Below, piece after piece: positions 1 through 32,024 of a DNA stretch of 32,024 nucleotides (the first letter of the stretch is position 1; the number at the start of each line of letters is the position of its first letter). This DNA comes from a virus. The position numbers were made by a program, and so were the translations under genes. Location of the stretch: the IMG/VR virus record IMGVR_UViG_3300010354_000341, positions 1-32,024 of that record. The stretch is one strand, 5' to 3'. A model generated the notes under the pieces. It made no database searches. It saw nothing but the letters and a program-made list of their open reading frames with translations, and was not told the origin of the DNA.

Positions 1-368
1 GCTGCGGCCCAAGTGCCGTCGTCGTCCTCATCAGTATCTGTCTGAGCTGCCTCGTGCGCATCCTTGAGATAGTCAGCCAAGCCTGTATGGAAGTGGCTCA
101 GTGCGGCCTGAAGGTCTTCCACTTCCTCTGCTGTGATGCTCTCTCCTCGACCGTCGAGAATCATGTCGAGATTCTTCCTGTCTTCGCGGGAAAGAGCAGC
201 ATAGGCTCGAGCGAAGTCCATGAGGTCGTCGACCGACATGGGCCCCTCTTCCTCTGTGTCCATCGGATCCATCCTGTCCTCGATGAGGCGCCTGTTCTGA
301 CGCTCCAGAAGGGCTGAGGAAATCTCCTCGTTAATAAGGTCAGTTAACTGTTGACGTGTTATTCTCAT
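1..368 (-). CDS. Hypothetical acidic late protein, 3' part missing (runs off left edge)
   Basis: An open frame of at least 122 codons starts at the ATG at 368-366 and is still open at base 1, so the C-terminus is outside the window. The start lies 7 bases after the stop of the upstream sheath gene, so it is probably co-transcribed with it. The N-terminus (MRITRQQLTDLINEEISSAL) forms a short amphipathic helix. I recall similar K/R-I-T-x-x-x-L-x-x-L-I-x-E-E openings in many aquatic phage proteins, but this is memory, not a search. The rest is strongly acidic, with a run of Asp/Glu near residues 108-116 (TDTDEDDD), and looks helical. In T4 the tail tube gene (gp19) follows the sheath gene, but nothing here resembles a tube protein. 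The function is unknown; a scaffold, core or accessory virion role is possible. Confidence 0.75.
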   Translation of the reverse strand, partial: MRITRQQLTDLINEEISSALLERQNRRLIEDRMDPMDTEEEGPMSVDDLMDFARAYAALSREDRKNLDMILDGRGESITAEEVEDLQAALSHFHTGLADYLKDAHEAAQTDTDEDDDGTWAA

Positions 369-375
369 TTATTCC

Positions 376-3300
376 TCACTGAACCTGCTGAAGGTTGTTT
401 GCAACCACGAAGTCGAGCGAGACGAATTCAATGCTCTTCGTGGGCTGTACGAATATCTTACCACGAATTGTATTGTTTTCTATGTCGTCCTGTGTAGTTG
501 TCGAGGAGTCGATCACGACCTTGAATCTCTCGAGACCGCTGAGCTGCTGAATTCTCTGGAGGCGTGGTGTGACCGCCGCAGAGAAGCGAGCGAGAGTTGC
601 CTCGCGGTTTGGTTCGAAGAGGATCGTCTGTGCGATGTCGCGGACCTGACGACGGATGTCGATGAGGAGGCGGCGGACGTTGACTCTGTCGAGAGCTGAG
701 GCCGAAACCTGAAGTGTCTTCTGTCCCCAGACCACGATGCCACCGCGTGGGTTTGTTCCCGCCTGTGGACCGCCGACGAAGGAAACGATCGGGTTGATCG
801 AGACGTCGTAGAGTTTGTCCATGTCTCCCTGTGAGAGCTTGACGCGTGGCTCGAGAGCGTCCTGTGGGAGAGCGCCGCGAGTGAATCCTGCGGGAGCGAA
901 CCACGGATGTCCTACGCTGTCGTTGAGAGCGAGAGCTCCGAGGACGAGAACAGAGGGTGGAGCGTAGACGTTCTTGCCCGTTGGATCACGGTAGAGGACG
1001 TCTGGGAAGTATGCCGCTGCGAACGATGAGTCGACCGAGCGATTTACGAACGTATCTACGGTTCTCACGACCGAAGGAAGCTGTGTCTCTGCCTTGACAG
1101 ATTCGTTGTTCTCATCGACCTGCTCAACGTCCATGATGTAGAGAGCGTCGAATCTCTCTTCAACGGCGAGCGTTGCTGCATCTGTGACGATGGGCTCACG
1201 AACACCAGGAAGCGCGAGGAGCTGAATGTCTACGTTTGACGTGTTCTTCATGACGTCGAGCGCCTTGAGGTAGGTCCTTACGTTCGGTCCTTCCTCTGGC
1301 TTGCTGGCTCTCTGGTTTGAGACTACCATGTCAGCAGCAACTGCAGCGTTGCTGATCTCTGTCTCTTCTGCATCGAAGATGTTTGTTCCGTCAAATCCGC
1401 CTTGCATGATGAAGGAGAACTTGGCAAACTGCTTGTTAGAGCTGATGTCTTCGACCTTGAAGAATCTTACCTTGCTCTCGTCACCAGGTGACCTTGCGGC
1501 AATTTCTGCAGCATTGACTGACTCACCGTTACGAGAATAGACGGCGTAGACCCACTTGTTAGGATCGGCAAGACCGTTTGATCCAGTAACAACCTGAACG
1601 TTCTCTAGCGAGAAGAAGTTGTTGCAGAACCTGTCAGCATCTATTATTCCGAACGCAGCTGTATCAGGTTGTCCTGGATTGCTTCCTGTAACGAACTTTG
1701 CTTCTGTGACAGCGAACGACGGGAAGAACTTAGCGAAAGACTTGAGAGAGTTGTTCGCAACAACACTGTCATTCTTCTTCTGAAGAGCTGCTGGGTGCTC
1801 GAACTGAACTCCCCAGTAGAAGCGGGAGTTGACCTGCTCTGTTGCTGTCCACTCTGTCGAAGTCGTTATCTTCTTTCTGAAGGGAAGTGGAGGTGTAACA
1901 GAAGACTTCGCAGCATTTGTGAAAGAAAGAACTGTGTTATCCACTGCGCTGAAAGGTGCGAGAGGTGCAGATCCTGATGTGACGAGGTGATCTATTCCTC
2001 TGAAGCCCATTGGTATTGCTGTGGGATCAACAAATCCGTTCTCGACGTCAGGGTGTACTTCAACTCTGACGTAGTTAGATCTGTTCGGGTAGTTACCTTC
2101 GACGACGAGCTTCTGCTCAGATTCTTCACGATCGAAGTCGAAGTAGGCATACACGTCGCCTATGACCTTACCGATGTAGCGGTCTGAAGAAGGATCGAGG
2201 TTAACTCCTGCATAAACTTCTCTTGGAAGCTCCTTCTTGTCCTGGTCTCTGTCGCTCCAGTAGCGAAGTGTAAGAGTGAAGGATCCATACTTGTTGAGAG
2301 GATCGCTTGAAACCGTGATGTTGTCGACTGATACCTTGAACTGTGTTGAGGCTCCTGCGCCGTCGTCAAGGGCGTGAAGTCTAAAGAGGTTCTGGACCTT
2401 TCCACCGAACTTCTGAGAAACAACCCACGGAGAAACAGCGTGTGAGAATCTGTCCTCGAAGGATTCGTAAGCAGGAACTGTTGCGTTGCCCACGTTTCTT
2501 GCAAGTGAAGATGTGACGATGAATGCAGCAGGCTCCTTGCTAGAATTTCCTGTTACATCTGCACCGTAAGATGTCTTAACGAGGCCCGTACCTGTGACAA
2601 CAGCGAGTGTTGGATGAATGTCCCAGTTTGCATAGAGGTAGTGTCCTGCCTCCTGAATCTTTGTTGGATCAGTGTTGAACACGTTAGCGAAGTAGCTGCT
2701 CTTCGAAGTAGGGTCGAAAGAAGCCGTGATCGTATTTGGGTAACGTGAGTCTGTTCCCTTGTGTCCGTTGAGGAAGAGGACGAACTCCTGGGAAGGACTC
2801 GATCCGTCGGAAAGAGAGACAAATCCAACTGAGGAGCCCTTTGCAGCAGAATCAGTTCCAGGTGTGGTTGACGTAGGTGCAACACCTCCACCGCCCACAG
2901 AGGAAGAAAGTCTGAGAATTACTCCCGACGGAGCCATGATAACGCCTCTGATGATCGGAAGCGACGATGTGACACCAGGCGTTACCGATCCAGGTCCTTG
3001 AAGTCCTGCCTCGCTGAAGTATGTGGATCCAGCAGATTCAGACATGAAGCAACCGAGAAAGTAAAGACGACCCTCAGGAGCGCTTACTCCTCCCACAGCG
3101 TATGGGTTTGCAGAAATGGAACCGTCAGAATCAGGAAGACTCTCACCGACCACGAATCCTGCAGAAGTGACCTTACCAGAGGTCGAGTTCCTCTTGCGGC
3201 CGTCGCCCACGCCGAGAACCCTTAGATACGTAACTGACTGAGCGTATCTAAGCCATTCCACGACAGCAAGGGGACCAAACTTCTTTCCGTCTGTCTGACC

Positions 3301-3474
3301 AAACTTGGAATACCAATCGGAAAGATTACCGACTGTGACTGGAACGAACGCAGGTCCTTTCAGAGAGGTTCCCACAATTCCTGCAGGTATACCGACAGGT
3401 TGTTGCGTAGTTGGTCCTGAGATATCGATCTCTCTTGCCGTTACGCCTGCGCTTCCGAATTTCAGTTGTGCCAT
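376..3474 (-). CDS. gp18: Contractile tail sheath protein, gp18-like, second copy (sheath B)
   Basis: This 1032-residue protein is a subunit of the contractile sheath that surrounds the tail tube and drives it through the host envelope. The N-terminus (about residues 10-95) has the gp18-type pattern: an E-I-D-I-S-G-P segment, then GIVGTSLKGPAFVPV, then a region rich in FG and GVGDG turns. The C-terminal 106 residues start at ALDRVNVRRL (residue 927), continue as a helical stretch and end in strands around RGKIFVQP. That is the conserved sheath polymerisation domain. The approximately 800 residues between are long for the family (T4 gp18 is about 660), implying extra surface-exposed domains. 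The ATG at 3474 follows a GGGAGC ribosome site. It is a paralogue of the gene immediately upstream (3521-6556). Whether both are assembled into one virion cannot be told from sequence. Confidence 0.93.
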   Translation of the reverse strand: MAQLKFGSAGVTAREIDISGPTTQQPVGIPAGIVGTSLKGPAFVPVTVGNLSDWYSKFGQTDGKKFGPLAVVEWLRYAQSVTYLRVLGVGDGRKRNSTSGKVTSAGFVVGESLPDSDGSISANPYAVGGVSAPEGRLYFLGCFMSESAGSTYFSEAGLQGPGSVTPGVTSSLPIIRGVIMAPSGVILRLSSSVGGGGVAPTSTTPGTDSAAKGSSVGFVSLSDGSSPSQEFVLFLNGHKGTDSRYPNTITASFDPTSKSSYFANVFNTDPTKIQEAGHYLYANWDIHPTLAVVTGTGLVKTSYGADVTGNSSKEPAAFIVTSSLARNVGNATVPAYESFEDRFSHAVSPWVVSQKFGGKVQNLFRLHALDDGAGASTQFKVSVDNITVSSDPLNKYGSFTLTLRYWSDRDQDKKELPREVYAGVNLDPSSDRYIGKVIGDVYAYFDFDREESEQKLVVEGNYPNRSNYVRVEVHPDVENGFVDPTAIPMGFRGIDHLVTSGSAPLAPFSAVDNTVLSFTNAAKSSVTPPLPFRKKITTSTEWTATEQVNSRFYWGVQFEHPAALQKKNDSVVANNSLKSFAKFFPSFAVTEAKFVTGSNPGQPDTAAFGIIDADRFCNNFFSLENVQVVTGSNGLADPNKWVYAVYSRNGESVNAAEIAARSPGDESKVRFFKVEDISSNKQFAKFSFIMQGGFDGTNIFDAEETEISNAAVAADMVVSNQRASKPEEGPNVRTYLKALDVMKNTSNVDIQLLALPGVREPIVTDAATLAVEERFDALYIMDVEQVDENNESVKAETQLPSVVRTVDTFVNRSVDSSFAAAYFPDVLYRDPTGKNVYAPPSVLVLGALALNDSVGHPWFAPAGFTRGALPQDALEPRVKLSQGDMDKLYDVSINPIVSFVGGPQAGTNPRGGIVVWGQKTLQVSASALDRVNVRRLLIDIRRQVRDIAQTILFEPNREATLARFSAAVTPRLQRIQQLSGLERFKVVIDSSTTTQDDIENNTIRGKIFVQPTKSIEFVSLDFVVANNLQQVQ

Positions 3475-3507
3475 TTATCTGCTCCCAATTTCTTTCTAAC
3501 TATGTGC

Positions 3508-3524
3508 CTGAAGGCGAATTTCAG
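3508..3524 (-). other. Weak hairpin at the sheath A / sheath B junction
   Basis: CTGAA and TTCAG are complementary arms (3508-3512 and 3520-3524) around a 7-base loop. The structure includes the TGA stop of sheath A. A second overlapping dyad (GCCT-GA-AGGC, 3506-3515) is also present. With a 5-bp stem and no T-run, this is not a convincing terminator. It may slow or process mRNA between the two sheath genes, or be chance. Confidence 0.25.
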
Positions 3525-6500
3525 ACGAATTGAACACCGCTATTTGTAACGATGAAGTCGATCGCGATGTATTCCACCACGCGAGTTGGAACGACGACAA
3601 TTCTACCATTGAGGCGATTGAGGTCGTAATCCTCTTGCGTGTTGTTCGATTCGTTCATTATGACCTGGAATGCTTCGACGCCGGCCTGTGATTGTATGAG
3701 TCCCAATTGGAACGAAGCGTCTGCAACGAACTTGTTGCGAACTGCAGGTGTGTTCTGTTCGAACACAAGGCGTTGAGCTATTCCCATGATGATTCTCTTG
3801 ATCTCGAGCATCAATCTACGAACGTTGACTCTGTCGAGGGCTGACTTGTTGATCTTGAGCGTCTTCTGGCCGTAGATCACGTAGCCGAGTCTCGGGAACG
3901 AGGCGATCGGGTTGATGCGTGATTCATAGAGTCTGTCCTTGTCAGCTCCACCGAGTCTCACTGCGACGTTGCTAACAAAGTCGAGAGCAGCTCGGTTGAA
4001 TCCTGCGGGAGCAAACCATGGGTAAGTGACTCTGTCGTTGAATGCCAAAGCTCCGAGAGCTGCAACAGAGGCAGGAACCTTGACCTTTCTGCGGTTCGTT
4101 GCGTCGTCGATGAAGATGTCGGGGTAGTAGACGGCCGTGTAGTCGTTGTCTATTGCCCTCGAGTCGAAGTTAGCCGCGGTCTGGTTTATGTTCGGCTTGT
4201 TTGTCGAATCATCGAATATTCTGTTTCCGTTGTCGTCATACGAAGGAACGTCCATGACGTACATCGAAAGACCGTAATCTCTAACCTTTTGCATTGTCTT
4301 GTCAGAGATGTAAGTCTCACGAATACCAGGTATTGCGAGTATGTTGTTGTTCGACATGAGTGGGTTCGTCATGATGTCGACGGCGGCAAGATATGATGCG
4401 ACGCCATTGTTATTGACATCTTGACCAGATGGATTCGACGAGAAGCCTGAGATGCTGTTGTTTGCAGATGCACCACCGGAAGACTCAAAGGAGACAGACT
4501 TATCATTGAGACGACGTGCATCTCTGTTGAGGAAGTTTGTTCCGTCGAAGCCGCCATGCATGAAGTTTGTGAACTTAGCATAGGCTGAGAATCTGTTGAA
4601 CTGGGCTGCGGTTCCCGTAGAGAGAAGAGTTGCGAACGTCATTCTCTTTCTACCACCTTCAGACCACGTGTAATCAGTCGTGCTCAGTCTTGCGTTTCTA
4701 ACGTAAGCAGCTTCTCTCATGTGGTTGTTAACAGAGCTTGTGAGCTCTGAGAGCTGTTGGTTGTAGAAGGCTACCTTCGAAAGAGAGAACTTGTTGTTGT
4801 GAAGATTGTCAGAATACGATCCTGTCGTGAGAGCATCAAGCTTTTCGATGCCGCAGAACTTGGTGATCGATTCAAGAAGTCCGTCCTTCTCAGAGACGAT
4901 GTTTGAGTTGAGGACGTTTATCGAATCAGCACTCGAAGCCGTCGAAGATCTCTCGAACTTAACGCCCCAGTAATAAGCCACGTTGGCTTGCTCAGATGGC
5001 CCAGGTGCTCCATCAAATCCTGCGCCTGACGTCTCGCCCCTTGTCACCTTGTATCTGTGTGGCACTGGTGGGAGGAAGGAGCTGCTCATCGATGTATATG
5101 ATCCTAAGACTCCGCCGAGACGAGAATCAGTCGACTTGAGAGCATCAGAAACCTTGAGAGAAGGATTCACCTTGAGGAGGCTTGGTCCTCTAAATCCGAA
5201 AGGAAGCGCATTCGAAGGAATTGTTCCTCTCTCTATCTCAGGGCTCATGACTATTCTAACGTACTTCGAATTGTTCGCATACTTTCCTGTTGCAGCGAGT
5301 CGCTTCTCTGTGGGATTAGAAGCATCGAAATTGTAGTAGACCTTTCTGTCTCCTATGAGCTTGGCAACGTAATTCTCAGAATTCGGATCGAGGGAACAGT
5401 TAGTGAATTGTTCAAGAATATTCAAGGACGTATCGGTGTCGTCCCAAGCGCGAATCTGTACGTTGAACGTGCCGTAGGAATAAGCATCGTTGGTCGAAGC
5501 CTTTATGTTGCTTATGGAGACCTTGTAGAGATTATTTGCATATTCTCCGTCGTCAAGAGCTTCGACCTTAAAGAGGTCGTACTCTGTGTTTCCAAAAGGT
5601 TGCGATATGAAGAAGCTTGTTGACGGTGCCTTAAATCTTGTGTCGTAAGATCCAAAGACTTCCCTGAATGTGAGACTTGTCTTTCCGTCGGAGCTGACAT
5701 TGCTCGATCCAGAGAGGACTGCGACAGGGCTTGCAGATGCTACGGAGGCTACGTTGGGGTCAACGGCAAAGTCAGCATGGAGGTAGTGCTGCTCCTGATA
5801 GAACTTGTCAGGATCTGTATTGAGAATCTTCCCGAAGTAATCCTTGTCAGAAGGATCAAAAGAAGCAGTTAGAACCTTGACGCCAGAAGATCCATCGACG
5901 GTTGAGAATGCCGAACCGAGAGAAGAAGATATGACGATCTTGAACTTAGAAGAAGCGTCTACTTGAGTTGCATCAAGCGTGGCAGGTCCCAGACCGACAG
6001 CAGCAGCAGAACTGGTGAGAACCATTATTCTGGCTGTGTTTGGTGTCATAATGAGGCCTCTCACAAGATTGACACGCGAGCCGTTGACTGTGTCATTGTC
6101 ATTGAAGACCGGCATTCCGAATGCGCCGTTTGACGTTGGAACGTGCTCGGCTACCAAGAACTGAACCGTTCCAAGGGAACGCTTGTCGTCTGATAGAGCA
6201 TCGACGCCACCAGGAAGGGTAAAGCCTGCGTTCTTTACTGTTCCGTAAGAAAGTGTCTCAGAGAGATCTGCGTCGGTTGAATTCGCTCCTGCACCGAGGA
6301 CTCTAGTGTATGTTAAGGCTGCGCGATGCTTCAAGAACTCGTTGACGGCATAGGGTCCATAATGCTTTGGATCAAGGTTGCCAAAAGTCTGTGAGAACTC
6401 ATTGAAGTTGGACACGGTAACAGGAACGAAAGCGGGTCCTTTGTTCGAGGTACCGATCACGGCAGCGGGGACGCCCACGGGTCCGGTGATGGTTGGAGCT

Positions 6501-6556
6501 GAAAGGTCAATTTCACGCTCATAAAAGTTGGGCGACTTAAATGTCTGCTCGGCCAT
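3521..6556 (-). CDS. gp18: Contractile tail sheath protein, gp18-like, first copy (sheath A)
   Basis: This 1011-residue sheath subunit is paralogous to the gene that follows it. The N-terminus carries REIDLSAPTITGPVGVPA and then an IGTSNKGPAFVPV segment. The C-terminal 106 residues begin at ALDRVNVRRL (residue 906), exactly the same length and opening as in the other copy. Other shared blocks include the DRVTYPWFAPAGFNRAAL segment (HPWFAPAGFTRGAL in copy B) and GGFDGTNFLN (GGFDGTNIFD in copy B). The central region has diverged strongly. The ATG at 6556 has an excellent AAGGAGA ribosome site. The leader contains a 9-bp inverted repeat (6573-6604). The gene follows the gp15-like sheath-stabilising protein, a natural functional neighbour. 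Assignment to the sheath family is firm; the division of labour between the copies is unknown. Confidence 0.93.
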   Translation of the reverse strand: MAEQTFKSPNFYEREIDLSAPTITGPVGVPAAVIGTSNKGPAFVPVTVSNFNEFSQTFGNLDPKHYGPYAVNEFLKHRAALTYTRVLGAGANSTDADLSETLSYGTVKNAGFTLPGGVDALSDDKRSLGTVQFLVAEHVPTSNGAFGMPVFNDNDTVNGSRVNLVRGLIMTPNTARIMVLTSSAAAVGLGPATLDATQVDASSKFKIVISSSLGSAFSTVDGSSGVKVLTASFDPSDKDYFGKILNTDPDKFYQEQHYLHADFAVDPNVASVASASPVAVLSGSSNVSSDGKTSLTFREVFGSYDTRFKAPSTSFFISQPFGNTEYDLFKVEALDDGEYANNLYKVSISNIKASTNDAYSYGTFNVQIRAWDDTDTSLNILEQFTNCSLDPNSENYVAKLIGDRKVYYNFDASNPTEKRLAATGKYANNSKYVRIVMSPEIERGTIPSNALPFGFRGPSLLKVNPSLKVSDALKSTDSRLGGVLGSYTSMSSSFLPPVPHRYKVTRGETSGAGFDGAPGPSEQANVAYYWGVKFERSSTASSADSINVLNSNIVSEKDGLLESITKFCGIEKLDALTTGSYSDNLHNNKFSLSKVAFYNQQLSELTSSVNNHMREAAYVRNARLSTTDYTWSEGGRKRMTFATLLSTGTAAQFNRFSAYAKFTNFMHGGFDGTNFLNRDARRLNDKSVSFESSGGASANNSISGFSSNPSGQDVNNNGVASYLAAVDIMTNPLMSNNNILAIPGIRETYISDKTMQKVRDYGLSMYVMDVPSYDDNGNRIFDDSTNKPNINQTAANFDSRAIDNDYTAVYYPDIFIDDATNRRKVKVPASVAALGALAFNDRVTYPWFAPAGFNRAALDFVSNVAVRLGGADKDRLYESRINPIASFPRLGYVIYGQKTLKINKSALDRVNVRRLMLEIKRIIMGIAQRLVFEQNTPAVRNKFVADASFQLGLIQSQAGVEAFQVIMNESNNTQEDYDLNRLNGRIVVVPTRVVEYIAIDFIVTNSGVQFV

Positions 6557-6572
6557 TATCTAATCTCCTTCA

Positions 6573-6604
6573 ATCAGTGATTCTGTGACATAACTATCAC
6601 TGAT
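6573..6604 (-). promoter_or_regulatory. Inverted repeat in the sheath A leader
   Basis: The two 9-base arms (6573-6581, ATCAGTGAT; 6596-6604, ATCACTGAT) are perfectly complementary around a 14-base loop. In the minus-strand mRNA the hairpin ends two bases before the AAGGAGA ribosome site of sheath A. It lies after the stop of the gp15-like gene (6620). There is no following T-run, so a Rho-independent terminator is unlikely. More plausible roles are an mRNA processing or stability element, or tuning of ribosome access for a highly expressed gene. Confidence 0.5.
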
Positions 6605-6619
6605 AAATGCAAGAAGACT

Positions 6620-7846
6620 CTACTTAATCACAACAATTTCTAGATCTTCAAGCGATGCGCCTGTATAAACAGTTTCTCCCTTGGAAGTTGTGTTTCTTAC
6701 TTTGATATATCCCCTAGGAATTCCAAGAGAAGCAGGGTCGCTCTCAAGAACTGCAGGATCGTCTGAGGAGCCTATTGCATAAACTTTTTGTTGTCTCCAG
6801 CCAACGTCTCTTTGATCATCCCTGTTGTTTTGCTGTTCATCAAGAGGAAGAGTTGGATCATCAGAGCCAAGCACGTACTTCGAGTCACCTGATTCCTCAG
6901 AGATTGAGGGATAAGCGTTGGTATCAAAACTTACGAAAGGAGAAGAAACATAGCGCTTGATGGGAATAGGAAGGCCTGGCGCAGAAGATACGAAAAAGTA
7001 GGCAGGAACCGTAACGCTAAATGTGTGCTTGATGTATCGCTCCTGTTGCGACATGTCATCAAAATTTGTCTCTGTATCGAAAGAGCCTTCATCCACTTTT
7101 GCAATGAACCAATAACCCTTTGCGGTGTCAAGACGCCAAGACTGTCCCTGGGGTAAGAAGGAGCTGAATATTTTCTCAAGAACCTGGTTGGCGTGCTGCG
7201 TGTACTGTGTCCAAATCGTTACCTGATATTTCGCTGTATAGAACTGCGGCATCGGAACAACAAGCGTCTCGTATACGTTGTTCCTTAGATTTGGAGCAAG
7301 ATAAGCACCGTCCTTGACGAATTTTTTTCCCGAGAGAGAGCCTGTGCTCCTATCAGAAGAAAGACCTGCAGGGGATGAATTGCTAGCGCTGGTCTGATTC
7401 GGTAGAAAAATCTTGTTAATTAAGTTCTGATAGTTTCTATCTGACTTATCCAGTCTTCTTTTAACAACTATCTCTCCTAGCTGCTGATTTATTCCCCTAC
7501 CGACTACGTCTTCGCCGACGCTTTGATTAAGCTCTGTCCTCATAATAGTGATGAGTGGCAAAATAAGCGTATTGTTTTTGTCTCTCAAGAGATTGCCCTT
7601 CTTCAAGAGAGCCCATTTCTCTCCTGCAGCAAAGATGACAGGAACCTTCTTGAGCGGTGAGGAATCTATTCCCCCGCACTGAGCAGATATCTCTTTGTCA
7701 AATAAGTTGAACATAGACATATCAACGTCTTCTATTCCGCAAGAGGGAATAGAAAATTCAGGAGCTCCTGCCACATTCTCGTAGCCGGTGGGCAGAGGTG
7801 ACTGCCCAAAGTTTCTCTTGGCATTTGATTTTAATCTAGTCGACAT
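6620..7846 (-). CDS. gp15: Tail sheath stabiliser / tail completion protein, gp15-like
   Basis: In T4, gp15 caps the contractile tail, holds the last sheath ring and joins the tail to the neck. This 408-residue protein shows the same order of blocks as I recall for T4 gp15. A VPVIFAAGEKWALL segment (about residue 68) precedes a LPLITIMRTEL strand. A central YQVTIWTQYTQHANQVLEKI helix-containing segment is followed by FLPQG. Further on, YIKHTFSVTVPAYFF matches the gp15 block that ends its beta domain. It is longer than T4 gp15 (about 270 residues), with an inserted Ser/Gly-rich stretch near residues 150-172 and an acidic, Gln/Asn-rich segment near 325-350. It lies between gp14-like and sheath genes, as expected by function. 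The ATG at 7846 overlaps an AGGGAT ribosome site just after the upstream stop. This is recognition by eye; a structure or profile comparison would settle it. Confidence 0.68.
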   Translation of the reverse strand: MSTRLKSNAKRNFGQSPLPTGYENVAGAPEFSIPSCGIEDVDMSMFNLFDKEISAQCGGIDSSPLKKVPVIFAAGEKWALLKKGNLLRDKNNTLILPLITIMRTELNQSVGEDVVGRGINQQLGEIVVKRRLDKSDRNYQNLINKIFLPNQTSASNSSPAGLSSDRSTGSLSGKKFVKDGAYLAPNLRNNVYETLVVPMPQFYTAKYQVTIWTQYTQHANQVLEKIFSSFLPQGQSWRLDTAKGYWFIAKVDEGSFDTETNFDDMSQQERYIKHTFSVTVPAYFFVSSAPGLPIPIKRYVSSPFVSFDTNAYPSISEESGDSKYVLGSDDPTLPLDEQQNNRDDQRDVGWRQQKVYAIGSSDDPAVLESDPASLGIPRGYIKVRNTTSKGETVYTGASLEDLEIVVIK

Positions 7847-7853
7847 TTATCCC

Positions 7854-8522
7854 TCACTCATCATAAAAGGAGGATCCGACGTTCTCTGGATCACCTTTGA
7901 CAGAGACTTCCTTAGGACCCGCGAGAGGTTTGTCAAGGACACCATTGTCGACGAGATCTCTCTTGTCGCCGGTAGCAACTCCGTCCTGATCAAGACTCTC
8001 TCCGCGCTGCTGATGAAATTCTTTTTGAACTGAATCTGAATCTGTGTAACGAATGTCAGTTGGGCCGAGCGTGGGAGCAACAAACAGACCTTCGCGAGCT
8101 TTGACGCCAACGAGTTTGACTCCATCTTTGTGTTCAGGCATTCCGTAGATGTTTCGCATGAAGACACGCTCTGTGATCTCATAGAAGACATCAGAGAACG
8201 AGAAGAAGTCGCCGATCGCCACGTTGATGCCCTTGTCTACGAGATCTCTGTGCTGGACATATACTTCGACCTTGTACTGAGCATCGATTCCGAACTTATC
8301 GATCTTGGTATCGTTTTGGAAGTTATTGTCTACGAGGGCGTCAAGAGCTATTGGATTGTCATACACTTTCTTCAGCGCTTCATTGTAGACTCCGTGTGTC
8401 TTAGTCTTCAGCTCAGAAATAGGATAGTAATAGACTTTCTGTCCCACGACATCTTTTATTAGCTCTTTAGTGATGTCAGAGATGAAGTTAAGTTCTCTCG
8501 GGGTGATGAATAGACGTGCCAT
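7854..8522 (-). CDS. gp14: Neck protein, gp14-like
   Basis: T4 gp14 and gp13 form the neck that closes the DNA-filled head and receives the tail. This 222-residue protein resembles T4 gp14 in layout. A Y-Y-Y-P-x-S element (residues 31-36, equivalent to the CYYVPREY region) leads into a helix. Next come QYKVEVYVQHRDLV and GDFFSFSDVFYEITERVF, matching the T4 EGDLIYFPMDNSLFEINW pattern, and then GVKLVGVKAREGLFV. The C-terminus ends GSSFYDE, similar to the SSPFDNDFMD ending of T4 gp14 as I remember it. The start ATG at 8522 has a GAGG site 4 bases upstream. The gene begins 7 bases after the small membrane-protein gene and ends 8 bases before the gp15-like gene. Confidence 0.65.
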   Translation of the reverse strand: MARLFITPRELNFISDITKELIKDVVGQKVYYYPISELKTKTHGVYNEALKKVYDNPIALDALVDNNFQNDTKIDKFGIDAQYKVEVYVQHRDLVDKGINVAIGDFFSFSDVFYEITERVFMRNIYGMPEHKDGVKLVGVKAREGLFVAPTLGPTDIRYTDSDSVQKEFHQQRGESLDQDGVATGDKRDLVDNGVLDKPLAGPKEVSVKGDPENVGSSFYDE

Positions 8523-8528
8523 GATGCC

Positions 8529-8765
8529 TCATTTCTTCTCGAACAGAAAGATAAGTCCCATCCACAAAGGCCACCCAGCAGAAAAAATAAAAGAAGTAGG
8601 AATTGCAAGGACCTTGTTGGTTGCACACTGATATAGCAGACCAATGAAAGAGTTGCTTTTTCCCCACTGTTCTGCGGAAGCAGCGGCAAAAACGTAGAGG
8701 AAGTAACCGACTGCAGTGTAAACTAAACCTGCAAGTATCAGTAGGACGGTCAGAAATATTGACAT
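8529..8765 (-). CDS. Small two-helix membrane protein inside the neck gene cluster
   Basis: This is a 78-residue protein with two hydrophobic segments. The first spans roughly residues 3-29 (ends YFLYVFAAAS) and the second roughly 53-74 (VLAIPTSFIFSAGWPLWMGL to LIFLF), with a polar linker and a Lys-Lys C-terminus. The gene starts 3 bases after the gp13-like stop and ends 7 bases before the gp14-like start, so it belongs to the same transcript. I do not recognise the family. Size and topology would fit a class II holin or a superinfection/injection membrane factor, but no lysis gene lies next to it and the resemblance is only general. Confidence 0.72.
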   Translation of the reverse strand: MSIFLTVLLILAGLVYTAVGYFLYVFAAASAEQWGKSNSFIGLLYQCATNKVLAIPTSFIFSAGWPLWMGLIFLFEKK

Positions 8766-8768
8766 GTT

Positions 8769-9941
8769 TTATCCAATCGTAATTGCGCTTCCCTTAGGCA
8801 TAGGAACGTACTTAAGTTGCTTGTTCAGTGACTCAGCTGCTGCTGCATCTGCCTCGAGGAGTTTTTGATGTGTCAACTGTGCAAGAAATTCTTTCATCTG
8901 CGTCTGAAGCTTCTCTTTGTCTTCTCGACCTTGCGTCACCAGCGCCTCTCCGTTTAGCTGAAGGTCAGCATTTGGAATGGGTATGTTTTGAAACTTGGAA
9001 CGAATAAGACCGAGAAGTTCTTTGGCAAGAGCAAGCGTGTACTGACGTATCCACTGACGCCCTGGTTGATTGATGGTTGAAAATGGAAGATTATCTAGCG
9101 GGACGTTAGAAGCACCGGAGATCCCGTAGATTGTCTGGTCCCCGAAAGCTGTCGGGCTTAACGGATTTTGAGGCGGAAGTACTTTACAAAATAGCTTTCC
9201 CACCTGAAGATCTGTAACTGGAATCGGGTATATCCTGAGCTTGCTTCCCATGATCTCATAAGAGTAGTGAGACCTGCGGACCCTGAAAGCGGATTCCAGC
9301 ATTCCTCTCCTGAGGACGTCTTCGAAGATGGGAAGCACATAGAAGATCGTAGAGTTCACATACGACTCGTAGTTAAAGTTTGTTGCGAGAAAGTTCGTTA
9401 TGTTGCTTGCATTGAGCAAGAAGTGTTGTGCAGCGAGCGGCTCACAGTGAAAGAGCTCTACGATTCTAAGCTTGCCTTTCTGCGCTAGACTGTCATACAC
9501 ATTGCTTCCGCTGACAACATCCTTGAGGTCAGCATAAATGTCATAATCTTGCTTACCTGCAACTAGGTCGAAATATCCGAATATTGCGTTCTCAGAACCA
9601 CCTACGAAAGCATTGGTGGCATAAGGCTCGGCCATTCTCAGGAGATACTCGAGGGAGCGCTGTGTATACCTGTTTGTGATGTTGACAGAACCCGTTGCAG
9701 CTCCGAGGACGTTTGTCAACTCAGAGATGATCTTCGTCTCGTGGAGAAGCCTTGAATACTCGCAGACGGACTCTTCAAAACATGCCCAAATTTCTTTCTT
9801 GGTCAACTCCACGGAGAGAACGTCGTCGCCGAGCTTTCTCTTGACGTAAGTGACCATGGCATCAGCCTCTGATTGAAAATCAGAATCCGAATCGAAGAAA
9901 CCGAACGGCGTCGGAGAAATCGTGGTTGAAAAATTAGCCAT
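8769..9941 (-). CDS. gp13: Neck protein, gp13-like
   Basis: This 390-residue protein resembles T4 gp13, the head-completion/neck protein that binds the portal side of the connector. The N-terminal block V-x-Y-V-K-R-K-L-G-D-D-V-L-S-V-E-L-T (about residues 30-47) followed by an amphipathic helix (EIWACFEESVCEYSRL) matches the T4 [20 protein letters not shown] region. The C-terminal block (WIRQYTLALAKELLGLIRSK, then IPNADLQLNGEAL) matches [21 protein letters not shown] and the following helix of gp13. It is about 80 residues longer than T4 gp13. The ATG at 9941 follows a weak AGATAGG ribosome site inside a small hairpin. Among the neck proteins here this is the clearest match. Confidence 0.8.
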   Translation of the reverse strand: MANFSTTISPTPFGFFDSDSDFQSEADAMVTYVKRKLGDDVLSVELTKKEIWACFEESVCEYSRLLHETKIISELTNVLGAATGSVNITNRYTQRSLEYLLRMAEPYATNAFVGGSENAIFGYFDLVAGKQDYDIYADLKDVVSGSNVYDSLAQKGKLRIVELFHCEPLAAQHFLLNASNITNFLATNFNYESYVNSTIFYVLPIFEDVLRRGMLESAFRVRRSHYSYEIMGSKLRIYPIPVTDLQVGKLFCKVLPPQNPLSPTAFGDQTIYGISGASNVPLDNLPFSTINQPGRQWIRQYTLALAKELLGLIRSKFQNIPIPNADLQLNGEALVTQGREDKEKLQTQMKEFLAQLTHQKLLEADAAAAESLNKQLKYVPMPKGSAITIG

Positions 9942-9949
9942 GCATCACA

Positions 9950-9968
9950 CCTATCTTAAACAGATAAG
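9950..9968 (-). promoter_or_regulatory. Hairpin covering the ribosome site of the gp13-like gene; rest of gap 9942-10088
   Basis: In the minus-strand mRNA, CTTATCT and AGATAGG pair (7 bp including one G-U) around a GTTTA loop. The AGG that would serve as the ribosome site is in the 3' arm, so folding would reduce initiation at the ATG at 9941. The remaining bases of the 147-base gap (9969-10088) hold no gene, promoter core or terminator that I can support. Confidence 0.4.
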
Positions 9969-10088
9969 TATGCGATTAAGCGAGTTTTAGTTTCATCCGC
10001 CGTGAGATTTTATGGCTCTTTCCTGGTGTTCGGCTGCTGAATTGTCTCTGCTATCAATTCTCTTTCAGGAGTAATTCTTCTGAGATCT

Positions 10089-10697
10089 TCACTTAGAAAA
10101 CTTCTCTTTGAGAGACGAAGAAGAAGATTCTTGCGATATCTTTTTGAGAAATGCGTCCCTAAGAGAGCCTGGTGTGGCAGAAGCTTGTACAGGCTGCTGA
10201 GGAGCAGGTTGACGAGGTGCCTCAGACTGTATTGAGGTTTCAATTTTTTGCTCTGTCTTCTGATCAGGCCTCTGTTCAAATTTAATCGTAGAGACAGCAG
10301 GAGCTGCAGGTCGCGATGCAATTATAGAAGAGGCAGTGACAGTAATTTCTGGTCTGGTTGGTCTTCTTGCAACCTGTATGGCTTCTGCAACAACAGAAAG
10401 CGTCTTTTTGAAATTGATCTGAAATTGAAGGGGAGCAAAGTACCTGTTGTCGACCAAGACTTCTACTCTTGCCTTGTACAATCCTTCTGAAAGCTTCTTG
10501 TCCATTCTCGGGAGTGTGAACTGTACTACTTCGTCTTCGCCAGTTCCGTATCCGTTGAACATGTAGGCAAAGTCTTCGTTCTCACAGACGAGCCGCACCT
10601 TTGCGGGAGACATTGCAGTTCCTTCCATCTTGATCTTAAAAGTAAGATCATTCGATTCTTCTAGGTCTAAATCTACAGTTTCTGTCAGCGGTTCCAT
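10089..10697 (-). CDS. Putative virion protein: beta-sandwich domain plus Pro/Ala/Gln linker
   Basis: The first 100 or so residues of this 202-residue protein look like a compact beta domain. Alternating strands appear at DLTFKIKMEG, KVRLVCENEDFAYMFNGYG, VVQFTLPRMD and LYKARVEVLVDNRYFAPLQF. I recall similar domains in T4-like phages of aquatic bacteria, usually unnamed. Residues 110-170 are a low-complexity Pro/Ala/Gln/Glu linker. The C-terminus has two short Lys-rich helices (SLRDAFLKK and SLKEKFSK) that could be a docking peptide. The gene lies 16 bases after the preceding gene and upstream of the neck genes. The architecture suggests a head-surface or scaffold-binding protein, but no function can be assigned. 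Confidence 0.78.
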   Translation of the reverse strand: MEPLTETVDLDLEESNDLTFKIKMEGTAMSPAKVRLVCENEDFAYMFNGYGTGEDEVVQFTLPRMDKKLSEGLYKARVEVLVDNRYFAPLQFQINFKKTLSVVAEAIQVARRPTRPEITVTASSIIASRPAAPAVSTIKFEQRPDQKTEQKIETSIQSEAPRQPAPQQPVQASATPGSLRDAFLKKISQESSSSSLKEKFSK

Positions 10698-10713
10698 CGC
10701 AGATACATATCTC

Positions 10714-11121
10714 TCACTTTATTCTGTTGACTGAGATCTTTATGTCGTCGTAAATAGATCTCACCTTAACTGAAACTTTTCTCACAGCTCTTACCGCTAT
10801 TTGTGATGCATCGGTTAGCTTTACCCTTACGGATCCTTGAAGCGGTCGGGCTAGAGCTTCATCATTTACTCTTATGAGTTTTGCCCAAACGACTACCTCT
10901 TGAATCTCTTTTAATGCTCTTTTAGCGCCTGACTGACCCAGTTCAATGAATCTAAGGACAGCTTCACTAATGAAAGCCATGAGACTGAATCCTTGTGCAA
11001 CTATGTTTTGGTTTCTTCCAAAACCACGGGTGACCATCGTCATGCCGCGGCCGCGGCCTGGCGATAATCCGCCCCCAGGACTCTGTACTCTACCAGGAGT
11101 TCCGACTGGTATTCTTGCCAA
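10714..11121 (-). CDS. Hypothetical basic protein with TTG start
   Basis: This 135-residue basic protein opens with a Gly/Pro/Arg-rich disordered segment (about residues 1-40). A hydrophobic helix follows (around FSLMAFISEAVLRFIELG), and the rest is Lys/Arg/Val-rich and probably strand-rich, ending NRIK. The chosen start is a TTG at 11121, because an AAGGTG ribosome site sits just upstream, at the end of the preceding gene whose stop is one base away. The first internal ATG (residue 27) has no ribosome site. Tight spacing on both sides supports its being a real member of the late operon. Family and function are not recognised. Confidence 0.68.
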   Translation of the reverse strand: MARIPVGTPGRVQSPGGGLSPGRGRGMTMVTRGFGRNQNIVAQGFSLMAFISEAVLRFIELGQSGAKRALKEIQEVVVWAKLIRVNDEALARPLQGSVRVKLTDASQIAVRAVRKVSVKVRSIYDDIKISVNRIK

Positions 11122-11122
11122 G

Positions 11123-11590
11123 TTACACCTTCAGTCTTTCGAACACTGCGTCGATCGATGGATTTCCTGCATCATCAAATAGATTGAAGCGGACAACTTC
11201 GGTCACATTGTCGTCTTTGTAAAAAATCATCTGGTTGTTGACGATCTTCCATCTTCCGAACTGAACGTCATAAATGCCCTGTATCCTCTCGTCCATTCCA
11301 GTGACAACGTTATAGAGGTCATCAAGCTTTGCGATACCGTTTAAATCTTCTGATGCGTAAGAAACAGAACTAAAGAAAGTACCAGTATCCCAAACTACTT
11401 GTCCGACAAAATCATTTGAAAAGGTTATTACTGCTGCATATATGCCCGGTGCTGTTTGATGTACGCCGTCTGTTGTCCTAGCAGTGACAACACTGCCTGT
11501 TTGGTCGAGCACTTTATATCCGACGCCATTGACGCCGACGGCGTCGGCCTTCAGTTTACCGAAATTAACACTTAAAAGCTTTTGAGGCAT
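11123..11590 (-). CDS. Putative virion structural protein, about 155 residues
   Basis: From the ATG at 11590 the protein begins MPQKLLSVNFGK and continues through a beta-rich region: GVGYKVLDQTG, then ARTTDGV, then GIYAAVITFSNDFVGQVVWD. This ends in a W-D-T-G turn, followed by a helical/strand C-terminal part ending FERLKV. I recall similar short beta-sandwich proteins starting with this motif in fibre/neck regions of aquatic phages, without known function. The frame is open upstream to a GTG at 11659, which would add 23 residues. That extension lies on a strong hairpin and has no ribosome site, so I prefer the ATG. A TATAAT hexamer sits 6 bases before the ATG. It is followed one base later by the TTG-started gene. 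Confidence 0.72.
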   Translation of the reverse strand: MPQKLLSVNFGKLKADAVGVNGVGYKVLDQTGSVVTARTTDGVHQTAPGIYAAVITFSNDFVGQVVWDTGTFFSSVSYASEDLNGIAKLDDLYNVVTGMDERIQGIYDVQFGRWKIVNNQMIFYKDDNVTEVVRFNLFDDAGNPSIDAVFERLKV

Positions 11591-11634
11591 CTTTGAATTA
11601 TAGGCAATTGGATTATCGAGTTCAAATAAATTAA

Positions 11635-11660
11635 TGTGCACGAACTTTCGTACGTGCACA
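11635..11660 (-). terminator. Strong hairpin with GAAA tetraloop and AT-rich tail
   Basis: On the minus strand the 26 bases fold as an 8-bp perfect stem (TGTGCACG with CGTGCACA), a T-T mismatch, two further pairs and a GAAA loop of GNRA type. The downstream bases are TTAATTTATTTG. The hairpin begins 18 bases after the stop of the 63-residue gene. A partial Rho-independent terminator or mRNA 3'-end stabiliser fits best. The loop is GNRA only on the minus strand, consistent with RNA made from that strand. It also overlaps a possible GTG start for the next gene. Confidence 0.55.
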
Positions 11661-11678
11661 ATTTACTGAAAGATTACG

Positions 11679-11870
11679 TCAAAATACAGGCTGTTCAGGA
11701 GATGCTTGCTGAGGAGCGGCTTCCTGCTTTGGCGGCTGAAAAACAGCTATTGCGTCTGCAACGAGTGCAGCCTGCTCAAGCGAAAAAGCTCCTCTCGACT
11801 GAGCAAGTCTTGCTGCCTCGACAAGTACGTTAAGTGCCCTATTTTGTCTCTCTACGATTTCATTTTCCAT
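11679..11870 (-). CDS. Small helical phage protein (63 residues)
   Basis: The protein has a long N-terminal amphipathic helix followed by LAQSRGAFSLEQAALVADAI. This helix-turn-helix-like layout (x-A-Q-x-x-G-A-F-S-L-E-x-A) is one I recall from small proteins in aquatic phage structural operons. The tail is Pro/Gln/Ala-rich (PPKQEAAPQQASPEQPVF). The ATG at 11870 has a modest GTGAGA site. It is the first gene of the leftward neck/sheath operon, just after the divergent intergenic region. The function is unknown. Confidence 0.68.
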   Translation of the reverse strand: MENEIVERQNRALNVLVEAARLAQSRGAFSLEQAALVADAIAVFQPPKQEAAPQQASPEQPVF

Positions 11871-11913
11871 GTTATCTCACCTGTGCAATTGTATGCACTA
11901 CAAATTTAAACAC

Positions 11914-11943
11914 TTGACATTACGTTGTAAATGGGCACAAAAT
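11914..11943 (+). promoter_or_regulatory. Candidate sigma70-like promoter for the rightward LamG/patatin island
   Basis: A perfect TTGACA (11914-11919) is followed after 18 bases by CAAAAT (11938-11943, four of six matches to TATAAT). It lies 99 bases upstream of the ATG at 12043. The strong -35 is notable in a phage region otherwise lacking one, but the -10 is poor. The intergenic stretch 11871-12042 also holds a small dyad (GTGCA...TGCAC, 11883-11898) and no open frame I can support. Confidence 0.3.
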
Positions 11944-11954
11944 GAGAGTTACTA

Positions 11955-11961
11955 TATTTAG
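11955..11961 (-). promoter_or_regulatory. Candidate late promoter core CTAAATA for the leftward neck/sheath operon
   Basis: The T4 late promoter is a single -10 element, TATAAATA. CTAAATA on the minus strand, in ACTAAATATAG, differs at the first positions and lies 85 bases upstream of the first gene (ATG 11870), in the only long divergent gap. The same heptamer occurs upstream of the gene starting at 27607. The match is short and AT-rich, so it could be chance. Confidence 0.32.
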
Positions 11962-12042
11962 TGATCATGTCTACAACAGAAGTTTGTCAGACAGCGAGAT
12001 TTTACAGAATTTTAACGCTACAAAGAAGAGATACGGAATCTA

Positions 12043-12768
12043 ATGACCATTCAGATCGGAAGAAAACTAAGTTTGCCTGCAGGATATTCTCTTCTGCTCG
12101 ATCCCGCGATACCTGAGAGCTATACGGGCGGATCAGTGTGGACAGACCTCTCTTCACGATCAAACAGCGCAAGCTTAGCAAATACACCGACTTTCTCTCG
12201 CAACTCATTCGGGGCAGGTCAGATCAATTTTAACGGAACAAACCAATACGGAGCGCTGTCTGAGCTGGGTCTCAGTAGAAGTTTCACAATATCTACGTGG
12301 GTTAAGAAGAACGATACTTCTAGCACGGGATGGATGGTGGGTAGCGGCTGGGTAGCAACAACAGAGGGAGCAGGTCTTGGAGTCGGTTTTGGTGTTCAGG
12401 GATCAACGCTTACTCTAACTACGTGGGGGAATCCTGGTTACGTGACGTGGAGCGGAATCGAACCTAACAAGTGGTATCACTTGTGCGCAGTTCAAAACGC
12501 AGGATCAGACTATAACGTAGGACCTTGGACCGCAAAGGTATTTGTGAATGGAAATCAAGTGACGTCTGGCAGTTTCTTCAACTATCACTACTACACGACG
12601 GGCGGGGCGGCTACGTCTTACATCGGCAGAAATTCACACAGTTCGATAGACTCTTACAACTATTTCGGAGGAGCTATGGGTCAGGTATTGATATATAATT
12701 CGATCGCTCTCTCAGACGCTCAAATTGTCGAAGTATTCAGTCAGACTCGTGGAAGGTACGGGGTATAA
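12043..12768 (+). CDS. LamG-like (concanavalin A-fold) lectin domain protein 1
   Basis: This 241-residue protein is essentially one LamG/laminin-G-like beta-sandwich. Typical family landmarks are present in order: a WTDLSSRSNSASLANTPTF opening, INFNGTNQYGAL, SFTISTWVKK, the central W-Y-H-L element (KWYHLCAVQNAG), KVFVNGNQV, YIGRN, and the closing YFGGAMGQVLIYNSIALSD. Such domains bind glycans or proteins and are common as appended adhesive domains, but here the domain stands almost alone. No signal peptide or membrane segment is visible. It is the first gene of a plus-strand island, opposite to all flanking structural genes. The upstream ribosome site is weak (GGAA, 5 bases before the ATG). 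A second LamG-like gene starts 2 bases after its stop. Confidence 0.85.
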   Translation: MTIQIGRKLSLPAGYSLLLDPAIPESYTGGSVWTDLSSRSNSASLANTPTFSRNSFGAGQINFNGTNQYGALSELGLSRSFTISTWVKKNDTSSTGWMVGSGWVATTEGAGLGVGFGVQGSTLTLTTWGNPGYVTWSGIEPNKWYHLCAVQNAGSDYNVGPWTAKVFVNGNQVTSGSFFNYHYYTTGGAATSYIGRNSHSSIDSYNYFGGAMGQVLIYNSIALSDAQIVEVFSQTRGRYGV

Positions 12769-12769
12769 A

Positions 12770-13474
12770 ATGTCTATAGTGATAAAAAATCCAATCATCA
12801 TAAATGGATCAACGAGAGTAGGTCCAGGACAAAATTCATCACCGATTGTGACAACAAACCTTATCATGTATTATGATTTCGGGGATACGAGCAGCTATGC
12901 AGGTAGCGGCACTACAGTAACTGATCTCAGCGGCAACGGTTTGAATGCAACATTGATCAACACCCCCACTTATGCTTCTGCAAATGGTGGCTACATGAAC
13001 TTCTCGGGAACTTCTTATGCAAAAGTTGGGCCTAATGCACTCATAGGTTCAATAGGAACAGGAGATTTCTCAATAGATCTCTGGATATATCTTCCGAATG
13101 CTTCGGGATACGGCCACATCTACAGCATCGATTCACAAGGAGGCTATTTCTTAAAACATTCCAACGGAAATGTTTACGATGGTGCCAGTCAAGCGGGCAG
13201 TGGCGGTGGCGGTGTGATCGGTAGTGGCGCATGGAAACATCTTGTGGTTTCTAGAATATCAGGTACGGCAAGATATTACGTGAACAACGTTCAGGCTGCC
13301 TCGAGAGCGCACGGATTTAATATAAACGCAACAACACTTTACATTAGAAGCGATGGAGGAATGGGAGAGTGGGTTACGGCACACATTGCCCTTCCAAAGC
13401 TCTACAAGAAGGGCCTTACTGTGGCGGAAATTACTCAAAACTTCAACGCGCACAAGAGCAGATTCGGCCTGTAG
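12770..13474 (+). CDS. LamG-like (concanavalin A-fold) lectin domain protein 2
   Basis: This 234-residue LamG-like protein follows the previous one with a one-base gap. The frame is open further upstream, but the ATG at 12770 is preferred because it directly follows the upstream stop and has GG-rich sequence in front. Landmarks are LIMYYDFGDTSSY, VTDLSGNGLNATLINTPTY, GYMNFSGTSYAKV, FSIDLWIYLP, WKHLVVSRISGTARYYVNN and the closing ALPKLYKKGLTVAEITQNF. It shares fold and order with its neighbour, yet the sequence has diverged far, so the pair is either an old duplication or two acquisitions. The classic D-L-S-G-N-G-x-N-A-T motif is better kept here. Possible roles are a decoration lectin or a receptor-binding accessory; direct evidence is lacking. 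Confidence 0.85.
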   Translation: MSIVIKNPIIINGSTRVGPGQNSSPIVTTNLIMYYDFGDTSSYAGSGTTVTDLSGNGLNATLINTPTYASANGGYMNFSGTSYAKVGPNALIGSIGTGDFSIDLWIYLPNASGYGHIYSIDSQGGYFLKHSNGNVYDGASQAGSGGGGVIGSGAWKHLVVSRISGTARYYVNNVQAASRAHGFNINATTLYIRSDGGMGEWVTAHIALPKLYKKGLTVAEITQNFNAHKSRFGL

Positions 13475-13540
13475 TAACAAATTAGAAAATCTATTTGGAA
13501 TTAAGTAATTCTTGATCTATCCGCCATATAATTGTAAAAG
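13475..13540 (+). promoter_or_regulatory. TATAAT hexamer close upstream of the patatin gene
   Basis: In this 66-base gap a perfect TATAAT (13527-13532) lies only 8 bases before the ATG at 13541. No Shine-Dalgarno sequence is visible (the bases before the ATG are TGTAAAAG). If it is a -10 box, transcription would start at or next to the ATG, giving a nearly leaderless mRNA. No convincing -35 is present. A short AT-rich dyad (GAATTAAGTAATTC) precedes it. Confidence 0.35.
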
Positions 13541-14236
13541 ATGTTCACTCGAGTTTCTCTCAGCGGCTGCGGCTGGAAGGTGTTCTGGTACTACGGAGTG
13601 GTACAGAAGCTTGCAGAACATCGCCTCGTCGATCTGGAGAAAGTGGAGTGGATAACGGCGTCGGGCGGCGGCGGTGCTGCAATTCACTTTTTATCGGGAT
13701 ACGATGGATATGAGGGTTTTAAGCGTGCAGTTAGGATCGCCAACCTCGTCAAGGCGGACAGAGCCCACAGGACTGTGACGGTGGCCGTGGATCAAATGGA
13801 GAAAGAAGCTCCAGATGACATTCACACGACGGGAAGACTTGTCATCTGCTATACGAAAGTATCTCTGTGGCCTTTCTACATGAGATATGAAATGATGGAT
13901 GAGTTCCTCACGAAGAAGGACATGTTCGACGCGTTGAGGGCGAGCACTTCGATACCCGTGCTCAACGATGTTCTACGATTTAAAAACAGGCACTTGCACG
14001 TGGACGCAGGTCTCCTGTGCAATCAGCCTGCGAGACACCATAATACTCTGCGAATATCTGCGTGGCCGCTTTCTTTCGGGTCCGACATTAAACCGCAGCC
14101 CAGCGCGTTGTTTGAAAATTACACAATATCTGTTCCGCCAGAAGAGGTGGCTGAAAAGATGTTCAATGAAGGTCTCAAAGACGGAGAAAAATTCTGTCTA
14201 AAATACAAGAAAACCAGAGAAGTCGCTTCAAGATAG
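13541..14236 (+). CDS. Patatin-like (PNPLA family) phospholipase/lipid acyl hydrolase
   Basis: This 231-residue protein carries the family's motif set in correct order and spacing. Residues 8-11 (S-G-C-G), in LSGCGWKVFWYYGVVQKL, form the oxyanion-hole loop; the S/A-G-C-G form recalls animal PNPLA proteins more than the usual bacterial GGGxxG. The nucleophile Ser41 lies in T-A-S-G-G (family G-x-S-x-G, first Gly replaced). ALRASTSIPVL (131-141) matches the A-x-R-A-S-x-S-I-P helix. Asp155 in D-A-G-L-L-C-N-Q-P is the catalytic Asp of the D-G-G/A motif. Patatins use a Ser-Asp dyad to cleave acyl esters of membrane lipids. At 231 residues it is a minimal single domain with no signal peptide or membrane anchor, so it would act in the infected cell or be carried in the virion. 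It ends 9 bases inside the convergent fibre gene. Confidence 0.88.
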   Translation: MFTRVSLSGCGWKVFWYYGVVQKLAEHRLVDLEKVEWITASGGGGAAIHFLSGYDGYEGFKRAVRIANLVKADRAHRTVTVAVDQMEKEAPDDIHTTGRLVICYTKVSLWPFYMRYEMMDEFLTKKDMFDALRASTSIPVLNDVLRFKNRHLHVDAGLLCNQPARHHNTLRISAWPLSFGSDIKPQPSALFENYTISVPPEEVAEKMFNEGLKDGEKFCLKYKKTREVASR

Positions 14237-15232
14237 CGCAACTTGCTTCCAGCTTCCATTGTAGATATAAAATCTGTTGTTGGAAGAATCGTAATACATT
14301 GGCACTCTTCCTGAGATTGTCGACGGAACGGCTGTTGGCGGTCCAGCGGCAGCAGGTATGTAGAAAAATCCGTTTGACATTCCCGTTGAACCCTCAGAAG
14401 TATAGGTGTTTCCGTTCGAATTCACAGAGAACAAAGACGTACCGCTTGAGTTCTGTATAGAAAGATGGTCCCCCGTAGCAGTGGGAGAGCCTGACCTATA
14501 GACGATTCCTGAGTCCGTTGAAGTCGAGGATCCTGTAATATAAAGCCTGGCTGTGTTTGCAACGAATCCAAGACTTCCTCCGGCAAGTATGTTTCCGCTA
14601 GCGTCAATCGTTAAACGAGTTGTGCCATCTCCACCATAGAAGTTGTGTTGCAGAGACGTGTATGTGTTCGTTGCAACTCCAAAGACATTGGGAGCGCCTA
14701 TTTGAATTCCATGAGAAGATCCACCGTAATTGCTTGTAACATGCAAAACTGCTAAGGGATTTTTAGTTCCAATTCCAACTCTTCCACCTAACGTTCCAAG
14801 AGTGCCGGTAACAAAAAAAATGGAAGTTCCTGCAGAATTCTGTACGTCTAAAAGACCTGCTCCGCCCGTAGGAGAAACCACGCCACCTTTTATGGTCATC
14901 GTAGGTATAGACGCTGAAGACGACCCAGAAACAGTCAACAGAGAAGTCGTTGATGTCGTGCCTATCGCTGTTGAGCCTAACAGAAGAGAAGTCGCTTTTA
15001 CCTGCAGCGTATCTTCGTTCGTGTTATCGCCTAAAAAGCTCGAGCCCGACGTGACCAAGCTTCCTGAAACTACCATGGTTCCAGCGAAGACTGCTCTCGC
15101 CGAGCTCGAGCCCGAGACGAAGAACGTGGTATCGGAGCCGGGTATCTGTGGATTTTGAAAGACAATACTTCCAGATATACCGATCACGGAATTGCTTCCG
15201 TATCCAGAAATATTACTTGTTATTATCGGCAC
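14228..15232 (-). CDS. Tail fibre/adhesin protein, short form (334 residues)
   Basis: The N-terminus (about residues 1-60: ITSNISGYGSNSVIGISGSI, then DTTFFVSGSSS and SGSLV) is paralogous to that of the giant fibre encoded just upstream. This suggests both dock at the same site. The middle has Ser/Thr/Gly-rich beta repeats, including two VGIGTKNPLAVLHV-like and LLTVSGSSSAS elements. The C-terminus ends in a PMYYDSSNNRFYIYNGSWKQV motif, typical as I recall of phage fibre tips where a W-rich hairpin closes the trimer. The start is a GTG at 15232 with an AAAGGAGC ribosome site 11 bases upstream. A TATAAT hexamer (minus strand, 15257-15262) lies 25 bases before the GTG. It overlaps the patatin gene tail to tail by 9 bases. 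Confidence 0.85.
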   Translation of the reverse strand: MPIITSNISGYGSNSVIGISGSIVFQNPQIPGSDTTFFVSGSSSARAVFAGTMVVSGSLVTSGSSFLGDNTNEDTLQVKATSLLLGSTAIGTTSTTSLLTVSGSSSASIPTMTIKGGVVSPTGGAGLLDVQNSAGTSIFFVTGTLGTLGGRVGIGTKNPLAVLHVTSNYGGSSHGIQIGAPNVFGVATNTYTSLQHNFYGGDGTTRLTIDASGNILAGGSLGFVANTARLYITGSSTSTDSGIVYRSGSPTATGDHLSIQNSSGTSLFSVNSNGNTYTSEGSTGMSNGFFYIPAAAGPPTAVPSTISGRVPMYYDSSNNRFYIYNGSWKQVALS

Positions 15233-15268
15233 AGATTACCCAGCTCCTTTTACCTGATTATACGTTCT

Positions 15269-18200
15269 TTAGACGCTTGGTTTAGGACCGTTGGAGAAGT
15301 TTCCAATTTCCTCATCAAGCTCTGGTACTGCCTCAAGCATGAACTTGTAGCGCTTACCTGTCTTGTTGAAGCGGATCGTAAGGAAGTCCTCTTCTTCGAT
15401 TAAGGTATAGTCACCGCGTTCGTTCTTGAGATGCAAGTCACCGGTGTAGATGTTTGCCCATCTGTTCGTTGATGAACCTAGCGAGTAGGTTACATCCGCG
15501 GACGGAAGGATGTTCGAATTCACTCGAGATGTGAACGTTACTGTGTCGGAACTTGCGTCGCCGAGCGTGACGTTACCGTTGAATCCGGCTGAACCTGTGA
15601 CACCGAAGACGCCGCCAACCTGAGAGTTGCCTGCGAATGTCGTGGTTACGCTTGCGCCAGCGAAGGTCGTTGTGCCGTTGACTGTGACTGTGTCAGCGGC
15701 TGCATCACCGAGGGTGACGTTTCCGTTGACTGTTGCGTTACCTGCGAATGTCGTGGTTACGCTTGCGCCAGCGAAGGTCGTTGTGCCGTTGACTGTGACT
15801 GTGTCAGCAGATGCGTCACCGAGGGTGACGTTGCCGTTGAATCCAGCCGAGCCGGTGACACCGAGGACGCCACCAACCTGCGAGTTGCCTGCGAAGGTTG
15901 TTGTGACGCTCGATCCTGCGAAGGTCGTCGTACCGTTGACCGTGACAGTGTCAGAGGAAGCATCGCCGAGTGTGGTGTTGCCATTGACCGTTGCATTTCC
16001 AGCGAAGGTCGTTGTAACGGATGCACCAGCGAATGTTGTCGTACCGTTGACTGTGACTGTGTCAGCAGATGCGTCACCGAGGGTGACGTTGCCGTTGAAG
16101 CCAGCAGATCCCGTAACGCCAAGAGCGCCTCCAACCTGTGAGTTACCTGCAAAGGTCGTCGTGACTCCAGAACCCGCGAAGGTTGTGGTGCCGTTGACTG
16201 TCACAGTGTCGGCCGAAGCATCTCCAACCGTGACGTTACCGTTGAGGGTTGCCGCACCTGTAACAGTGAGACCGCCGCCAACTGTGGCATTGTCAGATGT
16301 TGAGAGACGATAGAACGAACCAGTGACGCCTGTGAGGGTGTCGGTCGTCTTGTTGTAGGTGAGACCTGAGTCAGCACCGAACGCGCCACCATCGTTGAAC
16401 TGGATCTGTGTGTCGACACCGGCGACGAGTGCTGCCGCGTTCATCGAGGCTGCAATCGTAACCGATCCGTTAGATCCTGTTGTGATGGTAACGTTGTTAC
16501 CTGCGACGAAGGCAGAGGAACCGTCGGTAAGTTTCGTGAGCGAGCCACTGAGGCCTGCGTTGAACTTGACCGCACCTGTGAAGGTGGTTCCGCTGACTGT
16601 TGCAACGACACCGTCATTGATTGCAAGTGAAACAGATCCCGAAGATCCGCCGCCAGTGAGACCGTTTCCAGCCGTGACGTCGGTTATGTCAGCTTGTGTG
16701 CTGATTGTTACGGAACCATTTGATCCAGTAACGATCGAGATGTTGCTGCCTGCGATGAGGTAAGAAGAACCGTCAGAGAGCTTGGTGAGTGAACCACTGA
16801 GCCCCTGGTTGAAGGTTGCTCTGCCGTTGACCGTGATGATGTCAGCAGCTGCATCACCGAGGGTGACGTTGCCGTTGAAGCCGGCCGATCCAGTGACGCC
16901 AAGGACGCCGCCGACCTGTGAGTTTCCAGCGAAGGTGGTTGTAACACCTGCACCAGCGAAGGTCGTTGTGCCGTTGACTGTGACTGTGTCGGAAGATGCA
17001 TCACCGAGGGTGACGTTGCCGTTGAAGCCGGCCGATCCAGTGACGCCGAGTGTTCCTCCAACCTGTGAGTTACCTGCAAAGGTTGTTGTGACTGAAGAGC
17101 CGGCGAAGGTTGTCGTACCGTTGACCGTGACTGTGTCAGCGGCTGCGTCACCGAGCGTAGCGCTTCCGTTAACAGCAAGGCTGTTGTTGACTGTGGTTGT
17201 TCCTGTCGAAGCGCCGAGAGCTATAGCTGTTGCAGCGCCGCCGAGGTTGAGTGTCGTGACAGTCGAGTTGAGGAGGTTGAACGTCGTTGCCGACGATGTC
17301 ATGTCTCCACCGTTAACTGCTACGTCACCGGCGATTGTCAGGGTGTCAGTTGTCTTGTTGTAGGTGAGACCAGAATCGCCTCCGAAGGCTCCTCCATCGT
17401 TGAACTGGATCTGTGTGTCAGCTCCGCCGACGAGAGATCCTGCGTTCATTGATGCAGAGATTGTGATCGCACCGTTCGAACCAGTCGTGACCGAAACGTT
17501 GTTTCCTGCTATGAAGGCGCTGGTTCCGTCTGTGAGCTTCGTGAGAGAGCCACTGAGACCTGCGTTGAACTTCACAGCTCCGGTAAACGTAGTACCACTG
17601 ACCGTTGCAACAACACCGTCGTTAATTCCGAGAGTAAGATCTCCAGATGTGCCACCGCCCGTGAGACCGGTTCCGGCAGAAACGCTTGTGATGTCTGCTT
17701 GCGTGCTGATTGTTACTGATCCGTTGGATCCTGTAACGATCGAGATGTTGTTACCAGCAACGAGATAGCTGCTTCCATCAGAGAGCTTGGTGAGTGAACC
17801 ACTGAGCCCCTGGTTGAAGGTTGCAGAACCGTTTACTGTGACCGTGTCTGAAGAAGCGTCTCCGAGGATTGTGCTTCCGCTGACTGTGAGGCTGTTCTTG
17901 ACTGTTGTCGTACCAGAGGTAGCGCCAAGAGTCATTGCTGTTGCAGCTCCACCAACATTGAGCGTTGTAACAGTCGAGTTGAGGAGGTTGAACGTCGTTG
18001 CCGACGATGTCATGTCTCCACCGTTAACTGCTACGTCGCCAGCGAACGTTGTTGTAACACCTGCGCCTGCAAAGGTCGTCGTACCGTTGACAGTGACTGT
18101 GTCAGCGGATGCGTCACCGAGAGTGACGTTGCCGTTGAATCCAGCTGAACCAGTGACGCCGAGGACGCCTCCAACTTGGGAGTTGCCTGCGAAGGTGGTT

Positions 18201-20662
18201 GTAACACCAGAACCGGCAAATGTTGTCGTTCCGTTGACCGTGACAGTATCGGAAGACGCATCGCCAAGAGTTGTGTTACCGTTGACCGTTGCATTTCCAG
18301 CGAAGGTTGTGGTGACTGCTGCTCCAGCGAAGGTCGTCGTGCCGTTGACTGTCACTGTATCAGCAGATGCATCACCGACTGTAACGTTTCCGTTCAATGT
18401 AGAAGCACCTGTAACGGTAAGGCCGCCGCCAACAGTTGAGTTACCTGAAGTGCTGAGGCTAAAGAACGATCCTGTCACACCCGTGAGGGTGTCGGTCGTC
18501 TTGTTGTAGGTGAGACCTGAATCTCCGCCGAACGAACCAGCATCGTTGAACTGTAGCTGTGTGTCTGAACCGCCAACGAGAGAACCGGCGTTCATTGAGG
18601 CTGCAATCGTAACTGCGCCCGAAGATCCAGTTGTGATCGTAACGTTTGCTCCTGCAATGAATGCGCTTGTTCCGTCAGTCAACTTGGTGTGAGAGCCGCT
18701 GAGGCCAGTGTTCGAAACGAGGAACACAGAAGATCCCGCACTGTTCTGAACATCAACAAGAGCACCTGTCTGTCCTGCAACACCCGCCTTGACGAGGAGG
18801 ACCTTGTCAGAAGATGTTGAAGATCCAGAGACAAGAAGCTCTGTCGTGTTGGTTGGTGTGGTTCCAACTGCAACTCTTGATCCCGAAACAACGAGTGCAT
18901 TGGCTCCATAGGCGCCAGCGATGACCCTGTTGTCAGAAGTAACTTCAAGAATTGGAAGTCCTGAAGCGTTGTTGACCGAGAGGAGAGATCCCGACATGCT
19001 GTCTGAGACAGAGAAGAGAGATCCTGATGAACCTACAACCTCAAGCTTTCCTGAAGGCTGCGTGGTTCCGATTCCGAGGCTTCCGCTGGCATTGTGCCAG
19101 AAGAGTCCGTTGGTACCGCTTAGTACGCCGCCCGTTCCAGCAAGAACGACTTGTCCTGCCGAGACGTTGCTGCTTGTTAGAGAACCGCTGATGTTTGCAA
19201 CCTTGAGAAGGTTTGAGGCCTTCGTGAAGGTGAAGTTTGCATTTCCACCAAAGACGCTGCCGTCATTGAACTGAACCTGCGTGTCAGCTCCGCCAGCGTT
19301 TGCTGTAACAGTGATAGCACCGTTAGAGCCTGTGGTGACCGACATGTTGGTTCCAGCGATGATGTAGCTGGTTCCATCAGCGAGTTTCGTGTGAGAGCCG
19401 CTGATACCTGCATTTACCTTGACAGCACCCGTGAAGGTTGCGCCGCTGATTGTTGCAACAACTCCGTCGTTGATCGCAAGAGTAAGGCTGCCTGAGTTTC
19501 CGCCACCTGTGAGACCAGTTCCTGCAGTAATGTCAGTTATGTCTGCCTGAGTACTGATTGTGACAGCTCCGTTAGAGCCAGTTGCGATGGAGATGTTGTT
19601 ACCTGCGATGAGGTAGCTTGTTCCGTCAGCGAGTTTCGTGAGAGAGCCGCTGAGACCCTGGTTGAAGGTTGCGCGACCATTGACGGTAACCGTGTCAGCG
19701 GCTGCGTCACCGAGGGTGACGTTTCCGTTGAATGCAGCGGAACCTGTGACACCGAGAACTCCGCCAACCTGTGCATTACCTGCAAAAGTTGTTGTAACTC
19801 CCGAGCCAACAAACGTTGTCGTACCGTTGACAGTGACTGTGTCTGACGAAGCGTCGCCGAGGGTGGTGTTACCGTTAACTGCTGCATTACCAGCAAATGT
19901 TGTCGTAACTGATGTACCCGCGAACGTCGTTGTGCCGTTGACTGTGACTGTGTCAGCAGATGCGTCGCCGACTGTGACGTTACCGTTGAGTGTAGAAGCT
20001 CCGGTAACCGTGAGTCCTCCACCAATTGTAGCATTGTCGGACGTGGAAACACGATAGAAAGATCCTGTCACGCCTGTGAGTGTGTCAGTTGTCTTGTTGT
20101 ATGTGAGTCCAGCGTCACCGCCGAATGCGCTTCCACCGTCATTGAACTGGATCTGTGTGTCAGCTCCAGCAACGAGTGTGGATGCGTTCATCGTGCCGGC
20201 GATGGTGATCGAACCATTCGATCCTGTCGTGACGACGATGTTAGATCCTGCAACGAGGTAGCTCGAACCGTCCGTGAGCTTCGTAAGAGAACCGCTGAGA
20301 CCGCCTGTCGCTGTGAGAGCTCCAACTGTCTGCAGTGTTCCTTGGACTACAGTGTTGCCTGTCGAAGAGGCAACAGTGAACTTGCTGTTACCTGAAGAGT
20401 CGCTAACAGTGACTCCTGTCGAACCTGCGTTGAACTGTGTGACTCCGCTTCCGTTCTTGAGTGAAACGCTTCCGGAACCCACAATTGAGCCGCCGAAGAG
20501 TGTGTAGTCTCTGGTGGACGATCCAGAGACGAAGAACGTAACGTCACTCGGGATTGTCGGGAACAGGTTGTCCGGTCTGTTCGCGATCACTACTGATCCA
20601 GTAATTCCTACGGCGGAATTAGACTGAATACTGCCTGATATGCTACTTAATACTAACGCCAT
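15269..20662 (-). CDS. Giant repeat-built tail fibre/adhesin (1797 residues)
   Basis: The N-terminal docking region (residues about 1-70, with DVTFFVSGSS) resembles the neighbouring 334-residue fibre. The body is nearly all Ser/Thr/Gly/Val repeats. I count 16 copies of G-D-A-x-x-D-T/I-(V/I)-T-V-like units, 12 of them followed by TTFAG(x)xVTTTFAG, and eight SGSLTKL(S/T/A)DG(S/T)SYL-type modules that also occur in two other fibres here. Such regular beta repeats are expected to fold as a long trimeric or beta-helical shaft. About the last 75 residues (TYSLGSSTNRWANIYTGD, ERGDYTLIEEEDFL, NKTGKRYKF, PELDEEIG) are a distinct C-terminal module, shared with the 279-residue fibre upstream. The ATG at 20662 has a CTAGGAGA ribosome site within a TCCTAGGA palindrome. 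No S74 peptidase chaperone is recognised at the end. Confidence 0.9.
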   Translation of the reverse strand: MALVLSSISGSIQSNSAVGITGSVVIANRPDNLFPTIPSDVTFFVSGSSTRDYTLFGGSIVGSGSVSLKNGSGVTQFNAGSTGVTVSDSSGNSKFTVASSTGNTVVQGTLQTVGALTATGGLSGSLTKLTDGSSYLVAGSNIVVTTGSNGSITIAGTMNASTLVAGADTQIQFNDGGSAFGGDAGLTYNKTTDTLTGVTGSFYRVSTSDNATIGGGLTVTGASTLNGNVTVGDASADTVTVNGTTTFAGTSVTTTFAGNAAVNGNTTLGDASSDTVTVNGTTTFVGSGVTTTFAGNAQVGGVLGVTGSAAFNGNVTLGDAAADTVTVNGRATFNQGLSGSLTKLADGTSYLIAGNNISIATGSNGAVTISTQADITDITAGTGLTGGGNSGSLTLAINDGVVATISGATFTGAVKVNAGISGSHTKLADGTSYIIAGTNMSVTTGSNGAITVTANAGGADTQVQFNDGSVFGGNANFTFTKASNLLKVANISGSLTSSNVSAGQVVLAGTGGVLSGTNGLFWHNASGSLGIGTTQPSGKLEVVGSSGSLFSVSDSMSGSLLSVNNASGLPILEVTSDNRVIAGAYGANALVVSGSRVAVGTTPTNTTELLVSGSSTSSDKVLLVKAGVAGQTGALVDVQNSAGSSVFLVSNTGLSGSHTKLTDGTSAFIAGANVTITTGSSGAVTIAASMNAGSLVGGSDTQLQFNDAGSFGGDSGLTYNKTTDTLTGVTGSFFSLSTSGNSTVGGGLTVTGASTLNGNVTVGDASADTVTVNGTTTFAGAAVTTTFAGNATVNGNTTLGDASSDTVTVNGTTTFAGSGVTTTFAGNSQVGGVLGVTGSAGFNGNVTLGDASADTVTVNGTTTFAGAGVTTTFAGDVAVNGGDMTSSATTFNLLNSTVTTLNVGGAATAMTLGATSGTTTVKNSLTVSGSTILGDASSDTVTVNGSATFNQGLSGSLTKLSDGSSYLVAGNNISIVTGSNGSVTISTQADITSVSAGTGLTGGGTSGDLTLGINDGVVATVSGTTFTGAVKFNAGLSGSLTKLTDGTSAFIAGNNVSVTTGSNGAITISASMNAGSLVGGADTQIQFNDGGAFGGDSGLTYNKTTDTLTIAGDVAVNGGDMTSSATTFNLLNSTVTTLNLGGAATAIALGASTGTTTVNNSLAVNGSATLGDAAADTVTVNGTTTFAGSSVTTTFAGNSQVGGTLGVTGSAGFNGNVTLGDASSDTVTVNGTTTFAGAGVTTTFAGNSQVGGVLGVTGSAGFNGNVTLGDAAADIITVNGRATFNQGLSGSLTKLSDGSSYLIAGSNISIVTGSNGSVTISTQADITDVTAGNGLTGGGSSGSVSLAINDGVVATVSGTTFTGAVKFNAGLSGSLTKLTDGSSAFVAGNNVTITTGSNGSVTIAASMNAAALVAGVDTQIQFNDGGAFGADSGLTYNKTTDTLTGVTGSFYRLSTSDNATVGGGLTVTGAATLNGNVTVGDASADTVTVNGTTTFAGSGVTTTFAGNSQVGGALGVTGSAGFNGNVTLGDASADTVTVNGTTTFAGASVTTTFAGNATVNGNTTLGDASSDTVTVNGTTTFAGSSVTTTFAGNSQVGGVLGVTGSAGFNGNVTLGDASADTVTVNGTTTFAGASVTTTFAGNATVNGNVTLGDAAADTVTVNGTTTFAGASVTTTFAGNSQVGGVFGVTGSAGFNGNVTLGDASSDTVTFTSRVNSNILPSADVTYSLGSSTNRWANIYTGDLHLKNERGDYTLIEEEDFLTIRFNKTGKRYKFMLEAVPELDEEIGNFSNGPKPSV
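17259..17326. repeat. Exact 68-bp direct repeat, copy 1
   Basis: This stretch is identical over 68 bases to 17970-18037, 711 bases away, inside the giant fibre gene (coding roughly VAVNGGDMTSSATTFNLLNS and the next residues). The offset is a multiple of three, so recombination between the copies would delete or duplicate exactly 237 codons in frame. Confidence 0.9.
17970..18037. repeat. Exact 68-bp direct repeat, copy 2
   Basis: This is the second copy of the 68-base identity described at 17259-17326. Flanking bases diverge at once (A versus G just after the 3' end), so the identity is bounded. Confidence 0.9.
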
Positions 20663-20735
20663 GATGCATTTCTCCTAGGAAAGAGGCTTGCGCTAATTAT
20701 TAAGCATCGAGATGTTTGTGAATTTAAAGACGATC

Positions 20736-21575
20736 TTAAAGATCAGGTCTCGGGCCTGTCGAGAACTTGCCCATCTCCTCGTCAAGTTCTGGCATGGGGG
20801 TCATATTTATTTTGTATCTCTTACCCGTCTTGTTGTTTCTAACAGTGAGGCAGTCGTCCTCTTCGATAATGGTCCAGTCGCCGCGCTCGTTCCTGAGGTG
20901 TAAGTCACCCGTGTAGATGTTCGACCATCTCTTAGTGACTGAACCGAGAGAATAAGACACGTCGCTACCTGGTAAAAGCGATCCAGTAACAGACATCGTT
21001 CCATTGACAGCAAGCTTGTCAGATGTCGCTGTTGTGCCTATTCCTACATTACCACTACCAGAGACAAAAAGAAGGCAATTACCTGAGCTGTTCTGGATGT
21101 CTAGGACGGGTGCTCCTGCAGAAGGATTACCGGGTCTCAACGTGAGTGTCGATTGATTGATACTCGCTGATCCAGAGACGAAAAGTCTCGCCGAGAACGA
21201 AGTGGTTCCTATTCCTATTCCTGAACCGTTGTCGTAGACCTCGCTGTCCCCGAGCGAAGTAGAAGAAGTGTACTTTGAAAGGTAATTTAAAGTTCCTTGA
21301 CCGAAAAGAGTACCAGACTCTGAGTTAGAGGATATTGTCACCGCTCCCGTAGATCCAGTAGTAATCGTAATGTTGCTACCGGCAACGAGATACGGTGATC
21401 CATCAGACAGTTTCGTCAGAGAGCCGGAGAATGCCGTAGCATAGACGTTGTTCCACTTCTTTGTAAGAGAACCAAAATCATACGACGAGTCTATTCCCGG
21501 TGTCAAGGAACCGGTTATGGCAGCTGACCCTGTTATCGTCGTTATTCCAACTAAGCTTGGTGAATCTATTCTCAT
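20736..21575 (-). CDS. Short tail fibre-like protein (279 residues)
   Basis: The protein holds one SGSLTKLSDGSPYLVAG module, two GIGT repeats (GIGIGTTSFSARLFVSG and VGIGTTATSDKLAVNG) and two copies of the S-Y-x-x-G-S-x-x-K-x-W-x-N-x-Y motif. About the last 75 residues (SYSLGSVTKRWSNIYTGD, ERGDWTIIEEDDCL, NKTGKRYKI, PELDEEMG) are the same C-terminal module as in the giant fibre downstream. The ATG at 21575 has no clear ribosome site, which is unusual here. An exact TATAAATA element lies 105 bases upstream. The TAA stop sits in a small dyad (GATCT-TAA-AGATC, 20732-20744). Together with the giant fibre it may form alternative or co-assembled adhesins with a common tip. Confidence 0.83.
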   Translation of the reverse strand: MRIDSPSLVGITTITGSAAITGSLTPGIDSSYDFGSLTKKWNNVYATAFSGSLTKLSDGSPYLVAGSNITITTGSTGAVTISSNSESGTLFGQGTLNYLSKYTSSTSLGDSEVYDNGSGIGIGTTSFSARLFVSGSASINQSTLTLRPGNPSAGAPVLDIQNSSGNCLLFVSGSGNVGIGTTATSDKLAVNGTMSVTGSLLPGSDVSYSLGSVTKRWSNIYTGDLHLRNERGDWTIIEEDDCLTVRNNKTGKRYKINMTPMPELDEEMGKFSTGPRPDL

Positions 21576-21635
21576 TTCAGATTTTGGAGATAATGTACAC
21601 CACGCAAGAGATGAATAAACGTGACAAACATTAGT

Positions 21636-21651
21636 CTTAAGGAGCCTTAAG
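21636..21651 (-). other. Short inverted repeat in the leader of the 279-residue fibre
   Basis: CTTAAG and CTTAAG pair around GCTC on the minus strand (CTTAAGGCTCCTTAAG). It lies between the TATAAATA element and the ATG at 21575, so it would be in the 5' leader of the late transcript. It has no T-run. The rest of the gap 21576-21700 holds nothing else that I can support. Confidence 0.35.
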
Positions 21652-21679
21652 TAATTCTACTACGGTTCCCTGTGACTGT

Positions 21680-21687
21680 TATTTATA
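21680..21687 (-). promoter_or_regulatory. T4-type late promoter core TATAAATA
   Basis: The octamer matches the T4 late promoter consensus exactly on the strand that carries the genes. It lies just 13 bases after the stop of the 79-residue gene, in a 125-base gap, upstream of the short fibre (21575) and then the giant fibre. In T4 this element is read by RNA polymerase with the phage sigma factor gp55 and clamp gp45; neither gene is in this window. An AT-rich octamer can arise by chance, but its intergenic position and orientation support it. Confidence 0.55.
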
Positions 21688-21700
21688 AAATACCGAAAAT

Positions 21701-21940
21701 TTATGAAAGAGAATTTACAATTTGTGAAAGAGAAGCGATGTCTTCCGCATCGTCAATTTGAATTTGCAACATCGCATATCGCTCCCTAATTTCTTGACGA
21801 GCATTTTCAGCCTGAGAAAAAGCAAGACCGGGTATCTGCTTTGAAATTATTTCATCGTAAGGAGAGAATTCCGCTGCCCTCGAAGCTCGTCTTTTATTGT
21901 GAGCTATTTCCTTTGCCTTATCAATATTAATTTTTATCAT
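21701..21940 (-). CDS. Small helical protein of the fibre locus (79 residues)
   Basis: The protein is helical and charged, beginning MIKINIDKAKEIAHNKRR, with an alternating Ala/Glu/Arg core (FSQAENARQEIRERYAMLQI). I recall small proteins that begin MIKINxxKAxEIxxxKxR next to tail-fibre genes in many phages and prophages, usually unnamed and sometimes called fibre assembly factors. The ATG overlaps the stop of the upstream gene by four bases (ATGA), indicating translational coupling. Confidence 0.78.
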   Translation of the reverse strand: MIKINIDKAKEIAHNKRRASRAAEFSPYDEIISKQIPGLAFSQAENARQEIRERYAMLQIQIDDAEDIASLSQIVNSLS

Positions 21941-22188
21941 GAATTATTCTCAAAATCAGATGAGCTGCCTCCGATGCCATCAGTCAATATCCCGGGATCT
22001 ATTTCCCACGCAGATCTAAAAGTTCTATCTTCGGGAACGTCGGCGGCATCTATGATCTTAAAAGGCTTGCCAGCTGGTACGTCTTTTAAAGCGATGTTGA
22101 TTATCCCATAAGCGGAAAGAGCTTCAGGAGACGGCACTATAATAGCAACGCCGCCGTCTTCAGTCTGATAGACTATCCTTAGACTCAT
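21937..22188 (-). CDS. Small protein of the fibre locus (83 residues)
   Basis: A conserved-looking pattern of VYQTEDGGVAIIVPSPEAL, then A-L-K-D-V-P-A-G-K-P-F-K-I-I-D, then DRTFRSAWEID is easily recognised. I associate this layout with small proteins that follow tail fibre genes in phages (x-D-V-P-A-G-x-P-F/Y-x-I-x-D-x-A-D-V/I-P-x-D-R). The function is not known to me; fibre assembly or stabilisation is the usual guess. The ATG at 22188 has a CAGGAG ribosome site. The gene is 20 bases after the 1051-residue fibre and is coupled to the next gene by a 4-base overlap. Confidence 0.82.
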   Translation of the reverse strand: MSLRIVYQTEDGGVAIIVPSPEALSAYGIINIALKDVPAGKPFKIIDAADVPEDRTFRSAWEIDPGILTDGIGGSSSDFENNS

Positions 22189-22208
22189 GCCATCTCCTGA
22201 ATCAAATC

Positions 22209-25200
22209 TTACCTAAAAATTGTAGCATTAACATTTGAAGCATCAGCAGCGGTAAATCCGCTGGTTAATGTTGATACTCTAAATAGGCTAGACGTTCTGG
22301 GGGTGACATCATCTCTAGATTTTATAATATCGACACCACTTGTACCACCAACAGAAAGAGATACAGTGTAGTTTTCGTCAGGCATGGGAGAAGAAAAATT
22401 CACAATGTAGTCTCCCGTTCCGTTGTCAGTTATACTAGAGACGTTCTGGCTAGCTCTGATGGATATCGTGCCCGTTCCATTAAAGTTTACCCAGGCACGA
22501 GCACCGTAGTACGGTGCCGATCCTGCCGTGGGTGTAATATTCCCCAACGTAGAAGCGCCTGATCCCCCAGCTACTGGGCCGCCTACTGCGATGTATCCAG
22601 ACGTAGGGATGGAAAATGTAATGCTTGCTTGCGTAGAAGAAGTCGCTGTCGCGGACTTCGGTATCATCTTGTTGAAAGAGGTGTCAAAAACCTCGATGTC
22701 ATAGAGGCTTAGCCCGATGTCGTGATTTACGGTGACGGAAGTTGCATCCGAGAACGAAGCAGTTGCATAAGTGATCGCTCCAAGTGATATTGTGACGGAA
22801 CCGTTAGATCCTGTGAGGACAACTATTCCATCACCCGCTCTTAGATAAGAAGATCCGTCTGTAAGATTGGTGAGCGAGCCAGAGAGACCAGCAGAATGCT
22901 TTGTAACACCTGTAAAAGTTGTTCCACTCACAGTAGCCACGACTGAGTCGTTTACTGAGAGCGTGACATTACCAGATGTTCCTCCGCCAAGTAGACCGTT
23001 ACCTGCGTTTACTGAAGTAATGTCCCCCACAGTACCGTCATTGGTGATAACAACAGATCCATTAGAGCCTGTAGCAATACTGATTCCTGGTCCGGCAACG
23101 AGATAGGAGGATCCATCAGTAAGTCTGGTCAGGGAGCCACTGAATCCTGTAGAAGCAACAACATAAGTTCCGGTGACAGCTTGCGTGTTTTTGTTGTACG
23201 AGAGACCTGGGCTGGCGCCAAACTCTCCGCCATCATTAAACTGTATTTGCCTGTCAGATCCTGCGATAACTGCGGCACCATTCATAGAAGAAGAAATGGT
23301 GATGGAACCGTTAGAGCCCGTAGTTATTCCGATGTTGTTTCCTGCAACAAGATAAGACTTGCCATCTGAAAGCTTCGTTAAAGAACCGCTGAATCCAGTT
23401 GTGGCAACAATTGTCTGAGAAGTTACGTTGGACGAGAAAGATCCGAAAGAAGCAGAGAGTATTCCCACATGGTCTATGGATGCAACTGTATTTCCGCTGT
23501 AATTTCGTACATCAACGACTTTTGCTGTAGGCGATGTAACACCAGCTTGCAAAATTGCGACGGGAGTGGATGCTGAGGAAGTACCAACAAGGTGAAATCT
23601 AGCAGACGGAGAAGCGGTTCCTATCCCGACAAGTGAACCTGTCACTGTAAGCGTGTTAGAGCTAAATCCTCCACCTAGAATGACCCTGTTGTCCGAGAAG
23701 ACCTCGAAGATCGGGATTCCGTTGACGCCACATATTGAAATCAGTGATCCGCTTAAGTTGTCTGTGACGGAGAAGAGAGAACCAGAAACTCCAAACACCT
23801 CTAGCGGCATATTGGGTGAATTGGTTCCTATGCCAAGACGACTATTGCTGCTATCCCAAAAAAGTCTAGAATTAGAACCTGTTATCAAGCCACCAGGTCC
23901 TGAAAAAACGATCGAACCAAGAGTAAGACCAGAGCCTGTTAAAGATCCGCTTATGTTAGCTGCAAAAATATTCCGCCAATTATTGTCCGTTGTTCCAATG
24001 TCGTAATTAGAATCAATACCTGGAGTTATGTTTCCATGAAATTGGGACGTGCCGTATGCTTCTAGATCGTTTGAAAAAACTTTCCATCGCTTGACGCTTG
24101 AACCAAGATTATAAGAAGCATCGAGGCCTGGTAAAAGTGATCCTGTGAGAGAGGAATCCCCAAGAACGGTGAACTTGTCGCCTCCTGATACTGTTCCAAT
24201 ACCCACGGAAGATCCGTCATCGTATATGATGCTGTCAGTAAGGGTGTTGGTATCCTGCCACTTAGAGACGTAGTTGGGAGATCCAAATCCATCGACGAGG
24301 CTTCCACCGTTGGTTCCTCCCACCGCATCAATTACGATGGTTCCATTAGAGCCAGTCGTAACGATGACGTTTGATCCGCCTATGATAAAAGGGTCTCCGG
24401 ACGAAAGTCTTGTAAGAGAACCTGTAAGACCAGCGTTAAATTTAACGACTCCTGAAAAAGTAGAACCGCTAAGAGTAGCTACGACAGAATCATTTATGCT
24501 GAGTGTTCTATCGGAACTAAGATCTCCCCCACCGATGAGACCGTTTCCTGCTATGATTGATGTAGTCTTTAAAACCCTGTTGTCGAGGCTACTTGTCAAA
24601 TTGGTGACTTGTGTCTCAGCAATTTGGACAGACGTGAGTGATACGTTTGTTATTCTTCCTTGTAGATCAGTAGTAAAAACAGGGATTTGACTTTGACTTC
24701 CGTAAGTGCCTGCAGATCCCGTATTACTCAATGCTACGGTAATTCGTCCCGTAGATCCTGTAGTAACGTTAATTCCTACGCCTGAAGCGATGTACGACGT
24801 CCCATCGGTAAGTCGCGTGAGAGAGCCGCTAAGTCCTGAATTGAACTTAATCGGACCCGTAAAAGTAGTTCCACTGACTGTAGCAACAACAGAGTCGTTG
24901 ATTCTCAAAGAGACAGAGCCGTCTGTCCCACCACCTAAAAGACCAGTGCCGGGCGATACACCGCTTATTGTGCCGCTGTTTATTGTCGAAAGAAAAATTG
25001 ATCCATTGGAGCCTGTCACAACGGACATGTTTCCGCCGGCTATTATGAAGGAAGTTCCGTCAGAAAGTCTCGTGAGAGAACCGCTTATGTTGGTAGCTAC
25101 AAGAGACCTTCTATCTCTGGCGAATTTGAGGTCCGAGGACGCAGAAAGAAAACCGAGATAGTTGTACTGTATCTCGGTGTCATAGCCTGCAGCAGAAAGT

Positions 25201-25364
25201 TGACTTCTAGGATTGAAAAGACCTAGAGAATCTCTGAAGCTGAACGCTCCGTTTACATACCTGATGCCACCAGCTGCAGTAGGATTATCACCGGGGGACC
25301 TATTTTCGAGGACTATGCCCTCTTCATCGGCCTCACCCGGTCTTCTATCTGGTGTCCTAGCCAT
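22209..25364 (-). CDS. Tail fibre protein with repeat shaft and distinct receptor-binding-type C-terminus (1051 residues)
   Basis: The N-terminus (MARTPDRRPGEADEEGI, then GGIRYVNGAFSF) looks like the docking segment of aquatic phage fibres as I recall them. The shaft has six SGSLTxL modules, two GIGT elements (LGIGTNSPNMPLEVFG, VGIGTASPSARFHLVG), two INDSVVATVSGTTFTG-type blocks and L-G-S-x-x-K-R-W elements. The last 190 residues differ: a DIGLSLYDIEVFDTSFNKMI strand region leads into YGARAWVNFNGTGTISIRAS and then SSITDNGTGDYIVNFSSPM. This C-terminal domain is a familiar fibre tip in phages, likely to contact the host receptor. It has no strong ribosome site (AAGAAATAAGAA before the ATG) and begins 3 bases after the helical 208-residue gene. 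Confidence 0.9.
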   Translation of the reverse strand: MARTPDRRPGEADEEGIVLENRSPGDNPTAAGGIRYVNGAFSFRDSLGLFNPRSQLSAAGYDTEIQYNYLGFLSASSDLKFARDRRSLVATNISGSLTRLSDGTSFIIAGGNMSVVTGSNGSIFLSTINSGTISGVSPGTGLLGGGTDGSVSLRINDSVVATVSGTTFTGPIKFNSGLSGSLTRLTDGTSYIASGVGINVTTGSTGRITVALSNTGSAGTYGSQSQIPVFTTDLQGRITNVSLTSVQIAETQVTNLTSSLDNRVLKTTSIIAGNGLIGGGDLSSDRTLSINDSVVATLSGSTFSGVVKFNAGLTGSLTRLSSGDPFIIGGSNVIVTTGSNGTIVIDAVGGTNGGSLVDGFGSPNYVSKWQDTNTLTDSIIYDDGSSVGIGTVSGGDKFTVLGDSSLTGSLLPGLDASYNLGSSVKRWKVFSNDLEAYGTSQFHGNITPGIDSNYDIGTTDNNWRNIFAANISGSLTGSGLTLGSIVFSGPGGLITGSNSRLFWDSSNSRLGIGTNSPNMPLEVFGVSGSLFSVTDNLSGSLISICGVNGIPIFEVFSDNRVILGGGFSSNTLTVTGSLVGIGTASPSARFHLVGTSSASTPVAILQAGVTSPTAKVVDVRNYSGNTVASIDHVGILSASFGSFSSNVTSQTIVATTGFSGSLTKLSDGKSYLVAGNNIGITTGSNGSITISSSMNGAAVIAGSDRQIQFNDGGEFGASPGLSYNKNTQAVTGTYVVASTGFSGSLTRLTDGSSYLVAGPGISIATGSNGSVVITNDGTVGDITSVNAGNGLLGGGTSGNVTLSVNDSVVATVSGTTFTGVTKHSAGLSGSLTNLTDGSSYLRAGDGIVVLTGSNGSVTISLGAITYATASFSDATSVTVNHDIGLSLYDIEVFDTSFNKMIPKSATATSSTQASITFSIPTSGYIAVGGPVAGGSGASTLGNITPTAGSAPYYGARAWVNFNGTGTISIRASQNVSSITDNGTGDYIVNFSSPMPDENYTVSLSVGGTSGVDIIKSRDDVTPRTSSLFRVSTLTSGFTAADASNVNATIFR

Positions 25365-25367
25365 TTC

Positions 25368-25994
25368 TTATTTCTTCTGTTTCTTTGACTTGGTCTTAGC
25401 TGTTTGATCTACCACTTCTTCTGATTGATTTTCTATCTGTGTTTCTTCAGTTTTTTCTTTTGGGGCTTCTCCGTCTGGTTGAGCTGATGCGTCTTCAGAA
25501 AGTCTTCTTAGTTTTATTGAAGGACCCGGGCGTGTTCCAACAGACCTTCCTGCAGATTCAGCTTCATTTGATTCTTTTGCCTGATTCTCTTCTTCGAGGC
25601 TCCTTTCGAGCGCTCTTCTCAAGAGTTGCTGTCTATTGATCTCTTCGTCTCTATATTTTTTTGCAATGGAAACTGCCTGCTGAAATGCGCTTATCTTTCC
25701 TGCTTGCGCCTGCTTGTTATTTTCAGCAACATTTGCGAGATTGACAATGTTGTTTCTTGCTCTCTCAAGGTAAGACTTAATCATCTTTGATACTTCAAGG
25801 TCCGTCTCTTTTTCGTCGAGATCCCTGTGAACAACCTTGACAAGATTCTCGAGGGAGACTGCAGCGTTTCTCAATGCGCTAACAGCTCCCTCTTCCCTAT
25901 ACAAATCTTTTGTTGCACTTTCAAGGGCATCGTCAAGACGATTCCCAAGTTCATTAACTGCTGTAAGTTTTGCTTCGGACTTTAATAAACTCAT
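25368..25994 (-). CDS. Helical, charged protein preceding the fibre (208 residues)
   Basis: The chosen start is the ATG at 25994 (MSLLKSEAKLTAVNELGNRL) with the strong CGCAGGAG site just upstream. The frame also extends to a TTG at 26027, but that lies in the loop of a hairpin and has no ribosome site. Residues 1-140 are predicted helical and probably coiled-coil (LESATKDLYREEG, LVKVVHRDLDEKETDLEVSK, RQQLLRRALERSLEEENQAK). The last 65 residues are disordered and charged, ending in a Lys-rich tail (KTKSKKQKK). The family is unrecognised. Position just before the 1051-residue fibre and helical composition suggest a fibre-assembly or whisker-like accessory, which is inference. Translation is likely controlled by the hairpin. 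Confidence 0.78.
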   Translation of the reverse strand: MSLLKSEAKLTAVNELGNRLDDALESATKDLYREEGAVSALRNAAVSLENLVKVVHRDLDEKETDLEVSKMIKSYLERARNNIVNLANVAENNKQAQAGKISAFQQAVSIAKKYRDEEINRQQLLRRALERSLEEENQAKESNEAESAGRSVGTRPGPSIKLRRLSEDASAQPDGEAPKEKTEETQIENQSEEVVDQTAKTKSKKQKK

Positions 25995-26046
25995 AACGCT
26001 CCTGCGAGATTTTTCAACATTATACAATTATCTCGCAGGAGCGTTA
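25994..26046 (-). promoter_or_regulatory. 17-bp perfect hairpin hiding a ribosome site, with TATAAT in its loop
   Basis: Arms at 25994-26010 and 26030-26046 are perfectly complementary over 17 bases around a 19-base loop. In minus-strand mRNA the 3' arm contains GCAGGAG, the ribosome site of the ATG at 25994-25992, so the folded form would block translation. The loop contains TATAAT (minus strand, 26024-26019). TTAACG lies 17 bases upstream of it (4 of 6 to TTGACA). Transcription from that -10 would start near 26012 and omit the 5' arm, leaving the ribosome site open. The hairpin has no T-run, so it is not a standard terminator. Confidence 0.7.
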
Positions 26047-26062
26047 ATTAGCCTACTTTGTG

Positions 26063-27607
26063 TTATGCTCTAACATAAGGAACGACACAGATAACATCTC
26101 CAGTCTTGAGCGGGAACTCAAACTTAAGAGAGTTGGCATCGTTACCGGCATAGTAGTCGTTGCCAGATCCCGGGTAGAGAAGCTGGCCGTTAAGATAGAC
26201 GTCGTAGTCCGATCCGAAAGTTCCTGCATCCATGTAAGGAAGTGCTACGTCGACGTTTGAATCTCCCAAGGAGACGTTAACGTCTGCGTTAAGATCACTC
26301 TGAACGATTGAGTACACCTTTGGACGACGCTTGGCCTGATAGATTCCTTGAACAAGTGAAACTTCTCCAAATGCTGTTTCAAACTCGTCCCACTCGGCGG
26401 TGGTGTCAGTGAGCTTTATGCTTGTCGCTGCCCAGGTAGAACCGCCCATGTTACCGTCGCTGAGGAGAAGCTCTCCAGCTCCGAGGAGCTTGAGATCGTC
26501 TGTAGCTGTTGTCTCGATGACTCCGGCTGTCACACCGACGTCAATTCTCGTTCCGGCCGTGTTGAACTTGGCGCCTTCTGAGAAATCGACATCAACTGCG
26601 TTGATGTCGAGATAGTCAACGTCGGACGAAACAGAAACGGTCGTGTCGTTGCTGCTGTGACCTTCGTCGATCTTGAAGACTGTGGCATTGTTGCTGTCTC
26701 TAATTTCCCAATAGAAACCACCGTTGATGTCGAGAGTTGCGTTATTTGAAACCTCAACCGGCAAAGTTCCCTGGTTGTCATAAGCGTTTTGACGTGTCGT
26801 TGCGCTCGTCGAAGGGACGTCGATCTCAGCGCCGCGGAGGAAGTCCTGCTCGTTGAGGTCACCGAGGGCCTTACGAACAGTTGAAACGTAGTTGATTACT
26901 TTGTTCTGTATCGATGAAGCAGGAGCTGCTATGAGGTCGTTACCTGCGACTGGGTCGACCATAACGAAAGATATCTGAGCTCTCTTGTCAACATCGTTGA
27001 GTGTGTGTCCGTTGGCGCCGTCCTCTGTCTGGAGGAGACCGTAGATGATGCTGTTCTCGTGAAGGAGCGGATCTCTGTTGGATCCTGTCACAATCATCAA
27101 GAGGTTCTTGGGGCTAATTGCAGTCGCGCCTTGAACTTCTGCGAGAGAGTGTGTACCAAAGGTTCCTGGGTGCTGAACAGCAACCGATCCTGTGAACTCC
27201 GTTGCGCCGAGAGCAACAACTTTTCCAATTCCGGCTGGGTTGGGAGCCTGCGTTGCTGTCGAAAGAATGACCCAGTTCTGTCCATCAGGAACTGTGACGT
27301 CAGAGACGCTGACGTAGCTTGTGAGAACTCTCTTTCTCTCGAGGCTGTGAAGGTCGTTGTTGAGAGAGTCGATACCGCGCTGTCTTCCGTTTTCGAAAGA
27401 TGTCGGTGTGTAGATGTTGTCATACCAGTTATCAGAGGGCATTGTGTCGCCGTCTCTGTTGAGCATGTTCTGTATCTGAGAGCGAAGATTATTTAAGTCT
27501 TCCTCGAGCGATGACGCCGACTCCCACAAAACGTCTGGTTCGAGCTGATCGTCATAGACGTCAGAGTTTTTGATCTGAATTCCTTGCCTAATAAAAGTAC
27601 GTGCCAT
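26063..27607 (-). CDS. Phage structural/tail fibre-associated protein (514 residues)
   Basis: The protein opens MARTFIRQGIQIKNSDVYDD and has an early coiled-coil-like segment (SLEEDLNNLRSQIQNML) followed by a NWYDNIYTP element. I recall proteins with this same opening as common structural components in aquatic T4-like phages, but not with an established role. The middle is beta-rich and includes LLMIVTGSNRDP, and the C-terminal part ends in a compact strand region (YDVYLNGQLLYPGSGNDYYA, then GDVICVVPYVRA). That ending resembles the L-Y-V-N-G-x-L-Q fold of the neighbouring upstream gene. The ATG at 27607 has an excellent TAGGAGA site. A two-hairpin leader precedes it. Confidence 0.82.
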   Translation of the reverse strand: MARTFIRQGIQIKNSDVYDDQLEPDVLWESASSLEEDLNNLRSQIQNMLNRDGDTMPSDNWYDNIYTPTSFENGRQRGIDSLNNDLHSLERKRVLTSYVSVSDVTVPDGQNWVILSTATQAPNPAGIGKVVALGATEFTGSVAVQHPGTFGTHSLAEVQGATAISPKNLLMIVTGSNRDPLLHENSIIYGLLQTEDGANGHTLNDVDKRAQISFVMVDPVAGNDLIAAPASSIQNKVINYVSTVRKALGDLNEQDFLRGAEIDVPSTSATTRQNAYDNQGTLPVEVSNNATLDINGGFYWEIRDSNNATVFKIDEGHSSNDTTVSVSSDVDYLDINAVDVDFSEGAKFNTAGTRIDVGVTAGVIETTATDDLKLLGAGELLLSDGNMGGSTWAATSIKLTDTTAEWDEFETAFGEVSLVQGIYQAKRRPKVYSIVQSDLNADVNVSLGDSNVDVALPYMDAGTFGSDYDVYLNGQLLYPGSGNDYYAGNDANSLKFEFPLKTGDVICVVPYVRA

Positions 27608-27620
27608 GGCTTTCTCCTAA

Positions 27621-27661
27621 AATCGCAGTCGTCAGCGATTCGAGCTAATTATTATTTAGCT
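27621..27661 (-). promoter_or_regulatory. Two adjacent small hairpins in the leader of the 514-residue gene
   Basis: AATCGC/GCGATT (27621-27626 and 27635-27640, 8-base loop) and AGCTAA/TTAGCT (27643-27648 and 27656-27661, 7-base loop) are both perfect 6-bp stems. The first ends just before the TTAGGAGA ribosome site, so it is in the 5' leader. The second, AT-rich one overlaps a CTAAATA element. Leader structure or transcript-end structure are both possible; neither has a long T-run. Confidence 0.42.
27653..27659 (-). promoter_or_regulatory. Candidate late promoter core CTAAATA upstream of the 514-residue gene
   Basis: The minus strand reads GCTAAATAATAATTAGC. CTAAATA differs from the T4 late core at its first bases and is identical to the heptamer ahead of the leftward neck operon (11955-11961). 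It lies 46 bases before the ATG at 27607. A similar AATAATTAGC string precedes the giant fibre gene (about 20691-20701). This is weak evidence on its own. Confidence 0.33.
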
Positions 27662-27681
27662 ACTGAGTTTACACGTGATTT

Positions 27682-28860
27682 TTAGTAAGGATAAGTTGCT
27701 AACAGGTTGGATCCGACCTTAGGAATGTAATTCATGGTTATCGACTTGCCTGCCAAAGTGTAGTCTCCTATCACGCCTTGTCGCTGCAAAACACCGTCGA
27801 CGTAAAGCATCAAAGATTCAGGAGGATTTGGAGTCTCAGCAAGTTCAAATGAATAGTTGACACCATTTGATAGACCGGAAGGAACGTCCATCCATTTGGT
27901 CGTAGTGGGTAAGAAATAAAGGTAAGGATATGTTGCAAAAATATTTGAATTAGCTCTAGGGGCGTAATTAAAAACAATTTGCTTGTTTGAAATGGTGTAG
28001 TCTGCGCTATATCCTTGCTTCTGAAGAACACCGTTGACGTATAAGAGAAGAGCTGATGGCGGCTCGGGTTTTTCCGCTAGATCAAAGACCATGTTTGCGC
28101 CGAGTGAGACATCGCCCGATGGGATTTCCATCCACGAAGTTTTTATTAGGACGTTAGTTCCGTAAGTCGTGTCGCCAGTGTTCGCAGCGGCATCGATTAC
28201 TTCATTGGACATTCTGCCAACGTAAACAAAGGCTCTCGCAAAAGCAGGGATCTTTGAAGCGTTGTAGTCCTGTATGAAAAGAATTCCGTTGTAGTAGTCG
28301 ACGTTCCAGTCGATATTGTCAAGAAGGGGTATTTCATCTCCAGCATTTCCTGCACCGTCATCCTTGAAGAGTGTGACGATATACGGATTAGGAGCGGTCT
28401 GAGAGAAAAAAGGCGGCAAAAGCTGAGCCTGCCCGAGAGTCTCATGAAGATATTTGAGATTGTCAAAGACTCCATTTCCAGACTTGGTATTGTTAGTAAG
28501 CGTCTGGTAATTTTTAGGGAATCTAAACATGTAGGCATGTGGGCCTGCTGTTTGAGCAGCTTCTCCCGAATCAGAACCTGATCCACCTCCCGGGTTATTT
28601 GCATCGTAAGTAGTTCCAGCCACGGGAACTAATTCAAATTCAACATACTCTACGCTTGGGAACGCTCCAACACCCTGCACCATATAGAGAGTCTGCGTTG
28701 GATTATTTGGTATTCTGTCGCCGAAAATGAGGTTAGTTGCAGCCTGAATGTTTGAACCGATGACCTCTTCACCGTCAATCTTTAGGTTTGAGGTGTGCGC
28801 TTTGCCCAGAAGCTTCTTCTGGGCAAATAGCGTTGCGCTTGTATCGGATTTACCTGCCAT
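27682..28860 (-). CDS. Structural protein with two C-terminal tandem repeats (392 residues)
   Basis: The N-terminal 240 residues are unique (MAGKSDTSATLFAQKKLLGK, a Gly/Ser-rich loop near residue 91, AYMFRFPKNYQTL, then VDYYNGILFIQDYNA). The C-terminal 150 residues are two copies of a domain (residues 242-313 and 322-392). Each has W-M-x-(I/V)-P-S-G, F-(D/E)-L-A-E-x-P-x-P-P, L-Y-V-(N/D)-G-V-L-Q-(K/R)-Q-G, D-Y-T and an ATYPY ending. This L-Y-V-N-G-V-L-Q fold occurs in many phage tail and fibre-adaptor proteins as I recall. The ATG at 28860 is preceded by GGAG within the end of the previous gene, one base away. It may be an adaptor between tail and fibres, which is inference. Confidence 0.83.
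   Translation of the reverse strand: MAGKSDTSATLFAQKKLLGKAHTSNLKIDGEEVIGSNIQAATNLIFGDRIPNNPTQTLYMVQGVGAFPSVEYVEFELVPVAGTTYDANNPGGGSGSDSGEAAQTAGPHAYMFRFPKNYQTLTNNTKSGNGVFDNLKYLHETLGQAQLLPPFFSQTAPNPYIVTLFKDDGAGNAGDEIPLLDNIDWNVDYYNGILFIQDYNASKIPAFARAFVYVGRMSNEVIDAAANTGDTTYGTNVLIKTSWMEIPSGDVSLGANMVFDLAEKPEPPSALLLYVNGVLQKQGYSADYTISNKQIVFNYAPRANSNIFATYPYLYFLPTTTKWMDVPSGLSNGVNYSFELAETPNPPESLMLYVDGVLQRQGVIGDYTLAGKSITMNYIPKVGSNLLATYPY
27685..27897 (-). repeat. C-terminal domain repeat, copy 2
   Basis: Codes residues 322-392 of the 392-residue protein: KWMDVPSG, LAETPNPPESLMLYVDGVLQ, and an ATYPY end. It aligns over its whole length with the preceding copy at roughly half identity, so the duplication is old. 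Confidence 0.85.
27922..28137 (-). repeat. C-terminal domain repeat, copy 1
   Basis: Codes residues 242-313 of the 392-residue protein: SWMEIPSG, LAEKPEPPSALLLYVNGVLQ, and an ATYPY end. Eight residues (LYFLPTTT) separate it from copy 2. Confidence 0.85.
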
Positions 28861-28861
28861 A

Positions 28862-31800
28862 TCAGCTCCAGCTAATGCTTATCCTCTCGAGATATCCTGT
28901 CCAGTCTTTGTGAGCCATAATTCTAACAACAATTCTTTGAGCGCTCGGAGAAACTGTTCCATCAACTGTAACACCGTTGAAGGTACATGTATTAGTTGCA
29001 CCAGCAGCAGTAACCGAAGATGTGAGGTCACCACTGAGACAGCCGGAATCTTCTGCCCAGTTACCTGATCCGGCGCTGGGTCTTGCAAGATCCATATAGC
29101 TTGTCTTGCCAGGAAGACTTATATGAACATATACATTTTTATTTGCGCCTAATATGCCTGAGTTGGGACCATTCTTGGCGACTATTGTTGCATCACCGTA
29201 GAGTGTGACTTTTATGCTGGGTCTGTCGTCCGTCGTGTTGTTTCTAAAGTATCTCAAATAAGATCTGTTTGAATTAACGAGAGAGCTGTAATCGACGTTT
29301 CCAGCAGGAGACTCTATAGATCCGCCCTCTTTATGGTTTCTAAAATCTCCATTCTCGCCTCCATACTTGGGTGCCATCAAGAATCTGTCATAGATGAGCA
29401 ATCCTGTCGAATAAGCAGGATAATTTGCAACATCATTCATTGACACAGCGGAGTTCCAAGCATTGTAACCTGCAACAACAACAGACTGAGATGCATATGT
29501 AGTGTCAATGATTCTATAAGACTCTCCTGTAAAATAACATTCCGTATTCTCGTTGCTTCCTGCATTACTTGGTGTCCAAACTAACAGTTTAGTAGTTGAT
29601 TGAACAGGAGTAGTGATGGGAGTCTTGAAGGGATGAACGAACGTCATTGCGCCGCCGCAGCCATAAGAAGTGGTGCGGGAGCCAGGCAAAGACTTACTTA
29701 ATGTGAAGTTTATAGTCCCTTCAACTTCAATGTCTTCGTTCTGACTGTCAGTATTAGTATTTAGAATCTGCAAGCTAGCAGCGGAAGAATTAGTTGTTTT
29801 TGCGGAAGTTATACCGGGTCCACTCTGTACTATTTTTGCTGCAGAAGCATTGGTAAGAGAAGTGAATGATATCGCTGAAGCGCTGTTAGAATACACGTTT
29901 CTGTAAATGTTTGAAATCTTCGTGTGTATGCTACCAGAAGGAGAGTTGAAATATTTGACTCCGCTGACGTACGAGAAAGAATCGTCGCCAAAAATAGACA
30001 GAGAATTCTCACTTGAAGACATTGACGTAGAATCGACTTCATTTATCCATTCTACGTAGTTTGTGACTCTGTCGACAGCATCTACAGAATGAACCACTCT
30101 AAGATAATTCCATCCATTCCTCTGTTCAGCAGGTACAACTCTATATCGACCAGTGCGTTGTATCTCAGAGTATCTGGGAACTCCGTTGTCAAACATACCG
30201 GGAGACCAAGTGCTGACAGATATAAATCCAGAACCATTACCGTTCAAACTTGTTCCTGTACCTGCTCCTGGTGATCCGGCTCCAGAATAGCTCGATAGGT
30301 CTACTGAGTGAACAACACTTCCATTCACTTCAAGACGAAGAATTCCAATATTACCATCAGAAAAAGCATTATCTACATAGTCTCTACCGGGAGAAACAAC
30401 AGCTTCGTTCAGATCTCCCTCCATTGTCGGCACAGAGGTAAAAATACCTCTCCTGAGATTGTTTCCAGAAGTAGCAGCACCGTAGGATTCATTTAGCCCT
30501 GTGGCAGGGAAACCAGCAGAAGTGTCTGGATTTGAATAGCCTGTTATTGACTTTGTAGAACCGAATGAAAGCACAGCAGTGGAGCCCAGATTGTCTGAGT
30601 CTATATTGTAGAGATCAGGGACTGGTGTAAGAGTTCCTGTACCTGCTCCGAACGTAACTGACATCAGCGATACGTTGCCTGTCCAGGTTGCGTCTGCTTC
30701 GATTTTTACGACAATGTATTCGTTGCTATCGATCGAAAGATTTCCAAGGTTTAGATAGTTTGTTGCATTTAACGTCGGGTTAAACGTAAGCACACCATTG
30801 CTTGTGTGCAAGCCTGCTCCATCTCCATAACTCGCCCCAAAGACATATGGTAAAGCTACATCCATCCATCCTGTCTTACCAGGTATTTTTACTGATATTT
30901 TTATTCTAGATGCATTCAGAGATGTGGATGATTGAACTATTGTAGACGAGCCATTCAGTGAAATAGATAGATCATACTGATTCGCTCCAGAAGTATTTTG
31001 GAACTTTCTGTAGAAAGTCCTGGTTCCCGTGATAGTCGAGTAATTGGGGTTGCCAGAAGGCCCATTAGACATTCCGAGAAAGTTACCACCATTCACTGTG
31101 TTCTTTGGAGAAACGAGAAGCTGATTGTAGAACTGCAAGCCATCAGCGTACCCAGACGTGCTGAGCATGTGAACGCTTGAGTCCCAGACATTAGAGGCGT
31201 CTGACACGCTAGATTGCGTGTCGTACGAACCTGCTTTAATTCTGTAATTTTCGGCCCTGAATGTCTCAAGTAAATTAGTAGAAGTATTTGTAAGCTTATA
31301 CAGGAGGATCTGAGAGACAGAATATCTTCCACCGTTTACGATTGAAGCCTTGAGTGGATGTGTGACATTAACTCCTACTTCAATTCCACCGTTTAAAAAG
31401 TAGTCTGCACTTAGACTGCTTTGCGAAGATACGTTTATGATTTTAGTATGATCTTCACCTGCAGCTATGTCGATACCTGACCTTGACTGCGAAGGAAAAG
31501 AGTAGGAAAGATTAGCAGCAGCGTTAGAAGTATTTGTTGCAGTTAAAGTAATGGTACTTAGATCGTAAACATACTTGTAGGCGTTATAAACTTTTACTGC
31601 GTAACTGAGATTTCCTGCATTGTAGTATTCAACGCCCGAAAGTTTGGTAGATCCTGTGCCTGTAAAAGACAAACTTCCGCCTGAAGCTTGCAAGGTAGTA
31701 GAATCATCATCGTTGATCCATTCAACATAGTTTGTCTGGTATTGTGCTGACCCTACAACGTGGATAACTCTTGCGTAATTCCAACCTCTTCTTTGATCAG

Positions 31801-32024
31801 CAACACCTATCTGGTATTTACCAGTTCTATGCTTAAATGCCGGGAACTCTACAGACGTCGAGAGATATGCGCTTCCCGTGGAAGAAAGATTGACAAATCC
31901 CGAACCATTGGCGTTAAGGTGAGATCCAGTTCCGGACCCAGGAGCACCTGCTCCTATTCCGGGCAATGTCAAATTTATGCTGTGGACTAACGTATTGTTT
32001 ACATACAGTCTTAACTCGCCTGCA
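28862..32024 (-). CDS. Large virion/adhesin protein with internal duplication, 5' end outside window
   Basis: The frame is open to the right edge. Bases 32024-31973 read ...AGELRLYVNNTLVHSINL in frame, so the start is upstream of the window and the visible part is 1053 codons. It contains two long homologous halves offset by about 557 residues. Paired landmarks are ELRLYVNNTLVHSI / ILRLEVNGSVVHSV, RRGWNYARVIHVV / RNGWNYLRVVHSV, TNYVEWIND / TNYVEWINE, and IPGKTGWMDVA / LPGKTSYMDLA. Each half is beta-rich, Ser/Asn/Gly-rich and ends with a W-T-G-x-(V/L) segment. This suggests a fibre or baseplate-associated adhesin, but I do not recognise a named family. The stop lies one base before the next gene's ATG. 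Neighbours are all tail or fibre proteins. Confidence 0.85.
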   Translation of the reverse strand, partial: AGELRLYVNNTLVHSINLTLPGIGAGAPGSGTGSHLNANGSGFVNLSSTGSAYLSTSVEFPAFKHRTGKYQIGVADQRRGWNYARVIHVVGSAQYQTNYVEWINDDDSTTLQASGGSLSFTGTGSTKLSGVEYYNAGNLSYAVKVYNAYKYVYDLSTITLTATNTSNAAANLSYSFPSQSRSGIDIAAGEDHTKIINVSSQSSLSADYFLNGGIEVGVNVTHPLKASIVNGGRYSVSQILLYKLTNTSTNLLETFRAENYRIKAGSYDTQSSVSDASNVWDSSVHMLSTSGYADGLQFYNQLLVSPKNTVNGGNFLGMSNGPSGNPNYSTITGTRTFYRKFQNTSGANQYDLSISLNGSSTIVQSSTSLNASRIKISVKIPGKTGWMDVALPYVFGASYGDGAGLHTSNGVLTFNPTLNATNYLNLGNLSIDSNEYIVVKIEADATWTGNVSLMSVTFGAGTGTLTPVPDLYNIDSDNLGSTAVLSFGSTKSITGYSNPDTSAGFPATGLNESYGAATSGNNLRRGIFTSVPTMEGDLNEAVVSPGRDYVDNAFSDGNIGILRLEVNGSVVHSVDLSSYSGAGSPGAGTGTSLNGNGSGFISVSTWSPGMFDNGVPRYSEIQRTGRYRVVPAEQRNGWNYLRVVHSVDAVDRVTNYVEWINEVDSTSMSSSENSLSIFGDDSFSYVSGVKYFNSPSGSIHTKISNIYRNVYSNSASAISFTSLTNASAAKIVQSGPGITSAKTTNSSAASLQILNTNTDSQNEDIEVEGTINFTLSKSLPGSRTTSYGCGGAMTFVHPFKTPITTPVQSTTKLLVWTPSNAGSNENTECYFTGESYRIIDTTYASQSVVVAGYNAWNSAVSMNDVANYPAYSTGLLIYDRFLMAPKYGGENGDFRNHKEGGSIESPAGNVDYSSLVNSNRSYLRYFRNNTTDDRPSIKVTLYGDATIVAKNGPNSGILGANKNVYVHISLPGKTSYMDLARPSAGSGNWAEDSGCLSGDLTSSVTAAGATNTCTFNGVTVDGTVSPSAQRIVVRIMAHKDWTGYLERISISWS
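28865..30343 (-). repeat. Internal duplication of the large adhesin, copy B
   Basis: Codes the C-terminal half, from GILRLEVNGSVVHSVDLS to the end. It aligns with copy A over most of its length, including the GYRV/GKYQI-like turn, WNY, YVEWIN, a HPxK block and the PGKT block. Confidence 0.8.
30647..32024 (-). repeat. Internal duplication of the large adhesin, copy A (starts outside window)
   Basis: Codes the visible N-terminal half, from GELRLYVNNTLVHSINLTLP to about WTGNVSLMSVTFG. The linker 30344-30646 between the copies (DLYNIDSDNLGS to YVDNAFSDGN) probably belongs to the repeat unit. If so, its partner would lie just right of the window. Confidence 0.78.

Follow-up and report, generated by a model that had tools for sequence, protein, structure and literature searches.

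Given that the genes of this phage region are read from one strand, why does a predicted lipid hydrolase stand among them on the other, and what would it do there? The window, by which we mean the whole 32,024-nucleotide stretch of viral DNA that was analysed, is a tail and neck region, and its minus strand encodes a pair of large sheath proteins together with a gp15-like protein, a head-tail adaptor and fibres. A pocket on the plus strand carries LamG lectin genes, with the patatin gene after them. The preliminary description had placed this gene in a strand-reversed pocket of a T4-type virion gene region. The reversal is real and conserved, with the minus-strand neck, tail and fibre set as its neighbours, and the sheath, neck and fibre genes around the patatin support the T4-type setting. 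The features to which we refer are as follows (L numbers denote related loci).

376-6556, minus strand: two tandem large tail-sheath genes (376-3474 and 3521-6556) of a T4-type tail
7854-8522, minus strand: conserved neck-region protein, used as bait for related phages
11942-12043, plus strand: 33-aa open reading frame that resembles a LamG C-terminal tail in sequence and precedes the first LamG gene
12043-12768, plus strand: LamG/ConA-like lectin gene 1, a member by array profile, with same-place counterparts in L002 and L003
12770-13474, plus strand: LamG lectin gene 2 (Pfam Laminin_G_3, 1.1e-13; PHROG virion structural protein)
13527-13534, plus strand: TATAATTG box, putative promoter, 6 nt before the patatin ATG
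13541-14236, plus strand: predicted patatin-like (ATGL/PNPLA1-5-like) acyl hydrolase, an intact 231-aa reading frame, from Pfam match and alignments
13562-13582, plus strand: oxyanion loop S8-G9-C10-G11-W12-K13-V14, from alignment and invariance
13661-13663, plus strand: codon of Ser41, predicted nucleophile in T-A-S-x-G, from alignment and invariance
14003-14005, plus strand: codon of Asp155, predicted dyad partner in D-A-G, from alignment and invariance
13541-14500, no strand: recently exchanged block, 93-98% identical to IMGVR_UViG_3300042987_003836, with flanks at 65-82%
14228-15232, minus strand: facing fibre-like gene, whose stop region overlaps the patatin end by 9 bp

The identity of the protein was examined within a family made up of the window protein and five other distinct IMG/VR relatives (59–98% identity). 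The window protein matches Pfam PF01734 Patatin with an E value of 1.7e-7 and 32 bits, against a curated cut-off of 27.7, and the best-scoring relative reaches 4.3e-9 and 37.3 bits over almost the full profile. All six distinct members score above the cut-off, and a separately run six-frame family search led to the same assignment. When RssA and YjjU from the E. coli K-12 record were aligned with the family by MAFFT, Ser41 and Asp155 lined up with the catalytic Ser and Asp of both enzymes. The A-x-x-S-x-S-I-P helix aligns with them as well, in the shared form A-S-x-(S/A)-I-P. Residues S8-G9-C10-G11, S41, the helix residues S135, S137, I138 and P139, and D155 are invariant across the six proteins. 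Membership of the patatin family, with a conserved Ser41–Asp155 dyad, is thus established at the level of sequence. The protein had been described beforehand as a patatin/PNPLA enzyme with Ser41 and Asp155 as its catalytic pair and a Thr before the nucleophile motif; the profile search then proposed gave the match reported above, the pair coincides with the RssA and YjjU dyad, and the Thr proved to be common to all members.

Three positions depart from the consensus throughout the family. The strict oxyanion consensus (G/A)XGXXG is not matched by S-G-C-G-W-K-V because every member keeps the first two Gly but has Val14 for the last, the residue after the oxyanion-loop Arg that is Gly in RssA and YjjU. 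The nucleophile elbow is T-A-S-x-G, which keeps the second Gly of G-x-S-x-G and has Thr39 for the first, and the Asp motif is D-A-G in place of D-G-G, with Ala156 for Gly. Candida antarctica lipase B has a Thr at the same elbow position. Variation of the loop is known from PNPLA4, which carries Ser for an oxyanion Gly (PMC2435558). Val14, Thr39 and D-A-G could mean reduced or altered catalysis, and in view of the two precedents lipid acyl hydrolase activity still seems likely.

We then asked which patatins the phage protein resembles. A profile of the six proteins scored the PNPLA2/ATGL domain at 37.1 bits. RssA and YjjU, the two bacterial patatins in this comparison of scores, reached 0.7 and −0.1 bits. 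The PNPLA2/ATGL sequence used in all comparisons is a provisional one that does not come from a database record. The main match covers 186 of 226 positions, 500 shuffles gave at most 4.0, and Smith–Waterman Z values were about 20 against the provisional PNPLA2 and no higher than 4.4 against RssA and YjjU. Thus, although the dyad and helix align with the two bacterial enzymes, their profile scores are at noise level. The S-G-C-G loop had earlier been said to recall animal PNPLA proteins; the likeness in fact spans almost the whole protein, with the proviso that the PNPLA2 sequence is provisional.

The phage proteins have in common with ATGL/PNPLA1-5 the GCG oxyanion loop, a G-R-L-x-I-x-x-T-x-V-S strand, I-P and D-x-G...N-x-P and, past the catalytic core, S-D-I-x-P as well as, in the multiple alignment, G-x-(K/R)-D-G. 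Identity to the provisional PNPLA2 is 31% in the alignment. Unlike the ATGL/PNPLA1-5 enzymes, the phage protein is a single domain of 231 aa that lacks the C-terminal lipid-droplet part, has Val14, Thr39 and Ala156 for Gly, and comes from a tailed phage. Because the PNPLA2 sequence is provisional, assignment to the ATGL/PNPLA1-5 type counts as a strong lead and falls short of a test of membership. With the same reservation, the phage patatin looks more like the animal and giant-virus ATGL/adiponutrin lipases than like the bacterial patatins compared. It would add a compact, single-domain form to a group of enzymes with medical importance, in which a search by sequence found no solved structure.

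AlphaFold models of the phage protein were of low confidence (mean pLDDT 53, with pTM 0.61, and 50), the second being no better than the first. Despite this weakness, the best fold matches were patatins in two libraries. All named matches among the top 15 from a viral fold library, queried with the pLDDT 53 model, were giant-virus PNPLA proteins, patatins or related lipases. The top matches were PNPLA proteins of Yasminevirus, NIOZ-UU159 and Terrestrivirus (E 7.7e-8 to 1.1e-4; one is named PNPLA3), which differ from the phage protein in their eukaryotic hosts and share 16–22% identity with it, the query model being of low confidence. In the PDB, the patatins CapV, CapE and ExoU were among the best fold matches, and a search by sequence returned chance matches only.

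No PHROG or NCBIfam model matches the family, tblastn against 50,697 phages and 72,556 plasmids detected no relative of it, and the provisional PNPLA2 likewise detected none of its own in the phage and plasmid collections. Searches widened with an alignment that included PNPLA2, or started from other members, added no further viral relatives. Two scans of cellular contigs, with the patatin and with the neck protein, found neither within their reach, which extends to close relatives, and so provide no link to a host. A GCGFxGxYxxG pattern searched for in the DNA of IMG/VR picked out 55 stretches, none of them patatins. The base composition of the gene is not foreign, its GC of 0.49 being close to that of its neighbours.

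We were interested in the company that the gene keeps and collected 80 loci with the neck protein as bait. In all six complete LamG arrays, those of the window and of the L002, L003, L004, L005 and L006 contigs, the array ends with the patatin gene; the L007 protein is the same as that of L006, and the remaining LamG loci are truncated where their contigs end. Loci that lack LamG genes had no patatin within the stretch examined, and none was found in four large related records (104–298 kb) searched whole. Judged by the sheath, Microcystis phage Mel-JY01 and Flavobacterium phage immuto are the closest isolates, each at 37%, and the former has no patatin.

Arrays range from one or two LamG genes (L002 and the window) to about ten (L006). 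In the window, gene 1 has no Pfam match of its own, and gene 2, listed as a reading frame from 12725, has an internal ATG at 12770. The 33-aa reading frame at their head is likely, from its sequence, to be the scar of a deleted array member. L006 (834-7956) and L004 (2582-7633) contain up to about ten tandem LamG reading frames of about 230 aa with many stop/start overlaps, which we read as a recombining adhesin array. In L029 (1860-4890), on the contig of L005, the rest of the array is separated from the patatin by three LamG reading frames that point the other way, as if inverted. The proteins of the facing fibre genes have an N-terminal part common to most lineages and tips that differ.

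The history of the gene differs from that of its surroundings. Between the window and L002, dS is 0.24 for the patatin gene, 1.1 for a LamG gene and 3.2 for the neck gene, which is near synonymous saturation (proportion 0.74). Sliding identity shows a high-identity block of about 1 kb that runs from the patatin ATG to around 14500, inside the fibre tip, and a second at 15101-15500. Patatin and neck identities disagree between lineages, for example 60% as against 85% between the window and L004. At a dN/dS of 0.03 between the window and L002, the patatin is not a chance reading frame; for this one pair, the low dS and the high-identity block show that it was recently exchanged together with the adjoining fibre tip and kept under purifying selection. 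These results suggest that its benefit is tied to the adhesin and host-binding module.

The gene may also be expressed on its own terms. In five of the six loci a TATAAT or TATAGT box occurs 8–13 nt ahead of the patatin ATG, in similar places in L002–L005, and a Shine-Dalgarno sequence is absent in three of the five boxed loci. By contrast, AGGAG-type sites precede several of the structural genes on the minus strand, and these genes lack the box. The recurrence of the box suggests a separate promoter, and the patatin gene probably has its own, with a very short leader.

The reading that we favour, and consider on balance probable, is that the gene encodes a soluble, patatin-fold hydrolase of the ATGL type, an accessory of the adhesin module that attacks host lipids during lysis or entry. 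The enzyme would be made in the infected cell, without a signal peptide, and would deacylate host membrane lipids to aid membrane breakdown at lysis. Alternatively, riding on the LamG/fibre apparatus, it might act at the host surface on entry. A precedent exists in phage WO, where a patatin beside the tail module has been proposed to have a lytic or entry role (PMC3173496, PMC9203015). The likeness is one of gene setting, with the patatin adjoining a tail module; its companions in WO are a holin-like gene and an ankyrin protein, and in the window LamG lectins and a fibre tip. Against the favoured reading, no holin-like gene adjoins the patatin, whose neighbours are a LamG gene and the overlapping fibre gene; the patatin-bearing records are fragments, in which the lysis genes of these phages are not seen. 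In a more specific version, which we put forward tentatively and rate below even chances, an ATGL/PNPLA1-5-type lipase acquired from a eukaryote or giant virus became fixed as the constant partner of the LamG array, with host lipids as its target when the phage enters or leaves the cell. If true, a eukaryote-type fat lipase was turned into a phage infection tool, and an ATGL-type enzyme in tailed phages would mean lipase traffic across domains of life.

That the patatin is packaged in the virion, as an entry lipase that is carried on the LamG/fibre apparatus and, once the phage has adsorbed, attacks the host surface, is unlikely in our judgement. Its strict pairing with the array, its place between adhesin genes, its co-exchange with the fibre tip and the classing of LamG relatives as virion structural proteins in PHROGs all fit such a role, but it is not fused to a structural domain and its gene stands alone behind its own putative promoter.

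ATGL-type lipases act on neutral lipid, which would suit an auxiliary metabolic gene that remodels host membrane or storage lipids during infection, apart from lysis and entry. Phage patatins of large or freshwater phages have been classed in that way (PMC9723777, PMC9469726), so that a phage patatin is not new in itself; the records of marine megaphage Mar_Mega_1 (PMC9723777) and Acinetobacter phage MD-2021a are likewise large phage records with a patatin. We regard this explanation as distinctly unlikely, as it leaves the conserved adhesin-side place and the LamG pairing unexplained. Known phage patatins are few, and those matched in the phage collection are like common bacterial patatins of the RssA/YjjU kind, unlike the window family, which has no match there. 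What is new is that the enzyme is ATGL-like, that it is paired with a lectin array and that it is exchanged along with fibre tips.

A mere passenger, with a role not tied to adhesins, could have been carried along in a recombination hotspot that swaps fibre tips and LamG genes; six pairings in six complete arrays and the dN/dS of 0.03 make this very improbable. Least probable of all is an inactive or regulatory fold, serving for example in superinfection exclusion or as a decoy that counters CapV and similar defence effectors of patatin type. The three invariant departures from the active-site glycines might suggest it, but the invariant Ser, Asp and helix motif and the strong purifying selection contradict it, as does PADLOC, which matched no patatin effector model (CapV-type CBASS) and gave only weak, unrelated matches.

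The accessory lipid hydrolase that we favour, tightly paired with a lectin array and accompanied by swapped fibre tips, offers a testable link from receptor binding to lipid attack.

Several further observations concern these loci. A 152-aa cysteine-rich reading frame with a CNGCTKCC motif and no Pfam match directly follows the patatin in L004 (8725-9183) and in this locus only. Small reading frames lie past the fibre tips in L004 (9184-9519), L006 (8678-8959) and L003 (8706-9020); two are related at 54%, one is a DUF7936 protein, and they are possibly tip-specific chaperones. In the window, the tandem sheath genes encode proteins of 1032 and 1011 aa, both far longer than the main PHROG sheath model. 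The fibre gene at 15269-20662 (1797 aa) has internal repeats over 15537-20300 that match many places in related contigs, and long open frames on its opposite strand.

Follow-up and report, generated by a model that had tools for sequence, protein, structure and literature searches.

In phage T4, translation of gene e is experimentally known to be blocked by a leader hairpin; a promoter within the hairpin-encoding sequence gives rise to RNA without the 5′ strand, and longer transcripts hide the Shine-Dalgarno sequence (SD) and AUG (PMC3014915). In T4 soc, 49, I-TevI and segB and in Aeh1 mobE, the ribosome-binding site is sequestered on upstream-initiated mRNA, and a promoter lies in or near the hairpin (PMC3014915, PMC2988022). 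The T4 genes controlled in this way are late genes that are also present on early or middle mRNAs (PMC3014915, PMC2988022).

The window analysed here, a 32-kb IMG/VR record (32,024 nucleotides), carries a comparable element on its minus strand between the genes for a 514-aa and a 208-aa protein. As in T4 e, the SD and AUG are predicted to be hidden on the long transcript, and a candidate promoter lies inside the hairpin sequence. The locus differs in that T4 e has gp55-type late promoters (TATAAATA) whereas the window element has a sigma70-like TATAAT, in that T4 e is carried on early transcripts whereas the window gene lies inside a structural-gene operon, and in that the window stem is perfect and stronger than that of T4 e. 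It also differs from soc, 49, I-TevI, segB and mobE, which are late genes on early or middle transcripts and include several homing endonucleases. By analogy, the locus would be the known T4 device, here equipped with a promoter of a different class from that of the neighbouring genes. We propose that the element acts in cis as an RNA lock and has a bypass promoter in its loop, and give this reading, as the whole explanation, a probability of about two in three. The features of the locus are:

25368-25994, minus strand: controlled gene, 208 aa, AUG at 25994
26063-27607, minus strand: upstream gene, 514 aa
27646-27652, minus strand: ATAATTA (ATANTTA type) upstream of the 514-aa gene, a likely origin of read-through mRNA
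22209-25364, minus strand: downstream tail-fibre-like gene, 1051 aa, with a PHROG tail fiber match
between genes 26063-27607 and 25368-25994, minus strand: whole element, TTAACGCTCCTGCGAGATAATTGTATAATGTTGAAAAATCTCGCAGGAGCGTTATG
26030-26046, minus strand: 5′ arm TAACGCTCCTGCGAGAT, which pairs with the SD arm and overlaps the −35-like hexamer
26011-26029, minus strand: loop, 19 nt, AATTGTATAATGTTGAAAA
25994-26010, minus strand: 3′ arm ATCTCGCAGGAGCGTTA, which holds AGGAG (Shine-Dalgarno sequence, 26003-25999) together with the first base of the AUG
26019-26024, minus strand: −10-like TATAAT in the loop, putative function
26042-26047, minus strand: −35-like TTAACG, 17 nt before TATAAT, all but its first base within the 5′ arm
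26011-26014, minus strand: predicted transcript start, in the loop beside the 3′ arm, placed by sigma70 spacing

A search for homologues of the 208-aa protein in IMG/VR, GTDB genomes and phage records returned the contig of one relative alone, IMGVR_UViG_3300042987_003836 (G1), whose proteins near the element are 80-91% identical to those of the window. The sequence of a second relative (G2) ends inside the upstream gene.

The hairpin and its ribosome site

The two arms (26046-26030 and 26010-25994) are 17 nt each, 100% complementary and separated by 19 nt. The 3′ arm contains CGCAGGAG on the minus strand, with AGGAG 4 nt before the AUG, which begins at 25994 and whose A is the closing base of the stem; an earlier, sequence-only reading had reported a perfect 17-bp stem with the ribosome site in its 3′ arm, and its coordinates and letters are correct. 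No other perfect inverted repeat in the window is as long (runner-up, 12 bp), and the chance expectation for such a repeat is ~8e-5 per 32 kb. The predicted hairpin has a free energy of −28.8 kcal/mol, and its mean stem pairing probability is 0.98 when 60-300 nt of the preceding RNA are included; the RNA fold z is −7.4, and 0 of 200 shuffles are equally stable. Rfam gives 0 matches at gathering score within the window, and comparing the element region with the searched phage records likewise gave none.

On predicted RNA folds, we calculated the opening cost, i.e., the free energy to unpair the ribosome-site region. With 100 nt of upstream RNA, unpairing the SD costs 17.9 kcal/mol for the 208-aa gene, compared with 0-9.4 kcal/mol for the other window genes with a recognisable SD (18 minus-strand window genes computed). 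We also calculated the cost from SD to AUG over ~130 gene starts in the window phage and its relatives. By this measure, exposure costs 26.9 (window) and 27.8 kcal/mol (G1) on read-through RNA, and 5.7 and 6.5 kcal/mol, respectively, on RNA begun just past the −10 element. The next-highest start, which carries the ATANTTA motif described below, costs 16.1 kcal/mol, and the 94 starts without the motif have a mean of 6.7 and a maximum of 14.1 kcal/mol. By the same measure, T4 e changes from 15.6 to 4.5/0.7 kcal/mol, and T4 soc, a weaker fold, from 8.3 to 6.5 kcal/mol. On read-through transcripts the ribosome site is therefore predicted to be part of a stable helix, and the proposal that read-through RNA sequesters the site and loop-started RNA frees it agrees with the folding (~27 versus ~6 kcal/mol). 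In addition, the stop codon of the upstream gene lies 16 nt ahead of the stem in both the window and G1, a distance at which a ribosome that terminates there is not expected to open the stem.

Hairpins also occur at two other gene starts of the window. One at 9942-9973 (minus strand), before the head-tail adaptor gene 8769-9941, is weaker and has ATACTTA in its 5′ arm and the SD and AUG in or at its 3′ arm, and its cost changes from 16.1 to 8.3 kcal/mol (from 10.6 to 5.3 kcal/mol in G1). The other, at 6573-6604 (minus strand), before the sheath-like gene 3521-6556, is a 9-bp hairpin (ATCAGTGAT/ATCACTGAT) just ahead of the SD, with ATAGTTA at the arm/loop edge and two A-to-G changes in G1, both G-U compatible.

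The candidate loop promoter and the ATANTTA motif

The TATAAT that the sequence-only reading had placed in the loop lies at 26024-26019, and sigma70 spacing puts the predicted start where that reading had put it, at ~26012 inside the loop. In a promoter scan, TTAACG-17-TATAAT, with its first hexamer from 26047 and a 4/6 match at −35, scores 10/12; because 18 sites were found in the scan against 15.9 expected in shuffles, this match alone is not significant. A shuffled loop of the same AT-rich composition would contain TATAAT with an estimated probability of ~7%, and in upstream regions without ATANTTA the hexamer occurs 13 times against 5.9 ± 2.5, a mild enrichment after composition control. 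The predicted promoter is placed so that its RNA would omit the 5′ arm. A promoter inside the loop is a plausible and, overall, likely reading; if real, it is sigma70-like. At several small genes (window 13527, plus strand; G1 35622, plus strand, and 34403, minus strand) a TATAAT lies just 8 nt before the ATG, which suggests near-leaderless mRNAs.

The genes directly upstream on the same strand are structural and bear ATANTTA, a strand-specific promoter-like motif. We identified this motif by k-mer enrichment and dinucleotide shuffles (an EM motif search was swamped by T-rich tracts) in 124 regions in total from the window, the two relatives and 13 more distant tail loci. Over the 124 regions it occurs 38 times against 9.0 expected (reversed, 5 versus 9.0); the three close records have 15 copies on their late strand against 1.8 in shuffles (reversed, 1 versus 1.6). 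Most copies lie 17-38 nt ahead of start codons, including those of sheath, adaptor and fibre genes, where a late −10 element would be expected. Its sites in the window are:

9965-9971, 6591-6597 and 27646-27652, minus strand: ATANTTA motif sites; others lie upstream of genes in G1, G2 and L018-L034

We label the motif late-type from the kind of gene downstream; these phages may use it as their late promoter, in place of the T4 type TATAAATA. A gp55-like late sigma factor had no match in eight related records, a result that is uninformative. The sole TATAAATA of the window, at 21682-21689 (minus strand), is conserved in G1 and lies ~110 nt before a 279-aa gene.

The sequence-only reading had likened the element to T4 e and soc, with early read-through mRNA kept silent and a promoter in the hairpin timing expression. 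In such a scheme the loop promoter would be late, with ATAATTG (26031-26025) or TATAATG as its −10 element. The architecture matches that of T4 e, and a start driven by ATAATTG would likewise fall within the loop, giving RNA that lacks the 5′ arm. However, ATANTTA is absent from the hairpin element; the nearest match there, ATAATTG, is one letter off, and the ATANTTG class, unlike exact ATANTTA, is not enriched (3 observed versus 3.3 expected; late strand, 0 versus 1.2). Furthermore, the T4 late consensus TATAAATA is missing from the loop and from the element as a whole, and early read-through mRNA is not evident, the same-strand upstream genes being structural. Since those genes carry ATANTTA, the read-through mRNA is probably late. 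We thus retain the likeness to the design of T4 e, but neither the late switch nor the timing by early read-through mRNA, and regard the T4 scheme in its strict form as unlikely.

A sigma70 form of the lock with a bypass promoter may exist elsewhere. We scanned IMG/VR with the dyad pattern GCTCCTG-TATAAT-CAGGAGC, a search aimed at this layout rather than an unbiased sample, and obtained 13 loci including G1, 3 of which (G1, L038 and L042) have a start codon and an ORF of at least 60 aa in SD spacing; the same 13 loci in reverse orientation give one marginal case. Like the window element, L038 (IMGVR_UViG_3300001605_000263, 5284-5329) has TATAAT in the loop, GCTCCTG/CAGGAGC arms and the SD in the 3′ arm, its ORF starting 4 nt on. 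It differs in belonging to an unrelated phage, in having a perfect TTGACA-17-TATAAT and in preceding a gene that matches the ribosomal L7/L12 C-terminal domain. The opening cost changes from 19.8 to 1.1 kcal/mol in L038 and from 17.5 to 5.1 kcal/mol in L042. The numbers are small and come from a targeted search, but L038 is a hint that a sigma70 version of the design is also present elsewhere.

Other hairpins were seen in relatives. L009 (12539-12915, minus strand) and L012 (6828-7198, minus strand) both encode a tmRNA, with tags ANDNGYAALAHAA and ANDNGYAALALAA, followed in both by an endonuclease-like gene. In L012, a 15-bp perfect hairpin at 6756-6810 (minus strand), absent in G1, lies between the two; its loop holds the start codon, ATACTTA sits where the 5′ arm meets the loop, and a T-run follows. 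L014 10344-10386 (G2 50145-50187) is a 17-bp perfect intergenic hairpin with a 9-nt loop and no clear T-run.

Conservation of arms and loop

The sequence-only reading had suggested looking for the same dyad in related genomes, and both arms and the TATAAT loop are kept in the diverged G1. In this comparison of n=2 sequences (window and G1), 1 of 52 aligned positions of the element is changed and one A is deleted in the loop, compared with 55% divergence at fourfold sites of the four flanking genes. The sole substitution is a C to U in the 5′ arm (1 of 17 positions), which replaces a C-G with a U-G pair and leaves all 17 pairs intact in G1. The 3′ arm is identical, the −35-like TTAACG is also kept, and none of the 18 aligned loop positions, TATAAT included, is substituted (p ~6e-7 at the fourfold rate). 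The conserved block has sharp edges that coincide with the dyad on both sides. The one-base loop deletion disposes of two other candidates, a leader peptide from the loop ATG, whose short ORF changes in frame and length, and an in-frame TTG start at 26027, which is broken.

Other gene starts of the window/G1 pair are also unusually conserved, some at 100% over at least 60 nt, and the near-identical stretches usually extend from a promoter-like motif as far as the start codon. Part of the conservation of the element is therefore a general constraint on initiation regions, but such a constraint does not account for the conserved 5′ arm, and a hairpin by itself would leave the conserved loop unexplained. 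Three stretches of the window (22193-22301, 27573-27654 and 15215-15289, minus strand), all at gene boundaries, are 100% identical to G1, where DNA elsewhere is ~79% identical; either constraint or recent recombination may be responsible.

The remaining alternatives are all improbable. RNase III or another double-strand RNase could cut the read-through hairpin and free the ribosome site, making a promoter unnecessary, in keeping with a long perfect stem whose arms are both conserved; however, 17 bp is short for regular cleavage and the substitution-free loop containing TATAAT is left unexplained, and we consider this improbable. Slightly less probable still is a protein-responsive operator, in which translation or transcription is tuned by a protein of phage or host that recognises the hairpin, the loop or the DNA repeat: conserved loop and arms would suit it, but the C-to-T change in one arm breaks the DNA symmetry and retains RNA pairing, which favours RNA over a DNA operator. 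The element is intergenic, as a terminator or pausing hairpin with an incidental SD overlap would be, but the loop is 19 nt, no T-run follows the stem (TGAGTTTATTAAAG comes next) and no terminator-like site is called there by a scanner that accepts only loops of 3-8, which makes this reading very improbable; equally so is a functionless palindrome from template switching, since, although palindromes do arise (as another long hairpin at the endonuclease-like gene of a relative indicates), this one persists with 1/52 changes despite 55% neutral divergence.

A proposed lock with a bypass promoter and its likely role

In the proposed RNA lock, read-through RNA from the upstream structural genes would carry both arms, fold and hide the SD and start codon, as computed, whereas RNA begun at the loop TATAAT, if this is an active promoter, would omit the 5′ arm and leave the ribosome site open. 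The model in which read-through mRNA would be silent and loop-started mRNA translated is well supported in silico, the lock itself by conservation as well as by folding. The 208-aa gene would thus be uncoupled from the operon and expressed from its own start alone. With read-through mRNA coming from probably late genes, the hairpin more likely uncouples the gene than delays it.

The candidate loop promoter looks sigma70-like, unlike the ATANTTA of its neighbours, and its timing probably differs from theirs; judged by sequence, it could be active early, throughout or late. We tentatively raise an inverted T4 switch, possible but rather less than even in our estimate, in which a sigma70-like, host-type loop promoter is early or constitutive and the hairpin silences the gene on abundant late mRNA.

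The product of the gene has no match in PHROG, Pfam or phage records. AlphaFold2, run with two sequences, predicts a helical hairpin, with long helices at 2-61 and 66-148 and a disordered C-terminus (mean pLDDT 73), and a fold search with this low-information fold returned nothing at E<=0.001, only coiled-coil noise. The earlier label of a fibre accessory gene, which derives solely from the position before the fibre gene, is therefore unproven.

With this locus, the promoter-in-hairpin logic known from T4 is carried over to an uncultivated phage and to a promoter class unlike that of the neighbouring genes. The element is compact, 53 bp in which one arm doubles as −35 region and anti-ribosome-site, and lends itself to reporter assays. 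If the proposed lock is true, hairpins can insulate single genes within a structural operon, beyond delaying late genes.
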